64,000 nucleotides of DNA from Melioribacteraceae bacterium (GTDB taxonomy: Bacteria; Bacteroidota; Ignavibacteria; Ignavibacteriales; Melioribacteraceae), in contig BQMY01000074.1 of NCBI GenBank assembly GCA_022181065.1, forward strand, positions 1 through 64,000. The letters are read 5' to 3'. Below the pieces are notes generated by a model that worked only from the letters and a program-made list of their open reading frames with translations, was not told the DNA's origin and searched no databases. Below are positions 1 to 64,000 of this stretch, piece by piece. How positions within the stretch are numbered: position 1 is the first letter of the stretch; every line of letters begins with the position of its first letter. The position numbers and the translations under genes are program-made.

Positions 1-56
1 CTTGTATTTTGCAAAATTTATCCCGCCAAGCGAGGGGAAGTAAAATATAGGCGCAC
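1..56. repeat. Direct repeat copy 1
   Basis: Positions 1-56 and 362-417 are identical over about 56 bases (beginning CTTGTATTTTGCAAAATTTA) and lie in the same orientation. The copy starts at the first base of the window, so it may extend further left. It is non-coding as far as I can tell. Confidence 0.85.
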
Positions 57-103
57 GAGTCGGGAGTGGGTACTGATACCACATTGTGGTAAAATAAAAG
101 AAA

Positions 104-131
104 CTGGATTCCGCATCAAGTGCGGAATGAC
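104..131. repeat. CTGGAT...ATGACA palindromic element
   Basis: A perfect inverted repeat, ATTCCGCA with a five-base loop and TGCGGAAT, is flanked by CTGG on one side and GACA on the other. The same formula recurs at 246-275 (opposite orientation) and 55757-55788, so this is one copy of a dispersed REP-like element. Confidence 0.6.
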
Positions 132-245
132 ATCCGCTGGATTGTTCGTCTTAATGAAACGATTTGGGTTGTGGGTTAACCTATAATCCCTCGTTATATC
201 AATTAAATCCCCAATCTGACAGATTAAATTATTCGTTTTTATTTT

Positions 246-275
246 TGTCATGCCCGAGCCCCATCGGGCATCCAG
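246..275. repeat. CTGGAT...ATGACA palindromic element, inverted copy
   Basis: ATGCCCGA and TCGGGCAT form a perfect 8-base stem with a six-base loop (250-271). Read on the minus strand the flanks are CTGG and GACA, the same as the element at 104-131. Confidence 0.6.
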
Positions 276-361
276 TCTTTTCAAAGCTGACCTCATCCCC
301 TGACCCCTTCTCCTTTATCTGTCGCGGCAGGAGGAGAAGAGGAACAAAAATTGATTTCCCC

Positions 362-417
362 CTTGTATTTTGCAAAATTTATCCCGCCAAGCGAGGGGAA
401 GTAAAATATAGGCGCAC
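362..417. repeat. Direct repeat copy 2
   Basis: This is the second copy of the direct repeat found at 1-56. The match breaks down after the shared GGCGCAC. The 360-base spacing with a distinct filler suggests a duplicated intergenic module rather than a transposon end. Confidence 0.85.
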
Positions 418-569
418 AAGTTCAGAAGGAGGGTCTTGAAGTAAAATACAATCTGCAAATTTTGCAATGAAATATAATTCAATAATAATTTCTTTTTCGT
501 ATATGTTTGTTGATAAATAATTAAGGGGTTCTTAATTTTGGTATCACTTTTATATTTCATGGAATAAGT

Positions 570-1064
570 ATGTCTAGTTTGATTGTAGTAAATAAAAAGA
601 AAAATGTTAAAGCACTTGTAATTTCGATATTGATTCCTTTGCTGGTTGGTTTTATTGCGGCTCAGCTAACTAGCGGAACATCCGAGATATATAAATCTCT
701 GGAACGACCTTCATTTGCTCCTCCCGGTATTGTATTCCCAATTGCGTGGACAATTTTATATATCCTTATGGGAATTGCCTATTACAGAATCTGGATGGTT
801 GGTCAGGAAGGATATAATATCAGATTGCAGAAGTTTTTTTATTTCGCACAATTATTCCTCAATTTTATATGGACACCAATCTTTTTTTACTTTGAGATGA
901 GAGGTTTGGCACTACTTGATATTATTCTGCTATTTTTAGTAGTCCTTATAACAATTGCGTTATTCAATAATCGTGACAAAATGAGCGCGAAGCTGTTAAT
1001 TCCGTATCTGTTGTGGATTATTTTCGCGATGGTATTGAATTATTCGGTGTGGAGTTTAAATTAG
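570..1064 (+). CDS. tspO: TspO/MBR family membrane protein
   Basis: This 164-residue protein belongs to the TspO/MBR (peripheral benzodiazepine receptor-like) family of five-helix membrane proteins, which bind porphyrins and other tetrapyrroles. The signature region ERPSFAPPGIVFPIAWTILY is present near residues 45-65, followed by tryptophan-containing helices and a C-terminal NYSVWSLN, all as in the family, and the length is usual. It has a GGAATAAGT sequence just before the ATG. It stands alone between a repeat region and a convergent gene, so its own context gives no hint about the ligand. The family call is firm; the physiological role is not known. Confidence 0.9.
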   Translation: MSSLIVVNKKKNVKALVISILIPLLVGFIAAQLTSGTSEIYKSLERPSFAPPGIVFPIAWTILYILMGIAYYRIWMVGQEGYNIRLQKFFYFAQLFLNFIWTPIFFYFEMRGLALLDIILLFLVVLITIALFNNRDKMSAKLLIPYLLWIIFAMVLNYSVWSLN

Positions 1065-1136
1065 TTTACATATGGTAAATGCGGGTAGTCTTCCGAAGCT
1101 GTACGCAGATTCTCGGAAGACTACTTCCAACTAAAA

Positions 1137-2216
1137 TTATTTAAATGAATATGTAACTGTTACTTCTGCTTTAATTCTTGAAAAATCTTTCACATTATCG
1201 GCTTTATCAGTTGCCCATCTGAAAGTAGGGCCAACATAAAGTGAACCTTTATCAGTCTTGACAACAGGATAGTTATATTTTGCCCAGATATAAGTGAAAG
1301 TATGTTCCTCGTCGCCTGCGGTGTATTTATCTGTTCTCGTTGCAAAATCGAACCACAATGTGAATGTTGCAGGACCTACAGGCATATCACCTCTTACTCT
1401 TGAGTAGAAGATTGAATACTCTGTTGTTCCAACTTTACTCTGACTACTTGTACCAACTACGGCAGAAAGTTTAACTCCACCAACTTCGGGTAATTTTACT
1501 ATACCACCAAGTGTGAGTGGTGCTGCTGTAGAATCGTTTGCCAGAGCGTACATTACAACCGGACTTACAGTAAAACCTCCTGCCGCAATATTATATCTCA
1601 ACATAAATGTATAGTTATCATGCTTGCTATATAGTTCATTTCCTGCCGGAGACTCAACGAACTTTCCTTCATTTCCGTCAAGATACGCGGAGTATTCAAA
1701 TTTGTTACCTGCCAAATTAAAATGACCGGTTGCACCAAACGCGCCATTCACACTAAACAGGGCGAAAGGAATATCTACAATTCTTGATGGATAATAATGG
1801 ATATCCAGCAGCGGGTTCTCAAGTCCGTTAACAGGCAATAAACCGGCCATTAAGCTCCAATCATCCTCTGAACGGCCAAAATAAAGGTTCATAAAATGAA
1901 CTCCGGGACGAATCGCGCCTTCTATAGAACCGGGGATTCTGTACTCGGTTCTTTCAAAACCGGCAAAAGCAAATGAACCATATCCTGCATGCGCAAGTTG
2001 TGTTTGGAAAAACCAGTTTTGATCCAGTTCAGATCGTACATTCAATCTTGCTCTGTAAAGATAATGGAAGTCATAAGTACTGTTTGCGAAGTTACCTTGA
2101 TCAATAGCATCGTATCTTGGTCTAACAACAGCATCACCAAATATCTTGATATTCTGCGCGCTAATTATTGAACTTAATACGAATAAAATCAGAGCTAAAG
2201 ATTTAATATTTTTCAT
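1137..2216 (-). CDS. Predicted outer membrane beta-barrel (porin-like) protein
   Basis: The 359-residue product starts with a signal peptide (MKNIKSLALILFVLSSIISA) followed by QNIKIFGDAVVRPRYD, then alternating hydrophobic and polar strands rich in Y, F, W and G. The chain ends in VTYSFK, close to the aromatic C-terminus of outer membrane barrels. The many aromatic residues and short acidic turns resemble alginate-export or phosphate-selective porins. I cannot name the substrate. It is a single gene, convergent with tspO and divergent from the tricorn-type protease. The barrel call is from pattern only. Confidence 0.65.
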   Translation of the reverse strand: MKNIKSLALILFVLSSIISAQNIKIFGDAVVRPRYDAIDQGNFANSTYDFHYLYRARLNVRSELDQNWFFQTQLAHAGYGSFAFAGFERTEYRIPGSIEGAIRPGVHFMNLYFGRSEDDWSLMAGLLPVNGLENPLLDIHYYPSRIVDIPFALFSVNGAFGATGHFNLAGNKFEYSAYLDGNEGKFVESPAGNELYSKHDNYTFMLRYNIAAGGFTVSPVVMYALANDSTAAPLTLGGIVKLPEVGGVKLSAVVGTSSQSKVGTTEYSIFYSRVRGDMPVGPATFTLWFDFATRTDKYTAGDEEHTFTYIWAKYNYPVVKTDKGSLYVGPTFRWATDKADNVKDFSRIKAEVTVTYSFK

Positions 2217-2384
2217 TGCAGCCTCATAAGATTAAAAAATCATTAAGTATTGAATTATCGTTGAAAAAGTAAAAAATTTAAATACAAAATAATCTAATCT
2301 GCGAGAATTGAAACTTTTTCCTTATACTTGCGTCAAAAAGAATCATGTAAAATCTATCTAAAAACCATAATCAGGGGAGAAAAA

Positions 2385-5300
2385 ATGAGAAAATTCTTTC
2401 TATTCCTCATTTTCACATCATTAACCTTCGTTATTACCGCTCAAACCAATCCGTTATTAAGACAACCCTCACTGAATAAATCAGGTACAAAAGTTGCCTT
2501 TTCGCTTCAGGGAGATATATGGACTGTATCATTTAGCGGTGGAGAAGCAAAGAGATTAACAATTCATGAAGCATACGAGTCGGGTCCGATATGGAGCCCT
2601 GACGGAAAACATATCGCATTTGAAAGTACCCGATTCGGCAACAGTGATATTTTTGTGACTGATGCCTCAGGTGTTACCCCAACTCGCTTAACTTTTCATT
2701 CTGCCGGTGATAACCTGACCGGTTGGGCCGGAAATGAGGCCCTTCTTTTCAGCACCGAAAGGGTTTACAATAAAGTTCATTGGGATCCCGAAATACACAA
2801 AGTCAGCGTAAGTGGTGGTACTCCGGAACGCATACTTGACGCATATGGTAATTATGCGGTTGAATCACCCGACGGTAAATTTATTGCCTTCGTTAAAGGT
2901 GCTTGCCGGGTAGCGCGTGAAGATTACAGAGGCTCCGCGAATAAAAATGTGTGGCTATATGTTAAATCTACAGGCAAATACGTACAATTAACTGATTTCG
3001 ATGGTAACGATTTTCTTCCTCAGTGGGCCGGAAATACTCTTTTCTATATTAGTGCTTCCGCGGGAAAATATAATATTTTCAAAATGAACATAAATGATAA
3101 CGGAACGGCAAACGGAGCGTCTGCTCAGGTTACCAGTTTCAAGGATTTTGGTGTAAGGCATTTTAGCGTTAGCGCTGATGGAAAAAAAATCGCGGCCGAA
3201 TTTGGTGGAGATATTTACACGATCACTGATGGTGGTTCTCCAAAAACATTAGCGGTTGAAGTTCCTTCAGATTATAAATTTGATCCTGTTGAAAGAAAAA
3301 CCGTAAGTAGTGGCGCTTCCGATTTTTCAGTTTCACCCGACGGGAAATATATCGCTCTTGTTGCCGACGGTGAAGTTTTTGTCACAGAAAATGATAAGGA
3401 TGAATCACGCGCGGTAAATATTTCCAACCACCCGTATCGCGATCAGTATGTCCAGTGGATAAGCGATTCCACTCTTATATTTGTTTCTGATCGTGACGGT
3501 CAATTCGATATCTACATGGCAAAATCAGCCGATGAAGATGAAACTGACCTGTTCAAAACATTGAAGCGTGAAATAGTGAGAATAACTGACACAGATGTTG
3601 ATGAAGCGTGGCCGGTAGTTTCACCAGACTATAAAAAAGTAGCGTACGAAAGAGGTCTCGGTACACTCGTAGTTGCTGATATCAGTGATGACGGCTCTCT
3701 TGGTAATGAAATTGTACTCCTTGAAGGCTGGGGAGAACCGGGCAATGTTTCATGGAGTCCTGACAGTAAATGGTTAGCATATTCACATGATGACCTTTAT
3801 TATAATTCGGAAATATTTATTCATCCCGCTGACAATAGTTCAGAAAGAGTAAATGTAACGATGCATCCAAAGGGTGACTATTCTCCGTCGTGGAGTGCTG
3901 ATGGTTCGAAACTAGCGTTTATCTCTGAAAGGAATAACCGTGATAATGATGTCTGGTTCGTTTGGCTGAAAAAATCAGACTGGCTGCAGGCAAAAGAAGA
4001 TCTTGAAGATGAAGACGAAGAAAAGTCCAAAAGCAAAAAAGAAGATAAAGACAGCACAAAGAGTAATGATATCGTAATTGATTTTGATGGTATTCATGAA
4101 AGATTGACACAAGTAACCACCTTCCCCGGAAACGAAGGCTCTCCGGTATTCGATAAAGATGGTGAAAATATCTATTTCGTCATGAATTCTACAACAGGTA
4201 CTTCCGACAGAAATATTTTCAAGATCACATGGGACAGAAAAGACCTTACCCAAATTACTAAAGGAAAAACTTCCCCTTCATCTCTACAGGCTGATAAGGA
4301 GGGGAAGAATATTTACTTCCTGAAAAGAGGTGGATCAATTCAAAAACTCGCTACCTCAAAAGACAAAGCTGAACCCATTCCTTACAAGGGTAAAATGGTC
4401 TTGAACCATCCCGAAATCAGAAACCAGGTTTTTGAGGAAGGATGGAGAGCGTTGAATATGTATTTCTACGATCCTAAATTCCACGGCTGGGATTTTGAAG
4501 ACCTGAAAGATAAATATAAACCAATTGCTGACAGAGCAACTACTTATGAGGATTTCCGTTATATCTATAATATCATGTTAGGTCAGTTGAATGCAAGTCA
4601 TATGGGTCTTTACGGCTCAGGTCCGGAAGATACACAAAAAGACAGAACCGGCAGAATTGGTGTAGAAGTTAAACCGGCCTCCAGTGGCGTCGAAATAACT
4701 CATGTTGTTCCGGGTACACCGGCACAAAGAGAAGAAAGTACTCTCAACATCGGTGATGTAATTCTTTCTGTCGATGGCGAAGAAATAAAAAGCTCAACCA
4801 ACTTTTATGAGCTGATGGCAAATACTTCAGGTGAAAAGGTGTTGCTTGAGGTAGAAAGAAAAGGTGGTGATACAGAAGAAGTTGTTATCCGTCCAAAATC
4901 TTCAATTGGTACTCAATTATATGAAGAATGGGTATCGAGCCGTAAAAAACTTACCGAGAAATACTCAAATGGCAGACTTGGATATATTCATATTAGAGGC
5001 ATGGATATTAACAGCTTTGAAAGATTTGAGCGTGAGCTAATGGCAAGTGGATATGGCAAGGAAGGTATCGTTATAGACGTTAGATTTAACGGCGGCGGCT
5101 GGACTACAGATTATCTTATGACTGTCCTTAACGTAAGACAACACGCATACACAATCCCTCGTGGCGCGGTTAAAGACCTCGACAAGGAAAATCAAAAATA
5201 TTCACAATATTATCCTTACGGTGAACGTTTGCCTTACGCCGCATGGGTAAAACCATCTATCGCGATGTGTAACTCCATGAGCTACTCAAACGCGGAAATC

Positions 5301-5585
5301 TTCTCTCACGCATACAAAACATTGGGCATTGGTAAACTTGTTGGTGAAACAACCTTCGGAGCTGTGATCTCTACCTGGGGTCGCGGTTTGCAAGGTGGAT
5401 CATTTGTAAGATTGCCCAGAAGAGCATGGTATGTTAAAGCTACTGGTGAAAACATGGAAAAAGTTGGCGCGCAGCCTCATTTTGAGCTACAAAACGCACC
5501 CGATCAAGACTTTTTCGGTGACGACGCCCAGCTCCAGAAAGCTGTTGATGAATTATTGAAACAAATTGACGGTACACAGAATTAA
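2385..5585 (+). CDS. Tricorn-type S41 family protease
   Basis: The protein has an N-terminal signal peptide (MRKFFLFLIFTSLTFVITAQ), a long WD40/PD40 beta-propeller section (about residues 25-680) with repeated SPDGK-type turns, a PDZ domain near 750-840 and a C-terminal S41 peptidase domain. Tricorn catalytic elements can be seen: Ser738-His739 (NASHMG), a nucleophile Ser968 in SYSNAE, and GENMEKVGAQP near the end. An acidic/lysine-rich insert lies near residues 545-570. I chose the ATG at 2385 over an upstream in-frame ATG at 2328 because it has an AGGGGAG ribosome site and starts the signal peptide. It is probably an envelope peptidase for peptides or misfolded proteins. Confidence 0.9.
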   Translation: MRKFFLFLIFTSLTFVITAQTNPLLRQPSLNKSGTKVAFSLQGDIWTVSFSGGEAKRLTIHEAYESGPIWSPDGKHIAFESTRFGNSDIFVTDASGVTPTRLTFHSAGDNLTGWAGNEALLFSTERVYNKVHWDPEIHKVSVSGGTPERILDAYGNYAVESPDGKFIAFVKGACRVAREDYRGSANKNVWLYVKSTGKYVQLTDFDGNDFLPQWAGNTLFYISASAGKYNIFKMNINDNGTANGASAQVTSFKDFGVRHFSVSADGKKIAAEFGGDIYTITDGGSPKTLAVEVPSDYKFDPVERKTVSSGASDFSVSPDGKYIALVADGEVFVTENDKDESRAVNISNHPYRDQYVQWISDSTLIFVSDRDGQFDIYMAKSADEDETDLFKTLKREIVRITDTDVDEAWPVVSPDYKKVAYERGLGTLVVADISDDGSLGNEIVLLEGWGEPGNVSWSPDSKWLAYSHDDLYYNSEIFIHPADNSSERVNVTMHPKGDYSPSWSADGSKLAFISERNNRDNDVWFVWLKKSDWLQAKEDLEDEDEEKSKSKKEDKDSTKSNDIVIDFDGIHERLTQVTTFPGNEGSPVFDKDGENIYFVMNSTTGTSDRNIFKITWDRKDLTQITKGKTSPSSLQADKEGKNIYFLKRGGSIQKLATSKDKAEPIPYKGKMVLNHPEIRNQVFEEGWRALNMYFYDPKFHGWDFEDLKDKYKPIADRATTYEDFRYIYNIMLGQLNASHMGLYGSGPEDTQKDRTGRIGVEVKPASSGVEITHVVPGTPAQREESTLNIGDVILSVDGEEIKSSTNFYELMANTSGEKVLLEVERKGGDTEEVVIRPKSSIGTQLYEEWVSSRKKLTEKYSNGRLGYIHIRGMDINSFERFERELMASGYGKEGIVIDVRFNGGGWTTDYLMTVLNVRQHAYTIPRGAVKDLDKENQKYSQYYPYGERLPYAAWVKPSIAMCNSMSYSNAEIFSHAYKTLGIGKLVGETTFGAVISTWGRGLQGGSFVRLPRRAWYVKATGENMEKVGAQPHFELQNAPDQDFFGDDAQLQKAVDELLKQIDGTQN

Positions 5586-5588
5586 TAA

Positions 5589-5619
5589 AAAAGCGGCTCC
5601 CAATTCAGGAGCCGCTTTT
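5589..5619. terminator. Bidirectional rho-independent terminator
   Basis: A perfect stem GCGGCTCC/GGAGCCGC with a seven-base loop is flanked by AAAA and TTTT, so it can work in both directions. It separates the convergent tricorn-type protease and DUF3160 genes. Confidence 0.9.
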
Positions 5620-5649
5620 AATTTATCTTTCTTGACTAAAGACTAACAA

Positions 5650-8196
5650 CTATTTAACAAGATTCATTTTGCCGGCTTTCAATTTATCCCCGACACGAAC
5701 TTCATATATATAAACTCCACTGGAAACATGCTGTCCCGTGCTGTTGGTACCATCCCATTTGCTAACATAATTGCCCGCCGGTAAATTATTGTTTACTAAA
5801 GTTGTGATGAGTTTTCCGGTAATATCATAAACCTTTAGTTCAACTTTGCTGTTCGTAAGATTATATGGTATTGAGTAAGAAATATAGGTTGATGGATTAA
5901 ACGGGTTAGGATAATTGGCAACGAGAATTTCAGTTTCGGGGATAATAGATTCGTCTTCTGTTTCAAGACTTGTGATCAGGTGTGCACCAGCAGCCATCAT
6001 TTCACCGTTTTCATCCGCAAGGTAAATGTTCACCCATTCCGGTCGTGATGCCTGACTCATATATTGGTCAGTCCATTCATCATCATTTATCCGCTTGAAG
6101 TTTGTTGTGGTATATTCATGGTAACTTGCTACAGGTCCGACAAAAGCGATGTTTTCACCCGATGGATGTTCGGCAACCACTACTGCCAGATCAATTGGTC
6201 CCGTTCCTGCGTGGGCAACCCAACCGACAGGAGAACCACCCTCATCTGTGGGAGAGGTATGATAATCCGCGACAATATAGTCCTGCGTGGTGAATGGAAG
6301 AAAGTCGTTCATCCATGCACTCAGGAATAGTTTTGGATACCATCCTGTATAAGGTGGCTCATTATATGTTACCAAATTTTCATAAAGCATTGAATGAAGG
6401 AATGATATTTCTTCATCAGTTAGTGATTCACCTGAAAGCTCTTTTGCCGCAACCGAGGCTAACGTATCGCAAACAGAACTGAAATGTTCAAAGTAGGCGA
6501 TTGTCATATCCATGTTGTAAGGTGAAAAATCGATCAATTCAAAATTATCGGCAATTTCCTGCATCGATGATTTCATCCAGTTAAAAAATTCAGGATCAGG
6601 TTCAACATAACTGTACGGATAAGAACAAACTACTCCGCCTGTATAAGACTGTTTTGCATACAACAGGTTATCATGACGCAGTTCTGTCCAGCTTGATAGT
6701 TGAGAATTCATTTTTTCCTGCCACCATGCAGCGGATTGCATAAACTGGGGTAACTCATCGCGTACTTCGGGCGGATTGAGTTTCCTGATCGCGTTCAGCC
6801 ACATATAATAAATTGAGCTTTTCCAATGCTCTTCGTCATAAGAATCGACAAGATATCTCACTGCCGCAAGATTGGTGCTATACTTGTATTCCTCCAATTC
6901 CGGTTGAAGTAATTGAGCGGAGGCATCATTACCGAGAGAAAATAAAATATCGAGTGTTGACGGAAGCATCCGTTTAATTTCAACTCCATTAAATTTTATT
7001 TTGTCGAAAACCACACTTCCTGTCACATAGGAATCAACAACAAATCGTTGTCCGAGCAGCATAAACGCAGATGCGGGTGTAATTTCCCCCGGATCCATGG
7101 GATTGTTGATCATTATCTGCGATAAAATTTTCTGAGCGGCAAAATCGTTTGTGAGTAATGATTCCTGGAACTCAACTACTTTTGCCGAATCGAGTAGTTG
7201 ATAAGCGGCAGTAACATTTACATCAGCGAGTACCGCGTTAAGATTCGCGAGTGTTACATTATCCTGTTCCCCGACAAAATACGCTATGATATCTTCGAAC
7301 TCCTGAAGATTGTCGCCAATCCCGGATAATTCTGCAAGTTCTGATATAATACAAGCATCGATAACCTGCCGTTTTACATCGGCGAAAGTTGGTTTCGGTA
7401 TCATTCCTTCAGGTGAAGTGAGGTATAATTCAGTTCTGCCGAGCCACATCATTCCCCTGAAGTAATTTTCAAGTTCGGGATATATTTCACTTATGTAATG
7501 CCCGCGCGGTGTAAACTGACTAAAATCAATTTTTCGCGGTGTTTCGGCAAACAGCGGATATTCAACGACTCCCTCAGAATAGACGTAATTCAACAAAGTG
7601 CTGATCTCAGCGCTGTTTTCATCATAAACCGGTAATACATTCGCGCCAAGAAGTAATAGCGGTACGGTAACGTAAATATCAACATCCCTGAGTGATTGTT
7701 CCAGTTCCGGGAATGGTGTATAAAGTTGAGCCAATTCCGGTAATTTTGAATGGATGCCTTGCAGAATTTGCTGCAGAAGCGGTAACATTTTTTCATACTC
7801 AACCTGCATAAGGGTCAGATCGTATGAGCGGTGAAACGCGTGCAGAATTGCGTCAGCCGAGATAAAAACAGGTAAATCCTTGTGATAAATATCGATCATC
7901 TGCTGCCCGAAAGTCTCCTTCGCGAGGCGTTCACTCACCATAAATCCATTGTTACTCAACAACTCTTTTTCATCAGCGGTAAGTGAATATTTTTGAACAA
8001 TCGTATCGTAGTAAAGGACATCATCATTATTCAGGTTAAAATCGCTGAGAAAAATCCCCGCATTATGCATATTGATTAGCTCTTCAGGAACCATATTCCG
8101 GTTATTATGAAGGAAGTTGCTGTATTCTTCAACCGAGAAAGTTTGCGCAAAACCAGAAACAGCAATTAGCAACAAGAGAAGTATAATTTTTTTCAC
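5650..8196 (-). CDS. DUF3160 domain protein with T9SS sorting tail
   Basis: The 848-residue protein has a signal peptide (MKKIILLLLLIAVSGFAQ) and a large helical body with HKDLPVFISADAILHAFHRSYD near residue 105-125, which matches the DUF3160 family of unknown function. The last 85 residues form a T9SS type A sorting domain (ANYPNPFNPSTYISYS, then GVYIYEVRVG and KMNLVK), so the protein should cross the outer membrane and be released or anchored on the surface. The start codon is GTG with AGGGGG five bases upstream. It is transcribed alone. The export prediction is strong; the function of the body is unknown. Confidence 0.85.
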   Translation of the reverse strand: MKKIILLLLLIAVSGFAQTFSVEEYSNFLHNNRNMVPEELINMHNAGIFLSDFNLNNDDVLYYDTIVQKYSLTADEKELLSNNGFMVSERLAKETFGQQMIDIYHKDLPVFISADAILHAFHRSYDLTLMQVEYEKMLPLLQQILQGIHSKLPELAQLYTPFPELEQSLRDVDIYVTVPLLLLGANVLPVYDENSAEISTLLNYVYSEGVVEYPLFAETPRKIDFSQFTPRGHYISEIYPELENYFRGMMWLGRTELYLTSPEGMIPKPTFADVKRQVIDACIISELAELSGIGDNLQEFEDIIAYFVGEQDNVTLANLNAVLADVNVTAAYQLLDSAKVVEFQESLLTNDFAAQKILSQIMINNPMDPGEITPASAFMLLGQRFVVDSYVTGSVVFDKIKFNGVEIKRMLPSTLDILFSLGNDASAQLLQPELEEYKYSTNLAAVRYLVDSYDEEHWKSSIYYMWLNAIRKLNPPEVRDELPQFMQSAAWWQEKMNSQLSSWTELRHDNLLYAKQSYTGGVVCSYPYSYVEPDPEFFNWMKSSMQEIADNFELIDFSPYNMDMTIAYFEHFSSVCDTLASVAAKELSGESLTDEEISFLHSMLYENLVTYNEPPYTGWYPKLFLSAWMNDFLPFTTQDYIVADYHTSPTDEGGSPVGWVAHAGTGPIDLAVVVAEHPSGENIAFVGPVASYHEYTTTNFKRINDDEWTDQYMSQASRPEWVNIYLADENGEMMAAGAHLITSLETEDESIIPETEILVANYPNPFNPSTYISYSIPYNLTNSKVELKVYDITGKLITTLVNNNLPAGNYVSKWDGTNSTGQHVSSGVYIYEVRVGDKLKAGKMNLVK

Positions 8197-8396
8197 TTTT
8201 CCCCCTAAAAAGTTTGATTATAATTCAAAATACAATTTTTGTTCGTGGATGTAAACCTCTTTTTTCGGTATTTATTTTTGCCCCTTCTTTTTCTAAATTC
8301 CCCCCAAAAAAATAAGGAATAAACGATTGTTTTATTCCATTTTTAGCTATTTTTACGATCAGACTTTTATTAACCGTTACAAATGCAGGAATTTAC

Positions 8397-10415
8397 ATGA
8401 AACTTTTTACAACAATCTTAATATTTACAATTGTGTCTATCTTACCTGCCCAGAACTGGGTAAGAATTGATACTGTTTTTGCACCTTCCGGCGTTGGAAC
8501 TTTTAGTTTCAGTGCACCTTTTTTTGCCGATATGAATGAAGACGGCTATGATGATCTGTTGTTGGGTAATCTTGACGATATCGCAAAGTTTTATTTCAAT
8601 ACAGGTGAAAATATCCCTCCGGTCTTTCAGATTGATGACACTTTTCTCCATGACATTTACGCGAATGGTCAGCAGGGAACCAATTCATATTATCCTATCG
8701 CTGTTGATTTGGACAATGATGGAGACAATGATCTGGTAATTGGTGGTTATAACGGGTTGATTTATTATGAGAATCTTGGCGAAAATGATACTCTAAGGTG
8801 GAACAAAATTGATACAATGTTTGCCTCGGTTAACTTGCTTATCGGGCAGGATCCTAAACCGGCATTTGCCGATCTGGATAACGATGGTGATTTCGATATG
8901 TTCGTGGGTACCGGCGAAAGTTTTCTGGGGGGACCTGAACCGGGAATAATTTTAGCTTTCAGAAATAACGGCTCGCCTAAATCTCCATTATTCGAGGAAG
9001 ATCAATCATTAAAGCCTGGTATTGGTGATTTGGGAAGAAACGCTTACCCTACTTTCGCGGATATTAACTCCAATGGTACAATTGATCTGCTGGTAGGACG
9101 TGATCTGAAAACTTTTACATACTTCACAAATACCGGTACGGATACAGTTCCCGCATGGACAGATAATTCATGGTTTTTCGCCTTTCCGGAAGAAACCACC
9201 TATTGGAAAAATCCGCATCTTTTCGACATAGACCGCGATAACGATTACGATCTTATATACGGTTCCGATAATGGAAGAATCTTTATGTACGAAAACACCG
9301 GAGATTCTGCCGCGGCAAGTTTTACGTATAACTCGGCGTATTTTAGTCTGATTCAGAATCCGGGTAAAGCATCAACTGTTTCGTTTGCGGATTTTGATGG
9401 TGACGGGGATCAGGATTTTATCTCGGGTAATTTTTACGGTGATATAAATTATTTTGAAAACAGAGGTTCAGCAGGAAAACCGGTTTTCAGAATCACTAAC
9501 GCACCATTTTCCAATATTAATGTTGGTTCTATTTATAATAATCCTGTTTTCGTTGACCTCGAAGCGGATGGCGATTATGATATTGTTTCCGGAGCATTGA
9601 ATGGCGCTTTAAAGTGTTATATAAATAACGGTACTACTTTTACCGAAAACACTACAATGTTTAATGGTATCACTGTTTCAGGAAGCAGTACATGCTCATT
9701 TGCTGATATTGACGGAGATGATGACCTCGATATGATCATGAATGGTGAATCATCCGGCGACTTCAAATTTTATGTCAATTCTGGTGATAATCAGTACGTG
9801 GAATATCCTGATCTGATAACAGGTCTTACCCCGCCAACAAGATCCGCGGTGCGTTTTGCCGATCCCGATGCTGATGGTGACTATGATCTGGTTTTTGGAA
9901 AAGTATTCGGACAGATTTATTTTCTGGAAAACACCGGCGACGCATCCGATCCTGAATTCGAAGAAAATACCGACCTCTTTGAAGGTATTGAAGTATTACA
10001 AAACGCTTGCGCGGATTTTACCGATCTTAACGGCGACACCAAACCTGATATGATAATTGGTGAGTATAATGGTGGATTTTCGCTTTACGAAAACTACTTT
10101 GCTGTTACATCATTAAATAGCAGACACAATTTACCGAGTGATTTTTCTCTTTTACAAAATTACCCCAATCCGTTTAACCCTGCTACGAATATTGAGTTCA
10201 TTTCACCAATTAAAGGAACAGGTTCAATTTATGTTTATGATGTTTTGGGAAATTTAATTAAGTTTAAAGAGTTAAATATCGCAGCCGGAGTAAATTATTA
10301 TAATTTTACAGGGCAGAATCTGGCGAGTGGTGTTTATATATACAGAGTTTCAATCTTTGACAATTCGGGGCAGCTTCAATTCACATCATCCAAAAAGATG
10401 ATGCTTCTGAAGTAA
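8397..10415 (+). CDS. FG-GAP/VCBS repeat surface protein with T9SS tail
   Basis: The 672-residue product has a signal peptide (MKLFTTILIFTIVSILPAQ) and about ten repeats of the form F-ADxDxDGDxDLxxG (for example DLDNDGDNDLVIGGYNG), the calcium-binding FG-GAP/VCBS propeller motif, from about residue 25 to 575. The C-terminus (LLQNYPNPFNPATNIEF ... GVYIYRVS ... KKMMLLK) is a T9SS type A sorting domain. Such proteins are secreted, often as adhesins or parts of larger enzymes, but no catalytic domain is visible here. It lies divergently from the DUF3160 cargo gene; both probably use the same export route. Confidence 0.88.
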   Translation: MKLFTTILIFTIVSILPAQNWVRIDTVFAPSGVGTFSFSAPFFADMNEDGYDDLLLGNLDDIAKFYFNTGENIPPVFQIDDTFLHDIYANGQQGTNSYYPIAVDLDNDGDNDLVIGGYNGLIYYENLGENDTLRWNKIDTMFASVNLLIGQDPKPAFADLDNDGDFDMFVGTGESFLGGPEPGIILAFRNNGSPKSPLFEEDQSLKPGIGDLGRNAYPTFADINSNGTIDLLVGRDLKTFTYFTNTGTDTVPAWTDNSWFFAFPEETTYWKNPHLFDIDRDNDYDLIYGSDNGRIFMYENTGDSAAASFTYNSAYFSLIQNPGKASTVSFADFDGDGDQDFISGNFYGDINYFENRGSAGKPVFRITNAPFSNINVGSIYNNPVFVDLEADGDYDIVSGALNGALKCYINNGTTFTENTTMFNGITVSGSSTCSFADIDGDDDLDMIMNGESSGDFKFYVNSGDNQYVEYPDLITGLTPPTRSAVRFADPDADGDYDLVFGKVFGQIYFLENTGDASDPEFEENTDLFEGIEVLQNACADFTDLNGDTKPDMIIGEYNGGFSLYENYFAVTSLNSRHNLPSDFSLLQNYPNPFNPATNIEFISPIKGTGSIYVYDVLGNLIKFKELNIAAGVNYYNFTGQNLASGVYIYRVSIFDNSGQLQFTSSKKMMLLK

Positions 10416-10465
10416 ATTCAAATCTATAGCTGATAGGGTAAATTTACATTTGGGTATTTATGATT

Positions 10466-10489
10466 TCAGGGTGGATTATTCCACCCTGA
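10466..10489 (+). terminator. Stem-loop after the FG-GAP gene
   Basis: TCAGGGTGGA pairs perfectly with TCCACCCTGA around a four-base loop, 50 bases after the stop codon. There is no strong T-run, so it may be an imperfect terminator or an mRNA 3'-end stabiliser. Confidence 0.5.
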
Positions 10490-10495
10490 TTAAGC

Positions 10496-10516
10496 TTGTC
10501 ACAAAAAATGTGACAA
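10496..10516. promoter_or_regulatory. Inverted repeat TTGTCACA-N5-TGTGACAA
   Basis: An 8-5-8 perfect inverted repeat lies 80 bases upstream of the small basic membrane protein gene. It looks like a dimer operator, but it could also be a weak hairpin because the loop is all A. Confidence 0.4.
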
Positions 10517-10538
10517 ATTAATCATAGTATTCTTGAAA

Positions 10539-10554
10539 TGTGATTGTCGTCACG
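10539..10554. promoter_or_regulatory. Possible Crp/Fnr-family site
   Basis: TGTGA-N6-TCACG differs by one base from the TGTGA-N6-TCACA layout bound by Crp-type regulators and ends 42 bases upstream of the next start codon. The Crp-type site in this lineage is not known to me, so this is a weak call. Confidence 0.3.
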
Positions 10555-10596
10555 ATGTTTATTTTTACTCCAGATGTTTCACAGGAGCTTTAGGTT

Positions 10597-11106
10597 ATGG
10601 ATGATATAATGTTGATGCTTTTTAATCTGTTGAAGATTCTCGTGGTTGTAACCATAGCTGTGATAATCTTGACGTACCTCTATAATTTGGTTGTTGGTAG
10701 AAAAAGACAATCAAAAGAAGAGCAGTCATTAATAGAAAGAAAGGAAGCAGCGAAAAAAAGAGAAGCTGAAGAAAAATTAAAAACCAGGACTAAGAAAAAA
10801 ACCTCTTCAGACCTTTCATTAAGTCATTCAACAGATCACAGGGAGCACTCCAGAAGCAGGTCTCGTTCTTCACGCGATTCGAAGGTACATTCTTCTGATT
10901 TCGCCAAGAGAATTACTCTTACAGAGACCGAACGTTCAAAAAGGCAACCTGTAATAACAATTACAAAACCGGAAGAAATTGCAGCTACCAAATTTGATGA
11001 AAAAAGGGTTCGCTCAAAGAAAAAGAAAGTCTCACCCAGAATGGAAGTTGTTTACATTAAAAAGAATTATTTTAGTAAACCTGTTCCTGTAAAAGTATTC
11101 AAATAA
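10597..11106 (+). CDS. Small membrane-anchored basic protein, unknown
   Basis: I do not recognise this 169-residue protein. It has one N-terminal membrane helix (about residues 5-30, LLKILVVVTIAVIILTYLYN) and then a strongly charged, lysine-, arginine- and serine-rich tail with low complexity around KKREAEEKLKTRTKKKTSSD and HSRSRSRSSRDSK. A likely coiled region spans residues 40-70. An AGGAGC ribosome site precedes the ATG. The tail would face the cytoplasm under the positive-inside rule and could bind nucleic acid or membranes, but that is only inference. It precedes the EamA transporter gene by 53 bases. Confidence 0.6.
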   Translation: MDDIMLMLFNLLKILVVVTIAVIILTYLYNLVVGRKRQSKEEQSLIERKEAAKKREAEEKLKTRTKKKTSSDLSLSHSTDHREHSRSRSRSSRDSKVHSSDFAKRITLTETERSKRQPVITITKPEEIAATKFDEKRVRSKKKKVSPRMEVVYIKKNYFSKPVPVKVFK

Positions 11107-11159
11107 GTTTTTTCAAAATAATTTAGTTCTTATCTTTAGCCCCTGAATTAAGGAGAACT

Positions 11160-12053
11160 ATGTTATTTTTAGGTGAAATATCCGCACTCGCTGCAGCACT
11201 GCTCTGGTCATTTAACAGCATATCTTTAACTGAGGCAACCGTCCGGGTGGGGTCGGTACTCGTTAATATTGCCCGCATGTTTTTTGCTTCCTTCTATCTG
11301 ATTATCACCATTTTACTTCTCGGCGCTTCATTCGATCTATCATCTTCCCAATATTTTAACCTGATAATTTCCGGGTTTATTGGTCTGATTGCAGGAGACA
11401 CATTCCTGCTAAAATCGCTTGAGCAAATTGGCGCGCGCCTCGGAATGTTACTAATGTCGCTTGCTCCCCCGATATCAGCGGTTCTGGCATTCATATTTCT
11501 TAATGAGGTATTATCTCTTACCGCCGTTATTGGAATTGCAGTTACACTTTTAGGAGTAGCATTTGTAATTCTCGATAAAGGGCAAAAAGCTCAGCCGCGC
11601 AAATTTAATCTCGCAGGTGTTGTTTTTGGTATTTTAGCCGCAACCGGGCAGGCAACCGGACTCATATTCGCGAAAGAAGCATTTTACGAGGGTCCTCTTG
11701 ATGAATTCGTAGCTGCTTTTATCAGAATTTTCACCTCCACAATTGCACTCTATTTTGTAGCGCGACTGTTCGGGAAAATTAAAAACCCGGTAAGAGTATA
11801 TAAAAATGATCCTGTTGCATTCAAGCATACCATATGGGCATCGATCCTTGGACCATACCTTGGAATAACCGCAAGTTTGCTCGCTGTGGCTCACACAAAA
11901 GTTGGGATTGCCGCCACACTCATGGCTACAATGCCAATACTAATGCTGCCGATTTCAAAATATTATTATAAAGAGAAGTTAACATGGAAGGCAATACTTG
12001 GTGCTTTTATTGCCGTTGGAGGGGTATCATTATTATTTATAAATGATATATAA
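11160..12053 (+). CDS. EamA/DMT family transporter
   Basis: The 297-residue protein has ten predicted membrane helices arranged as two EamA repeats (about residues 5-140 and 150-295), the usual size for drug/metabolite transporters of this superfamily. Typical features are GEISALAAALLWSFNSI at the start and the GIAVTLLGVAFVILDKG stretch ending the first repeat. It probably exports or imports a small metabolite across the inner membrane; the substrate cannot be told from sequence. An AAGGAG ribosome site lies just before the ATG. Confidence 0.88.
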   Translation: MLFLGEISALAAALLWSFNSISLTEATVRVGSVLVNIARMFFASFYLIITILLLGASFDLSSSQYFNLIISGFIGLIAGDTFLLKSLEQIGARLGMLLMSLAPPISAVLAFIFLNEVLSLTAVIGIAVTLLGVAFVILDKGQKAQPRKFNLAGVVFGILAATGQATGLIFAKEAFYEGPLDEFVAAFIRIFTSTIALYFVARLFGKIKNPVRVYKNDPVAFKHTIWASILGPYLGITASLLAVAHTKVGIAATLMATMPILMLPISKYYYKEKLTWKAILGAFIAVGGVSLLFINDI

Positions 12054-12201
12054 TCGCCGGATGTTTGACCAAAAAGTCTAAATACCCAATGAATCATCCT
12101 CCGTCTTTCGACTATCGTCGAAATCCACCTCCTTCGTAAGGAGGACTTTTAAAACTGGCAGATTTGCCAAAGGTCAAAAGTCCTTCCCTTTAATAAAGTT
12201 T

Positions 12202-12370
12202 ACAAACCTCAGGTTTGGGAAATCCGCCCCAGGCGGATAGGATGGGTTCGTTTAATATCATGCTTTTTTCGGGGGTTTCCCGCCCTGCGGGACAAGCGAG
12301 AGACGTTGTCGTGAGCTTTTGCCTGCCCCGTGTAGCGGGGTCGAAGGGCTTCACCCACCTATGATGGTCG
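12202..12370. repeat. Dispersed intergenic repeat, copy A
   Basis: Shared pieces with the gap at 55.6 kb, in the same order, are ACAAACCTCAGGT (12202-12214), the TGAGC...GCCTG.CCCG....GCGGGG module (12312-12340) and CACCCACCT near 12353-12361. The module also appears at 26833-26865. This makes it a mosaic non-coding repeat family. Confidence 0.6.
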
Positions 12371-12457
12371 TTAATCTATGATTGTAAATTTTAAGTAACA
12401 AACGAAAAACAAAAACTGAATGCCTCCCGATTTTACTGTAGGACAATGACATAGATG

Positions 12458-12495
12458 TTTTTGCAAGGGGCTTACTCCCTTTTTAGTCAGCCCCT
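12458..12495 (-). repeat. 3'-end repeat (GCTGACT...CCCCTTG), copy 1
   Basis: On the minus strand this reads GCTGACTAAAAAGGGA followed by six bases and CCCCTTG-CAAAAA. Nearly the same sequence lies at 29484-29520. Both copies sit within 6 bases beyond the end of a minus-strand gene. AGGGGCT and AGCCCCT can pair here, so a stem-loop is possible. Confidence 0.6.
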
Positions 12496-12500
12496 GGTCT

Positions 12501-14672
12501 TTACAATTTTTCTGTAATAAAATCTGTGATCATCCTGAATAAATGCTGGCGTGTATTACCGCCGTAAATAGAATGATTCTTCTCGGGATAGTAAAACATC
12601 CTGAACTGCACACCTTCTTTTATCAACTTTTCTGATAATTTGATTGAATTCTGCAGGTGAACATTATCATCAGCGGTTCCATGGATAAGGAGAAGATCAC
12701 CTTTTATATTACCGGCATGTGTCAAAACAGAACCGTTTTTATACCCCTCCTGATTTAGCTCCGGAAGAGACATATATCTTTCTGTGTAAATATTGTCATA
12801 ATAATGCCAGTCTGTCACTGGAGCAACTGAAACTGCGGCTTTATATAAATCAGGTTTCATAGCTAAACTGAGAGATGAAACGTAACCGCCATAACTCCAT
12901 CCCCAGATACCTATTCTGTTTTCATCAATGTAACCAAGAGTTTTCATATATTCGGCGGCTGCGGCAATGTCGTTAACCTCATATTTTCCAAGCTGTCTGT
13001 AAACCACGTGTTTAAAATCGGTTCCTCGACCACCTGTGCCTCGGTTATCAACGTATAAAATAACATATCCATTATTCGCGAGATAATGATGCCACAGCAG
13101 AGAACTTCCGCCCCACCTGTCCCTGACAATCTGTGAACCGGGCCCCGAGTAGTTATAAATGAGCATCGGATATTTTTTTGAGGCATCGAAGTTATAAGGT
13201 TTGATCAACATCATATTGATGCCGACACTATCTTTTGTGAGGAAGCTCTTGAATTCAGGTGTGCGAAGGTTATAGTCTTCGAGTATATTTTTTTCGCTAC
13301 CCTTGACCGTATATAACTTTTCGCCGGTAATATTATATAATGTAACCAGACTTAACCGGTGAATACTATTGTATGTATCGATAAAATAGTTTGGATTGTC
13401 ACTCAGTGATACATCATGATAGCCTTTGGGTTCGGTTAGTCTTTTCAAATTTGAGCCATCAAACTCAACAGAGTATAAATCCTGAAAAATAGTGCCTCTG
13501 ATATTTGAGGTAAAAAATATTTTATCGAACCTGAAATCGATAGCCTCAATTTCGTTTACCTCTCTCGGACCAATATCAAGATGTTTTACAAGATTCCCCT
13601 GATAATCGTACAAATAAATATGTTTATATCCGCTCCGCTCGGAAGTCCATGTAAATAATTTCTTTTCAGGGATAAACCTCAGATTATCGTCTGTTTTAAT
13701 CCATCCTTCAGATTTTTCCTCAATCATCTCAAACATTTCTTCATGTTCCGGATTATAGAAAAGTAATTCAAGTTTATTCTGGATGCGGTTTGTTTTCTGT
13801 ATTGCGAAAAATGATGTCCCCTTTACCGGTGTTATTTCAGGTATATAAAACTCTTCATCGTAATTGAATGCCAACCAGTTGATTTCACGTGTATCTGTAT
13901 TTATGATGCCCACAGTCATTGAGGAATTTTCGCCACCGGCTTTAGGATATGGAATATCTAAAAAATTGAAATAAAGTGAATCCCATTTAGCAATTTTAAC
14001 TTCAGGGACATATTTCTGATCAAACCTCCAAAAGGCTATAAAATTCCCCTGATCAGAAGCTCTCCACCCTTTAACAGCGCCAAGTTCCTCCTGATATACC
14101 CAGTCAAAATGACCATTTATTATATTACCATCACCATCAAAAGTTAATTGAACAGTTTCAAAAGTTTCGAGGTTATAACGGAAAAGATTATCATCTTTTA
14201 CAAAGACTACACTTTTACTATCACCTGTAAATCCGGGCACCCACTGTTTTGAATTTTCCTCTTTTAATAGATGCCAATAATCTTCTTTTGTATCGTAAAT
14301 AATAATATCACCACCGGGCTTCGAGTATCTCGGCATCAGGTAGTTTGTTATAAGAATATATCTTTCGTCAGGAGACCACTCATACCATTTTATTCCGGCA
14401 CTTTCATCACCAATTCTGGCAGATACTTTTGAACCTTCCAGCACGGTCTCCATTTTGGCAGAACCGGGACTCCATTTGACTATATTATTTTCACCGGAGT
14501 TGAGATCATAACGAAGATAAGTATAAGCCTCTCCAGCCTCTATCCATTGAACCTGTGACTGGGAGGGTGAAATTAATTCCGGGTTAGAGAATATATCATC
14601 AAACGTAAGCTCTTTTTTCTGTGCAAAAACTAAAACAGAAAACGAAAGAAAGAGAAGAATTATTTGTCTCAT
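12501..14672 (-). CDS. Dipeptidyl peptidase IV (S9B family)
   Basis: The 723-residue enzyme has a signal peptide (MRQIILLFLSFSVLVFAQ), an N-terminal eight-bladed propeller (DPPIV_N) and a C-terminal alpha/beta hydrolase (Peptidase_S9, about residues 500-723). The catalytic triad is visible as Ser593 in GWSYGGY, Asp668 in HGTADDNV and His700 in KNHSIYGG. The double-Glu motif that binds the substrate N-terminus, DWVYQEELG (Glu195, Glu196), separates it from other S9 peptidases. It should remove X-Pro dipeptides from peptides in the periplasm. It follows the RfbD-like gene by 14 bases and may be co-transcribed with it. Confidence 0.95.
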   Translation of the reverse strand: MRQIILLFLSFSVLVFAQKKELTFDDIFSNPELISPSQSQVQWIEAGEAYTYLRYDLNSGENNIVKWSPGSAKMETVLEGSKVSARIGDESAGIKWYEWSPDERYILITNYLMPRYSKPGGDIIIYDTKEDYWHLLKEENSKQWVPGFTGDSKSVVFVKDDNLFRYNLETFETVQLTFDGDGNIINGHFDWVYQEELGAVKGWRASDQGNFIAFWRFDQKYVPEVKIAKWDSLYFNFLDIPYPKAGGENSSMTVGIINTDTREINWLAFNYDEEFYIPEITPVKGTSFFAIQKTNRIQNKLELLFYNPEHEEMFEMIEEKSEGWIKTDDNLRFIPEKKLFTWTSERSGYKHIYLYDYQGNLVKHLDIGPREVNEIEAIDFRFDKIFFTSNIRGTIFQDLYSVEFDGSNLKRLTEPKGYHDVSLSDNPNYFIDTYNSIHRLSLVTLYNITGEKLYTVKGSEKNILEDYNLRTPEFKSFLTKDSVGINMMLIKPYNFDASKKYPMLIYNYSGPGSQIVRDRWGGSSLLWHHYLANNGYVILYVDNRGTGGRGTDFKHVVYRQLGKYEVNDIAAAAEYMKTLGYIDENRIGIWGWSYGGYVSSLSLAMKPDLYKAAVSVAPVTDWHYYDNIYTERYMSLPELNQEGYKNGSVLTHAGNIKGDLLLIHGTADDNVHLQNSIKLSEKLIKEGVQFRMFYYPEKNHSIYGGNTRQHLFRMITDFITEKL

Positions 14673-14686
14673 TGTTTTCTCCGATA

Positions 14687-15586
14687 TTATAACTGCAATT
14701 CTTTACGCATAAGTGATAAACTTTCCTCGATAGTGCGTGGTTTATAACCAAGTTCGGTCTCTGCCTTGAGAATTACCAGCCCGGATTTTAACGGTCTTGG
14801 TGCCGGCTGATTTAATTCAGCAGTAGTAATTTCTGAAATGAATGATTTGTCCAAACCAAAATAGTCAGCGATCCTCAATGTAAACTGATATCTGTTCAAA
14901 AATTCCGATCCGCCAATATTATATACACCGGATTTGTCAAATTCAATAATCCCCGAGATGGCGGAAACCAGATCATCAATAAAAGTCGGGTTATTTATCT
15001 GATCGTTGACAATTCGTATCGGTTTTTCATCTTTTAACGAATTCACTACCCATTTCACAAAATCTTGTCGCCCATGCCTGGCTACACCGTAAAGTACATT
15101 AGTACGAATTACCGCATGTTTAACCCCGGATGCTTTTAAGGCATTCTCCCCCGCTAATTTTGTTCTGCCGTAATAACCAATTGGTTCGGGTCTGTCTTCT
15201 TCAGTGTAAGGACCTGAATTTCCATCAAAAACATAATCTGTCGATAAATGTATAATTTTGGCTTGAGTAATTTTACCATACTTCGCGAGATATTCAACCG
15301 CGTTAACATTAGTGCTGTAGGCCGCCTCTTTATCAGATTCACATTTATCTACGTTGGTGTATGCCGCAGTATGAATTATCACATCAGGATAAAATTCTGT
15401 TACAACTTTCTTTACGGCTTTTTTATCGGTAAGGTCAAGAGATATATATGGTATTCCATCAATGACCGATTTTTCCTCGAATGAAGATCCCAGAAGTTCA
15501 ACATTCTTATTTGCTGAATAAAATTCTATAATTCTCTGACCAAGCATGCCATTAGCACCGGTAACTAAAATTCTCAGTTTTCTCAT
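14687..15586 (-). CDS. rfbD: dTDP-4-dehydrorhamnose reductase-like (RfbD family)
   Basis: The 299-residue extended SDR has the NAD(P) motif GANGMLGQRI at residues 9-18, STDYVFDGNSGPY and the catalytic YYGRTKLAGE (YxxxK), all standard for RfbD. RfbD reduces dTDP-4-keto-L-rhamnose to dTDP-L-rhamnose. The ATG overlaps the stop codon of the PfkB kinase gene by four bases (ATGA), so the two are translationally coupled. RfbA and RfbB are not in the window, while an RfbC lies 2 kb away on the same strand. A different dTDP- or NDP-sugar substrate is possible. Confidence 0.8.
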   Translation of the reverse strand: MRKLRILVTGANGMLGQRIIEFYSANKNVELLGSSFEEKSVIDGIPYISLDLTDKKAVKKVVTEFYPDVIIHTAAYTNVDKCESDKEAAYSTNVNAVEYLAKYGKITQAKIIHLSTDYVFDGNSGPYTEEDRPEPIGYYGRTKLAGENALKASGVKHAVIRTNVLYGVARHGRQDFVKWVVNSLKDEKPIRIVNDQINNPTFIDDLVSAISGIIEFDKSGVYNIGGSEFLNRYQFTLRIADYFGLDKSFISEITTAELNQPAPRPLKSGLVILKAETELGYKPRTIEESLSLMRKELQL

Positions 15587-16464
15587 TCTCTTTTCAATTT
15601 GTTAATAATAAAATCAATACTTTTCCCGGATTCTATTGAAGCGAAATTTTCTGACACGACAGTCGCTTCTTCCAAAGCCGAAAATACATTACCATTCAAA
15701 ACATAATAATAAAAGAAGAATGCACCAAAAATATCTCCACACCCGACGCACCCCCTGGTTGAAATTCTTTTTATAGAAATGAAGGAATATTCCACTTCCT
15801 CATTTTTTCGGTAATATACTGCCGCGCCTTTGGCACCGTATGTTACAATCAGCACCTTCACCCCTGCCGACAAGATTTCCCGAATAGATTCAGACTGAGC
15901 CGGGAAAATTTTGATACTTTCAAGTTCAGTATCATTTACCTGAATAATGTCAAAGCAATTCAACCACTCTTGCCGTGAGGGCAATTTTCTAAAATATCTT
16001 CGTCCCTGCTCATCCATTCCACGTGTAAGAGTGTGTAAATCCGCATACATTATTCCTTTGTACTCGGCTCTGACCCGTTTTATATCCTCCAGCTTAAAAT
16101 CATTACCGGAGATGAAATTGAACAAGATACCATCAAAATTGGTCAACCTTTCATTTTCGGGAAGCGGTAGTGGTTCAGGCATGGCAAGATACCTCTCCTC
16201 CCGTTCTTTATCAGGGTGAATTGTTAGTTCAACCCGAACACCTGATTTTATTTCAGGTGAAAGAGACCTGTCATATCGATCATATAAAGGGGCGAACCAT
16301 TTATATTTATCATCGATACCTGTTAAAATGGAAATATTATCCTCGGAAGTTGAACATCCTGTAACACCAATAACGTTGTAATATATGCCGCCCGGTGAAT
16401 ATTTTTTCTCATCGTTCTGTAAAACAGTATCAAAGGCTGAATGTCCGGCAAATAATAAATTCAT
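15583..16464 (-). CDS. PfkB family carbohydrate kinase
   Basis: The protein (293 residues from the ATG at 16464; an upstream in-frame TTG would add four) matches the ribokinase/PfkB fold. The C-terminal anion-hole and catalytic motif reads RGCVGCGDIFGAFFF, where the usual GAGD is GCGD with the catalytic Asp kept. The central VNDTELESIKIF matches the family's NxxE region. It should phosphorylate a sugar or nucleoside using ATP; the substrate is unknown. Coupling with the RfbD-like gene by a four-base overlap hints at a role in sugar-nucleotide or envelope sugar metabolism. Confidence 0.82.
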   Translation of the reverse strand: MNLLFAGHSAFDTVLQNDEKKYSPGGIYYNVIGVTGCSTSEDNISILTGIDDKYKWFAPLYDRYDRSLSPEIKSGVRVELTIHPDKEREERYLAMPEPLPLPENERLTNFDGILFNFISGNDFKLEDIKRVRAEYKGIMYADLHTLTRGMDEQGRRYFRKLPSRQEWLNCFDIIQVNDTELESIKIFPAQSESIREILSAGVKVLIVTYGAKGAAVYYRKNEEVEYSFISIKRISTRGCVGCGDIFGAFFFYYYVLNGNVFSALEEATVVSENFASIESGKSIDFIINKLKRE

Positions 16465-16568
16465 ACTAAGTGTCAAAATAAATTGCTGATACCTGAAATA
16501 AATTTTACATAAATTAAGATGTAAATATTGCTAATAAAAGTTTTTATTGCCAAATCGACGAAAATTTT

Positions 16569-17696
16569 ATGAAAATTGGAATTACATGTTACCCAACCTA
16601 TGGCGGGAGTGGTGTTTTAGCCACTGAACTCGGAAAAGCCCTCGCCGACAAAGGTCATTCTGTTCACTTTATAAGTTACGCGCTTCCTACGAGATTGAGT
16701 CATTTTTACGAAAATATATATTACCATGAAGTAGAATTCAGTAGTTACCCACTATTTGAGTATCAGCTTTATTCTCTTTCACTGGCTAGCAAAATGATTG
16801 AGGTGATAGAGTACGAAAACCTCGATCTGCTTCATGTTCATTATGCTATTCCACATGCGGTTAGCGGCTTCCTCGCACAGCAGATATTAAAGAAAAACGG
16901 TATCGATGTAAAGATGATCACAACCTTGCATGGTACAGATATTACGCTCGTTGGACTCGAACCATCATTTCTTCCACTGGTTAAATTTTCCATTGAGGAG
17001 AGTGATGGTGTAACGGCTGTATCGCGCTTCCTGGGTGAAAAAACCCTTACGAATTACCAGATCAACAAGGATATCCAAATCATTCACAACTTCGTTGATA
17101 CAGATGTTTTCAAACCTGTAAAAAACGAGAATTTCCGCAAGCACATCGCTCCTGACGGAGAAAAGATTCTTGTCCATACTTCAAATTTCAGAAAGGTTAA
17201 ACGCGTAACTGATACCATTAAAGTACTAAGTCTGGTTAAAGAGGAGATACCTGCAAAACTGGTACTTGTGGGGGATGGACCTGATAGATCGGAATGTGAA
17301 AGACTTGCGCGTGAATTAGATCTGCAGAAAGATGTGATATTTCTCGGGAAGCAGGATGGTCTTGTTGAAATATTTGGTGCTTCTGATCTGTTCCTTATGC
17401 CGTCGCAATCAGAGAGTTTCGGACTCGCGGCGCTTGAAGCTATGGCGTGCGGTATTCCGGCTATTACTTCAAGTGTGGGTGGTTTACCGGAACTAATTCT
17501 CCACAATGAAACAGGTTATATTGCGGAGATTGGTGATATTGAAAGAATGGCAAAATATGCCATTTCATTATTCAAAAATGAAAGAAAATTTTTGAAATTC
17601 TCGGCTAAATCGAGGGAACGGGCTGTAACCGCCTTTGAAAAAAGTAAAATTATTCCTCAATACGAAGAATATTACGAAAAGATACTCAACAGTTAG
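16569..17696 (+). CDS. bshA: BshA, N-acetyl-alpha-D-glucosaminyl L-malate synthase
   Basis: This 375-residue GT-B (GT4) enzyme begins MKIGITCYPTYGGSGVLATE, the BshA hallmark, and has LHGTDITLVG near residue 120 and the nucleotide-sugar motif ESFGLAALEAMACGIPAITS with catalytic EX7E near 280. BshA joins UDP-GlcNAc and L-malate in the first step of bacillithiol synthesis, the low-molecular-weight thiol of Bacillota, Bacteroidota and relatives. BshB and BshC are not in the window. Its 3' end overlaps the convergent rfbC gene by eleven bases. The divergent neighbour is the PfkB kinase. Confidence 0.93.
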   Translation: MKIGITCYPTYGGSGVLATELGKALADKGHSVHFISYALPTRLSHFYENIYYHEVEFSSYPLFEYQLYSLSLASKMIEVIEYENLDLLHVHYAIPHAVSGFLAQQILKKNGIDVKMITTLHGTDITLVGLEPSFLPLVKFSIEESDGVTAVSRFLGEKTLTNYQINKDIQIIHNFVDTDVFKPVKNENFRKHIAPDGEKILVHTSNFRKVKRVTDTIKVLSLVKEEIPAKLVLVGDGPDRSECERLARELDLQKDVIFLGKQDGLVEIFGASDLFLMPSQSESFGLAALEAMACGIPAITSSVGGLPELILHNETGYIAEIGDIERMAKYAISLFKNERKFLKFSAKSRERAVTAFEKSKIIPQYEEYYEKILNS

Positions 17697-18246
17697 AGCC
17701 GAAAATAAAGTCTCTTTCGATTTGCTCAAATTTGGGCGCCAGTCTGTCTTTTTCGCTCAAGACAGGATTTTCTACCAACCAGTCAATATTTAGTGTTTTA
17801 TCGGTAAAGGTTATGGCGCGCTCATCCTTTTTGCTGTAATAGCCTGTACATTTATACATAAAAAGCGCTTCCTCGGAAAGGACACTAAATCCGTGAGCAA
17901 ATCCCGGCGGCAACCAAAATTGTTTTTTGTTATCAGCTGAAAGTTTTATCGCGAAAATTTCCCCGAAGGTTGGGGATCCAAACCGGATATCTACAGCAAC
18001 ATCCAAAACTTCACCCGTTAAAACCTGGCATAACTTGCCTTGAGGATTATCCCCAACCTGATAGTGCAGCCCGCGTATAGTACCTTTTTTCGAAAATGAT
18101 ATATTATCCTGAACAAAACGGGTATTTGTTACATTCTCAACAAAACTTTTCTCTTGCCATGATTCGAAGAAAAAGCCTCTATCATCTTCAAAAATTCGTG
18201 GCTCTATAACAACAAGACCTTGCGGTTTAACTTTAGTATATTTCAT
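17686..18246 (-). CDS. rfbC: dTDP-4-dehydrorhamnose 3,5-epimerase (RfbC)
   Basis: The product is a cupin epimerase of about 186 residues with the RfbC pattern: EPRIFEDDRGFFFESW near the start, VQDNISFSKKGTIRGLHYQ (catalytic His), GEVLDVAVDIRFGSPTFG and LPPGFAHGFSVLSE. It acts before RfbD in dTDP-L-rhamnose synthesis. I chose the ATG at 18246, five bases after the galE stop, rather than an upstream start inside galE that adds ten residues without homology. It is probably co-transcribed with galE. Its end overlaps the convergent bshA gene. Confidence 0.92.
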   Translation of the reverse strand: MKYTKVKPQGLVVIEPRIFEDDRGFFFESWQEKSFVENVTNTRFVQDNISFSKKGTIRGLHYQVGDNPQGKLCQVLTGEVLDVAVDIRFGSPTFGEIFAIKLSADNKKQFWLPPGFAHGFSVLSEEALFMYKCTGYYSKKDERAITFTDKTLNIDWLVENPVLSEKDRLAPKFEQIERDFIFGSNC

Positions 18247-18251
18247 ATTGC

Positions 18252-19226
18252 TCAATATTTTTGATTTTGATGCCAATTCCAGGCATGTGAAATTATTTCA
18301 TCCAGACCATATTCAGGCTCCCAACCAAGTACAGATTTTGCTTTACCATTGTCTGCAACCAATACATCAGGGTCACCGGGCCGCCTGTCCGCAATATCCG
18401 CGATAATATCTTTACCGGTTATTTTCCTTGCGCTATCTATCAATTCTTTAACAGAAAAACCATTTCCGGTACCGAGATTAAAAATATCGGAAGCACCTCC
18501 GTTTTCAAGGTATTTAAGCGCGAGTAAATGGGCGTCTGCCAAATCATTCACGTGAATATAATCCCTTATGCATGTACCATCAGGGGTATTGTAATCGTCA
18601 CCAAAGATAAAAACTTTCTCTCTTTTACCCAATGCAACCTGCAAAACAATCGGGATAAGGTGAGGTTCAGGATCATGACTTTCTCCAATCATTCCCGCGG
18701 GATCGGCGCCTGCCGCGTTAAAATATCGAAGAGCGACATAATTCAAATCATACGCGTCAGAAAAATCGCTCAGAGTATTTTCGATCATAAGCTTTGTCCG
18801 GGCGTAGGGATTGATCGGTTTTACAGGTTCGCTTTCAGAAATTGGCACTTTAACAGGGTTACCATATAGTGAGCACGTTGACGAGAATATAAATTTATCA
18901 ACGCCCGCGGCTTTCGCTGCCCGAATAAGGTTCAAACTTCCCGCTGTATTGTTTACATAATACACTTCAGGGTCTTCAACAGATTCTCCTACATACGCAA
19001 ATGCCGCGAAATGAACTATCGCATCGGGTGAAATTTCTTTTACTGTTTCAGCCAACTTTTTAAAATCTGTAATATTAACATTATAAAGTTTAACACCCTC
19101 GGGAACAGATTCTTTATGCCCTCTTGACAAATTATCAATGATGGCAACATCATATCCGTTTTTTAATGCCTGCCTCACGAAGTGAGAGCCAATATAACCG
19201 GCACCACCTGTAACAAGAATCGTCAT
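18252..19226 (-). CDS. galE: UDP-glucose 4-epimerase GalE
   Basis: The 324-residue extended SDR starts with TGGAGYIGSH (NAD motif) and carries the GalE motifs: DNLSRGH near residue 32, SSTCSLYGNP with the catalytic Ser/Thr region, PYARTKLMIE (YxxxK) and RYFNAAGADP. GalE interconverts UDP-glucose and UDP-galactose for envelope polysaccharides. It is upstream of rfbC in the same operon, which fits a role in LPS or exopolysaccharide sugar supply. Confidence 0.93.
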   Translation of the reverse strand: MTILVTGGAGYIGSHFVRQALKNGYDVAIIDNLSRGHKESVPEGVKLYNVNITDFKKLAETVKEISPDAIVHFAAFAYVGESVEDPEVYYVNNTAGSLNLIRAAKAAGVDKFIFSSTCSLYGNPVKVPISESEPVKPINPYARTKLMIENTLSDFSDAYDLNYVALRYFNAAGADPAGMIGESHDPEPHLIPIVLQVALGKREKVFIFGDDYNTPDGTCIRDYIHVNDLADAHLLALKYLENGGASDIFNLGTGNGFSVKELIDSARKITGKDIIADIADRRPGDPDVLVADNGKAKSVLGWEPEYGLDEIISHAWNWHQNQKY

Positions 19227-19407
19227 AATATCCTTTCTTTTAAGCTAAAATATATAAAAAAAAGTTGATTCATTCGTAACTACCGGGGCTTTAAGATTAC
19301 TTTATGTTTGATAAATAAATTTAATACAATTTGTCTAATTAAATAATACTTGCTTATCCGTAAAAAATAAATTATTTTAGCCTATAAAAGATTCATGGAG
19401 TTTTATT

Positions 19408-19875
19408 ATGCAGGCGACTTTAGAAGCTACCGATACCAAGATGGCTGAAATGATGGCTGAATTAACATGTGAATTAGCGCGTACTTGCAACGAAAAAGAA
19501 AATTATTTTGCGGCTATGTTCAATCTTACACCCGCTGAATTTAAGTGTTTAAGGCTGTTCAGTAAAAAGAGCTCTTTGTCTATAAAGGAAATTGCTCACA
19601 AAATGAAAATCACTCCCGGCAGGATTACTCATATCCTTACCGCCCTGGAAGATAAAAAGTTTATTAAACGAAGAGTTGACCCGGCTGACAAGAGAAACGT
19701 AATTGTCTCGCTTACACCAAAAAGCACCCCCTTCATCAAAAATCTGAATGAGAATCATATTAAGTTGCATGAAGATATTCTCAGGAAAATTGAGCCGGCA
19801 AAAAGAGAACTCATTCTAGGTGCCATGGGTGATGTGGTTAACGCGCTGAGAAGCTGGTCGAATAGCCGTCAATAG
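19408..19875 (+). CDS. MarR family transcriptional regulator
   Basis: The 155-residue protein has a winged helix-turn-helix of the MarR type: LTPAEFKCLRLFSKKSSLSI, KEIAHKMKITPGRITHILTALEDKKFIKR and the wing VDPADKRNVIVSLTPKS. A GGAG site lies upstream of the ATG. The gene ends exactly one base before the convergent pilin-like operon, so there is no spacer for a terminator. Its targets are unknown; no transporter or enzyme gene is divergent from it. Confidence 0.88.
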   Translation: MQATLEATDTKMAEMMAELTCELARTCNEKENYFAAMFNLTPAEFKCLRLFSKKSSLSIKEIAHKMKITPGRITHILTALEDKKFIKRRVDPADKRNVIVSLTPKSTPFIKNLNENHIKLHEDILRKIEPAKRELILGAMGDVVNALRSWSNSRQ

Positions 19876-21120
19876 CTACTCATACCAGGAAAGCACTTCA
19901 TAAAATCGTGTGTGTGGAAATTCAGGCGGCACGTATGACATGAACCGGGAATCATACGTATGTATGAATTTTAATCCTTTGTAAGGCAGCCAGATTCCAC
20001 TAACCTGGTGGTACTGTGCTGTCTGCCTTGTATTTGCGGCAATCAATCCTCCCAGTATATCCCACCTGCCTAAAAATCCCTGATTAATAAGATTATCATC
20101 GGGACCAATATTTCCAAGAAGAGAAAACATGGATGCCTGAGTTATTATATCGTCATTTTTGGTATCATCGTTATACTGCAGCCTGATATGCCTTTCCGCA
20201 ACAATCCCGAGAATATCATCGGAGTTTTCATTATCTCTGGGGTCTTCATCATATTTCAGGTCATCAACCTGATAAACATATCCGTAGCTGCTGCTTCCCT
20301 TTCCGGTCGCTACTATGGTGACACTTCCATCAACTGTTCCCTTTGTGTAAATATTCCCTTTTTCAACATAAATCACTCCGTTTGAACTGAGCGTTGATAT
20401 GTCTTCTGTGACAGGTGTTGTCCAACTCGTATCTCCGTAAGCATTATAACTGTATGTTACAGATCCGTCATCATTGAAATAGAGTCGCATATTTATTCCT
20501 TTACCCGAACCGGTTGTGTCATTGAATACCTTACCCGCGTTACTCCGCATTCCGGAAGTATCGAACTCAAGCGGGATATCAATTCCGGTTTCGAATCCTC
20601 CGTAAAATTGAGGGTCTTTTGACCAGTAAGTTGTTAAACCTGATTTACTTGTAACCTTCCCCCAGAAGACTGGTGAGCCATAAGTGTATAACCTGCCATT
20701 TACATGAAAAGGACCATTGAAGGTATCTCCGGTAGCAGGGGCAGCGCTCATGGAGTTGTAATAATTGCCGAACTTCGAGAAATAACTTGGCTGAAGCAAC
20801 ACTTCAACCGTGTGAGTCAAACCCTCATATGTTCCTGTAGAAGTGATCTTCTTCAGTTCACCCACGGTATCAATCACTACATCTATTGTACCGCCATCAA
20901 AAGAAATATTACTGAAGCCCGCAGTCCATGTTTTGTTAATGTAAATTTCGTTACTCGCCATATTCGCCCCGGATACCGCAATATTATAAGCCAGAGTTTC
21001 TCTGTAATAGTCAACAAAGTTATCTGCAGCCCTTCCCGAAAATCTTAAAAGATTGTTTCCAATGCCAAGGAAAATAGCGCTAAATCCCAGTACAAGCAAT
21101 ATCGCTGCTTTACCACCCAT
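19876..21120 (-). CDS. Pilin-like membrane-anchored protein (third of trio)
   Basis: I do not recognise a named family for this 414-residue protein. It starts MGGKAAILLVLGFSAIFLGI, a very short leader ending in Gly followed by a hydrophobic helix, then GAxMASNEI and a beta-rich body. This layout recalls large minor pseudopilins such as PilX or GspK. The body contains repeats of GSVTIVATGKG-type strand turns near the middle, similar to polymer-forming beta-helix repeats. It is the last gene of a tight three-gene operon, one base after the previous stop. Surface or periplasmic filament assembly is an inference. Confidence 0.55.
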   Translation of the reverse strand: MGGKAAILLVLGFSAIFLGIGNNLLRFSGRAADNFVDYYRETLAYNIAVSGANMASNEIYINKTWTAGFSNISFDGGTIDVVIDTVGELKKITSTGTYEGLTHTVEVLLQPSYFSKFGNYYNSMSAAPATGDTFNGPFHVNGRLYTYGSPVFWGKVTSKSGLTTYWSKDPQFYGGFETGIDIPLEFDTSGMRSNAGKVFNDTTGSGKGINMRLYFNDDGSVTYSYNAYGDTSWTTPVTEDISTLSSNGVIYVEKGNIYTKGTVDGSVTIVATGKGSSSYGYVYQVDDLKYDEDPRDNENSDDILGIVAERHIRLQYNDDTKNDDIITQASMFSLLGNIGPDDNLINQGFLGRWDILGGLIAANTRQTAQYHQVSGIWLPYKGLKFIHTYDSRFMSYVPPEFPHTRFYEVLSWYE

Positions 21121-21121
21121 A

Positions 21122-21721
21122 TCATCTGTTCCTTAAATTTCTTGCCGCAAGACGAATCTGTCTCCAGAACGCGTTTGAGTAATTCTCATCATAAGCCGCA
21201 ATATTTTCAACCGTTACACTTATCCTCATTGTAAATATTTCCGATGGCTGAGCTACCGGGAATGGAATAACATTACCCAGGGCATCATAATATTCCAAAT
21301 CAAATTGAGTTATACCCAGATTTACACCTATTGCCGAATCGCTATTAGCTACCCGGAACAGATATCTGTCACGCGGATTGGGTGTATGCGTCAGGGCACT
21401 GGTATCACTGAGTGAATATCTCAGGGTGTCAACCACACCATTGTCATTCAAATCTGTCAGAAAAGAAATTGAAGTTGAATCTGCAGTCAATATTGATTTG
21501 GCAGGATCAGGAATTTTTGTCCAGTCGTCGCAGTAACCTATTTTCCTGAAATCATGTTCAATGAGTGTTACAACCTCAACAAGCGCTTCCTGGACAGTCA
21601 GCTCTCCCGCGTAAACATATGATTGTTCAGTCGCGGTATCGTTGATATTAATTAACATCAATAAAAGCATACCACCGATAATCGAAGAACCAATTATATC
21701 TATTAAAGTACTGAATCCCAT
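21122..21721 (-). CDS. Pilin-like membrane-anchored protein (second of trio)
   Basis: The 199-residue product begins MGFSTLIDIIGSSIIGGMLL. This resembles the class III/IV prepilin cleavage context G|FTLIE with one inserted residue and Asp in place of Glu, followed by a membrane helix and a globular beta-rich domain with DLEYYDALGN and RISVTVEN strands typical of minor pseudopilins (GspJ/PilW-like). It is separated from both neighbours by only one to three bases. The processing by a prepilin peptidase is plausible but unproven from sequence. Confidence 0.55.
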   Translation of the reverse strand: MGFSTLIDIIGSSIIGGMLLLMLININDTATEQSYVYAGELTVQEALVEVVTLIEHDFRKIGYCDDWTKIPDPAKSILTADSTSISFLTDLNDNGVVDTLRYSLSDTSALTHTPNPRDRYLFRVANSDSAIGVNLGITQFDLEYYDALGNVIPFPVAQPSEIFTMRISVTVENIAAYDENYSNAFWRQIRLAARNLRNR

Positions 21722-21724
21722 AAA

Positions 21725-22213
21725 TCACCTGAAATAAAAATAGCTGTAAACCGAAGACAACCTTACCGTGTCTGTCATAAACGGACTTGTAACCATTACA
21801 AATATCCTTTTGTGCCATGTTTTAGTTGGTGTTACAGGCACATCAGGCGCGTTTGCCCGCACATAATCAACCCGGCACTGAATTCGGAATTGAGCCGAAG
21901 CCTGAGTTGTGTCAATAATATCGAGTCCGTCGTAATCATCAAAATCATTAAAGTTGGGATAATATTCATTCCACGCGTGACCCACCGAAGTGAGTTGCGA
22001 AGTAGATATTGCCGGACTGGCTACTGTGTACGAGTCAAATGCTTTTCCTTTGGCTTCTTCAATGATGGAAGTTCCTATTGACACAGCGAGAATACCATAT
22101 TTATTGTCGTGCATAATTTCATTGGTAGTAAGGAAGCCGGAGTTCACCCTGAAGATTATTATCATCAGCAGTGTCATTGCTCCAAGTGTCATTAACATTT
22201 GTCCGGTACTCAT
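21725..22213 (-). CDS. Pilin-like membrane-anchored protein (first of trio)
   Basis: The 162-residue protein starts MSTGQMLMTLGAMTLLMIII, again a minimal leader ending in Gly followed by a hydrophobic helix, and continues into a small domain with IGTSIIEEAKGKAFD, which resembles the helix-spine region of type IV pilin-like proteins (PilV/GspI style). It is the first gene of the operon. No assembly ATPase, platform protein or peptidase lies nearby, so the export machinery must be encoded elsewhere. Function unknown. Confidence 0.55.
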   Translation of the reverse strand: MSTGQMLMTLGAMTLLMIIIFRVNSGFLTTNEIMHDNKYGILAVSIGTSIIEEAKGKAFDSYTVASPAISTSQLTSVGHAWNEYYPNFNDFDDYDGLDIIDTTQASAQFRIQCRVDYVRANAPDVPVTPTKTWHKRIFVMVTSPFMTDTVRLSSVYSYFYFR

Positions 22214-22380
22214 TTTGGTATCATAATTGTTTCTATAAATACAGAAAGAATAAAATCAAACATTATGCTAAACCGGGAAATGTTGAAAAATGAGTAAAAA
22301 GAGAGAATAATCTATTAACTGATAAATACCAGACAGAAATAATTACAGGTATATTTCATAACAATTAAAGAATTTTTACA

Positions 22381-22944
22381 ATGGAAGCTTACAACATAAT
22401 ATTTGCAGCCCTTTTGTTTTGGAGTTTCGCCCAGAACGCCGGTGATGTAAAAAACAGTTTTACATCTAACGGAACACCTTTACTAACCAAACCAAACTCC
22501 TATCTTCAGAAAGCCCCGTTAAATATTTCCGCAATCATCATTCTCTTCCAGGTGGCGGCAATTTTTAGCCTGGGTAAACTGGATTATCCTTTTGATGCAT
22601 CCTTTCTCAAGTTAACCTCCTTGCTCGGATATGCCCTTATGAGCAGGTTACAGTATAAAGCAGCGCGTTCTTTAGGCAGGCAATACTCACCTGAAATAAT
22701 CGTTTACAAAAACCATGAGATTGTTGCCAAAGGACCTTATAAATTTATGCGTCATCCGCAATATTTCGGACAAGTGGCAGGTAATATTTTCGCGGCAATA
22801 GCCCTCGCTAACCCTTTTTTATTGATTTTCACCCTATTCCTTGAGTTACCTCTTTATATCAAGAGGGCACGCCTTGAGGAGTTATTGCTGAAGAAGTATA
22901 ATTCGAAAGATTATTCCGGATATGCGACAAAAACTATCTTTTAG
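22381..22944 (+). CDS. Isoprenylcysteine/phospholipid methyltransferase family protein
   Basis: This 187-residue membrane protein has about five helices and the C-terminal ICMT/PEMT signature GPYKFMRHPQYFGQVAG with conserved RHPxY, followed by the RARLEELLLKKY segment. The family uses S-adenosylmethionine to methylate isoprenylcysteine, lipids or other small hydrophobic molecules; bacterial members mostly have unknown substrates. It is a single gene with a strong stem-loop 44 bases downstream. Confidence 0.8.
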   Translation: MEAYNIIFAALLFWSFAQNAGDVKNSFTSNGTPLLTKPNSYLQKAPLNISAIIILFQVAAIFSLGKLDYPFDASFLKLTSLLGYALMSRLQYKAARSLGRQYSPEIIVYKNHEIVAKGPYKFMRHPQYFGQVAGNIFAAIALANPFLLIFTLFLELPLYIKRARLEELLLKKYNSKDYSGYATKTIF

Positions 22945-22987
22945 CCCAAAGTATAGTTGTTTGAATTACCTCTACATAACTAACTGT

Positions 22988-23026
22988 AACCTCTCCCTTT
23001 GCCGATAACCGGCATCCGGAGAGGTT
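22988..23026. terminator. Strong stem-loop after the methyltransferase gene
   Basis: AACCTCTCC (22988-22996) pairs perfectly with GGAGAGGTT (23018-23026), with an inner GCCG/CGGC helix in the loop. It lies between the methyltransferase gene and the propeller gene. There is no good T-run, so termination is likely but not certain. Confidence 0.55.
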
Positions 23027-23136
23027 AATAATAAGCTATCCGTTCAATTAAACATGGTACTTTCCTTTATCCTGTAAAAATTCAGCTATTATTAGTAATT
23101 TTGCACTGTAGATCATTTACGAATATTGGAGCGACC

Positions 23137-24054
23137 ATGCACAAGTTTTCACTTCTATTATTTTTAATTTTAGTTTCGTTGACCCAGGCGCAGGAAATCA
23201 GGGTATTGAACGAAACAAAAGCAGAAATCGACGGGATATACTCCCACGCGATGTTTTCACCAAACTCGGAAGAGATGTATTTCACTACCGATAATTATAT
23301 CGGGTTGTGGAAATACAACATCGAGTCGAAAAATGTTGAGCAAATATCAGATGAAATGGGTGCAGGATACCGGTTTTCATTTGATAAATCCGGCAATAAA
23401 ATCTATTACCGTACCGATCAGTTTTCACAAGGCAAAAGATATTCAACAATTATTGAGAAAGACCTGTTAACCAACCGACAAAGTAATATTGAATCAAACC
23501 TGAGAAACGCTACCCCACCCGTGATTCTTAATTCAGGGAAATCACTCTATTTCGTTAACAATACATTAAAAGAAGCAGGAATCGCCAATGAATCAGCCAA
23601 AAATGACATTGCTGTTCTCTCAAGAGGTTACGATATAGTTTTATTCAGGGATGGTAAAACAAGTGAGCTGAAACCACTTGGAAATAAACACTACATCTGG
23701 GCTTCACTTTCACCTGATCAGAATAAAGTATTGTTTACAGTCCCGGGTGAGGGGACATTTATTTCTGATATAGCAGGGAATATTCTTGCGGAATTTGGTT
23801 ATGCCAACGCGGCAAAATGGTCCGGTGATTCAGAATATATTGTATTTATGAAAGACTTCGATGACGGACACGTAGTAACTTCATCTGATATTTATGTCGC
23901 AAAGGCTGATGGCAGTTTCGAGCAAAATATCACAAATAGCGGAAACAGGATAGAACTTTATCCTTCCTGGTCTGCTGACGGGAGTAAAATTCTTTTTAAT
24001 ACTTCCGAAGGGGAAATTTACTATCTGACAGTAGAAACGGCTGAGGAGGAATAA
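23137..24054 (+). CDS. Exported PD40/TolB-like beta-propeller protein
   Basis: The product (305 residues from the ATG at 23137, which has a TTGGAGC ribosome site and starts the signal peptide MHKFSLLLFLILVSLTQAQ) contains several WD40-like PD40 repeats: MFSPNSEEMYFTT, ASLSPDQNKVLFTVPG, KWSGDSEYIVFM and PSWSADGSKILFNTS. Such propellers occur in TolB and in the N-terminal half of S9/S41 peptidases; here no catalytic domain follows. It is followed one base later by the amidase gene, so the two are probably made together and may act on the cell wall or its fragments. Confidence 0.8.
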   Translation: MHKFSLLLFLILVSLTQAQEIRVLNETKAEIDGIYSHAMFSPNSEEMYFTTDNYIGLWKYNIESKNVEQISDEMGAGYRFSFDKSGNKIYYRTDQFSQGKRYSTIIEKDLLTNRQSNIESNLRNATPPVILNSGKSLYFVNNTLKEAGIANESAKNDIAVLSRGYDIVLFRDGKTSELKPLGNKHYIWASLSPDQNKVLFTVPGEGTFISDIAGNILAEFGYANAAKWSGDSEYIVFMKDFDDGHVVTSSDIYVAKADGSFEQNITNSGNRIELYPSWSADGSKILFNTSEGEIYYLTVETAEEE

Positions 24055-24055
24055 T

Positions 24056-26437
24056 ATGAAAAAGTTACTATTGTTAATGATAATTTTCAGCGGAATCCTT
24101 TCAGCGCAAGACCTTACCGGATACAGGATTTATATAAATCCCGGTCATGGCGGGTATGATTCAAATGACCGTTTTATAGCAGCAACAGGCTTCTGGGAAT
24201 CTGTGGGTAATCTTCATAAAGGACTTGAATTATATGACATGCTTGAAGACCTGGGCGCTACTGTTGATATAAGTCGTACCACTAATTTTTCTTCGGATGA
24301 TTTACCGCTATCGGTAATTGCTCAGTTGGCTAACCAATTCAACGCGGATTATTTTCACTCAATTCATTCGAATGCATTCAACGCACAAATTAACTATACC
24401 CTGGTACTGTTCAGAGGATATGATAATCAGCCGGTATTCCCGCAGGCTAAAACTATGGCTCAGATTCTCTGGCAAAAAATTTATGATGTAAACCGTGGTT
24501 ACTGGACTTACGGTTTTGTTAATGCTCGCGGCGACTGGGATTTTTACGGAAGCACCTCCGGTCTGGGCGTTTTAAGGAACTTGAATATGCCCGGTACTCT
24601 GTCTGAAGGGTCCTTTCATGATTACATCCCTGAATCATGGCGTTTAATGAATTATGCATATAAAACGCACGAATCATTCGCGATCGCCCGTTCTTTCCTC
24701 GATCTTTACAACCAGCCTGATTATCAATTTGGTATTGTTGCCGGAATATTACGCGATCCCGCTCAGGGAGTTTCCTATTATGCAATTCCCGCGACCAATG
24801 ACCCGAAAAACCCTGTTGGAGAAGTAACAGTAAGATTGGAACCGGGTAACCTGACATATACAACCGATATGATGAACAACGGCTATTATATGTTCGACAG
24901 CCTTGCTCCCGGTAACTATACGGTTTACTTTGAACATCCCGAGTATGTTAACGACTCTACCGAAATAACAGTCACTGCCGGTGTCAGTAAATTTGCCGAC
25001 AAAATGTTGCAGTTTGATATCACTGTTCCACCTGTCGTGGTCTCAAGTAATCCTGAAAATGGTGCAAATGATGTTTCCGCGATTGGTCCGTATTCATTTA
25101 CTTTCAGCAGAGAGATGTCAGCAGAATTAACACAAAATGCTTTTGAGATAAATCCGGCGGTCAATGGAAATATTTCGTGGAGTTCGGATGAGCGGACATT
25201 CTTTTTTACTCCTGATGAACCGCTTGAAATTCTCACTGAATACACCGTTTCTTTCGATACTACCGCAAGAAGTGTGTATGGTTACAGTCTTGATGCGCCT
25301 TTTGAGCTTACTTTCACAACCGGATCAAGAAATAGCCTTTCAGCTACATCATTTTATCCGGCTGATGGAGAAACCGGTATAACTACGTATCCTCAGGTAA
25401 GAATAAATTTTGACGCCCCAATTCTGCAATCTTCATTAACCAATAAGGTTGCGCTTTATGACTGGAATGACGCTAAACTCCCAGTTAGAAACGTGCAGAT
25501 TGTTATCGGAGACCTTACTTCATACATTAGGTACGAATCTAAAGACGAACTTGAACCAAATTCGGTTTATAAAGCGGTATTTAGCGCGGGGATTAAAGAT
25601 CTGGAGGGTTACGAACTTCAGGAAGATATTATAATGAACTTCACAACTACTGATGAGGAATATTTTAGTGGAAATATCTTTAACGCATGCGAAAACCTGT
25701 CAGATTGGGTGAGTCCGGCTAACAATGCCTCGTCATATAATTTCAACCCCGACCATACAGTCTTACAAACAGTAAATAAACCATTGTTTGAAGGTTCAGC
25801 ATCCCTGGAGTTGGAGTACGAATTTACCGCAGCCGAAGGTGAAGTATATATTACACTCAATTCCCCCTTCGATATTGGTACTAATACAAATAGTGCCGGA
25901 ATTTGGGTATTTGGTGATTTGAGTGGAAACGTTATCAAGTATGAATTTACAATTAGCGGATCGAGTGAATTTGTTTTATCCGATACTCTGGATTTCGCCG
26001 GCTGGAAAATGTTTAATGTTGACTTGAATAATCTCACACAATCAGATGAAATATTGTTCAAATCAGTAATAGTTGAAAAAACCGGTGATGGTAATTTTGG
26101 CGGTATGGTTTATTTTGACGCATTACAAACTGACGCTGAAGTAACTTACGTGGAAGAGAGTAATTTAACACCGGATAATTTCAGATTATTCCAGAACCAT
26201 CCAAACCCGTTCAATCCGGCGACACAGATAAAATATCAGTTGAAAGAAAGCTCGAATGTTAAGCTTACAGTCTATGATATGCTCGGTTCAGAAATAGAGA
26301 CGCTGGTAAATAGTGAGCAGCCTGCAGGTACATACAGCGTTAGTTTTGATGCTTCCAAACTTTCCAGCGGAATTTATTTCTATACAATCGTCACAGAAAA
26401 CTTTGTTAAAACAAGGAAAATGGTTCTTATCAAATAG
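24056..26437 (+). CDS. N-acetylmuramoyl-L-alanine amidase (Amidase_3) with T9SS tail
   Basis: The 793-residue protein has a signal peptide and an Amidase_3 zinc domain at about residues 20-215: His31 in NPGHGG, Glu48 in FWES and His104 in HSIHSN are the expected zinc ligands, and Glu184 in LSEGSF is the likely catalytic Glu. It continues with a carboxypeptidase-regulatory-like beta domain, two Big_5-type Ig domains (about 325-530; PYSFTFSREM, PQVRINFDAP), a carbohydrate-binding-like beta domain and a T9SS sorting tail (FQNHPNPFNPATQIKY ... KMVLIK). Surface export suggests it attacks peptidoglycan of other cells or debris rather than its own wall; that is inference. Confidence 0.88.
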   Translation: MKKLLLLMIIFSGILSAQDLTGYRIYINPGHGGYDSNDRFIAATGFWESVGNLHKGLELYDMLEDLGATVDISRTTNFSSDDLPLSVIAQLANQFNADYFHSIHSNAFNAQINYTLVLFRGYDNQPVFPQAKTMAQILWQKIYDVNRGYWTYGFVNARGDWDFYGSTSGLGVLRNLNMPGTLSEGSFHDYIPESWRLMNYAYKTHESFAIARSFLDLYNQPDYQFGIVAGILRDPAQGVSYYAIPATNDPKNPVGEVTVRLEPGNLTYTTDMMNNGYYMFDSLAPGNYTVYFEHPEYVNDSTEITVTAGVSKFADKMLQFDITVPPVVVSSNPENGANDVSAIGPYSFTFSREMSAELTQNAFEINPAVNGNISWSSDERTFFFTPDEPLEILTEYTVSFDTTARSVYGYSLDAPFELTFTTGSRNSLSATSFYPADGETGITTYPQVRINFDAPILQSSLTNKVALYDWNDAKLPVRNVQIVIGDLTSYIRYESKDELEPNSVYKAVFSAGIKDLEGYELQEDIIMNFTTTDEEYFSGNIFNACENLSDWVSPANNASSYNFNPDHTVLQTVNKPLFEGSASLELEYEFTAAEGEVYITLNSPFDIGTNTNSAGIWVFGDLSGNVIKYEFTISGSSEFVLSDTLDFAGWKMFNVDLNNLTQSDEILFKSVIVEKTGDGNFGGMVYFDALQTDAEVTYVEESNLTPDNFRLFQNHPNPFNPATQIKYQLKESSNVKLTVYDMLGSEIETLVNSEQPAGTYSVSFDASKLSSGIYFYTIVTENFVKTRKMVLIK

Positions 26438-26473
26438 TGTAAATAGTGCTGATTTGTTAGTACTGAGTGCCGT

Positions 26474-26495
26474 AGAGACGCCATAAACGGCGTCT
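26474..26495. repeat. GAGACGCC/GGCGTCTC palindrome
   Basis: GAGACGCC and GGCGTCTC form a perfect 8-base stem around six bases, without a T-run. Degenerate relatives (GGCGTCT...GGAGACGC) lie at 26868-26893 beyond the tRNA gene. This looks like a short repeat rather than a terminator. Confidence 0.5.
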
Positions 26496-26517
26496 CATGC
26501 ACACCATGAATTTATGC

Positions 26518-26551
26518 AGGGCGGGTTATTGACCTGCCCTTTTTATTTTTT
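26518..26551 (+). terminator. Rho-independent terminator of the amidase operon
   Basis: AGGGCGGGT pairs with ACCTGCCCT (one G-U) around TATTG and is followed by TTTTTATTTTTT on the plus strand. Confidence 0.88.
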
Positions 26552-26560
26552 GTCACTACA

Positions 26561-26598
26561 CAAAAACAAAAGCCCCGAAAGAATTAACTCCCGAGGCT
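26561..26598 (-). terminator. Rho-independent terminator of tRNA-Arg
   Basis: On the minus strand AGCCTCGGGAG pairs with CTTTCGGGGCT (several G-U pairs) around TTAATT, followed by TTTGTTTTTG. It begins 28 bases after the tRNA 3' end. Confidence 0.8.
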
Positions 26599-26626
26599 CT
26601 TGCAGGTATTTCCTGTACCTTCCAGG

Positions 26627-26699
26627 TGCCCATGAGAGGAATCGAACCTCTGACCTGCGGTTTAGGAAACCGTTGCTCTATCCCCTGAGCTACATGGGC
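26627..26699 (-). tRNA. tRNA-Arg (anticodon CCT)
   Basis: On the minus strand the sequence starts GCCCATG and ends CATGGGC plus discriminator A, giving a perfect seven-pair acceptor stem. The D arm contains GTAGCTCAGGGGATAGAGC, the anticodon loop is TTCCTAA (anticodon CCT) and the T arm has GGTTCGATTCC. The outermost anticodon-stem pair is an A-C mismatch. CCA is not encoded: the 3' end is followed by CCT. It reads AGG codons. Confidence 0.95.
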
Positions 26700-26832
26700 G
26701 GATGATTATAATCCAGATGCCAAATATAAATATTACACCCCACTAATTCAAAATGTATTTAATACAGCATAACATTGTGGAGACGAGATTCTCTACTTCC
26801 ACCTTTCCTTCGTAGAGACTCTATATGGTTGC

Positions 26833-26865
26833 TGAGCTTGCCGCCTTCCCCCCGCGCGGGGAAGT
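26833..26865. repeat. Dispersed intergenic repeat module, copy C
   Basis: The module TGAGCTTGCCGCCTT followed by a CCCCGC/GCGGGG palindrome and AAGT matches the modules at 12312-12340 and 55635-55667 in the same orientation. Confidence 0.55.
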
Positions 26866-26922
26866 AAATGGCGTCTAACTATATCGGAGACGCGATATAT
26901 CACGTCACTACAGGCTTTGGCC

Positions 26923-28605
26923 CTACTTCACCAGCTGCATCTTTTTACTAATTGTTGTCCCCGCGTGTGTGAGCCGATAAACATAAACGCCGGAAGCAAC
27001 ACCTGCTCCCGCGCCATCATTGCCGTCCCAGATAACCGAATACGATCCCGCAGCTGAATACTTATCCACCATGGTTCTAACTCTTCTCCCGGTGATATCA
27101 AAAATTTCGAGTCTGGCTCTACCCGGTTTATCGAGAGAATAACTAATAGTTGTGGATGGGTTGAACGGATTGGGATAATTTTGTTGAAGATCAAAACCGG
27201 TTGGAAGCGTCGAAATCCGCTTAATATTTGTAACGATTTCAAGAATTTTATCCGCGGCGTTCTCACCTGAAATATAAGCGCCGTGGGTTGTTCCCCGGTA
27301 TGCGTTGATAGTATGTTCACCGGCGAAAAACAGTTTTCCGTCAACGGGCGTCTGCCAGTCATCAAAATATTCGGGGGAAGAAGCAATATTGGCAAAAGAA
27401 TAGGAACCTTTCGCGAATTCATCCTGAGTCCACCGCGAAACCACCACGCCGGTTGGTTCGGGAATAGAATCACCATAAATTGTTTTCAGGATAGCCATAA
27501 CATCATCCTTGATTTGCTCATCTGTCTGCGATTCCATTGTAAGACCGTAAAGCCCGAATCCGAAAGTCATTAGTCCGTTCACAGGTACGAACTTTCTCGC
27601 GTTGAGAAAATAGGGGTACTTTCCTTTCAGATCGGTAGTTACACCAATATATTGCATCTCCTCATCCCAGAAAATGTCATCAAAACTGAGGAATACCTTG
27701 TTGATATATCCAACCTTCACCTGGTCAACCAGCTCAGTTTTGGAGGTGGGCAATTCGGGGACAAACTCAACACTTTCATTTTTCAAAACACCCAGCGGCA
27801 AGGTAACCACCACATGATCAGCTTCAAATTCACCATTGTTGGTAGTTACATAAATGATATTATCGGAATAATCAATCTCGGAAACAATATGTTCTGTTCT
27901 GATATCAAGCCCCTCCGCGAGATAGTTGGTCAGAGCGTCATATCCATTGGGGAAAAGTACATCATTACCCGGAAACTTTGTGTCATTTTCCCAATATTTG
28001 GATGATAATTCTGCAATATCACCACCGGAATCAAATTCCATGTAGGAGGTGAGCTGATAAAGCATAATTAAATCAGACAAATAAGAAGGTTCGATATTCT
28101 GTATTGCGGTTTCAACAGAAGTATCCTCGTTTAACCCAGCGGCATAGTTTGAAATATCTTCAAGCAGAGTGTTATAATTTTCATAATACTCCTCCATTGT
28201 AGCGTCATCAATTTCATCACCGTTATTATCATAAATAACCAGACTCTCATCATCTGTCTCGAAGGTATCGGGATCAACTATATCGGAAAGCTGTTTTACA
28301 GGATTATCATTTGAGGGGCCATGTATCCATGAAGCACCCAGATCAACCGGAAACCCAAGTGATCGGTCCGACCAAATTCTTCCGCCAATTCTATCACGTG
28401 CCTCCAGAACAATAACGTCCAGACCCGCGCTTTTAAGTTTAACCGCAGCCGAAAGCCCTGCGAATCCGGCACCAACAACAATAACCCTTTTAGTGTTTAA
28501 TAAACGATTTGAAGTCTTTCCTTTACCTGAAGCAACTCCCGGTAATGCCGCAACAGAAGTCAATAGTGCTAACTGTTTGAGAAAATCACGCCTCTTCCCT
28601 TTCAT
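26923..28605 (-). CDS. Flavin-containing amine oxidase with Tat-like leader and T9SS tail
   Basis: From the ATG at 28605 the protein is 560 residues; the longer reading adds 20 residues that do not belong to a leader. It starts MKGKRRDFLKQLALLTS, a twin-arginine-type signal, then the FAD Rossmann motif VVGAGFAGLSAAVKL and EARDRIGGRIWSD of the amine oxidase family. FFAGEHT...GTTHGAYISG near residue 440 is the C-terminal FAD-binding motif of monoamine/polyamine oxidases. The last 85 residues are a T9SS sorting domain (QQNYPNPFNPSTTISYS ... KKMQLVK). It should oxidise amines and release peroxide and ammonia outside the cell. The substrate is unknown. Confidence 0.9.
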   Translation of the reverse strand: MKGKRRDFLKQLALLTSVAALPGVASGKGKTSNRLLNTKRVIVVGAGFAGLSAAVKLKSAGLDVIVLEARDRIGGRIWSDRSLGFPVDLGASWIHGPSNDNPVKQLSDIVDPDTFETDDESLVIYDNNGDEIDDATMEEYYENYNTLLEDISNYAAGLNEDTSVETAIQNIEPSYLSDLIMLYQLTSYMEFDSGGDIAELSSKYWENDTKFPGNDVLFPNGYDALTNYLAEGLDIRTEHIVSEIDYSDNIIYVTTNNGEFEADHVVVTLPLGVLKNESVEFVPELPTSKTELVDQVKVGYINKVFLSFDDIFWDEEMQYIGVTTDLKGKYPYFLNARKFVPVNGLMTFGFGLYGLTMESQTDEQIKDDVMAILKTIYGDSIPEPTGVVVSRWTQDEFAKGSYSFANIASSPEYFDDWQTPVDGKLFFAGEHTINAYRGTTHGAYISGENAADKILEIVTNIKRISTLPTGFDLQQNYPNPFNPSTTISYSLDKPGRARLEIFDITGRRVRTMVDKYSAAGSYSVIWDGNDGAGAGVASGVYVYRLTHAGTTISKKMQLVK

Positions 28606-29524
28606 ACTTAAATTCCCTTTTATTTTAAGTTTGAATATATTTGTTCGGATTTGATAATACGTCATATCTGCTTTTATTGCAACTTCTCGAAACAGGAAAA
28701 TTCTAAAATTCTACTTTTTTATTCGTTTACGGGACATCATACAAGGCGATTTATTTAACCTAAAACACGATAAATGATATCTTAAAACATACACACAACA
28801 CCTATTTTTAGAGAAACCCGATTTTTTCTAATTAGCGTCATGCCGTCTCAAAGTATTGACAAAAATGACCCAATGTAATCTTCGTGCTGGCAAGCTGAGG
28901 CAATGAAGAAGGAACAAGACTAAAATAATTGTTTGTACACCCCTTCCCCAATTGACAGGAGCCTGTGCGCTTTGGCGAGAAGGGGATGGGGGTTGAAGTC
29001 AAGAAGATTTCATCTTTACGGCACCAGGAGCAACTCAATTTAATCCCTGCCAATCCGGAAGAAATAGTACCTGAAGATACATAGCAAGATTAGTCAATAA
29101 AGTAGCTGAACTTCTTGATATAAGTTGAATAGAATCGAAATATAAAAAAGGAGGAACAAGCATATATCATCCCCGGATGTTGCTAAAAGTAGTGGTTTAC
29201 GGCTACCTTCAGAAGATATGAAGTTAAATGCCTATAACAAAAGCATTGCGGGAAGATATCCAATTTGTGTGGCTAAGCTTCGTTCCGCTACGCTTCACTT
29301 CGCTTATCCTTTCCTCTCTCTTTAACCATTTACACAAATCTTTTTACACTACTCTAAATTGCTTTCTTTAACCACCTGTTTTGCAACAATCTGAAAAAAA
29401 AGTTACCTAAAAAACCCATATTTTACCCCGAAGACCCAAAAATCTTATTATTTGGTCAAAACTGATTGAGGCTCATTCCGGTATTTTTGTCAAGGGGTAT
29501 CTTCCCTTTTCAGTCAGCTCTTTT
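28606..29524. other. Long gene-poor gap
   Basis: I find no supported gene in these 919 bases. A 71-codon minus-strand frame at 28838-29053 lacks a ribosome site and protein-like composition. The gap contains repeat-like fragments (GGCGAGAAGGGGATGGGG near 28973; CTTCGTTCCGCTACGCTTCA near 29279) and the 3'-end repeat at 29484-29520. The first 100 bases upstream of the amine oxidase probably hold its promoter. Confidence 0.65.
29484..29520 (-). repeat. 3'-end repeat (GCTGACT...CCCCTTG), copy 2
   Basis: On the minus strand this reads GAGCTGACTGAAAAGGGA, six bases, then CCCCTTGACAAAAA, matching the copy at 12458-12495. It lies directly after the stop of the SDR gene, as the other copy does after the DPP IV gene. 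Confidence 0.6.
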
Positions 29525-30229
29525 TCATTTCGGATTTGTAGGTCGTACCTCTATCTCACTCACCATAGCCCTCGGTGGTAATTTTATCATAGTTGAAATA
29601 ATATCAGCCACATCCTCACCAGTCAATATTTTGTCAATGTTTTTCGGTTCTATTGGAGTATTGGCTATCATGTCGGTATCTACGGAACCGGGACAAATAG
29701 TTCCTACCCTTATATTGTGTTCTCTCAACTCAAGCATCAAAGAGCGAGAAAAGCCCATAACCGCGTGTTTGGTAGCGGCATACATTGTACCATGAACAAA
29801 ACCGTTTTTTCCCGCAAGGGAGGAAACAGTAAAGATTGAACCTGAATTTCTTGCAATCATACTGTTAACAACAGCCTTTGTAACGTTATAAACACCGAAC
29901 ATATTAACATCCATCTGCTGTTTGAACTCATCAAGTGTTGAATCAACAAACTTTTTGAATATCGCCAAACCGGCATTGTTTACCAGATGTTCAACTCCAC
30001 CCCATTCTTTTTCGATAGTTTTGACGGAATCATTTACGAAAGCGGTGTCTGTCACATCGCCTGAAAAAATTTTCAGGTTTTCACTATCGTTGATCTCTTC
30101 TTGAAGGGAAGCCAATAATTCGCTGTTTCTGCTGAACGCCGCAACCCTGAAACCATCATTATATAGTTTTATTGCTATAGCTCTGCCAATTCCACGCGCA
30201 GCTCCGGTTACAACAACTACCTTTTTCAC
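29525..30229 (-). CDS. SDR oxidoreductase, possible sepiapterin-reductase-like (1)
   Basis: This 234-residue classical SDR has the cofactor motif TGAARGIGRA at residues 7-16, NNAG in HLVNNAGLAIF, a catalytic Ser in FTVSSLAGKNG and YAATKHA (YxxxK). The C-terminus EIEVRPTNPK fits the group of SDRs that includes sepiapterin and clavulaldehyde reductases. It is the last gene of a run with bcp, a PTPS-family gene, folE and a second SDR. By context it may reduce a pterin side chain. A general keto-reductase role cannot be excluded. Confidence 0.75.
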   Translation of the reverse strand: MKKVVVVTGAARGIGRAIAIKLYNDGFRVAAFSRNSELLASLQEEINDSENLKIFSGDVTDTAFVNDSVKTIEKEWGGVEHLVNNAGLAIFKKFVDSTLDEFKQQMDVNMFGVYNVTKAVVNSMIARNSGSIFTVSSLAGKNGFVHGTMYAATKHAVMGFSRSLMLELREHNIRVGTICPGSVDTDMIANTPIEPKNIDKILTGEDVADIISTMIKLPPRAMVSEIEVRPTNPK

Positions 30230-30933
30230 TAAAGATCACCCAATTTTGGTCTTAGAATAATTTCTTCCTGAACAAGTTTATCCGACATTTCAAATGCGTT
30301 GAAAACAACATCTGCTATATCCTCAGGTGTCATCATTCTATCACCAAACTGTTCACGCATTTCTTCTGACCAGATTTCAGTTTTTGTTGCTCCAGGTAAT
30401 ACATTTATAACCTGAATATTATGTTCACGCAACTCTTCACGCAATACTTTTGAATAAGTCTGTAACCCGATTTTGGAAGCGGCATAGATACTGCTGTTTG
30501 TAAAAACCTTGTCTGCCGCAACAGAAATGATGTTAATAATTGCCCCCGACTTTCGTTCGATCATCCCGGGCAGTGATGCCTTGATCAGATTAATTGCGCC
30601 AAGGAGGTTTGTGTTCACGATATCCTCAATCGTCTCGAATGTATCGTGTTCAGCTTTTCTAAACGAAGTAATACCCGCATTGTTTATAACGCAATATATA
30701 GGACTCGTTTTTTCTAGTTTCGCCACCAGTTCAATTATGGCTTCACGATTAGTCACATCAAGCGCCTGTGGAAAGATGTTGGGTGTAAGTTTTTTTTCTT
30801 CAGCATATTCACCAACAATTTCAATACTTCTGGAAGTCGCATAGACAAAATGCCCTTCCCTGGCGAATTTGATGGTTAAAGCTTTGCCAATACCTTTCGA
30901 AGCGCCTGTAACAAGAATATTCTTTTTTAGCAT
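30229..30933 (-). CDS. SDR oxidoreductase, possible sepiapterin-reductase-like (2)
   Basis: Also 234 residues, a paralogue of the downstream gene, with [29 protein letters not shown] (Ser) and YAASKIG (YxxxK). The C-terminus [12 protein letters not shown] is again of the sepiapterin-reductase-like SDR type. Its start overlaps folE by seven bases and its stop touches the start of the next SDR, so all are translationally linked. The tight pairing with GTP cyclohydrolase I and a PTPS-type enzyme suggests a biopterin step. Confidence 0.75.
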
Positions 30934-31496
30934 AATCTGTGTTTTGATATCAAGTTAAGGAATTCAGCGCGAGTACGAGCGTCATTTTTAAATATTCCGC
31001 GCATAGCGCTGGTCGATGTAAGTGAATTCTGTTTTTCAACCCCTCTCATCATCATGCACATGTGATAACCTTCCGCTACAACAGCAACTCCGCGTGGAGA
31101 AAGATATTCCTGAAGCGTATCAGCAATTTCATTTGTCATTCTCTCCTGAACCTGGAGCCTTCTCGCAAAAACCTCAACAATACGAGGAATTTTGCTAAGA
31201 CCAACTATCTTTCCATTCGGGATGTAGGCAACATGTACCTTCCCATAAAACGGAAGCATATGATGCTCACACAAACTGTAAAAATCAATATCCTTCACTA
31301 TCACCATTTCATCATATTTCTCATTAAAAATGGCACCATTTATAACTTCGTTTATATCTTTAGTATAACCCTGAGTCAAAAATTCATATGCTTTCGCGAC
31401 ACGCTCGGGAGTTTTCTCAAGCCCATGCCGATTAGTGTCCTCACCAATTTCATCCAGTATAACTTTTACATTTTTTGCAACTTCATCTATGTTCAA
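30927..31496 (-). CDS. folE: GTP cyclohydrolase I (FolE)
   Basis: The 189-residue protein has the complete FolE pattern: [45 protein letters not shown] with zinc ligands Cys and His, [22 protein letters not shown], and [11 protein letters not shown] with the third zinc Cys. It converts GTP to 7,8-dihydroneopterin triphosphate, feeding folate, biopterin or queuosine. It lies two bases downstream of the PTPS-family gene and overlaps the SDR gene. Confidence 0.97.
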
Positions 31497-31498
31497 CT

Positions 31499-31918
31499 TT
31501 AATTTTCTCCCTTGAATTCAACATAGTTATTTTCTGTTTCATACAGTTTTACAGAATACAATTTACCTTCTGATATTTTATCTTCAAGTTGATCCCAGAT
31601 AGCAATGGCAATATTTTCCGCAGTAGGATTTATACCTTTCATAAAATCTACATCATAATTGAGATGCTTGTGATCAAGTTTTTTGATGACATGTTCACGT
31701 ATGATATCTCTGAGTACTTTCAGGTCAATAACATAACCGGTTTGAGGATTCGGTTTTCCGGCAACAATTACTTCCAGTACATAATTATGACCATGTCCGT
31801 AATAATTATTGCATTTATCAAACAGTTCTTCATTTTCTTTTTGGGAAAGATCAGGATTATGAAGTCTGTGAGAAGCGCTGAAAACCTCTCTCCTTGTTAC
31901 ATAGAGCATATTATTCAT
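31499..31918 (-). CDS. 6-pyruvoyl-tetrahydropterin synthase family (PTPS/QueD)
   Basis: The 139-residue enzyme carries zinc ligands His17 (SASHRL), His42 and His44, and the catalytic Cys36 in [11 protein letters not shown]. The spacing C-x5-HGH is that of the eukaryote-type PTPS that makes 6-pyruvoyl-tetrahydropterin; E. coli QueD has C-x3-HGH. The remaining signatures, [12 protein letters not shown] and [13 protein letters not shown], also look PTPS-like. The product of FolE is the expected substrate. QueD activity for queuosine remains possible, but no queC or queE is near. The gene overlaps bcp by eight bases. Confidence 0.85.
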
Positions 31919-32372
31919 TCACCACTTTTAAAACTTCATCAACATGTCCGCCAACCTTAACTTTTGCGAAAACTTTTTTGATATTCCCTTCTTCGTCAAT
32001 AACTATGGTTGTTCGTTCAACTCCCATGTACTTTCTACCGTACATACTTTTTTCTTTCCACACACCATATTTTTCCAATACTTCTTTATTTTCATCGGCA
32101 AGAAGTGTGAATGGTAATTCATACTTATCAGCAAACTTTTTGTGAGATTTAACCGGATCGGGACTCATACCCAAAACAACGGCATCGATCTTTTCAAATT
32201 CGGGGTGTGTATCTCTAAAATCGCATGCTTCCTGTGTACATCCTTTAGTATTATCTTTCGGATAAAAGTAGAGAACAACTTTTTTGCCCTTAAAATCTGT
32301 TAAAGACACCATATTACCATCACCATCAGGCAAGGTGAATTCAGGTGCTTTTTTACCTTCTTCCAACATCAT
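31911..32372 (-). CDS. bcp: Thioredoxin-dependent peroxiredoxin Bcp/PrxQ
   Basis: The 153-residue protein has the Bcp/PrxQ motif YPKDNTKGCTQEACDFRD with peroxidatic Cys45 and resolving Cys50, and a C-terminal GNIKKVFAKVKVGGHVDEVLK typical of the family. It reduces hydrogen peroxide and organic peroxides with thioredoxin. Surprisingly for a stress gene, it is the first gene of the pterin operon and overlaps the PTPS-family gene. A terminator separates it from the second peroxiredoxin gene upstream. Confidence 0.94.
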   Translation of the reverse strand: MMLEEGKKAPEFTLPDGDGNMVSLTDFKGKKVVLYFYPKDNTKGCTQEACDFRDTHPEFEKIDAVVLGMSPDPVKSHKKFADKYELPFTLLADENKEVLEKYGVWKEKSMYGRKYMGVERTTIVIDEEGNIKKVFAKVKVGGHVDEVLKVVNE

Positions 32373-32464
32373 AAACTCCTAAATTTCTTATTATGCTGAT
32401 GTAACATAACAAAAAGAGAATTAAGTTCCTGAATAACGCTTAAAATCATTTTCGCAAAAAACCT

Positions 32465-32499
32465 TTAAAACAAAAAGTGCCGGCTATTTACCGACACTT
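32465..32499 (-). terminator. Rho-independent terminator of the peroxiredoxin-dodecin operon
   Basis: On the minus strand AAGTGTCGG pairs with CCGGCACTT (one G-U) around a seven-base loop and is followed by TTTTTGTTTT. Confidence 0.85.
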
Positions 32500-32521
32500 A
32501 TTAAAAATCTGATGGTGTAAA

Positions 32522-33004
32522 TTATCCAAGTTTTTCGAGAGCAGCTACTATGTTATCGTAGTCAGGTTCGTCTCCGGGGTTCTCCAAAACTTCGGCGTAA
32601 GCAATTTTACCTTCCTTGTCAACAACAAACGCGGAACGTTTTGCAACACCGTTCATATCAAGTTTACCTGGCACAAAAACATCATAGAATGCTTCATACT
32701 TAGGCGCGACTTCTTTGTTAAAATCGCTTAATATCTGGAAGTTAAAACCATGTTTCTCAGCCCAAAGCTTGTGCGCGAAAGGTGAGTCAACAGAGATAGC
32801 AAGAACCTCAGCATTCAGATCATTATATCTTGTCATGCTGTCGCGGGTACTGCAAAGTTCTTTTTCACAAACCGCGGTGTTAACCAATGGGAAAAACAAT
32901 ATCACAACATTTTTTTTACCTTTGAAATCAGAAAGTGATACTTGTTCAATATTAGAATTTTTTAATGTAAATTCGGGTGCAACATCACCTGTTTTAAGAG
33001 GCAT
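32522..33004 (-). CDS. Peroxiredoxin (AhpC/TSA family, one of two)
   Basis: The 160-residue protein matches the AhpE/PrxQ-like redoxin fold. The active-site segment is FFPLVNTAVCEKELCSTRD, with the PxxxTxxC motif (Pro39, Thr43, Cys46) and a second Cys51. EVLAISVDSPFAHKLWAEKHGFNFQILSDF and a C-terminal DEPDYDNIV complete the pattern. It should remove peroxides in the cytoplasm. It follows the dodecin gene by 14 bases, and the pair is divergent from a PerR-like gene with PerR-box-like sequences between, so peroxide induction is likely. Confidence 0.9.
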   Translation of the reverse strand: MPLKTGDVAPEFTLKNSNIEQVSLSDFKGKKNVVILFFPLVNTAVCEKELCSTRDSMTRYNDLNAEVLAISVDSPFAHKLWAEKHGFNFQILSDFNKEVAPKYEAFYDVFVPGKLDMNGVAKRSAFVVDKEGKIAYAEVLENPGDEPDYDNIVAALEKLG

Positions 33005-33018
33005 AAGAACTCCTTATT

Positions 33019-33216
33019 TTATAATTTATAACCAACTTTTACTTTTACCTGAAATTCAACTTTGCCATCATCAGTAACTCTGCCTCGTTCTTCTATTACC
33101 TCGAACCACGAAACTTTGTGCTCTTTATGTGTATCACTTACTACTTTTTTTATAGCATCGCTCGATGATTCGTAAGAAACTCCTACTCTTTCAACAACTT
33201 CAAAAGTTACCGACAT
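33019..33216 (-). CDS. Dodecin family flavin-binding protein
   Basis: This 65-residue protein fits the dodecin fold (beta-alpha-beta-beta): a first strand, the SSSDAIKKVVSDTHKEHKV helix, then SWFEVIEERGRVTDDGKVEFQVKVKVGYKL, where the Trp of SWFEV stacks on the flavin isoalloxazine ring in known dodecins. Dodecins form dodecamers that store or shield riboflavin and FMN from harmful photo- and redox chemistry. It sits first in an operon with a peroxiredoxin, which fits a protective role. Confidence 0.93.
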   Translation of the reverse strand: MSVTFEVVERVGVSYESSSDAIKKVVSDTHKEHKVSWFEVIEERGRVTDDGKVEFQVKVKVGYKL

Positions 33217-33277
33217 ATGTTCTCCAAATTTTGTTAATGTTTTTAAGATTAATAAAGTTCCAACCTATTTGAAATAT

Positions 33278-33292
33278 TGATAATTATTATAA
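33278..33292. promoter_or_regulatory. PerR-box-like operator 1
   Basis: TGATAAT-T-ATTATAA matches the PerR box TTATAAT-N-ATTATAA at 13 of 14 defined positions. It lies about 60 bases upstream of the dodecin start in the dodecin/perR intergenic region. Confidence 0.55.
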
Positions 33293-33365
33293 TAACAAGT
33301 GTCAAGACAAAGCACAACATCTTATAGGAACTAATACAAAATTATTATTTTGAATAAACCGTATA

Positions 33366-33380
33366 TTATAATTATTTTTA
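33366..33380. promoter_or_regulatory. PerR-box-like operator 2
   Basis: TTATAAT-T-ATTTTTA matches the PerR box at 12 of 14 positions and ends 25 bases upstream of the PerR-like gene start, where it could mediate autoregulation. AT-rich sequence makes chance matches possible. Confidence 0.4.
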
Positions 33381-33405
33381 GGATACATAATCTAAATTAG
33401 AGAAA

Positions 33406-33861
33406 ATGGCAGTAAAATTCCCAAAAGCTCACGATAAATTTAAAGAATATCTTCGGGGTGGAAATCACAGGATTACCCCCGAACGCTTCGACGTGCTGGA
33501 CGGTGCTCTTGAGTATAAAGGGCATTTCGGCGCGGATGATCTGTACGTTAAAATGAAAAGTAACGGTTTTAATGTATCGCGCGCAACAATATACAATACT
33601 CTCGAATTACTCGCGCAATGTGAACTGCTTGCCAAAAGGCACTTTGGTGATAATAAAACCCACTACGAATCAAGCTTTAATCGTAAAAACCACGACCATC
33701 TTGTCTGCACTAATTGTGGTAAAATTCAGGAATTTTCCGATGATGGTATCCAGGAAATTGTTGACAAGGTGTGTAACGAATTGGGGTACACCAGTACCGG
33801 CTATTCGTTCACCATATTCGGAAGTTGTAATGATTCATCAACCTGTTCTTCGGCTAAATAG
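33406..33861 (+). CDS. perR: Fur family regulator, PerR-like
   Basis: The 151-residue protein has the Fur winged helix (HRITPERFDVLDGAL, GADDLYVKMKSNGFNVSRATIYNTLELL) and the metal-binding core NHDHLVCTNCGKIQEFSD. Visible candidate ligands are His40, His96 and His98 for the regulatory metal, and Cys101 and Cys104 for the structural zinc. The second Cys pair is Cys141 and Cys147, spaced C-x5-C rather than the usual C-x2-C. Divergence from the peroxiredoxin-dodecin operon with PerR-like boxes between favours a peroxide sensor over an iron or zinc regulator. It is followed eight bases later by an MBL-fold gene. Confidence 0.85.
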   Translation: MAVKFPKAHDKFKEYLRGGNHRITPERFDVLDGALEYKGHFGADDLYVKMKSNGFNVSRATIYNTLELLAQCELLAKRHFGDNKTHYESSFNRKNHDHLVCTNCGKIQEFSDDGIQEIVDKVCNELGYTSTGYSFTIFGSCNDSSTCSSAK

Positions 33862-33868
33862 GTAGATT

Positions 33869-34591
33869 ATGAAAGATTTTCCAAAACCAAAATACCCACT
33901 CGTCTGGGAAAAAGATGACTTCTTTATCAAAATATTCTGTTCCATTCCAAATCTTGCAACGGGAATTTTACTCAGAGCGGCGAATACCAGATTTGTTATC
34001 GATCCGGGTGACGGTATTCTGCGCGATCTCAATAAAGAACTGAAAGTAAAAGATATACTTGAAATAGAATCAGTTTTTATAAGTCATGGTCATCACGATC
34101 ATGTTGGCGGATTATGGTCTTTCCTTACTTACCTCTCGGTTATGAATAAACAGACTCCGTTAAATATATATTTTCCTAAAGGCGCTGTTGAAATAACAAG
34201 TATTTACAGAGCTTTTCATGAAGTTTATTCGAAAGAACTGCCTTACGAAATCAGACTGATTGAAGTTGAAGGGAAGGAAGAGTATAATCTCAACGGAGTG
34301 AAGGTCATTCCATTCAGGGTAAATCACCGTGAAGAAATATCCGGAACCGATAAAACGGTTGAAGTTCCCTCTTTAGGATTCAAGTTTTTCTATAATGATA
34401 AATCGATCTGCTATGGCGGTGATACCGCATATTGCGATTCTCTCGAGGAAATGGCAAAAGATTCTGATCTTGCTGTGATTGAAGCGGGGGCGGAAGATGG
34501 CGAAGAGAGTGAATTACACATGACTATGGAACAGGCGTACTCAATAGGTAGTTCGGCAAAAGAATATTTTCTCGTTCACGTACCTGAATAA
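33869..34591 (+). CDS. MBL-fold metallohydrolase
   Basis: The 240-residue protein is a metallo-beta-lactamase fold hydrolase of the RNase Z-like group. Its metal motifs are SHGHHDHVGG (HxHxDH, about residues 72-81), NHREE near 150, YGGDTAYC near 185 and a late His in ESELHMT. It has no signal peptide. Possible activities include nuclease, phosphodiesterase or a redox-linked hydrolysis; the sequence does not decide. It is probably co-transcribed with the PerR-like gene, which suggests a stress-related role. Confidence 0.85.
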   Translation: MKDFPKPKYPLVWEKDDFFIKIFCSIPNLATGILLRAANTRFVIDPGDGILRDLNKELKVKDILEIESVFISHGHHDHVGGLWSFLTYLSVMNKQTPLNIYFPKGAVEITSIYRAFHEVYSKELPYEIRLIEVEGKEEYNLNGVKVIPFRVNHREEISGTDKTVEVPSLGFKFFYNDKSICYGGDTAYCDSLEEMAKDSDLAVIEAGAEDGEESELHMTMEQAYSIGSSAKEYFLVHVPE

Positions 34592-34596
34592 CCCCT

Positions 34597-35052
34597 CTAT
34601 TTTTCACCCCATTCCAAAATTTCAAGTCTCACTTTTGCAAGTCCGGCTTGAACCATATCCAGTTCCATCGCGGTACCGAGAGAAAGGTCTATTATTCTTT
34701 CGGGGTGGAGCGGCATCCTGTCATTAACCCTTATCAGGCATTGTTTCCCATTTGTAAGGTTTGTAACTCTGATTCTGGTATTAAATGGCCAGCTATTGTG
34801 CGCCGCGGTTAAACCATACATATCATACTTTTCGCCATTTGCGGTTGTTCTTCCATGAAATTTATCGGCATAATAAGAAGCGACCCCTTCATAAACAGCA
34901 ACAGCCTCCGATGTTTCAGGCGGGATATTTTTATAAGATATAGTTTTTGGCGGCTGGGATGGTGATCCGGTATTTCTTCCGGCAAACTTTACGGCAGAAG
35001 TACATCCAACAAGGAAGCCCGAAAATATAAAAAGTATAAAATATTTATTCAT
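34597..35052 (-). CDS. rlpA: RlpA-like lipoprotein (septal ring lytic transglycosylase family)
   Basis: The protein of about 151 residues starts with a lipoprotein signal (NKYFILFIFSGFLVGC, lipobox LVGC) and carries the double-psi beta-barrel of RlpA: GVASYYADKFHGRTTANGE, LTAAHNSWPFNTRIRVTN and VRVNDRMPLHPERIIDLS, where the Asp and His are the expected active-site residues. RlpA cleaves naked glycan strands at septa. The C-terminal SPOR domain of many RlpA proteins is absent. An in-frame GTG two codons upstream is an alternative start. It lies downstream of pckA on the same strand. Confidence 0.87.
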   Translation of the reverse strand: MNKYFILFIFSGFLVGCTSAVKFAGRNTGSPSQPPKTISYKNIPPETSEAVAVYEGVASYYADKFHGRTTANGEKYDMYGLTAAHNSWPFNTRIRVTNLTNGKQCLIRVNDRMPLHPERIIDLSLGTAMELDMVQAGLAKVRLEILEWGEK

Positions 35053-35114
35053 TTCCACCCGAATAATTTACGGGGGAAAGATAGCCCTCCCCCGCTAATT
35101 TATCAAGTGTTGAG

Positions 35115-36785
35115 TTAATTCGTTTCAGCCATAACCTGAACAAGTCGCTTTGGTCCTGCGGAGAGAACATCCGGGGTACACCCACCGGAGAACTTCTTAA
35201 AGTTCTCGATAAACATTGATGACAGGGCATCATATTTCTGCCAATATTCATCTTTGTTACCCCATGAGCTTGATGGCTCAAGAACATCATCAGGAACATC
35301 GGGACAATGAATTGGTACTTCGAAGCCGAACAATTTGTCAGTACGATATTCTGTATTTTCCAGAAGTCCGTCCAGAGCAGCGTTCAATAGATTACGTGTA
35401 TGCCTGATACTGATACGTTTACCAACCCCGAAACGACCGCCAACCCATCCTGTGTTCACAAGCCAGCAGTTGGCTTTATGTTTTAACATTCTTTCGCGCA
35501 GCATTTTGGAGTATTCGAATGGATGCCTTACCATGAAAGGAGCACCAAAACACGCGCTGAATGTGATCTGAGGCTCTATACCCAATCCTATTTCTGTACC
35601 GGCAATTTTAGAAGTATAACCACTAATGAAATGATACTGTGCCTGCGACGGATTAAGTTTTGCAATCGGAGGTAATACACCGGAAGCATCACAAGTAAGG
35701 AAGATTATATTCTTCGGGTGCGAATGCACATAACCATCTTCGACTACATTCGGGATAAATTCAATCGGGTATGACGCACGTGTATTTTCAGTAAGAATAT
35801 CATCATCGAGATCGATTTTTCGGCTAACCGGATCGTAAACCACGTTTTCGAGTATTGTACCAAATCTTTTAGTACATGCGTGAATTTGCGGTTCATGTTC
35901 TGCCGAGAGACGAATAACTTTTGCGTAGCAGCCGCCTTCGAAGTTAAAAACTCCATCACGGCTCCAGCCATGTTCATCATCACCGATGAGTTGTCTGCGT
36001 GGATCAGCCGAAAGTGTGGTTTTACCTGTACCACTTAGCCCGAAAAAGAGTGCAACATCCTTCTCATCTCCCACATTCGCTGAACAGTGCATGGGAAGTA
36101 CATCCTGGAATGTGAGTAAAAAATTGAGTACAGTAAAAATTCCTTTCTTAATTTCACCACCATACAGTGAATTTGCAACGATTGCGGTTCTTTCCGCAAA
36201 ATTTATCACAATCGCGGTCTCACTTCTTGTACCGTCAATTCTGGGATCAACCGCAAAACCGGGTAAACAGATCAGTGTAAATTCAGGAACGAATTTTTTC
36301 AGGGCATCACGGTTTTCTGTGGTGATAAACATATTTCTCGCGAACAGATTATGCCATGCCTTTTCAGTGATAATTCGAACAGGCATTTTATACTCCGGGT
36401 CAGAACCGGCATAACAATCCTGCACAAAAAGCTCTTCATCCTGGCAATAAGCCTGAACCCTTGAAAAAAGCTGTGAAAATTTTTCCGGATTCATCGGACG
36501 GTTATATTCACCCCACCAGATGTGGTCTTCGGTTGTTTGTTCTTTTACTACAAATTTATCGGCTGCAGCCCTGGCTGTATGTTTTCCGGTTTTAACAATT
36601 AACGGACCCTGTTTAGACAGATGCCCCTCATTACGGAAAATGGCTTCCTCGTAAAGAGCTTCGTCCGATAAGTTCCAGTAAACTTTATCGAGATGAACCA
36701 GCCCATGGTTTTTGAGCCTGTAGTCGGAGGCAAGCTCCAGCGCTATGTCAGAGGCGGGTGTTTTGAATTCGAGATATTTACTCAT
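35115..36785 (-). CDS. pckA: Phosphoenolpyruvate carboxykinase (ATP)
   Basis: The 556-residue enzyme shows the ATP-type PEPCK kinase motifs: LFFGLSGTGKTTLSADPRR (P-loop), LIGDDEHGWSRDGVFNFEGGCYAK (metal-binding Asp region) and the substrate-binding NRPMNPEKF. It converts oxaloacetate and ATP to PEP, CO2 and ADP in gluconeogenesis. I chose the ATG at 36785 over a TTG two codons upstream; it overlaps the stop of the aminotransferase gene as ATGA, so the two are coupled. The PEP it produces is a co-substrate of NeuB-family enzymes, but a direct link is not implied. Confidence 0.96.
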   Translation of the reverse strand: MSKYLEFKTPASDIALELASDYRLKNHGLVHLDKVYWNLSDEALYEEAIFRNEGHLSKQGPLIVKTGKHTARAAADKFVVKEQTTEDHIWWGEYNRPMNPEKFSQLFSRVQAYCQDEELFVQDCYAGSDPEYKMPVRIITEKAWHNLFARNMFITTENRDALKKFVPEFTLICLPGFAVDPRIDGTRSETAIVINFAERTAIVANSLYGGEIKKGIFTVLNFLLTFQDVLPMHCSANVGDEKDVALFFGLSGTGKTTLSADPRRQLIGDDEHGWSRDGVFNFEGGCYAKVIRLSAEHEPQIHACTKRFGTILENVVYDPVSRKIDLDDDILTENTRASYPIEFIPNVVEDGYVHSHPKNIIFLTCDASGVLPPIAKLNPSQAQYHFISGYTSKIAGTEIGLGIEPQITFSACFGAPFMVRHPFEYSKMLRERMLKHKANCWLVNTGWVGGRFGVGKRISIRHTRNLLNAALDGLLENTEYRTDKLFGFEVPIHCPDVPDDVLEPSSSWGNKDEYWQKYDALSSMFIENFKKFSGGCTPDVLSAGPKRLVQVMAETN

Positions 36786-37999
36786 ACCCAATCCCTCACA
36801 AGCTTTCTGTCACCTATATAAAGTTCATTGGGTGAATTGAGATCAAGAGCCCATTTCATTCTTTCAATACCTTCGGTAATATCTTTCAATCCGCCGCAAT
36901 AGCTCAACCTCAAGTAACCATCAAGTCCGAAAGCAATACCCGGAACTGTAAGTACCTGTACTTTATCAACCAACAAATTTGAAAGTTTTAATGAATCTTT
37001 TTCATATGCGCTAAAATCGGCGAAACAGTAAAAGGTACCATCAGGAATAGTTATATGAACTCCGTCAAAAGACTTTAACTGATCTATCATTACGTTACGG
37101 TTATTTTCGAGAGTCATTCTCAAACTTTCGATTCCCGATTGAATTCCGTTAAGCGCGCCAACCGCGGCTTTCTGTAAAACAACAGAAGGCCCCGAGGTTT
37201 GATGCCCCTGGATGTTGCTCATTACTTCTATCAGTTTTTTATTCGCGACCGCCCATCCAATTCGGAATCCTGTCATCGCATACTGTTTTGATACGCCATT
37301 TATAAGTATAACTTTCGAGTTTTCAGATAGTTCTTTTACATGGTCATAGACATTAACAGACTTCTTATTATCAAAAACCAGTCGGTGATATATATCATCC
37401 ATTATTAGATATATATCCCGTTTTTCACACAATTTCACTACATCATCAATAAACTCGGGCGAATATATAGCGCCTGTAGGATTATTTGGTGAGTTAATGA
37501 TAATCGCTTTAGTGTAAGATCCGATTCTTTGTTCAATATCCTCGATACGTGGATAGAATGTACCATCTTCCGGTAAAACCGGCACCGGAATTCCCTGACA
37601 TAATCTTACCATATCGGGATAACTAACCCAATAAGGAGCCGGGAAGATAACTTCTTCCTGAGGATTTAGTATCGCCTGAAGCGCAACCATGATGGCTTGT
37701 TTGGCACCACTGGATACCATAATATTTTCAGGGGCGAACTTTCTGGAATAATTCTCTTCAGTATATCTGATTATTGCTTTTTTAAGGTCCGGTATTCCAT
37801 CAGCGGGTGTGTATCGGATATCTCCGGAGTTCAGGTGTGATGCAGCGGCAATTATTGCATCCATCGGAGCTTTACTTTTTGGTTCTCCTCCTCCAAGATG
37901 AATTACCGGGTCTCCTTTCTGGCGCAGGATAGCGGCTTTTTCATTAAGCAGCAGGGTTGGTGAAGGTTTTATCGATCTGGCAATTTGACTTATACTCAT
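36782..37999 (-). CDS. Class I aminotransferase (aspartate aminotransferase type)
   Basis: The 405-residue PLP enzyme has the subgroup I-gamma AspAT pattern: VIHLGGGEPKSKAP near the N-terminus, INSPNNPTGAIYSPE, IMDDIYHRLVFD and the PLP lysine in NGVSKQYAMTGFRIGW. It transfers amino groups between aspartate (or an aromatic amino acid) and 2-oxoglutarate, producing oxaloacetate that the coupled PEP carboxykinase can use. The four-base overlap with pckA supports a joint route from aspartate to PEP. Confidence 0.92.
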   Translation of the reverse strand: MSISQIARSIKPSPTLLLNEKAAILRQKGDPVIHLGGGEPKSKAPMDAIIAAASHLNSGDIRYTPADGIPDLKKAIIRYTEENYSRKFAPENIMVSSGAKQAIMVALQAILNPQEEVIFPAPYWVSYPDMVRLCQGIPVPVLPEDGTFYPRIEDIEQRIGSYTKAIIINSPNNPTGAIYSPEFIDDVVKLCEKRDIYLIMDDIYHRLVFDNKKSVNVYDHVKELSENSKVILINGVSKQYAMTGFRIGWAVANKKLIEVMSNIQGHQTSGPSVVLQKAAVGALNGIQSGIESLRMTLENNRNVMIDQLKSFDGVHITIPDGTFYCFADFSAYEKDSLKLSNLLVDKVQVLTVPGIAFGLDGYLRLSYCGGLKDITEGIERMKWALDLNSPNELYIGDRKLVRDWV

Positions 38000-38142
38000 A
38001 TGAGTTCCTTCATTTGATAAACTATCAATTATTATAAGAGCATCTTGTTATCTAAAATATCTGCCGGATCCTATATTTTCAATAGTGTTAAGGAATTGTA
38101 AATACCAATTAAGAACAAAATTATCCTAAAAAGGTAAAATTC

Positions 38143-41100
38143 TTATTTTTTATCCTTTGGTATTACAATTTTAACTTCCGTGCCTTCGTTTTTTATACTT
38201 TTAATTATTATTTCATAATTATTCAGATCGCAGTATTTTTTTACAAGAGTCAAACCCAAACCATTCCCATCGTATGTTCTGGAATAACCCTCTTCTTCCT
38301 GAACAAATGGCTCAAAAATCTTATTGATAGCATCATCTGCGATGCCAACACCCGAATCTTTTATTAGCATCATGTATTCATTCTCGTTCTCATCCAAAGA
38401 TATTTCAATAATACCTGAATTAGTAAATTTGATCGCATTATCAATTATATGTGAGAATATTTGTTTCGTACCATACATATCCCCCGTTACAGTACAATCT
38501 TCGGAGTAGCAGCTTATATCAAGGGTTAATCCTTTTTCATCTGCAAACGACTTAAACTCCCTAAAGAGAGGATAGATAATCTCCTGACATAAATTGAATT
38601 TTTCTCTGGTTGGCTTATACGCTCCCGATTGAATCTGACTCATATTTAGCAACATATCTACCGTTCGGATGATTCTGTGTCCTGAAGAGTCAATAGCTTC
38701 AAAACTGAAATTGACCTCATCATCAATTTGTTCTTTTGGGAATTTATCTTTCAGGAGATTAGCGAAACTTATTAAAACGTTAATTGGGGTTCTGATTTCA
38801 TGCGACATCTGCGCCAGAAAATTCGATTTAAGTTCGGAACTGCGTTCAGCTTCTTCCTTCGCGATTATAAGAGTTCTTTCAATCTCTTTTCTGGTAGTAA
38901 TATCTTCAACCGTTCCCTCAAAAATTGATTCTCCTTCTTTTTCAACAATTTCAACATTCAAACTAATATATATCTCCTTACCACTCTTATTTATCCATGC
39001 AGTCTCATAACCTCTAAATCCACCTTCCTCCAAAACTTTTTCATGTAAATAATTTGCGTTGGTGAAATTATAGAAATCAGGGCTAGTCATTGAATCAGCT
39101 GTAAGTTCAGTCAAAGAAGAATACCCCATCATTTTTAAGAAAGATGGGTTTGCCATTGTAATTGTGCCATCCTCCCTGGCTGTGAAAAGCCCGATAGATG
39201 ACGTTTCATATATTGTTTTAAATTTGTCTTCACTCTCCTTTAACAGGCGAAATGCCAAATTTCGTTCGGTTACATCAGTAGCTACCACGAGTCGAACTTT
39301 TTTCTCATCATTGGAAGGAATTTCATGACTTTTAATTTCTACTTCCAGTTCACTTCCACCTTTACGTTTATGTATCCAACCGGCAGACCAGGTTTCACTC
39401 AGTTCGTGCTCTTTAAGTGTTTGAAGGAAGCGCCGGATTTCACGTTCGGGTCTTAAATCGAGCAAAGTAAGTTTAAGAAATTCATCCTTGGTGTATTGGT
39501 ATGTCTCTGTAGCGGCATCATTCACGGATAAAATTTTTAGTGACGCAACCTCATAGACCCACATCGGTTGAGGATTGTTATCGAAAAGTTCGCGATAAAC
39601 TTTCATTGAGGCATCGAGAGCTTCCTCGGATTTTTTCCTCTCGTCTATATTGAATATAGTTCCCAGATAACCGGAGTATGTACCATCAGGGTCGTTGTAT
39701 GGAATTCCCATAACCAGCACCCACTTGTGATCCCCATTTACAGATTTCAATCTCAATTCATACTCGTAAGGTTTTTTCTCCCTGGTTGATTTAATATAAA
39801 CTTCTCTGAACTTAATATAGTCTTCAAAGTAAATATTTTTAAGCCATCCGAAACCTTGCGTTTCTTCAACGGAAGAACCGGTAAAATTAATCCATGCTGT
39901 GTTTACGTAATCGACTTTACCTTCAGAATTTGTTCTAAAGATAGGGTTAGGGAAAATGTTAAATAGATAGAGATAAAAGTCGCGTGAAGATCTGATCGTT
40001 TCCTGTGCCCTTTTAATATCGGAAACATCCATAATAAAACCTTCAATTACTTCACCTGTAGCTTCATCATAGGTTCTCAGTCCTTTTTCATTAACCCATT
40101 TAATCTGTTTATCTTTAGTAATGATGCGATACTCTAAATCGAATTGTTGCTTACGGGCTATTGCGAGGTTTACTTCCTCAAAAATCCTTTCCCTGTCGTT
40201 TGGATGAATTATTCTGGCAAAGCTGGTTATCTTATTATCAAGTAATTCGTCATATTTGTATCCTGTTAATTTTTCACAGCCCTGACTTATATATAACATT
40301 GTCCAATATTCGTCATTCTTGCATTTGTAAGCCATACCGGGCAGATTTTTTAACATATTGGACAGACGCTTCTCATTTGCCTCTATTTTTTTCTCATAAG
40401 CTTCTTTCCTGTTGGCGTCTGAAATAGCTTTAAGAGCATATGCCAGATCATCGCCGAGTTCCGATAGCAAATTCAATTCTTCCCTGCTAAACCCGGCTTT
40501 CCCCGTTCGAAATAATGCAAGAAAACTATCAGGAGATTCATCCGCATCCAAAACAACAGGTAGTACCGCATAAGATTGAATTTTAAGATCATCTGAGAAT
40601 GATAACGATCTGATAAACTCGTCCTTTTGCTCAATATTCCTTTTTACAAACCTGCTTTTATTTTTAAGTGAGAGAATAATTTCTCCGCCAACAACCGGTT
40701 CTACCATTTCCATTCCATCGGTCTCATCCGAATGACGACAAGAAATTGAGTTCAAGCAAAACTTTTCACCATCTTTTTCAACAATTACGGCAGCGGCAAA
40801 TTTACCGTATTTTGTACAAATTTTAGTTATTCGATCGAACAGCTCAGTTTTATCATTACATTTTATGATAGTCTGATTGGTTTTAGAAAGCAGAGAGTAA
40901 AATCTGTTTAAAGTTAAAACTCTCCTCTCCGATTTTTTTCTTTCTGTATTATCTCTCACGATGGATTGGATATATACTTTATTATTCAACTTAACTTTTG
41001 ATGCCGATATTTCTACATCGATATATCTGCCATCCTTGCCTAGATGAATAGTCTCAAATCTTATTTTATTTTTTTTCTGGAGTTGTTTAATGTAGTAGTT

Positions 41101-42240
41101 TGTTAGTTCCAACTCTTCTACAGGTTTTAACTGCCGGATATTCATTGAGAGAAGTTCCTCTTCTGAATAACCATACGTGGAGATTGCTTTCTGATTACAT
41201 TCGAGTATGTTGCCCTCAATATCGAGTATGTAGATTATATCATTTGCGTTTTCAGAGAACAAATTTAATTTCTTTTCGAGGGTTTTACTTTTTTCCTCCT
41301 CCGCTTTGATTTTTGCTTCAGTAAACAAATCCTTCTTCTTGAGAATATAAAACAGAATTACTCCGGCGGCAAAAAGAAGTATAAAATTAATTATAAGAAA
41401 CAATCTTGAGAAGGAATTAATGCTCGAAAAAACCATATCCAGGCGGAGTCTTGAAATAAGTACCCATTGTGTGTCTTTTATTTTTCTCGAATAAGATAGT
41501 ACTTCCTGCTCTTCTTCGTCGAGTGTTTCAACCACGTCATTAGTGTCAATGTAAATGTGATCCTTATTCTTTGTTGTCAAGTAGCTTGAATCAGGTTTGC
41601 CGGCAAGTAAAATATTATTCATCTCCTCGTCAGCAAAAAACATCATTCCGGGATACTCGAATTCAGCGAGAGAAACTATTTCCGGAAGAATATTTTCATT
41701 TAAGTTAATAATGAGGACTATAAATCCTGTTTGATCAATAGAAGACCTTACAGGAGAGGATATGCACGCATAAAGAGGGTCACTTACAGTTTTTTGAATA
41801 TAGAAAAGATTGAGGGAATCCCGGATTTCATTTTCTTCAATTTTAATATCATCAAAATATTGCGGTTTTACACTAGAGTAGAATTTGCTTTTATCTGTAT
41901 CATACAAAAAATATCCACTGTAGTTATGGTTTTTGAGGAGCTGGTTTAACCACGAATCAATTTCTCCGGATTTACGCCTGTCAGGTCTCGAAAAATAATC
42001 ATTTACCAATCTACCAAACTGATCATTGTTGGCAATAAATCGTACCTCGGATAATCGTTCTTTCTGCCAGGTATTCAGTATTGATACCTTTAGATCCGTT
42101 ATTTTTTTCAGTAGGTGCTTTTTTTCTGATTTTATATTTTCAATTTCTACCGAATAAAACCAAAATGTAGATATTGTGATTCCGATAACGAGAAGAAAAA
42201 TCGCGAAGACAACCCCCATATTGTAGATTTTCTTCTTCAT
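38143..42240 (-). CDS. Multi-PAS sensor histidine kinase, orphan
   Basis: The 1365-residue kinase has a first membrane helix (about residues 9-30), a periplasmic sensing region of about 245 residues, a second helix (LFLIINFILLFAAGVILFYIL), then a PAS domain, a GAF domain and four more PAS domains (LPGMAYKC, FPNPIFRTN, NPQPMWVYE and SSIGLFTARED mark their starts). It ends in HisKA (FLAQMSHEIRTPINV) and HATPase (DNAIKFTN, DSGVGIADD, GNGLGLTL). No receiver domain or response regulator gene is adjacent. The signal is unknown; the periplasmic part suggests an extracellular ligand and GAF/PAS suggest redox or small-molecule inputs. Confidence 0.92.
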   Translation of the reverse strand: MKKKIYNMGVVFAIFLLVIGITISTFWFYSVEIENIKSEKKHLLKKITDLKVSILNTWQKERLSEVRFIANNDQFGRLVNDYFSRPDRRKSGEIDSWLNQLLKNHNYSGYFLYDTDKSKFYSSVKPQYFDDIKIEENEIRDSLNLFYIQKTVSDPLYACISSPVRSSIDQTGFIVLIINLNENILPEIVSLAEFEYPGMMFFADEEMNNILLAGKPDSSYLTTKNKDHIYIDTNDVVETLDEEEQEVLSYSRKIKDTQWVLISRLRLDMVFSSINSFSRLFLIINFILLFAAGVILFYILKKKDLFTEAKIKAEEEKSKTLEKKLNLFSENANDIIYILDIEGNILECNQKAISTYGYSEEELLSMNIRQLKPVEELELTNYYIKQLQKKNKIRFETIHLGKDGRYIDVEISASKVKLNNKVYIQSIVRDNTERKKSERRVLTLNRFYSLLSKTNQTIIKCNDKTELFDRITKICTKYGKFAAAVIVEKDGEKFCLNSISCRHSDETDGMEMVEPVVGGEIILSLKNKSRFVKRNIEQKDEFIRSLSFSDDLKIQSYAVLPVVLDADESPDSFLALFRTGKAGFSREELNLLSELGDDLAYALKAISDANRKEAYEKKIEANEKRLSNMLKNLPGMAYKCKNDEYWTMLYISQGCEKLTGYKYDELLDNKITSFARIIHPNDRERIFEEVNLAIARKQQFDLEYRIITKDKQIKWVNEKGLRTYDEATGEVIEGFIMDVSDIKRAQETIRSSRDFYLYLFNIFPNPIFRTNSEGKVDYVNTAWINFTGSSVEETQGFGWLKNIYFEDYIKFREVYIKSTREKKPYEYELRLKSVNGDHKWVLVMGIPYNDPDGTYSGYLGTIFNIDERKKSEEALDASMKVYRELFDNNPQPMWVYEVASLKILSVNDAATETYQYTKDEFLKLTLLDLRPEREIRRFLQTLKEHELSETWSAGWIHKRKGGSELEVEIKSHEIPSNDEKKVRLVVATDVTERNLAFRLLKESEDKFKTIYETSSIGLFTAREDGTITMANPSFLKMMGYSSLTELTADSMTSPDFYNFTNANYLHEKVLEEGGFRGYETAWINKSGKEIYISLNVEIVEKEGESIFEGTVEDITTRKEIERTLIIAKEEAERSSELKSNFLAQMSHEIRTPINVLISFANLLKDKFPKEQIDDEVNFSFEAIDSSGHRIIRTVDMLLNMSQIQSGAYKPTREKFNLCQEIIYPLFREFKSFADEKGLTLDISCYSEDCTVTGDMYGTKQIFSHIIDNAIKFTNSGIIEISLDENENEYMMLIKDSGVGIADDAINKIFEPFVQEEEGYSRTYDGNGLGLTLVKKYCDLNNYEIIIKSIKNEGTEVKIVIPKDKK

Positions 42241-42331
42241 CTATAAGCCTTTCTTTCTTTGGGTTATGAATAATGTATCATAACTCAAAAAGAGACGAAA
42301 ATCAAATTAATATTATTTGATGTATTCCAGA

Positions 42332-44080
42332 TTAAAATGATATTTCTGATTTTTCCCTGAAAACATTTATATACCTGTTAAACTTCTCCTCTTTTATCCT
42401 GGAAATATCAACAACGATAAAACCATCAATACAATTTTCAAAATCGACATCCACATTAAACGAATGGAATTGAACTCCACTGTCATTACATAAATCTGAA
42501 TAATGTTTATACAAAATCGGGACAGTAAAACCGAGTGGTTTTAACATGTTTTTAAGAATAAAATAGTCCTTCCTGCTATCTTCGCCTACGAAAAGAGCAT
42601 CATACTTCTCTTTATCCGTTTCTGAAACAGAGTATTCGTCCTTCCCTTTGACCAGATTTTTCTCCGCTCCAAACCATTTGGAATAATAATATACTATCAT
42701 TTTTTTTGCGGCTTCCGGATAGTTATTGCTTAAACTGACAGGTCCAAACAGATATTTCACCCTGTTTTCACTCGCCAGGTACGCGCCAATACCCAGCCAC
42801 AAGATATGGAGAGCATTAGTATTCCAGTATTTCTTCTGGACAAAACTTCTGCCCAATTCAACGGAATCGGCGAGCATTTCATTTTTAAGTGTTTTCGAAA
42901 ATTGAAACAGGCTGGATGTGTAAAAGCCTTCCGGGCCAAGATTCTCCATTATTTCGCTTCCCACACCAATCCTGTAGGAACCAACTATTTCCAGTTCCTT
43001 ATCATCCCATACTACTATATGCTTGTAGTAACGGTCATATTTATCAATATCCCGTTTGTTGCCTGTACCTTCCCCTACCTTCCTGAAAGTTATTTCTCGT
43101 AATCGCGCAATCTCTTCAAGAATATTGGGGGAATCATTCATATTTGTAAGATAAATCTTTTTACCGTCAGGAATTTCACCGAGCAGTTTTGAAAACTGAA
43201 GTTCGTGTTTAAGAATTTTTTTATCAACCGGGTGAATGATATTTTTTTCTGTGGCGTATATTCCCACTTTTCCCCTGCCGATCATGTAGGTATGTTTTCG
43301 CAATAACTTTATCTGAACCTTGTCGTTGATCATATTCGAAGAAAACGCCTTCGCCGGAATAGGGTCACCAATCCTTATCTTAATCGTTTTATTCTTTTTG
43401 TTAAACATTTCATGGGCAAGGAGAACTTGAGAAAGAGTATAATGGATCAGCGAGAAGAGATAAAAAAACGGGGAATTTTTAGCCTTAACAAACATTGGCA
43501 AAATCGGTGCGGAGAACTTTTTCGAAAAATAAATTGGACCCTTATTCCATTTACGATCCACTACTGTCAAACCCCTGAGGCGTGAAACTTCTCCGGCCGG
43601 GAAAATAATCACAGCTTCCTCCCTTTCCAGAGCCGCACCAATATTTTCAATATTTTTTTTCTGAGCCGAAGGAGTGTCAAGCGCGAATGGAAGAAAATAT
43701 TCGTGCAAATTTTCAATGGACATCAAAATATCATTCGCTATTATTTTTACATCCGGCCTCACCTCAACCATCGCGCGCACAAGTGCCATACCATCCACGC
43801 TACCGATAGGATGATTGGAGACACAAATCAATCGTCCTTCAGCAGGAATTTTTTTAATATCCTTGTGAGCAATAGAAAATGAAAAATTCAGCATTTCAAA
43901 AACTTCGTCAATAAAGTTAATACCGTAAGTTTCCTCATTTTTAACAATAAACTTATTGATATCCCGAAGATGAAGAATCCTTTCAAAAAGCGCTATTGCA
44001 ATACCTTGAATCCAACGCGGTTTTTGAGAAAACGCAGGAAATTTTGAACTGATTATTTGTCTGAGGTCTATTGTTTTCAT
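42332..44080 (-). CDS. Acyltransferase-GNAT fusion, ornithine/glycine-lipid synthase-like
   Basis: The 582-residue protein fuses a PlsC-type acyltransferase (about residues 70-260; ICVSNHPIGSVDGMAL is the His/Asp motif, later IIFPAGEVSRLRG) with a hemolysin-like GNAT domain (about 290-500; FRKVGEGTG, YDRYYKHIVVWDD, GSYRIGVGSEI, SVELGRSFVQKKYW). The combination resembles OlsF-type fusions and OlsA/OlsB or GlsA/GlsB pairs that first N-acylate ornithine or glycine and then O-acylate the product. It should make an aminolipid of the membrane. It is the last gene of the long minus-strand run. Confidence 0.8.
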   Translation of the reverse strand: MKTIDLRQIISSKFPAFSQKPRWIQGIAIALFERILHLRDINKFIVKNEETYGINFIDEVFEMLNFSFSIAHKDIKKIPAEGRLICVSNHPIGSVDGMALVRAMVEVRPDVKIIANDILMSIENLHEYFLPFALDTPSAQKKNIENIGAALEREEAVIIFPAGEVSRLRGLTVVDRKWNKGPIYFSKKFSAPILPMFVKAKNSPFFYLFSLIHYTLSQVLLAHEMFNKKNKTIKIRIGDPIPAKAFSSNMINDKVQIKLLRKHTYMIGRGKVGIYATEKNIIHPVDKKILKHELQFSKLLGEIPDGKKIYLTNMNDSPNILEEIARLREITFRKVGEGTGNKRDIDKYDRYYKHIVVWDDKELEIVGSYRIGVGSEIMENLGPEGFYTSSLFQFSKTLKNEMLADSVELGRSFVQKKYWNTNALHILWLGIGAYLASENRVKYLFGPVSLSNNYPEAAKKMIVYYYSKWFGAEKNLVKGKDEYSVSETDKEKYDALFVGEDSRKDYFILKNMLKPLGFTVPILYKHYSDLCNDSGVQFHSFNVDVDFENCIDGFIVVDISRIKEEKFNRYINVFREKSEISF

Positions 44081-44090
44081 ATCTCACTCA

Positions 44091-44423
44091 CTATGATTCT
44101 GAACCACCCGATAACTTTAACCCGGTAATACCGGCAATTATCAGGAGCATAAAAAAGATTCTGCCGAGATTTATATTACTCGATTGTCCGCTAATATATT
44201 GTTCCGCAATGGTGGTTCCGATAACAGCTATCCCCATCCATATTGAGTATGCCATTCCGAGGGGGATAGTTCGTATCGCGACGGATAATGAATACGCTGT
44301 GGTGAATCCGAAAAAAGCATAAAAAATCAACGGAACCAACTTTGTAAATCCTTCGGTGTATTTAAGACTTATAATCCATCCGACCTCAAGAAAGCCGGCC
44401 AAAATTAGTAATATCCAATGCAT
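44091..44423 (-). CDS. gdx: Small multidrug resistance family exporter (SugE/Gdx type)
   Basis: The 110-residue protein has four membrane helices and the SMR features: the essential Glu in FLEVGWIISLKY (residue 13) and the GMAYSIWMGIAVIGT loop, which places it in the SugE/Gdx group that exports guanidinium rather than large cations. It sits between the sterol-desaturase-like gene and the acyltransferase fusion. Its presence in the run may be incidental, or it may export a cationic small product. Confidence 0.88.
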   Translation of the reverse strand: MHWILLILAGFLEVGWIISLKYTEGFTKLVPLIFYAFFGFTTAYSLSVAIRTIPLGMAYSIWMGIAVIGTTIAEQYISGQSSNINLGRIFFMLLIIAGITGLKLSGGSES

Positions 44424-44447
44424 GAAACGTTCGTATAATTGATAGAA

Positions 44448-45266
44448 TTATTTTTTACTGCGTTTATAAGCGCGAAAAGCAAACAGGAATTGAGGAAAAT
44501 ATCCATCCGGGAAAAAGGTTTTTAATCCGTATTGATTTGGTTTTTCAGGTTTCGGGAAGTAAGCTGTATCAAAAATCCAGTCCCAAATCGCGAGTTTTGT
44601 CGAAAAATTTCTGTTTCTCCCTTTACCGGTTGAGTGGTGCCATCTGTGCATTTCCGGACCATTGACAATAAGCTGAAGTTTACCGGTGTTTATGTTGATG
44701 TTAGAATGAATCCACATCCCCCAGACTGCGCTGATTATCCCCTTGTAGGCAATCACTTCAGGGGGAGAACCCAGGAGAATTATCGGAGCAAACTCAATCG
44801 TTTGATTGATAAGTATTTCCAGCGCGTGAGAACGCGAGCCTGAAAGCCAATCCACTTTTTGTGGTGAATGATGCGCCTCATGCAGCCGCCAAAGGTACTT
44901 GTTTTTATGCTGCCAGCGGTGCATCCAGTAGATATATAGATCATGGGTGATGGTATAAATGACAAGCTGAGCCCAGATTGGTACATCCCTCATCAACCCG
45001 AGACGCGACAAACCGGTTGTTGAATCGATGAAGTAGATTATGTAACCGAATATAATAATGCTTAAGATATAACTCTGCGCAATCGTATATAAAACAAGGT
45101 CGTCGAAAAAACCTTCACGAAAGACCCTTTGTCCCTTGTTGTAGGGAAATATTCTCTCCAGCAGAATAAAAAAAACGGCTGAGCCGATAATGGCTATCAT
45201 AGAGTAATACTCAGCCGATGTCATTTCATTAAAATATGACGATATGGAGTCAAAAATGAAATCCAC
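44448..45266 (-). CDS. Fatty acid hydroxylase / sterol desaturase family protein
   Basis: About 272 residues from a GTG at 45266, two bases after the neuB-like stop; an ATG at 45224 is the alternative, and longer readings run through the neuB-like gene and are not credible. The protein has four or more membrane helices and the eight-His di-iron motif set HDLYIYWMHRWQHK, HEAHHSP and HRWHHST. Members hydroxylate or desaturate lipid chains with O2, for example in sphingolipid, carotenoid or ornithine-lipid modification. With the aminolipid synthase-like gene nearby, hydroxylation of an acyl chain is a reasonable guess. Confidence 0.85.
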   Translation of the reverse strand: MDFIFDSISSYFNEMTSAEYYSMIAIIGSAVFFILLERIFPYNKGQRVFREGFFDDLVLYTIAQSYILSIIIFGYIIYFIDSTTGLSRLGLMRDVPIWAQLVIYTITHDLYIYWMHRWQHKNKYLWRLHEAHHSPQKVDWLSGSRSHALEILINQTIEFAPIILLGSPPEVIAYKGIISAVWGMWIHSNININTGKLQLIVNGPEMHRWHHSTGKGRNRNFSTKLAIWDWIFDTAYFPKPEKPNQYGLKTFFPDGYFPQFLFAFRAYKRSKK

Positions 45267-45267
45267 T

Positions 45268-46149
45268 TTATTTCGCTCTTCGCAACTTTTTAATTGACCC
45301 GAGTTCGCTATCGAAAACTTTTTTAACGCCGTCTCCGAGTGATTTTTCAATATCACGAATGTTTGACACAAGTCTGAAGAATCCCATAATTTCAACAGAT
45401 GCAGCCTGGTCAGAACCCCACATAGCTCTGTCAACGGTAATGTGACGTTCAATGAATGAAGCGCCCAGCGCAACCGCCGCGAAAGTTGGAGCCAATCCGG
45501 TTTCATGCCCTGAATATCCTATCGGTACGCCCGGATATTTTGATTTGAATGTATCAATAACTTTCAGGTTAAGTTCTTCCAGTTTGCACGGGTAAGTTGA
45601 TGTGGATTGAGCAAGAAGTAAATTTTCGGTTCCGACGAGCTCTATCGCCGCTTCAACCTGCTCCATCGTTGACATACCTGTTGATAACATGACAGGTTTA
45701 CCGGTTGACTTTACCTTTTTAAGTAGTTCATTGTCGGTCAAAGACGCGGACGCCATTTTATAAACGACCGGTTCAAATTTTTCCAGGAAATCCACTGCGG
45801 CTTCGTCCCATGGCGAGGCAAACCAGTGGATTCCTTTTTCTTTACAATAGCGATCAATTTCAGCATATTGTTCTTCATTAAATTCAACTTTATGACGATA
45901 ATCTATATATGTCATTCTTCCCCAGGGAGTATCTCGTTGGATTTCCCACTGGTCGCGAGGGACACACAGCTCGGGAGTTCTTTTCTGAAATTTCACAGCG
46001 TCGGCACCGGAAAAAGCAGCACCATCGATCAGTTTTTTTGCTACATCAAGTGAACCGTTATGATTTATTCCTATTTCGGCAATCACATAAACTGATTCAC
46101 CTTCACCGATGAACCTGTCACCTACTTTTACTTTGCGTGTGATCGACAT
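45268..46149 (-). CDS. NeuB-family sialic-acid-type synthase lacking SAF domain
   Basis: The 293-residue protein is a TIM-barrel NeuB-family synthase: VYVIAEIGINHNGSLDVAKKLIDGA, GADAVKFQKR, HWFASPWDEAAVDFLE, YKMASASLTDNELLKK, GKPVMLSTGMSTMEQVE, PIGYSGHETG and IERHITVDRAMWGSDQAAS are all present. The family condenses PEP with an aldose (or its phosphate) to a 2-keto-3-deoxy sugar acid. Usual members have about 340-350 residues with a C-terminal SAF (antifreeze-like) domain; this one stops at IKKLRRAK, just at the domain junction. It follows the KdsC-like gene by 18 bases. Confidence 0.88.
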   Translation of the reverse strand: MSITRKVKVGDRFIGEGESVYVIAEIGINHNGSLDVAKKLIDGAAFSGADAVKFQKRTPELCVPRDQWEIQRDTPWGRMTYIDYRHKVEFNEEQYAEIDRYCKEKGIHWFASPWDEAAVDFLEKFEPVVYKMASASLTDNELLKKVKSTGKPVMLSTGMSTMEQVEAAIELVGTENLLLAQSTSTYPCKLEELNLKVIDTFKSKYPGVPIGYSGHETGLAPTFAAVALGASFIERHITVDRAMWGSDQAASVEIMGFFRLVSNIRDIEKSLGDGVKKVFDSELGSIKKLRRAK

Positions 46150-46167
46150 AAAACTTCCTTCTTTTTA

Positions 46168-46674
46168 TTAAACTTTTTGTTTTGCGCTAATTATTATTTC
46201 AACAAAATCTCTGAAGGCACCATAGCCCCCCTTACTTTCAACAACTATATCAGCGTATTCTTTCGCGAATTTTGTCGCGTCAGCGGGAGATGCGGTTAAC
46301 CCGGCGAACTTCATAACTTCCACATCGTTGGTGTCATCACCGATGTAAGCAAGTTCTTCGGGTGTAAGATTTTTTTCCTCGAGTACTTTTTTCATAAGCG
46401 TAATTTTGTCTTTAACACCGAGGTACAATTCGGTTATTTTTAATTTCTCGGCTCTGCGTGCGACTATCTTGGAATTTTCTCCGGTCATAATTCCAGCATC
46501 AACTCCGGCAAATTTCCGCAAACGTTCAACTCCCATGCCGTCACGAAGGGAAAACCTTTTAAGTTCCTCACCTTGCGCGGAATAGTAAACCCCGGTATCA
46601 GTAAGAACACCATCGCAATCTGTAATCAGCAGTTTGATTTTTTTAGCTTTTTCGATAATAACATCATTTACCAT
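46168..46674 (-). CDS. KdsC-type HAD phosphatase
   Basis: The protein (168 residues from the ATG at 46674) is a tetrameric C0-type HAD phosphatase: LLITDCDGVLTDTGVYYSA, LRDGMGVERL, GIMTGENSKIVARRAEKL and YIGDDTNDVEVMKFAGLTASP match KdsC and the phosphatase part of some NeuA proteins. I prefer 46674 because GGAGG lies nine bases before it, while it abuts the ATG at 46683. It probably removes phosphate from the keto-deoxy sugar acid made by the NeuB-like enzyme. It overlaps the SDR gene by seven bases. Confidence 0.9.
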   Translation of the reverse strand: MVNDVIIEKAKKIKLLITDCDGVLTDTGVYYSAQGEELKRFSLRDGMGVERLRKFAGVDAGIMTGENSKIVARRAEKLKITELYLGVKDKITLMKKVLEEKNLTPEELAYIGDDTNDVEVMKFAGLTASPADATKFAKEYADIVVESKGGYGAFRDFVEIIISAKQKV

Positions 46675-47477
46675 GCTGTCCATCCTCCATCAACAACGAG
46701 ATTTGCGCCGGTCATATAGGATGAAGCGTCACTCGCGAGAAACACTACCGCTCCTTTGTAATCAGATTTGTCAGCCATTCTGCCAAGTTGTGTTTTAGCC
46801 GAGTATTTGCTGATAAAAAAATCATCCTGACCGTTTTTTACACCACCGGGAGATAGTGTATTAACCCTGACTCCTTTATTACCCCAGTAGGAGGCGAGGA
46901 ATTTTGTAAACATTATCACACCCCCTTTTGTAACTGAGTATGCGGGTGGTTTGAAGAAAGATTGAGTACCATCTTCCTTGATATAAAGTGATTGGTCGGG
47001 AGCAGTTATGCCGTATGTTGAAGCAACATTGATTATCGATCCATTTCCATTTTCAGCCATTACTGTTCCGAATATCTGACTGCAGAGGAATACTCCGGTC
47101 AGATTTACATCGAGTGATTTCTGCCAGATTTCAAGTGGATAATTCTCGAACTTCGACTGTTCGGACGCGGCTTTCGGGCTTTCGAACATATCATTGATTG
47201 CCGCATTGTTCACCAGGATATCTATTGTACCAAATCGTTCCAATATTTCATCACGGGCTGAAAGTACGGAATCCCTGTCAGCGACATTCAGCCCGATACC
47301 GAAAGCTCTTTCACCGATAGATTCGGCGAAAACACCGCAGCCGGCGGCGTCAAGGTCCGCGACAACAATACTGGCTCCGGCTTCATATAGCGCGGTACAA
47401 TGTTCTCTGCCTATAAGTCCTAATGCACCTGTAACAATAGCGGTTTTACCATCCAGTGAAAAAAGATTACTACTCAT
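46668..47477 (-). CDS. SDR oxidoreductase of the sugar locus (PtmA-like)
   Basis: This 269-residue classical SDR has VTGALGLIGREHCTALYEAGA, VNNAAIND, INVASTYGITAPD (Ser) and YSVTKGGV (YxxxK), and ends VDGGWTAW. The long insert SKFENYPLEIWQKSLDVNLTG and the ending resemble SDRs found in legionaminic/nonulosonate loci (PtmA group). It probably oxidises or reduces a sugar intermediate before amination. It shares one base with the aminotransferase gene upstream and overlaps the phosphatase gene downstream. Confidence 0.85.
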   Translation of the reverse strand: MSSNLFSLDGKTAIVTGALGLIGREHCTALYEAGASIVVADLDAAGCGVFAESIGERAFGIGLNVADRDSVLSARDEILERFGTIDILVNNAAINDMFESPKAASEQSKFENYPLEIWQKSLDVNLTGVFLCSQIFGTVMAENGNGSIINVASTYGITAPDQSLYIKEDGTQSFFKPPAYSVTKGGVIMFTKFLASYWGNKGVRVNTLSPGGVKNGQDDFFISKYSAKTQLGRMADKSDYKGAVVFLASDASSYMTGANLVVDGGWTAW

Positions 47478-48811
47478 TATTTTTTCACCGGTTTCATGTT
47501 AAAATTATCTGTTTTACGGAATACGGGCTGAACCGGAATTCCTTTTATCATTTCTCTTACGTTGCCCGCTTCAACCGCGTTTTTAATTACAGGTAGCGCG
47601 TCACGATATGCTTTCAGTATGTAGGCTACATCTTCATCGGTGTGCGAATAACACATATTGTGGAATGATGACCACAACACACCCCGTTTGATCATTTCCT
47701 GCTGAAGCAAAGATTTCAATTCAAGAGGATCACCGGCAGAAGCATCAAATGTTACCATTGAACGCCAGTTATACCCGATCGCTTTCGTAAAGCTCATGCC
47801 AAGGTCTTCAACAATTTCGTTATAACCATCTTTAAGCTTCGCGCCTTGTGAGTCAAGAAATGACGGCACATTTTTATCACGCAGTTCTTCAATGGTCGCT
47901 TTTGCGGCAGCAAGAGAAAGAGCTTCGCCGCCAAACGTAGTATAGAAGAAAACGGAGGTATCGGATAAATCCAGAATTTCTTTTTTACCGGTGAGAATTG
48001 AGAGGGGCATTCCATTAGCAACCGCTTTGGAGTATGTCGCCATATCGGGGGTGATGCCGAAATATTCCTGCGCGCCACCCAGTGCCATACGGAAGCCGGA
48101 CCACATTTCATCAAAGATCAAAACGATCCCTTTTTCCTTACAGATATCAGCAACCTGATGGAGGAAGTTTTCCTTTGGTGCCTGAAATACTACCGGCTCC
48201 AATATTACAGCTGCCACATTATCATCAATCGCGTCAACGAGAGATTGAATATCGTTATAATTAAAAGTATAAGTTAAATCCTGAACCGAATCCGGAATAC
48301 CGGCGTTTCTTGCTGTTACACTCACATACCAGTCGTGCCAGCCGTGATACCCGCAGCAAAGAATCTTATCTTTACCCGTGTATGCTCTCGCGAGTCTGAT
48401 TGCGGCAGAAGTAACATCAGCACCTGATTTGCTAAACTTTACAGATTCAGCGTTAGGAATAACTTCACGTATCAACTCGGCAACCTCAACCTCGAGGGGA
48501 TGCATGAGCGAAAATGTGATACCATCTTCGAGTTGTGCTTTTACTGCGTTATCAACTTTTTCGTATCCGTAACCAAGTGATAAAGGACCGATACCCATGT
48601 TCAGATCAATATATTCATTACCATCAGCGTCCCAAACTCTGGCACCTTTTCCCTTTACAAGGTACTTGGGCGCAACCCCGTTTACATACTGTGTGGGACC
48701 TTTGGCAAGGGTCATTGTTGCGGAAGGGATTAAATCTTTTACCCTTTCGTAAAGTTCGTCTGATTTGGTTATATCAGGATAATTCTCATTAAATTTTATT
48801 CCGTTGGGCAT
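47477..48811 (-). CDS. Class III aminotransferase of the sugar locus
   Basis: The 444-residue PLP enzyme resembles glutamate-1-semialdehyde aminomutase: GARVWDADGNEYIDLNMGIGPLSLGY, VKFSKSGADVTSAAIRLARAYTGKDKI, CGYHGWHDWYV, LIFDEMWSGFRMA and the PLP lysine in YSKAVANGMPLS. It is unlikely to be HemL itself because the gene lies inside a sugar operon; it probably installs an amino group on a carbonyl-bearing sugar. Eleven bases separate it from the transketolase C gene. Confidence 0.88.
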   Translation of the reverse strand: MPNGIKFNENYPDITKSDELYERVKDLIPSATMTLAKGPTQYVNGVAPKYLVKGKGARVWDADGNEYIDLNMGIGPLSLGYGYEKVDNAVKAQLEDGITFSLMHPLEVEVAELIREVIPNAESVKFSKSGADVTSAAIRLARAYTGKDKILCCGYHGWHDWYVSVTARNAGIPDSVQDLTYTFNYNDIQSLVDAIDDNVAAVILEPVVFQAPKENFLHQVADICKEKGIVLIFDEMWSGFRMALGGAQEYFGITPDMATYSKAVANGMPLSILTGKKEILDLSDTSVFFYTTFGGEALSLAAAKATIEELRDKNVPSFLDSQGAKLKDGYNEIVEDLGMSFTKAIGYNWRSMVTFDASAGDPLELKSLLQQEMIKRGVLWSSFHNMCYSHTDEDVAYILKAYRDALPVIKNAVEAGNVREMIKGIPVQPVFRKTDNFNMKPVKK

Positions 48812-48822
48812 AAAAATCCTTC

Positions 48823-49716
48823 TTAAAATTTGCTTATAATTTTTTTGGCAATTTTCGCGCCGGTAAAACCTTCATAATCAAGCACATCTTTCAATAACGC
48901 GGGCTTAAACCATTTATTTTCCAAAGCGAAGGGGAGTACATTTGCCGCGATTCTGTTTTTCACCAATACTTCACTCAAGATTGAATAGAGTCCGCCTGTA
49001 AGAAAATGATCTTCGAGAGTAACTATCATTTCGCACTCTTCAGCCGCGCTTAAAATCGCTTCTTCATCAACAGGTTTGAGTGAGCGCATATTGATTAATC
49101 TTATACTGAATTCACTCTCTTCCAGAATTCTAACCGCCTCGAGGGCTTCATTAAATAGTGTACCATATGTAAGAATAGCGACATCGGTTCCTGAACCGAA
49201 AACCTCAGCTTTCCCGATTTCAAACGGTTCATGTTCAACTACTGATTTTAGATTGTTAAACCTGATATACCACGGATTTTCATCGGCGAAAACAGTGTCG
49301 AGACCAAGCATCATATCGTCAATGTCAGCCGGACAAAAAACATTCATCGGTGGAATTCCACGCATTATTGAAACATCCTCTATCGCTTGATGTGTTGGTC
49401 CGTTAGCCTCCGAAAGAAAACCGGGAACAGCTCCAACAAGTTTTACCGGCGCACCGGAAATACCAACATCGGTTCTTACAAACTCAAAAGCACGCATGGT
49501 TAAAAATGTAGCTAGAGCATGTGTTATCGGGATTCTGCCGCGCGAAGCAAGCCCGGCAGCCATACCTATCATAGTAGCTTCGGTAATTCCTGTATCGATA
49601 AAATTTTTAGCGATTTTTGGTGGAAGATTCCTGATGGCGGCCCTGTTTTCGGCTGTCATCACAACATATCTGTCATCTTCATTGACTAATTTTTCGAGTA
49701 ATTCTTCATAATTCAT
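48823..49716 (-). CDS. Transketolase C-terminal half (pyrimidine-binding and C domains)
   Basis: The 297-residue protein covers the Pyr and C-terminal domains of transketolase: RFIDTGI-type start at KNFIDTGITEATMIGMAAGLASRG, THALATFLTMRAFEFVRTDVG, LVGAVPGFLSEANGPTHQAIEDVSIMRGIP and CEMIVTLEDHFLTGGLYS. It must pair with the N-terminal half encoded one base upstream. Small split transketolases are common in sugar loci and archaea, and their donor and acceptor differ from the pentose pathway enzyme. No complete tkt gene is in the window. Confidence 0.9.
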   Translation of the reverse strand: MNYEELLEKLVNEDDRYVVMTAENRAAIRNLPPKIAKNFIDTGITEATMIGMAAGLASRGRIPITHALATFLTMRAFEFVRTDVGISGAPVKLVGAVPGFLSEANGPTHQAIEDVSIMRGIPPMNVFCPADIDDMMLGLDTVFADENPWYIRFNNLKSVVEHEPFEIGKAEVFGSGTDVAILTYGTLFNEALEAVRILEESEFSIRLINMRSLKPVDEEAILSAAEECEMIVTLEDHFLTGGLYSILSEVLVKNRIAANVLPFALENKWFKPALLKDVLDYEGFTGAKIAKKIISKF

Positions 49717-49717
49717 A

Positions 49718-50575
49718 TTAACGCACCGTTAGAGTTTCTGAAGTAATATTGGCTTTTTCTGTTCCGTGGAGTTCCTTGATCAATTCCTCAACTTCACGAT
49801 GACTAAAATTGCAGAACCATCTGTCGGCTCTTTTTTCAATGCTCGGTAAACCTTTTCCGCGAACCGTATCAGCGATAACGACAGATACTTTCCCCTCTGT
49901 GTATGGGAAACCGGAAAACGCTGATTCGAGTTGGGTAAAATCATGGCCGTCAATTCGTTTTACATCACAACCGAAAGCGGAGAATTTATCTTCAAGCGGT
50001 TCGAGCGGGATAAGTTCTTCGGTTGGCATGTTAGCCTGGAAAAAGTTTCTATCGAGTACAACAATCAGGTTATCAAGTTTGTGCGCGTTCGCGACGAGGA
50101 GCGCCTCCCAGTTTGTGCCTTCATTTAACTCACCATCACCAACTATAACAACAACTTTGTTGTTGCCGCCACGCATTTTAATATCGTACGCCACACCCAT
50201 AGATACTGATAACAAATGTCCTAGCGAACCGGAGTAATATTCAATCCCGGGGATGTTTCTGTTTGGGTGCCAGTAAATAAAGTCGTTTGTTTTCAGATGG
50301 TTCTTAAGGCGGTCTTTCTCGATGATGCCAAGTTCAGCGAAAGTACCATACAGCGCAGGAACATCATGCCCTTTGGAAAGGAAAAGATAATCCCTCTCCG
50401 GATTTTTCAGATCGTTAAAATCCAGATTGAGAAATTCTTTATAGAGATAAACAACTAAATCTGTACAGGAGAGAGAAGCACCTGTGAAACACCCGCCATC
50501 AGTGGACATTCCGATGATATGCTCTCTTACTTTAAGGGAAATCCCCTTCAATTCTTCAAGTTTCTGTTTTTCCAT
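49718..50575 (-). CDS. Transketolase N-terminal half (TPP-binding)
   Basis: The 285-residue protein has the TPP motif VVIVGDGELNEGTNWEALLVANAHKLDNLIVVLDRN (GDG ... N), the FLSKGHDVPALYGTFAELG and SLGHLLSVSMGVAYDIK regions of transketolase N-domains, and GKGLPSIEKRADRWFCNF near the end. It starts one base after the SpsF-like gene and ends one base before the C half (TAATATG at both joints), which implies strict co-expression. It should transfer two-carbon ketol units to an aldehyde in building a sugar precursor. Confidence 0.92.
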   Translation of the reverse strand: MEKQKLEELKGISLKVREHIIGMSTDGGCFTGASLSCTDLVVYLYKEFLNLDFNDLKNPERDYLFLSKGHDVPALYGTFAELGIIEKDRLKNHLKTNDFIYWHPNRNIPGIEYYSGSLGHLLSVSMGVAYDIKMRGGNNKVVVIVGDGELNEGTNWEALLVANAHKLDNLIVVLDRNFFQANMPTEELIPLEPLEDKFSAFGCDVKRIDGHDFTQLESAFSGFPYTEGKVSVVIADTVRGKGLPSIEKRADRWFCNFSHREVEELIKELHGTEKANITSETLTVR

Positions 50576-50576
50576 A

Positions 50577-51386
50577 TTATTCGGCTTTTTTCCTTTTGTA
50601 TTCTTCTATGTTGGAAAGTTCATCGAGATGATTATCATACCAGTATTGACCGGTATATTTTTTATTGATTTCAGACAGGAATGGTTTGTCAGCTAAAAGA
50701 TTAAGTATATCATAAATGCTGAACATCTTCCTGCCGGGATATAATTCTTCGTAAATTGAGCGGATAAATACGTAATCTTCTTCATAATCGATTGTCCAAC
50801 GGTGTGTTGATGAAAAATCGAGACCGGTACTCCAGCGTACATTTCCGATATTGAATTTATCGGTATTCTCCCAGATATAAGGAGTTGTGTGTTCCCGCTC
50901 AAATTGTTTTGTCGCAAATTTCCAGGCATCTTCAAGCACAGAAAATTTCATTATTTCAACATCGTTTCCATCGGGGTAAGTGGCAGGGTGTAAATTGCTT
51001 GCAAAATCGTATTTGTCGCGGTTATCAATGAAATATTTTATTATCCTGTCAATTATTCGAGGATCAATAAGGGGACAGTCGGATGGAATTTTCACAATTG
51101 CGTCGGCTTTATATTTCAAGCCAGTTTTATAGTGCCTGTCGAGTAAATCGTCGGGATGTCCGCGGAAAATATCAATATTATGAGCTAAACATAATTCTTC
51201 AATTACATCATCATCCTTGTTGGTAGATGTTGCGACCACAACAGTTCCGGCAAGATTCGCGCTCCGCACTCTTTCAATCATCCGGAGAAGCAATGGCTCG
51301 CCGCAAATTGACATCATAACTTTTTTTGGCAATCGCGTAGAACCTGTACGCGCCTGCACAACAGTCACTATATTAAGGTTATTCAT
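50577..51386 (-). CDS. SpsF-type nucleotidyltransferase (CMP-sugar synthetase-like)
   Basis: From the ATG at 51386 the protein is about 269 residues; an upstream TTG adds three. It matches the SpsF/KdsB-like fold: VVQARTGSTRLPKKVM (nucleotide-binding loop), GEPLLLRMIERV, VVATSTNKDDDVIEELC, FRGHPDDLLDRHY and KIPSDCPLIDPRIID. SpsF-type enzymes are thought to activate keto-deoxy sugar acids with CTP. With NeuB- and KdsC-like genes in the same operon, it is the natural activating enzyme. It follows the GT-B-like gene by 22 bases. Confidence 0.88.
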   Translation of the reverse strand: MNNLNIVTVVQARTGSTRLPKKVMMSICGEPLLLRMIERVRSANLAGTVVVATSTNKDDDVIEELCLAHNIDIFRGHPDDLLDRHYKTGLKYKADAIVKIPSDCPLIDPRIIDRIIKYFIDNRDKYDFASNLHPATYPDGNDVEIMKFSVLEDAWKFATKQFEREHTTPYIWENTDKFNIGNVRWSTGLDFSSTHRWTIDYEEDYVFIRSIYEELYPGRKMFSIYDILNLLADKPFLSEINKKYTGQYWYDNHLDELSNIEEYKRKKAE

Positions 51387-51408
51387 TTTTCCCAAAAAAT
51401 CAAAAAAA

Positions 51409-52422
51409 TTAAATCACTCCAAGACTAAACTTCTCTTCAAACTCCACAGAGTTAAACTCATTCGAATCAAGTAGTTGTTCACCAATTTTAGCAATATTAG
51501 TTGCAGATGTTCCGCCATTCTGAATTGGTGTCATCCGCTTCAATTCATTTATATCAAACCAGGAATAAACTTCCTTTTTCAATGCGATACCTATATAAAC
51601 CACAGATGAGTATTTGGTAACGAGAGTATCACAATTTGCGATCATATGGTTTGTGTTACCGGATGTATATATTAAAGCGCCGGGAGCGTATTTTTTTACT
51701 TCCGCGGTTGCGCGTTCGAAATTCTCATTCGGGTGAAACTTGAACAGTAATTGTCTGCCATCGGCTATATCGAGGCATTCATAGATGAATTTTTTGCGGT
51801 TTTCGTATTTGAATGTCTCCCGTGAATCGGAAGTAGCGACCATCACATAGTTTTTATGTTCAAATTCGTTTTCCAAATATTGGGCGGTGTTATCAAAGTT
51901 TGGAATACCGGTAACAATAAGTTTGGAAGCCGGAACACCTTTTTTGATAAAGAGGTCCTTGTACCCTTCCGACGCGACGCAGAAATAATCGTACAGATTT
52001 GAAAGTCCGGTGGTGGAAGTAGATGCCATCCATCTCGGGAAATTGAGATACTTCACAAGATAATACATCAAATTTTCCGGGTCGGTCATTCCTTCCTGGA
52101 CAAGGATAAGTTTCGAACCCCTGACATTATTGGGGACAATCAAATCCGAGCCGGTAAAAACCAGATCGTAATAATTCTGTTTACCCTGAAAATCTATATT
52201 CAGGTTGTTTTCAACGAGGTAGTTGCGAGTGCTTTTGAAAAAATTGCCACCGAGAATAGAAAAATTGAGAAAGCCTCTTTTTCTAAAAAACTCAATGTAA
52301 CCATCAGCATAGAAAGGAGAAAAGTAAAAATCGTATCCGTCTCCAAACGATTGTGATATTTTGTGCATCATAGTCGTTTGATTCAAAGAGCCGCAAATAA
52401 ATAATACTTTCTTGTTCGCCAT
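51409..52422 (-). CDS. GT-B-like transferase of the sugar locus
   Basis: The protein of about 337 residues (ATG at 52422 after AAAGGA; a longer TTG reading is less likely) has a two-lobed GT-B pattern similar to capsule or CDP-glycerol-type transferases and to UDP-GlcNAc 2-epimerase: DLVFTGSDLIVPNNVRGSKLILVQEG, GVPASKLIVTGIPNFD, VMVATSDSRETF, LLFKFHPNE and CDTLVTKYSSVVYIGIAL. It may transfer the activated sugar to a carrier or glycan. I cannot name a specific family with certainty. It is the first gene of the run, divergent from the metallophosphoesterase. Confidence 0.7.
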   Translation of the reverse strand: MANKKVLFICGSLNQTTMMHKISQSFGDGYDFYFSPFYADGYIEFFRKRGFLNFSILGGNFFKSTRNYLVENNLNIDFQGKQNYYDLVFTGSDLIVPNNVRGSKLILVQEGMTDPENLMYYLVKYLNFPRWMASTSTTGLSNLYDYFCVASEGYKDLFIKKGVPASKLIVTGIPNFDNTAQYLENEFEHKNYVMVATSDSRETFKYENRKKFIYECLDIADGRQLLFKFHPNENFERATAEVKKYAPGALIYTSGNTNHMIANCDTLVTKYSSVVYIGIALKKEVYSWFDINELKRMTPIQNGGTSATNIAKIGEQLLDSNEFNSVEFEEKFSLGVI

Positions 52423-52626
52423 TAAATAAGGTAATCCTTTCAATTTTCAGAACAACTTTGTTCAAACATAATTAACGCAATATTATCTAACTGTTAATAC
52501 ATCGTTAAAAAATTGTTAAAGCTATTCTGTTAATAAAATCTTAACGTTATGTTAACCGGGTATTAACAATAAAAACATACATTGGGGGCGACAATTATTG
52601 ATTGAAGGAATTAATCCGGGTTACAA

Positions 52627-53565
52627 ATGAAAATTGCGCATCTATCTGATCTTCATTTTTGCAGTGCATTTAAAAGAACCAACATCGGCAAAACCAAACG
52701 CGTGTTGAAATATGCTGTAGAGCGAGGTTTTGACCATCTTGTGATTACAGGTGATGTGAGTGATAACTCGGAAGTAAAGGATTATATCACTTTAAGACGA
52801 CTTCTTGAAAGTTTTAATTTACTTGATCCGGCGAAAACATCAATAGTTATCGGGAATCATGATATATTTGGTGGAGCACAACGGGCGATTGATGTTGTGA
52901 ATTTTCCCGCAAAGTGCATTCAAACTGATTATAACGCGAAAGTTAAGGAGTTTACTGATTACTTCCGTGAGCTGTTTGATGGTGTGTACAGACCGGCGGT
53001 CGATAAAATCTTCCCATACGCAAAACAGGTTGGTGATACTGTATTAATAGGATTGAATTCTATAGATGTTTACTCCCGACTTAAAAATCCTTTTGCCTCT
53101 AACGGGAGAGTTTCGAATGAACAATTCGACAATCTGATGAAAATTTTTAATCTGGAAGAATATAAAGGATTAAAAAAGTGTGTAATGATCCATCACCACT
53201 TTTACAAAAATAATATTGAAGCCACCGCGTCAAAAAGTCTGCTTTGGAATAAAATAGAAAGTTTTACCCTCAAACTTCGTGGAAAGAAAAAACTGCTACG
53301 CGCTTTCTCAGAAAATGATGTGGTAGCGGTATTTCATGGACATAGTCATGAGATTAAGGAATATTATCGAAAAAAAATCAAGTTCTTCAATGCCGGAGCA
53401 ACGATAGATAACGGTGATGAAACAAAAGCCTCAATATTTCTTACCGAAATAACACCCGATGGTGTAACCTCCGAATTAAAATCAATTTCCTCACAACTTA
53501 TCAAAATACCGGAAGGCAATCCGATATTATTTAATTCCAAACACGCATACGCAGAAGTTTCTTAA
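52627..53565 (+). CDS. Calcineurin-like metallophosphoesterase
   Basis: The 312-residue protein starts MKIAHLSDLHFC and has the metallophosphoesterase motifs DLHF, ITGDVSDN, VIGNHDIFG, MIHHHFY and FHGHSHE that bind two metal ions. The C-terminal ISSQLIKIPEGN is not diagnostic. It has no signal peptide. Substrates of this family range from UDP-diacylglucosamine (LpxH) and cyclic nucleotides to phosphoproteins. It is divergent from the sugar operon across a 204-base AT-rich spacer; a role in lipid A or sugar metabolism is possible only by context. Confidence 0.88.
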   Translation: MKIAHLSDLHFCSAFKRTNIGKTKRVLKYAVERGFDHLVITGDVSDNSEVKDYITLRRLLESFNLLDPAKTSIVIGNHDIFGGAQRAIDVVNFPAKCIQTDYNAKVKEFTDYFRELFDGVYRPAVDKIFPYAKQVGDTVLIGLNSIDVYSRLKNPFASNGRVSNEQFDNLMKIFNLEEYKGLKKCVMIHHHFYKNNIEATASKSLLWNKIESFTLKLRGKKKLLRAFSENDVVAVFHGHSHEIKEYYRKKIKFFNAGATIDNGDETKASIFLTEITPDGVTSELKSISSQLIKIPEGNPILFNSKHAYAEVS

Positions 53566-53608
53566 GGCTTAATTATAATTAGACCAGGTTATTTCTTTTT
53601 AAATGCTA

Positions 53609-53629
53609 AATCGCTAACTTTGTGCGATT
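53609..53629. promoter_or_regulatory. Inverted repeat upstream of the Rrf2 gene
   Basis: AATCGC-N9-GCGATT is a perfect 6-9-6 inverted repeat ending 22 bases before the Rrf2 start codon. It is well placed for autoregulation. Confidence 0.4.
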
Positions 53630-53651
53630 ATAGTTTATCTATCGGAAATAT

Positions 53652-54083
53652 ATGACAGTCTTATTTTCTAAAAAATGCGAGCTGGGATTACAAGCTGTTC
53701 TCTTTTTATCAATCAAAAAGAAAAAGCTTATATTTAACGCTACCGAAGTATCGAATGAGCTTAAAGTACCCAAGGAATTCGTTTCTAAAGTATTGCAGAT
53801 TCTTACCGATAGTGGAATAGTTGGCTCGAAAAAAGGGAAAAACGGCGGATTTTACCTTGCGAAAAGACCAAGTGATATAAGATTGATAGATATTGTAAAA
53901 GCGATAGACGGGCTATCGGCATTTGAGACTTGTGTATTGGGCTTCCCGGGATGTAGTCATAACGAGCCTTGCCCGGTTCATGATAAATGGGGACCGATAA
54001 GAGAAAACGCGTTGAAAATGCTCGAAGAACAAACTTTGGAGCAGTTAAAAGAAAAAACTCTGAATAAAATCCTTAATCTATGA
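53652..54083 (+). CDS. Rrf2 family regulator (IscR/NsrR-like, Fe-S)
   Basis: The 143-residue protein has the Rrf2 winged helix (KCELGLQAVLFLS, ATEVSNELKVPKEFVSKVLQIL, GIVGSKKGKNGGFYLAKRPSDI) and three Cys in CVLGFPGCSHNEPC (C-x6-C-x5-C), suited to hold an iron-sulfur cluster as in NsrR and IscR. The surrounding genes for hemerythrin, ferredoxin and Hcp suggest sensing of nitric oxide or redox stress. Its 3' end overlaps the convergent hemerythrin gene by six bases. Confidence 0.9.
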   Translation: MTVLFSKKCELGLQAVLFLSIKKKKLIFNATEVSNELKVPKEFVSKVLQILTDSGIVGSKKGKNGGFYLAKRPSDIRLIDIVKAIDGLSAFETCVLGFPGCSHNEPCPVHDKWGPIRENALKMLEEQTLEQLKEKTLNKILNL

Positions 54084-54542
54084 TCTTAAATCGCAGTCTT
54101 TCTTGACAGTATCTATTTTACCCTCAAGACTCTCAAGAATCTTCTTTGGAACAACTTCCTGAATCAATTGAAATAGTTCTCTTTCTTCCAATCTTATATG
54201 TTGTTCCAATACTTCACCGGCTCTATCCAAAATATCAGGGTTTTTGTTTATTTCCAGCTTATTGAATATTTCATGGAGCAATGTATGTTCCGTAAGTATC
54301 ACTTCTATCAGTTTATCGAGCTTTTCACTAATGCCATTAACCGCCGGGAAAAGTATCTTCTCCTCATTTTCAAAATGAGGGACCAATTCTTCCTTGTAAG
54401 CTTTAAGCGCATGTTTAACTTTCCCGTCCAAATCGTTGGGTAAGCTGGTATAAACAGGGGCATTTTTGCGCATCATTTGCGCGAGTATCAGCCCCTGATG
54501 ATGATCATGTGATAATGGTATTAAAGCCGAATCTCTTCTCAT
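54078..54542 (-). CDS. Hemerythrin domain protein
   Basis: The 154-residue four-helix protein carries the di-iron His/Glu pattern of hemerythrin-like proteins: LSHDHHQGL, HFENEEKILFP (HxxxE), LTEHTLLHEIF and EQHIRLEERELF (HxxxE). Related proteins (Ric/YtfE, DnrN) repair iron-sulfur clusters damaged by nitric oxide or bind O2 or NO, but this one lacks their N-terminal ScdA part. It starts right at the stop of the ferredoxin gene and is co-transcribed with it. Confidence 0.9.
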   Translation of the reverse strand: MRRDSALIPLSHDHHQGLILAQMMRKNAPVYTSLPNDLDGKVKHALKAYKEELVPHFENEEKILFPAVNGISEKLDKLIEVILTEHTLLHEIFNKLEINKNPDILDRAGEVLEQHIRLEERELFQLIQEVVPKKILESLEGKIDTVKKDCDLRS

Positions 54543-55381
54543 TACTGTATCGTCGCTTCCTTTAAAACTTCTCCGTTAACACCGATAACAACAGCATTGA
54601 TTTTAATGTTCATTTCGGCAAACTCCGCTGCCTGTGTCGCCATTTGTAAAAGTCCGCTGCAGCAGGGAACCTGCATGACAAGTACTGTAATTTCTTTAAC
54701 TCCGGCTGAATTGATCATGGTGATTAATTTATCGAGGTACACCTGCTTGTTGGTATCAAGTTTCGGACATGCTATAGCGAGCGATTTACCACTGAGAAAA
54801 TCACGATGAAAATCGGGGTATGCAAACCCTGCGCAATCAGCTGCAAGTAACAAATGTGAACTTCTGTAGTAGGCCGCGCTCGGATTTACAAGGTGAAGTT
54901 GTATAGGCCACTGAGTTAGTTGAGTCGGGGTTTTGCCGATGCTCTCGACATTATTTGTCTGGTCAAACGAAACTTCCCGTGACCCGGGGCAGCCTGAATG
55001 AGGAATTGATTCATTCTGATCTTTAATTAGAGATGGGACTTCAAGATTATGTTCTTTCAGATACTCAACAGCCTGTGAAAGGTATTCAAACTCCTCATGT
55101 TCCTTAAGGTGTTTCAGGTGAGCTTTGATTACATTCGGGCCGCCACGTACAATAGTCTCCATAACTATTTTTTCGTTGTAAGGCTCCGCCTCCCTTTCAA
55201 CGACCTTCATTGCGCCTGTTGGACAGTGGCCTATGCAAGCGCCCAAGCCGTCACAGAACAAATCTGAGATCAATCTGGCTTTGCCATCAATAATCTGTAG
55301 TGCGCCTTCGTGGCATTCCGGGACACAATTACCACAGCCGTCGCATTTGGCTTCATCTATTTCTATAATTTTTCTTAACAT
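54542..55381 (-). CDS. 4Fe-4S ferredoxin, FrdX-like
   Basis: The 279-residue protein begins with a full cluster motif C13-x2-C16-x2-C19-x3-C23, then FCDGLGACIGHCPTGAMKVVEREAEPY. In the second site the usual second Cys is Leu46, a form seen in this family. A C-terminal region with LLLAADCAGFAYPDF, IACPKLD and MQVPCCSGL has further Cys and may hold another cofactor. Such ferredoxins are often found with hcp and probably donate electrons to it. A palindromic operator candidate lies 29-48 bases upstream of the start. Confidence 0.85.
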   Translation of the reverse strand: MLRKIIEIDEAKCDGCGNCVPECHEGALQIIDGKARLISDLFCDGLGACIGHCPTGAMKVVEREAEPYNEKIVMETIVRGGPNVIKAHLKHLKEHEEFEYLSQAVEYLKEHNLEVPSLIKDQNESIPHSGCPGSREVSFDQTNNVESIGKTPTQLTQWPIQLHLVNPSAAYYRSSHLLLAADCAGFAYPDFHRDFLSGKSLAIACPKLDTNKQVYLDKLITMINSAGVKEITVLVMQVPCCSGLLQMATQAAEFAEMNIKINAVVIGVNGEVLKEATIQ

Positions 55382-55409
55382 TACTTCCTCTTCAACAAAT
55401 ATATTCCAT

Positions 55410-55429
55410 ATCAGAATTTTTATTCTGAT
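55410..55429. promoter_or_regulatory. Operator candidate ATCAG-N10-CTGAT, site 1
   Basis: ATCAGAAT-TTTT-ATTCTGAT is a perfect 20-base palindrome upstream of the ferredoxin-hemerythrin operon. The outer ATCAG/CTGAT halves with ten bases between recur upstream of hcp and the NapH-like gene. Confidence 0.65.
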
Positions 55430-55544
55430 TTAAGATAGTGTATTATTTTATAAAGGGCAAATTAATTTTTAAGGAACTGCGGGCCGGAATTTACGCGCAT
55501 CAAAGTGCATTATGATCATTCTATGTGCTTGAACGAGGTAAGAC

Positions 55545-55745
55545 AAAAGACGGAGGATGATTTATTAGATTTTTTTTGGTCTTCCATATTATACAATACG
55601 CGTATGTCAATGTGAATAACAAACCTCAGGTCCCTGAGCCTTTCGCCTGTCCCGCAAAGCGGGGAAGTGCCGGGGGTTGCGGGAAGAGCCGAGGATCCCG
55701 AGGATTTTGTATTGACGGGGGTTCGACATGCTCACCCACCTTATA
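55545..55745. repeat. Dispersed intergenic repeat, copy B
   Basis: Shared with the gap at 12.1-12.4 kb are ACAAACCTCAGGT (55619-55631), the TGAGC...GCCTG.CCCG....GCGGGG module (55635-55667) and CACCCACCT (55733-55741), in the same order. A 16-base piece, ATCATCCTCCGTCTTT, is also shared but inverted (55547-55562 region versus 12095-12110). Confidence 0.6.
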
Positions 55746-55756
55746 TAGGTGTAAAA

Positions 55757-55788
55757 AACTGGATGCCCGATTTCCCGGGCATCACAGA
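55757..55788. repeat. CTGGAT...ATCACA palindromic element
   Basis: GATGCCCG and CGGGCATC form a perfect 8-base stem with a six-base loop, flanked by ACTG and ACAG. It is the same family as the elements at 104-131 and 246-275. Confidence 0.55.
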
Positions 55789-55830
55789 CTAACACACTAA
55801 CTATCAAAAAGGGGCGTTAAAATTTATTTG

Positions 55831-57465
55831 CTAGGCACTCATCATCGCTATATCTTCTTCAACTTCACCGATTCCACCAATACCAAAGGTCTCAACAAGT
55901 ATGTTAGCTACGTTGGGTGACAGGAACGCAGGCAATGTTGGTCCGAGATGAATATTTTTCACACCAAGATGGAGCAGCGCAAGAAGAACAATCACCGCCT
56001 TCTGTTCGTACCATGCAATATTATAAGAAATTGGTAAATCGTTAATATCTTCCAACTCAAATACTTCTTTAAGTTTCAGTGCGATTACTGCGAGTGAATA
56101 CGAATCGTTACACTGGCCTGCGTCAAGTACTCGCGGAATTCCACCAATATCACCCAAAGGCAATTTATTATAACGATATTTCGCGCAACCGGCGGTTAAA
56201 ATAATGGACTCTTTATTCAGTCCCTTAGCAAATTCAGTGTAATAGTCGCGTGAATTCATCCTCCCATCGCAACCAGCCATAACGATAAATTTCTTTACGG
56301 CACCCGATTTTACCGCGTCAATTACTTTGTCAGCCAGACTCAATACAGCGTTATGCGCAAAACCGCCGACAATTTCTCCATCTTCAATCTGCACAGGAGG
56401 CTCACAAGTTTTGGCAAGCTCTATTAAAGCAGTATAGTCTTTATTTCCGGAAGCATCTGCTTCAATATGTTTCAGGCCGGGGAATCCAACAGGACCAGTG
56501 GTGAATACCCTATCTTTATACTCTTTTCTCGGGGGTACAAGGCAGTTTGTGGTCATCAATACCGGACCATTGAAATCAGCAAATTCTTGATCCTGCTGCC
56601 ACCAGGCGTTGCCATAATTACCAACGAAATGCTCAAATTTTTTAAATTTGGGGTAGTAATGAGCTGGCAGCATTTCGCTATGTGTATATACATCCACGCC
56701 GGTGCCTTCTGTTTGGACCAGTAATTGTTCAAGATCTTTCAGGTCATGGCCACTAACCAGTATTCCGGGATTATTTTTCACACCTGTTTTAACCGAAGTA
56801 ATTTCAGGATTTCCATAAGTTTCTGTATTTGCCTTATCCAAAAGAGCCATTACTTCAACACCATATTTACCTGTTTCAAGAACCAATGCTGTTAATTCAT
56901 CACCTGAAAGATTATCATTTTTCAAGGCAGCCATACCCTTAACCTGAAAGCGATATATTTCTTCACTTTCGTAACCGAGATGCATTGCGTGGAAATGATA
57001 CGCAGCCATACCCTTCAATCCGTAAAGTAATAATTCACGCAAGGACTGGATATCAGGATTATTATGTTTGTAAGTAGCTACTTTTTGCGCCAGTGTGTTA
57101 ATCTCTCTATCTTCTTCAGGTAAATTAATGAAGTGAGACAAATCAATGTCGACTTTGTTCGCGTTTAACAAACCAATAACTTCATCTCTGTACATTCTGG
57201 TTTTATGAATCATCTGAAGAAAATATTCATCTTCGAAATTTACATTGGTAATTGTAGAAAAAAGTGCTTCTGTAATAAAATGATCATAAATTTTGGTATC
57301 GAGATTAATTTCGGACTTGAATTCCAGCAATCGGGCAAGATCACTGATCATACTTGTGTAAAGATTTTGCAAATTTGAAGTTGAAGCGCTTTTTCCACAA
57401 ACACCGGCAATTGTGCAACCTTCACCTTGTAACGCTTCCTGACATTGATTACAAAACATTTCCAT
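55831..57465 (-). CDS. hcp: Hybrid cluster protein / hydroxylamine reductase
   Basis: The 544-residue protein starts [17 protein letters not shown], the N-terminal Cys motif for the cubane cluster (C-x2-C and C-x5-C spaced by a loop), and has the hybrid-cluster regions [58 protein letters not shown] and [16 protein letters not shown]. Hcp proteins reduce nitric oxide or hydroxylamine and take part in protein S-nitrosylation. AGAGGAAG precedes the ATG. An imperfect ATAAG-N10-CTGAT site lies about 25-45 bases upstream. It is divergent from the NapH-like gene. Confidence 0.96.
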
Positions 57466-57489
57466 AAGCTTCCTCTTTATTTTTTATGT

Positions 57490-57509
57490 ATAAGAATTTT
57501 TTGTCTGAT
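57490..57509. promoter_or_regulatory. Operator candidate ATAAG-N10-CTGAT, site 2
   Basis: This site has one mismatch in the left half relative to the palindromes at 55410 and 57615. It lies directly upstream of the hcp start. Confidence 0.5.
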
Positions 57510-57614
57510 TAAACTTATGGCTAATTGAACTTAAAAAGCAAGTAAATTCGATTCAATAAGTATATTTTTCTCAATTTATTAAGTTGACAACAATTCTAAA
57601 TATTTTTATATTTA

Positions 57615-57634
57615 ATCAGTATTATTTATCTGAT
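57615..57634. promoter_or_regulatory. Operator candidate ATCAG-N10-CTGAT, site 3
   Basis: The core ATCAG-N10-CTGAT sits inside a longer inverted repeat, TTTAATCAG-N10-CTGATTAAA, ending 14 bases before the NapH-like start codon and in the divergent hcp promoter region. Confidence 0.6.
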
Positions 57635-57651
57635 TAAAACCGGTCTTTGTT

Positions 57652-58740
57652 ATGGCTATTTCATATATAAAAAATCGTGAGAAAAAAATACAAAAGTATC
57701 GCTTTCTCACACAATCGTTCTTCGCTCTATTATGTATGTGGATTGGGATAGAGTTCTACTTTTATGTTGATTATCTGCAATCAGCTGGTATGACGGGGTT
57801 ATCCTCCAAACCGGAAGGTGTTGAGGGATTTCTTCCCATAAGCGCGTTGATGAGCGTTTATTACTTTCTGCAAACAGGAGAATTACATGGTGCCCATCCG
57901 GCAGGTTTCTTCATCCTCCTTGGCATCCTCGCAATGTCATTCTTTGTGGGCAAATCGTTCTGCAGCTGGCTTTGTCCGATCGGATTTATCTCCGAATTAA
58001 TCGGTGATTTTGGTGAAAAAGTTATGAAGAAGGTATTCGGAAGAGTTCCCAAAATACCACTAGCAGTAGATTATATACTCAGGACACTAAAGTATTTGCT
58101 CCTTTTCTTTTTTGTTTATGTAATCTTCTTTCAGATGACGCAAATTGCTCTCAAATCCTTTCTTGACAGTCCGTATAACCTTCTGGCTGATGTAAAGATG
58201 TTTTACTTTTTCGCGGAGCTCACCAAAACATCTATCATAGTAATAGCAGTATTGTTCGGATTATCAATATTTATCAGAAATTTCTGGTGTCGTTACCTCT
58301 GTCCATATGGTGCCTTGCTTGGAATTATATCGTTTTTTAGCCCTAATCGCATAAAACGGGATGCATCAGCGTGTATAGATTGTAAACTCTGTACAAAAGC
58401 ATGTCCCTCCCGTATAAATGTTCATAAAGTTAATTCCGTTGTATCGGATGAGTGTTCATCCTGTATGAGCTGTATTGATGCTTGTCCGGTGAAAGACACG
58501 CTCCAATTCAGATCAACAATCACCAAACGAAAATTCTCAAAGTTCTACGCAGCCGGAAGCCTTGTTATGATCTATTTTATAATTATAGGTCTGGCAATGA
58601 TTTCGGGCAACTGGAAAAGCAAAACCCCCGATGAAAGATTATTCCTTCACATGAAAAACATAAATAGTTTATCACACCCGAGGAGTACAGCCGACGTTGA
58701 TCACCTGAATAAAAAAGCGGCTGAAACATTTCGAAAATAG
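57652..58740 (+). CDS. NapH/NosR-like polyferredoxin membrane protein
   Basis: The 362-residue protein has about five membrane helices, the twin motifs KSFCSWLCPIGFISEL and NFWCRYLCPYGALLGI (CxxxCP) that mark NapH, NosR and RdxA-type proteins, and two soluble 4Fe-4S motifs CIDCKLCTKACPS and CSSCMSCIDACPV. It should carry electrons between the quinone pool and a cytoplasmic or periplasmic partner. Divergence from hcp and a shared operator suggest it feeds electrons to Hcp or to an NO-related reductase. Confidence 0.88.
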   Translation: MAISYIKNREKKIQKYRFLTQSFFALLCMWIGIEFYFYVDYLQSAGMTGLSSKPEGVEGFLPISALMSVYYFLQTGELHGAHPAGFFILLGILAMSFFVGKSFCSWLCPIGFISELIGDFGEKVMKKVFGRVPKIPLAVDYILRTLKYLLLFFFVYVIFFQMTQIALKSFLDSPYNLLADVKMFYFFAELTKTSIIVIAVLFGLSIFIRNFWCRYLCPYGALLGIISFFSPNRIKRDASACIDCKLCTKACPSRINVHKVNSVVSDECSSCMSCIDACPVKDTLQFRSTITKRKFSKFYAAGSLVMIYFIIIGLAMISGNWKSKTPDERLFLHMKNINSLSHPRSTADVDHLNKKAAETFRK

Positions 58741-58745
58741 TTCGT

Positions 58746-58767
58746 TAGCCCCTTAATATTGGGGCTA
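58746..58767 (+). terminator. Stem-loop after the NapH-like gene
   Basis: TAGCCCC and GGGGCTA form a seven-pair stem around an eight-base loop six bases after the stop codon. The T-run is weak, so termination efficiency is uncertain. Confidence 0.55.
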
Positions 58768-58805
58768 CGGTCTTTACCTCTTGATTTTAAACAAGATTAT
58801 TGGCA

Positions 58806-58824
58806 TGTTACAAAAAATATAACA
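58806..58824. promoter_or_regulatory. Inverted repeat TGTTA-N9-TAACA
   Basis: A 5-9-5 inverted repeat ends 34 bases upstream of an HTH-type gene, and could be its own operator. The length is short, so chance is not excluded. Confidence 0.3.
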
Positions 58825-58858
58825 GCTGAATCGTTTTGTGCACGATAGATGAAAAACT

Positions 58859-59536
58859 ATGGAAAACCGGGACGACAAAATAAGAGTAAATACGCCCAAA
58901 TCGGCAAAAAACGCCAAATTTGTCATTACTCTTGATGATGGTGACATCAAAGAACCCACAAATATTATAAAAATGCCAGACAATAAAAATAGTGAAGTAC
59001 TAACCGGAATTATTGATGTTGCGAAAAGACTCAATAGATTTGTTAAAGAAAATTTTAAATCAAAATCTGAATTTATTGAAGTTATCGGACTAACACCGGA
59101 AGCAGCCCTGGAGTATTTCAGCTATAAAAAACCAATGGATTACAATTTGCTCTCTAAACTTTCGGAAGCGGGCTGTGACCTTAACTGGTTAATTTCATGT
59201 AAACAGAAAGAATTGGAGGAAAATACCGGTTCTCTCGAAAAACAGGCACTTGAATCAGAAATAAAAAACCTCAATGATAAAAACGAAGCCCTTGCGGATA
59301 GAATTATCGGCCTGGAAAAAAATCTTAATACATTGAAAAAAAACAATTTATTATCAGATACTGACAACAAAAAAGTGGTCGATGAAATGAGTTCGCTCAT
59401 TGAAAAGAGGCTTAAAAAAGTGCTGGTTGAAAATTTTGGAGGTTTTCAAAAACGTATAGTAAATGATTTGGTCAAAAAAGATGATTTATTTGCACAATTT
59501 GAACAAATAATTTCACAAAAACGTGACGCAGAATAA
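58859..59536 (+). CDS. HTH and coiled-coil protein, unknown
   Basis: This 225-residue protein is not in a family I can name. Residues 55-105 (SEFIEVIGLTPEAALEYFSYKKPMD..LLSKLSEAGCDLNWLIS) resemble the helix-turn-helix of phage CI-type repressors, whose ending is typically a 'DWLLtG' motif. Residues about 110-155 form a long coiled coil (ALESEIKNLNDKNEALADRIIGLEKNLNTL), followed by a charged tail. No peptidase domain is attached. It may be a DNA-binding regulator or nucleoid protein. It is alone between napH-like and a tiny membrane gene. Confidence 0.6.
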   Translation: MENRDDKIRVNTPKSAKNAKFVITLDDGDIKEPTNIIKMPDNKNSEVLTGIIDVAKRLNRFVKENFKSKSEFIEVIGLTPEAALEYFSYKKPMDYNLLSKLSEAGCDLNWLISCKQKELEENTGSLEKQALESEIKNLNDKNEALADRIIGLEKNLNTLKKNNLLSDTDNKKVVDEMSSLIEKRLKKVLVENFGGFQKRIVNDLVKKDDLFAQFEQIISQKRDAE

Positions 59537-59645
59537 ATAAAATTTATTTTTTAAAGATAGTTTTCTTTTTTTTCCTTATTATTAGTTCAAGGCTTAAATC
59601 AACTGGATACATCTAATTATTATCGAAAAAAGTCAAAGAAAGTTT

Positions 59646-59828
59646 ATGATAATACCTGAGTATCGTCAACGGGCAGCAGCTGTAGAATACGTAGAATCAC
59701 TCCAAAATTCAAAAAGACGAGTACGGTTAAAAAGAAAAAACCGACTAATTTACGCAAAATACACTGTTATGCTATGGGCGGTCGGAGCGACAGTATTCAG
59801 TTTACTTTATGCAATAAGTTTCTTCTAA
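59646..59828 (+). CDS. Small single-helix membrane protein, unknown
   Basis: The 60-residue product has a basic N-terminal half (SKRRVRLKRKNRLIYAK) and one C-terminal membrane helix (TVMLWAVGATVFSLLYAISFF). AAAGAAAG lies just before the ATG. There is no named family. The charge pattern places the N-terminus in the cytoplasm. It is small, so the gene call is tentative. Confidence 0.4.
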   Translation: MIIPEYRQRAAAVEYVESLQNSKRRVRLKRKNRLIYAKYTVMLWAVGATVFSLLYAISFF

Positions 59829-59961
59829 AGTTTTTGTTTTAACTTTTAGACAATTACCCCTACCCCAAGCTAATTTTTTATTTGTCGGCTATTAAAACTA
59901 TGTTTATTTTAGCAATTAATATTCAGACCTAAAATATAATTTAATTGCCCCGGTAAAAACG

Positions 59962-61392
59962 ATGCTATTCAATTCTTTTGTATTTCTATTTTTTCTGGTT
60001 ACCATTGTTCCCCTGGTCTTTACACTCAAACCTAAATACAGACAAATCACCTTAACCCTTGCAAGTTATTTTTTCTATGGCTATTGGGACTGGAGATTTA
60101 CAAGCCTTTTGATGATAAGTACTGTTGTTGACTTCTATATCGGCAAAGCTATCTATACTGAAATCAGCCAACAGCGAAAAAAGCAACTATTGCTTATCAG
60201 TCTTTTTACAAATCTGGGAATATTGGGATTTTTTAAATACTTTAACTTTTTTGCCGAGTCATTTAACGAGACGTTAGCAATGTTCAACTATCAGCTGGAT
60301 TTTCTTCATTTGAACATCTTGCTTCCAGTTGGCATTTCTTTTTATACATTCCAAACACTATCATATACTATTGATATATATCGTGGAGAGATGAAACCGA
60401 CAGAGAGTTTCCTAAATTTCGCGTTATTTGTATCATTTTTCCCACAATTGGTTGCTGGTCCGATTGAAAGAGCAAAACATCTGCTTCCCCAATTGAATAA
60501 AATAGAAAAACCCTCTTTACTGTATATAAAAGAAGGTATTGCCCTGATTTCAGTAGGAATGTTCAAAAAAATAATTATTGGCGATACTTTAGGGCGAATT
60601 GTTGATCCGGTTTTTGCTGAGCCTGAGTACTACGGTAGTATTGAATTATTTGCGGCTTTGATACTCTTTTCTCTTCAAATCTATAATGATTTTTCAGGAT
60701 ACAGTCATATCGCCAGGGGTACAGCCCGCCTGCTGGGAATTGATTTGATGGAAAATTTCAACCAGCCCTATCTTTCAACAAATATCACCGAATTTTGGCG
60801 CAGGTGGCACATATCCCTCTCCTCCTGGTTAAGAGATTATCTTTATATCCCACTGGGGGGAAACCGCAAAGGAAATGTGAGAACTTATGTTAACCTGATG
60901 CTGACAATGCTGCTTGGTGGTCTTTGGCATGGTGCTAACTGGACTTTCGTAGTCTGGGGCGGGCTACATGGATTATATCTTGCTGTCCATAAATTAATGA
61001 TGGGTTCCAAAAAACCGAGGTACGATAATGACTTTAAAAGGGAGAAAGGAAGTGTAGTTCTTTTTTTAATTAAGCTGTTATCCACCAACCTCCTTGTTTT
61101 ATTGACCTGGTTGTTCTTCAGAGCGGATTCTTTCGATAGTGCATTTTTGTTTTTAAATCGTGTTTTTATGTTCACAGAAAGTTCATTCGCTCTACGATTT
61201 ATTACAATTACTACTACTTTTGGAATTTTATCACTTATTTTCGACTATTTAGAATATACCCGAAAAAGTCATACTTTCTGGGTAAATATCAACGCACCTG
61301 TTAGATACGCAGCTTATACTGTGATGTGGTTTTATGCTTTATTATATATGTTTCAGGCTGAACCTATGCCATTTATCTATTTCCAATTTTAA
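59962..61392 (+). CDS. MBOAT family O-acyltransferase (AlgI-like)
   Basis: The 476-residue protein has about ten to twelve membrane helices and the MBOAT pattern of AlgI/DltB: FFYGYWDWRF, ILLPVGISFYTFQTLSYTIDIYRG, FFPQLVAGPIERA, FNQPYLSTNITEFWRRWHISLSSWLRDYLYIPLGGNRKG and LLGGLWHGANWTFVVWGGLHG with the active His in the last motif. It passes acyl groups, mainly acetyl, across the inner membrane to a polysaccharide or other acceptor. It is followed nine bases later by an SGNH-like gene, the usual partner in such systems. Confidence 0.93.
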   Translation: MLFNSFVFLFFLVTIVPLVFTLKPKYRQITLTLASYFFYGYWDWRFTSLLMISTVVDFYIGKAIYTEISQQRKKQLLLISLFTNLGILGFFKYFNFFAESFNETLAMFNYQLDFLHLNILLPVGISFYTFQTLSYTIDIYRGEMKPTESFLNFALFVSFFPQLVAGPIERAKHLLPQLNKIEKPSLLYIKEGIALISVGMFKKIIIGDTLGRIVDPVFAEPEYYGSIELFAALILFSLQIYNDFSGYSHIARGTARLLGIDLMENFNQPYLSTNITEFWRRWHISLSSWLRDYLYIPLGGNRKGNVRTYVNLMLTMLLGGLWHGANWTFVVWGGLHGLYLAVHKLMMGSKKPRYDNDFKREKGSVVLFLIKLLSTNLLVLLTWLFFRADSFDSAFLFLNRVFMFTESSFALRFITITTTFGILSLIFDYLEYTRKSHTFWVNINAPVRYAAYTVMWFYALLYMFQAEPMPFIYFQF

Positions 61393-61401
61393 GGCTCAAT
61401 A

Positions 61402-62445
61402 ATGAAGAAGATACTTATATATACAACTCTTGTCATAGGCTTTTCTTTATTAATGGAAGTTTTTCTCCAATTGACGGAAGTAAGTCTGCCGAATCCAATT
61501 GGGGTTGATCAAAAAGTTGGAAAAATTTTAATACCTGACTCACGGATCAACTTGATTAAAGAGGGACTTTACCTTGGGGAAGTAAATGAATACGGATACC
61601 TGGGACCCGGCTACCCAACTGAGAGAACACCCGGTGCAATCAGAATTGCACTTATGGGAGACAGTTATGTTGAGGCTTACCAATTGTTCGAGCAATTTAA
61701 TTTCAGAACAGTACTGGAAAACACATTAAACAATTCGGAGTCTGAAAAATTTGAAGTACTAAATTTCGGACGTTCAGGAATGAACTTTGGCACAATGTAC
61801 ACATATTACGAAAATTATGTTAAGCAATTTGAACCTGATATTGTTCTTTTCGTAATCGGTGGTGACGATTTTGTAATTAAAAATCAAAATCTTTTTCCGG
61901 GGCTAAAAATTGATAATCAGAACAATCTTGTTTTCACAGACGGTTTTAAAAATAGCACACTCTATAAGTTACGACAAAAGTATAGTTACCTCTTTGGCAT
62001 ATCGACATTTGAATTATTAAAAAAATCCGCAAAACTGGTTTCGGAAGGCTATTTATTACACATCCTTTTCGATAAACTGAATCCCGAGCCACTTTTCACA
62101 GGTAAACCTAAAAAAGCTTCCGATGTTGAATATACCTCTTCTCCCCGGATTGATTCCAATTCTGTTAAGATATTGTCAAAAATATTTGAAAACTTCAATA
62201 ATGATGGCAAAACAAAATTTGCAATCGTGGCACGGGGAGAGTTGGATCAAAATTATATTTCTCTCATAAAAGAATGCGAAATTAAATATCTTCCTCTTTA
62301 TAAGTACGTCAATTCACTTAAAACTGATAATTTCGACCCGAATTACTGGAAAGGGACTAACAAACGTGGCCACTGGAACCATACAACACATCAATTTGTA
62401 GGTGAATATCTGGCAAAGTACTTGAAGAATGAATTTATCAATTAA
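61402..62445 (+). CDS. SGNH hydrolase-like protein, partner of the MBOAT
   Basis: The 347-residue protein has an N-terminal membrane helix (MKKILIYTTLVIGFSLLMEVF), then an SGNH-fold domain: block I IALMGDSYVEAYQ (Ser), block II LNFGRSGMNFG (Gly) and block III IGGDDFVIK (where the usual Asn is Asp). At the end, block V reads KRGHWNHTTHQF, with a candidate His but no Asp two residues before it, where AlgJ/AlgX-type enzymes have DxH. It probably completes acyl transfer to a glycan in the periplasm, as AlgJ and AlgX do, but the catalytic set looks partly changed. Confidence 0.8.
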   Translation: MKKILIYTTLVIGFSLLMEVFLQLTEVSLPNPIGVDQKVGKILIPDSRINLIKEGLYLGEVNEYGYLGPGYPTERTPGAIRIALMGDSYVEAYQLFEQFNFRTVLENTLNNSESEKFEVLNFGRSGMNFGTMYTYYENYVKQFEPDIVLFVIGGDDFVIKNQNLFPGLKIDNQNNLVFTDGFKNSTLYKLRQKYSYLFGISTFELLKKSAKLVSEGYLLHILFDKLNPEPLFTGKPKKASDVEYTSSPRIDSNSVKILSKIFENFNNDGKTKFAIVARGELDQNYISLIKECEIKYLPLYKYVNSLKTDNFDPNYWKGTNKRGHWNHTTHQFVGEYLAKYLKNEFIN

Positions 62446-62766
62446 TTTAAAATTCTATAATCGAATTTTAATTCCAACTATAGCCGGAATTTATTCGTAA
62501 GAAGATAATTATTTGAAGATCCAACTCCCTAATAATTATACATATTATTGTATGATTTTACATTTCAAAAATATTTTCTTATTATTGGTCAAAACAAAGA
62601 TTGAACGAACAGAATAATTAAAATAAGTTTATTGGAAATATTTTTTTTCAATATATAGATTCTTAATAACCAAACTATTTATATCTGCTACACGCTCAAT
62701 TACCCACCACATTTTTGGGCTAGCGCCGATTAAGAGTAAGAATTTTGAATTATGTAGGATTGTTTT
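62446..62766. other. AT-rich gap upstream of argR
   Basis: These 321 bases are AT-rich and contain no gene. One palindrome, GAATTTTAATTC (62463-62474), resembles an ARG-box core, but it also overlaps a longer AT-rich inverted repeat that could be a terminator-like structure of the previous gene. Confidence 0.5.
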
Positions 62767-63222
62767 ATGTCGGCTAAACTAAAAAGACAACAAATAATAA
62801 AAACTTACCTTACAACCCGTCTGATTTCCAGTCAGGAACAATTGATTCAGCTTCTTAAAGGAGAAGGGGTATATATCACCCAGGCTACTCTAAGCAGGGA
62901 TTTTGCTGACTTGGGTGTTGTGCGGACTTTTGGTGAATATGGCGTAAGGTACGAGCTTAGCGCGGAAGAGGCGGGAATTCAGATATCAAAACTGGTTGGT
63001 CTGGAGATGCTGCATGTAAACGCAAATGAATCAATGGTTGTTATCAGAACTCTTGCAGGAAGAGCGCAAGGTGTTGCCCACTATATTGACCGCTTGAATG
63101 AAAAATTTATCCTGGGCACTATCGGTGGTGACGATACAGTGCTAATCATACCTGATACTGTTGAAAATATCCCAAAGGTTTTGGCGTTTATCAAATCGAA
63201 GATGGAAAATGACGGACATTAA
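62767..63222 (+). CDS. argR: Arginine repressor ArgR
   Basis: The 151-residue protein has the ArgR winged-helix N-domain (RQQIIKTYLTTRLISSQEQLIQLLKGEG..ITQATLSRDFADLGVVR) and the C-terminal hexamerisation and arginine-binding domain (MVVIRTLAGRAQGVAHYIDR and ILGTIGGDDTVLIIPD, the signature GT(I/L)xGDDT). It represses arginine biosynthesis with L-arginine as co-repressor. It ends shortly before a clear terminator, so it is probably monocistronic; the arginine genes are outside the window. Confidence 0.95.
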   Translation: MSAKLKRQQIIKTYLTTRLISSQEQLIQLLKGEGVYITQATLSRDFADLGVVRTFGEYGVRYELSAEEAGIQISKLVGLEMLHVNANESMVVIRTLAGRAQGVAHYIDRLNEKFILGTIGGDDTVLIIPDTVENIPKVLAFIKSKMENDGH

Positions 63223-63291
63223 ATTTCTGCGGCGGAAGTTCCCCAAGCTTTCGTTTGAATTTATTCAATCGTGGAATATATAACTCCCGTG

Positions 63292-63318
63292 CAAGTCGGC
63301 AATGCCGGCTTGTTTTTT
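63292..63318 (+). terminator. Rho-independent terminator of argR
   Basis: CAAGTCGGC pairs with GCCGGCTTG (one G-U) around AAT and is followed by TTTTTT. Confidence 0.92.
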
Positions 63319-63464
63319 ATCCTTAAAGTCTAAAAAATTATACACAACTGTATTATTTTAACCTCGTAAATATTTTTTTTGCCTACTCCTCCTCTAATTC
63401 ACGCATTTCTTTTTCGGCACACTTTTTTCTACAAGTAAAGCATAATCATCAAGGGAGATAAATT

Positions 63465-64000
63465 ATGCGAAACATTTACTTTATTATTTTTATTCTGATA
63501 CTATTAACTACCATTACACAGGTCGCCGAAAATCAGGAAAAGACCATACCACAAAACTCTTTCAACTTATTTGATGGGGGGAAAGGTGGAATAATTACAA
63601 CCGACGATACAAAAGCTTCACTTGTTGACAAGTTTGGAATTGAAGCGCTGAACGATGAAAGCATCTGGATTGATGAAGGGACTATTGAGGTTAAAGTTAC
63701 AAAATTATTCAAGAATACAAATCCTGTAACCCTGTTCTGGGATAACGACATGACAGTTTCCAAAGTTGTGATCGACGAACTAAATTCGAGTTGGAAGGTC
63801 AATGGTATTGCTTGCGGGACTTCAATCAAAGAACTGGTAAACATAAATAAATCGGGATTCAAGTTTAATGGATTTGGTTGGGATAACGGAGGTGTTGTAA
63901 CAGATTGGGGTGACGGGGAACTTGGTGAACAATTGAGTAATACTCTGATCGAGCTTGGGCTTGATTGGGAAGTTTTAGAAGAAAAAAATATAAATCCCGA
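63465..64000 (+). CDS. Exported protein, unknown, 3' end outside the window
   Basis: The reading frame opens with an ATG at 63465 after AAGGGAG and runs 178 full codons to the window edge without a stop. The first 21 residues (MRNIYFIIFILILLTTITQV) are a signal peptide or anchor. The visible body contains LVDKFGIEALNDESIWIDEG, VTLFWDNDMTVSKVVID and GFKFNGFGWDNGGVVTDWGD, with many acidic and aromatic residues, suited to a beta-rich secreted domain. I do not recognise a family. Confidence 0.6.
   Translation, partial: MRNIYFIIFILILLTTITQVAENQEKTIPQNSFNLFDGGKGGIITTDDTKASLVDKFGIEALNDESIWIDEGTIEVKVTKLFKNTNPVTLFWDNDMTVSKVVIDELNSSWKVNGIACGTSIKELVNINKSGFKFNGFGWDNGGVVTDWGDGELGEQLSNTLIELGLDWEVLEEKNINP

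What the first reader, a model, noticed from the sequence alone, without database searches (positions are those of the whole stretch)
26923..28605. Amine oxidase with both a Tat-like leader and a T9SS tail
The start MKGKRRDFLKQLAL fits a twin-arginine leader, as expected for a protein that binds FAD before export, and the end is a clear T9SS sorting domain. T9SS cargo normally reach the periplasm through Sec. A folded flavoprotein passing through Tat and then through the T9SS pore would test how folded cargo can be.
Basis: partly seen in the sequence, partly recalled or inferred. Interest (0 to 1): 0.52.

Follow-up and report, generated by a model that had tools for sequence, protein, structure and literature searches.

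The report
Folded enzymes with two export tags
A bacterial amine-oxidising enzyme carries a front tag for the export gate that takes ready-folded proteins and a back tag for the gate to the cell surface; two other enzyme families in related bacteria keep the same pair of tags, although reviews say such surface cargo always enters by another gate.

Summary
Window 26923-28605 (-) encodes a 560-residue FAD amine oxidase with a twin-arginine (Tat) leader (18.9 bits, cut-off 16.7) and a T9SS type A tail (40.6 bits, cut-off 23). The genome has TatC, a SprA translocon and at least 150 T9SS tails. Of those 150 ORFs, 136 have Sec-like leaders, 12 could not be classified, and 2 have RRxF leaders: this enzyme and a CueO-like multicopper oxidase.

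The amine oxidase alone is a one-off fusion: 0 of 29 homologues read have a tail, though 20 have RR leaders. The multicopper oxidase is not: both arginines are invariant in 26 of 26 complete orthologues, and all 26 have the tail. A third family, DUF1501, has RR in 28 of 28 and the tail in 25 of 28. Reviews state that T9SS cargo use Sec.

Best explanation: Tat exports the folded holoenzyme, then T9SS moves it to the surface. No transport was measured; GldM was not found, PorV was not searched, and the Tat model misses the own multicopper oxidase leader. New variant of a known kind.

The parts
26923..28605 (-). FAD-dependent amine oxidase gene with RR leader and T9SS type A tail (560 aa, P0001)
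28531..28605 (-). Tat-type leader MKGKRRDFLKQLALLTSVAALPGVA (residues 1-25); RR at residues 5-6; cleavage site not determined
   Evidence: TIGR01409 18.9 bits vs 16.7; 18.1 bits at 28531-28593; TatP expression
27241..28464 (-). amine oxidase domain (residues 48-455); FAD motif GAGFAGL at residue 45; conserved Lys303; GEHT at 429
   Evidence: PF01593 5e-82; Lys column K in 29 of 30 aligned sequences, window included; nearest solved structures LSD1, LSD2, maize polyamine oxidase
26938..27177 (-). T9SS type A sorting domain (residues 477-556); the protein ends in KKMQLVK
   Evidence: TIGR04183; PF18962, PF13860
28613..28619 (-). ribosome-binding-like AAGGGAA before the ATG at 28605
   Evidence: read directly from the sequence; no separate test

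Best explanation
The protein is a surface or extracellular FAD amine oxidase of the LSD1/polyamine-oxidase branch that is exported in two steps. It folds and binds FAD in the cytoplasm, the RR leader takes it through the Tat translocase, and the C-terminal type A domain hands it to the T9SS, whose SprA pore passes it across the outer membrane. Outside it would oxidise amines, most likely with O2. Shown by sequence: both signals, the enzyme family, TatC, SprA. Inferred: use of Tat, folding and FAD loading before export, use of T9SS, activity outside. It is one case of a Tat-to-T9SS route that two other enzyme families of the same class (CueO-like multicopper oxidases and DUF1501 proteins) keep as a fixed architecture.
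For: Both signals exceed curated cut-offs. TatC 229.8 bits. SprA_N, and the whole 2179-aa protein matches solved SprA 6h3i at 3e-118; the next gene is a PorX-type Response_reg-PglZ protein (7pv7, 1.8e-141). At least 150 T9SS tails in the genome, all 150 scored being over cut-off. Leader hydrophobicity: 136 Sec-like leaders of tailed ORFs mean 2.99; 23 Tat leaders without tails mean 1.96; window 2.17, P(Tat) 0.82 in a two-feature classifier that never sees the RR motif, leave-one-out 119/136 and 21/23. Family conservation: MCO 26 of 26 with TIGR04183 and invariant R3 R4; DUF1501 28 of 28 RR and 25 of 28 with TIGR04183. RR is written with 9 codon pairs in MCO and 8 in DUF1501, so the amino acids are kept, not the DNA. 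In Sec-type tailed leaders dibasic pairs are 35 KK, 8 KR, 7 RK and 1 RR. Tat-leader amine oxidoreductases without a neighbouring cytochrome c gene mostly react fast with O2 (PMC12224317 passages); no long ORF lies between this gene and the SDR gene at 29525-30229.
Against: No localisation data. 0 of 29 amine-oxidase homologues read has the tail, so the fusion here could be recent and untested by selection. GldM (TIGR03517) was not found, though that search rang in no control either. PorV, PorU and the rest of the motor were not searched; TatA was not searched. TIGR01409 does not hit the own MCO leader, and the classifier gives it P(Tat) only 0.38. 4 of 29 MCO and 1 of 30 DUF1501 leaders are called Sec by that classifier. 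One DUF1501 leader read is RK (L331). SignalP and TatP themselves could not be run.
Confidence: 0.7

Rival explanations
1. The leader is used by Sec despite the RR pair; the enzyme crosses unfolded, picks up FAD in the periplasm, then goes out by T9SS like other cargo.
For: All reviewed T9SS cargo are said to use Sec. The own MCO leader looks intermediate (P(Tat) 0.38) and misses TIGR01409. The regular expression alone gives 7% false positives on Gram-negative Sec proteins (PMC1182353).
Against: Strict R3 R4 in 26 of 26 MCO and 28 of 28 DUF1501 sequences with varied codons, while Sec-type tailed leaders use KK/KR/RK (50 of 51 pairs). Low h-region hydrophobicity of the window leader and of both families. 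FAD and multicopper enzymes are typical Tat passengers (established knowledge).
Confidence: 0.13
2. Tat exports the enzyme, but the tail does not send it out: the T9SS is incomplete or the tail acts only as a stability or anchoring domain, so the enzyme stays in the periplasm or at the inner face of the outer membrane.
For: No amine-oxidase homologue read has the tail. GldM not found. 3 of 28 DUF1501 tails are not matched by TIGR04183.
Against: SprA is present and near full size with a PorX-type neighbour; at least 150 tails in the genome; 26 of 26 MCO tails are kept down to the last Lys.
Confidence: 0.13
3. The gene is a misassembly or frame error that joins a tailless Tat amine oxidase to the end of another T9SS gene.
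For: Only one copy of this fusion was found; reads are not available.
Against: One open frame with no stops; similar G+C in the catalytic and tail parts, 0.43 and 0.45; the nearest listed tail elsewhere in the genome is only 49% identical, so the tail is not a copy of a listed one; the same architecture recurs in two other families.
Confidence: 0.03

Closest known systems
T9SS type A cargo (e.g. gingipains; TIGR04183 / PF18962)
   Same: C-terminal type A domain over curated cut-offs; SprA translocon in the genome.
   Different: Reviews give a Sec signal peptide for all cargo (PMC10202324); here the leader is Tat-type and the passenger belongs to an FAD-binding family.
Tat-exported flavoprotein amine oxidoreductases (NicA2, Pnao and relatives; PMC12224317)
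   Same: Amine oxidoreductase fold with a TAT leader; no adjacent cytochrome c gene, like those that mostly react fast with O2 (passages).
   Different: Those are described as periplasmic; the passages seen mention no T9SS tail. This protein is nearer LSD1/polyamine oxidases among solved structures.
CueO / SufI multicopper oxidases (second case, G000:C130:16413-18122)
   Same: Cu-oxidase domains; CueO and FtsP/SufI models match, below their equivalog cut-offs. CueO and SufI are Tat substrates in E. coli (recalled). His/Cys ligand positions are among the invariant columns (their role recalled).
   Different: A T9SS type A tail in 26 of 26 complete orthologues scanned.
DUF1501 (PF07394) proteins
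   Same: Pfam domain and RR leader.
   Different: T9SS tail in 25 of 28 scanned.
T2SS cargo exported by Tat
   Same: Two-step secretion in which Tat, not Sec, makes the first step (PMC9127263 passage).
   Different: Different outer-membrane machine; here a linear C-terminal signal.

Membership tests
Tat substrate | RR.[FGAVML][LITMVF] near the N-terminus | tested here: met
   RRDFL; TIGR01409 18.9 vs 16.7 bits
Tat substrate | h-region less hydrophobic than in Sec leaders of the same genome | tested here: met
   9-mer 2.17 vs mean 2.99 (n=136) and 1.96 for Tat leaders (n=23)
Tat substrate | Tat translocase in the genome | tested here: met
   TatC 6.4e-68; TatA not searched
Tat substrate | export depends on TatC and on RR | not testable with these tools
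   needs an experiment
T9SS type A cargo | C-terminal type A sorting domain at the very end | tested here: met
   TIGR04183 40.6 vs 23 bits, residues 477-556 of 560
T9SS type A cargo | N-terminal Sec signal peptide (as reviews describe cargo) | tested here: not met
   leader is Tat-type by model and hydrophobicity; description from PMC10202324
T9SS type A cargo | SprA translocon in the genome | tested here: met
T9SS type A cargo | GldLM/PorLM motor and PorV shuttle in the genome | tested here: inconclusive
   TIGR03517 no hit, and nothing rang in controls; PorV and GldL not searched
T9SS type A cargo | found at the surface or outside, SprA-dependent | not testable with these tools
   needs an experiment
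Flavoprotein amine oxidoreductase | PF01593 domain with GxGxxG FAD motif | tested here: met
Flavoprotein amine oxidoreductase | conserved active-site Lys (LSD1 Lys661 recalled) | tested here: met
   Lys303, K in 29 of 30 aligned; aligned with LSD1 NKV
Flavoprotein amine oxidoreductase | amine oxidation with FAD | not testable with these tools
   needs an assay

The most novel reading that the evidence does not exclude
In this bacterial class a standing Tat-to-T9SS route exists: enzymes that must fold around FAD, copper or another cofactor in the cytoplasm are exported folded by Tat and then handed, still folded and loaded, to SprA by their type A tails. The rule that all T9SS cargo enter through Sec is then wrong, and fully folded holoenzymes are natural T9SS cargo.
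Probability: 0.7. Interest if true: 0.72.

Novelty: new variant of a known kind. Interest (0 to 1): 0.62.

Why it matters
T9SS models start with unfolded Sec export and folding in the periplasm. Cargo that can only arrive folded through Tat would set a hard test of what the T9SS shuttle and SprA accept, with a built-in readout (FAD or copper occupancy of the enzyme outside). The conserved multicopper oxidase and DUF1501 families give many natural test proteins. Signal-peptide and secretome pipelines that demand a Sec peptide for T9SS cargo would miss them.

Tried and rejected
Considered and dropped: (1) The amine oxidase as a conserved Tat-T9SS family: rejected, 0 of 24 class homologues and 0 of 5 phylum homologues read has a tail. 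(2) A general mixing of RR leaders with T9SS tails: rejected. Of 77 tailed ORFs with a readable N-terminus among loci found by tail similarity, 5 have the TatP expression in the first 90 residues of the open frame; by eye most are upstream of the start or Sec-like, and L032 is ambiguous. (3) My first hydrophobicity ranking put the own MCO at 1.93; it used an inner Met. The value from the true start is 2.58, so the note that both leaders rank among the three least hydrophobic is withdrawn for the MCO. (4) GldM as proof of the motor: no hit, uninformative control. (5) The genome-contig scan with the whole protein was swamped by tails, and so was; the searches were repeated with the catalytic part only.

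Rows dropped before counts: one search gave 33 Tat hits; 31 were fetched and read (two short ORFs, 184 and 169 aa, left out); 3 of 31 have a tail. The 23 Tat control leaders are those that I listed and the script could place, out of the 28 tailless ones. MCO: 30 loci read of 81 genomes with a hit; 26 used, dropped L258 and L277 (cut), L269 (N run), L261 (broken copy). DUF1501: 30 loci read of 167 genomes with a hit; 28 used, dropped L331 (cut, RK leader) and L341 (N run). Both sets are the best-scoring loci, not a random draw. The tail census is the 150 of 258 candidates that one search scored. In the tree the label RR on L133 is a false match inside the domain; L133 has no leader.

Full report
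What is there. The gene at 26923-28605 (-) codes for 560 residues. Residues 48-455 are a flavin amine oxidase domain (PF01593, 5e-82), and the end is a T9SS type A sorting domain by Pfam-A and NCBIfam models. The leader MKGKRRDFLKQLALLTSVAALPGVASG passes TIGR01409 (18.9 bits, cut-off 16.7). In the own genome it is one of five leaders over that cut-off. A start 20 codons upstream exists but would bury the leader; the ATG at 28605 has a ribosome-binding-like AAGGGAA before it.

The enzyme. Nearest solved structures by sequence are LSD1, LSD2 and plant polyamine oxidase. The FAD motif is at residue 45, and the active-site lysine of this superfamily (recalled for LSD1 as Lys661) is Lys303, conserved in 29 of 30 aligned sequences. 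No long ORF lies between it and the SDR gene upstream, so no adjacent cytochrome c gene is seen there. Tat-leader amine oxidoreductases without such a neighbour mostly reacted fast with O2 in PMC12224317 (passages seen), so an O2-using oxidase is the likelier reading.

Homologues. In 391 genomes of the class, 25 including the own had a match to the catalytic part at 1e-20. All 24 others were read: 16 have RR leaders, 1 RK, 6 none and 1 is cut; none has a T9SS tail. In 395 phylum genomes (some overlapping the class set) 7 had a match at 1e-60. Five loci from the newly found genomes were read: 4 RR, 1 without, no tail. In a tree the window protein groups with L130, L286, L287, L288 and L290 (support 0.989). 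By eye, L130, L287, L288 and L290 carry a Cys just after the hydrophobic stretch, as lipoproteins do, while the window protein has none and has a tail instead. The tail thus looks like a late addition to a Tat enzyme.

Machines. TatC is present. SprA_N is present, and the full protein matches solved SprA at 3e-118. The next gene is a PorX-type regulator. GldM was not found, in a search that rang in no control genome either. PorV and PorU were not searched.

Census of tails. The own genome has at least 150 T9SS tails, the number scored of 258 candidates, all over cut-off. The N-termini of all 150 were fetched and read. 138 have a hydrophobic leader; the other 12 are cut by contig ends or have starts that the script did not resolve. 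Two of the 138 have an RRxF Tat-type leader: this enzyme, and a TTG-start multicopper oxidase at G000:C130:16413-18122. In the other 136, the TatP expression occurs once, in a Sec-like leader, and dibasic pairs are KK 35, KR 8, RK 7, RR 1.

Hydrophobicity. In a test that ignores the RR motif, 136 Sec-like leaders average 2.99 and 23 Tat leaders without tails 1.96. The window leader scores 2.17 with P(Tat) 0.82. The MCO family averages 2.00 (25 of 29 called Tat) and the DUF1501 family 1.82 (29 of 30). The own MCO leader is intermediate, 2.58 with P(Tat) 0.38, and TIGR01409 does not hit it.

Second family. The catalytic part of the multicopper oxidase matches 81 of 391 class genomes at 1e-40. 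The 30 best loci were read. Of these, 26 are complete and free of N; all 26 have the T9SS tail by TIGR04183, and R3 and R4 are invariant. RR is written with nine codon pairs. Invariant His and Cys columns match the expected copper sites (site roles recalled). The relatives are CueO, SufI/FtsP and bilirubin oxidase.

Third family. In six other genomes, 31 of 33 Tat-model hits were read and 3 have a T9SS tail. All three are DUF1501 proteins. DUF1501 homologues of this kind occur in 167 of 391 class genomes at 1e-40, not in the own genome. Of the 30 best loci, 29 have the RR motif and one has RK. Of 28 complete ones, RR is invariant in 28 and the tail is found by TIGR04183 in 25.

Tail side elsewhere. 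Among 77 tailed ORFs with readable N-termini from loci chosen by similarity to the window's tail, one or none has a Tat-like leader by eye. The pairing is rare in general and fixed in particular families.

Literature. [quoted passage not shown] PMC7463736 and PMC9251779 also give Sec as the route (passages). PMC9251779 also describes T9SS as moving folded proteins. My searches for Tat with T9SS, multicopper oxidase with type IX secretion, Ignavibacteria terms, DUF1501 with T9SS and cargo terms listed no paper whose title or abstract start reports a Tat-exported T9SS cargo; one search listed no paper at all. Of the listed papers I looked into passages of PMC9251779, PMC5445135, PMC9127263, PMC10202324, PMC12635249, PMC7463736, PMC5837995, PMC1182353, PMC4804311, PMC3237569, PMC7073777 and PMC12224317, and saw no such report there. 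The library is open-access only, and the SprA structure paper (PMC6927815) is not held, so earlier mention cannot be excluded.

Verdict. For this one gene the tail has no conservation behind it. The larger finding is that two other enzyme families in the class keep an RR leader and a T9SS tail together, which is best explained by a Tat-to-T9SS route for pre-folded enzymes. This is inference from sequence; no transport step has been shown.

Noticed in passing
G000:C130:16413-18122 (L252), G010 L257, G032 L258: The tailed multicopper oxidase is about 100% identical in three genera of one family, which suggests recent transfer or shared contamination; G118 (L261) holds a broken copy with three stops.
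   Followed up: partly
window 24056-26437 (+): N-acetylmuramoyl-L-alanine amidase with Ig-like domains and its own T9SS tail, convergent with the amine oxidase.
   Followed up: no
L249:29-8149: sprA is directly followed by a PorX-type response regulator with a PglZ domain.
   Followed up: partly
L130, L287, L288, L290: Four of the five nearest amine-oxidase relatives have a Cys after the Tat-like leader, as in lipoproteins, so anchoring by lipid and export by T9SS tail may be alternatives.
   Followed up: no
L253 (G000:C78:1374-1601 and upstream): A T9SS-tailed protein with CxxCH motifs, so a haem protein may also be T9SS cargo; its open frame gave no leader.
   Followed up: no
L032:3001-3312 and upstream: A tailed ORF in a Calditrichaceae genome with an MNRRSFFLLAAL leader, undecided between Sec and Tat.
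   Followed up: no
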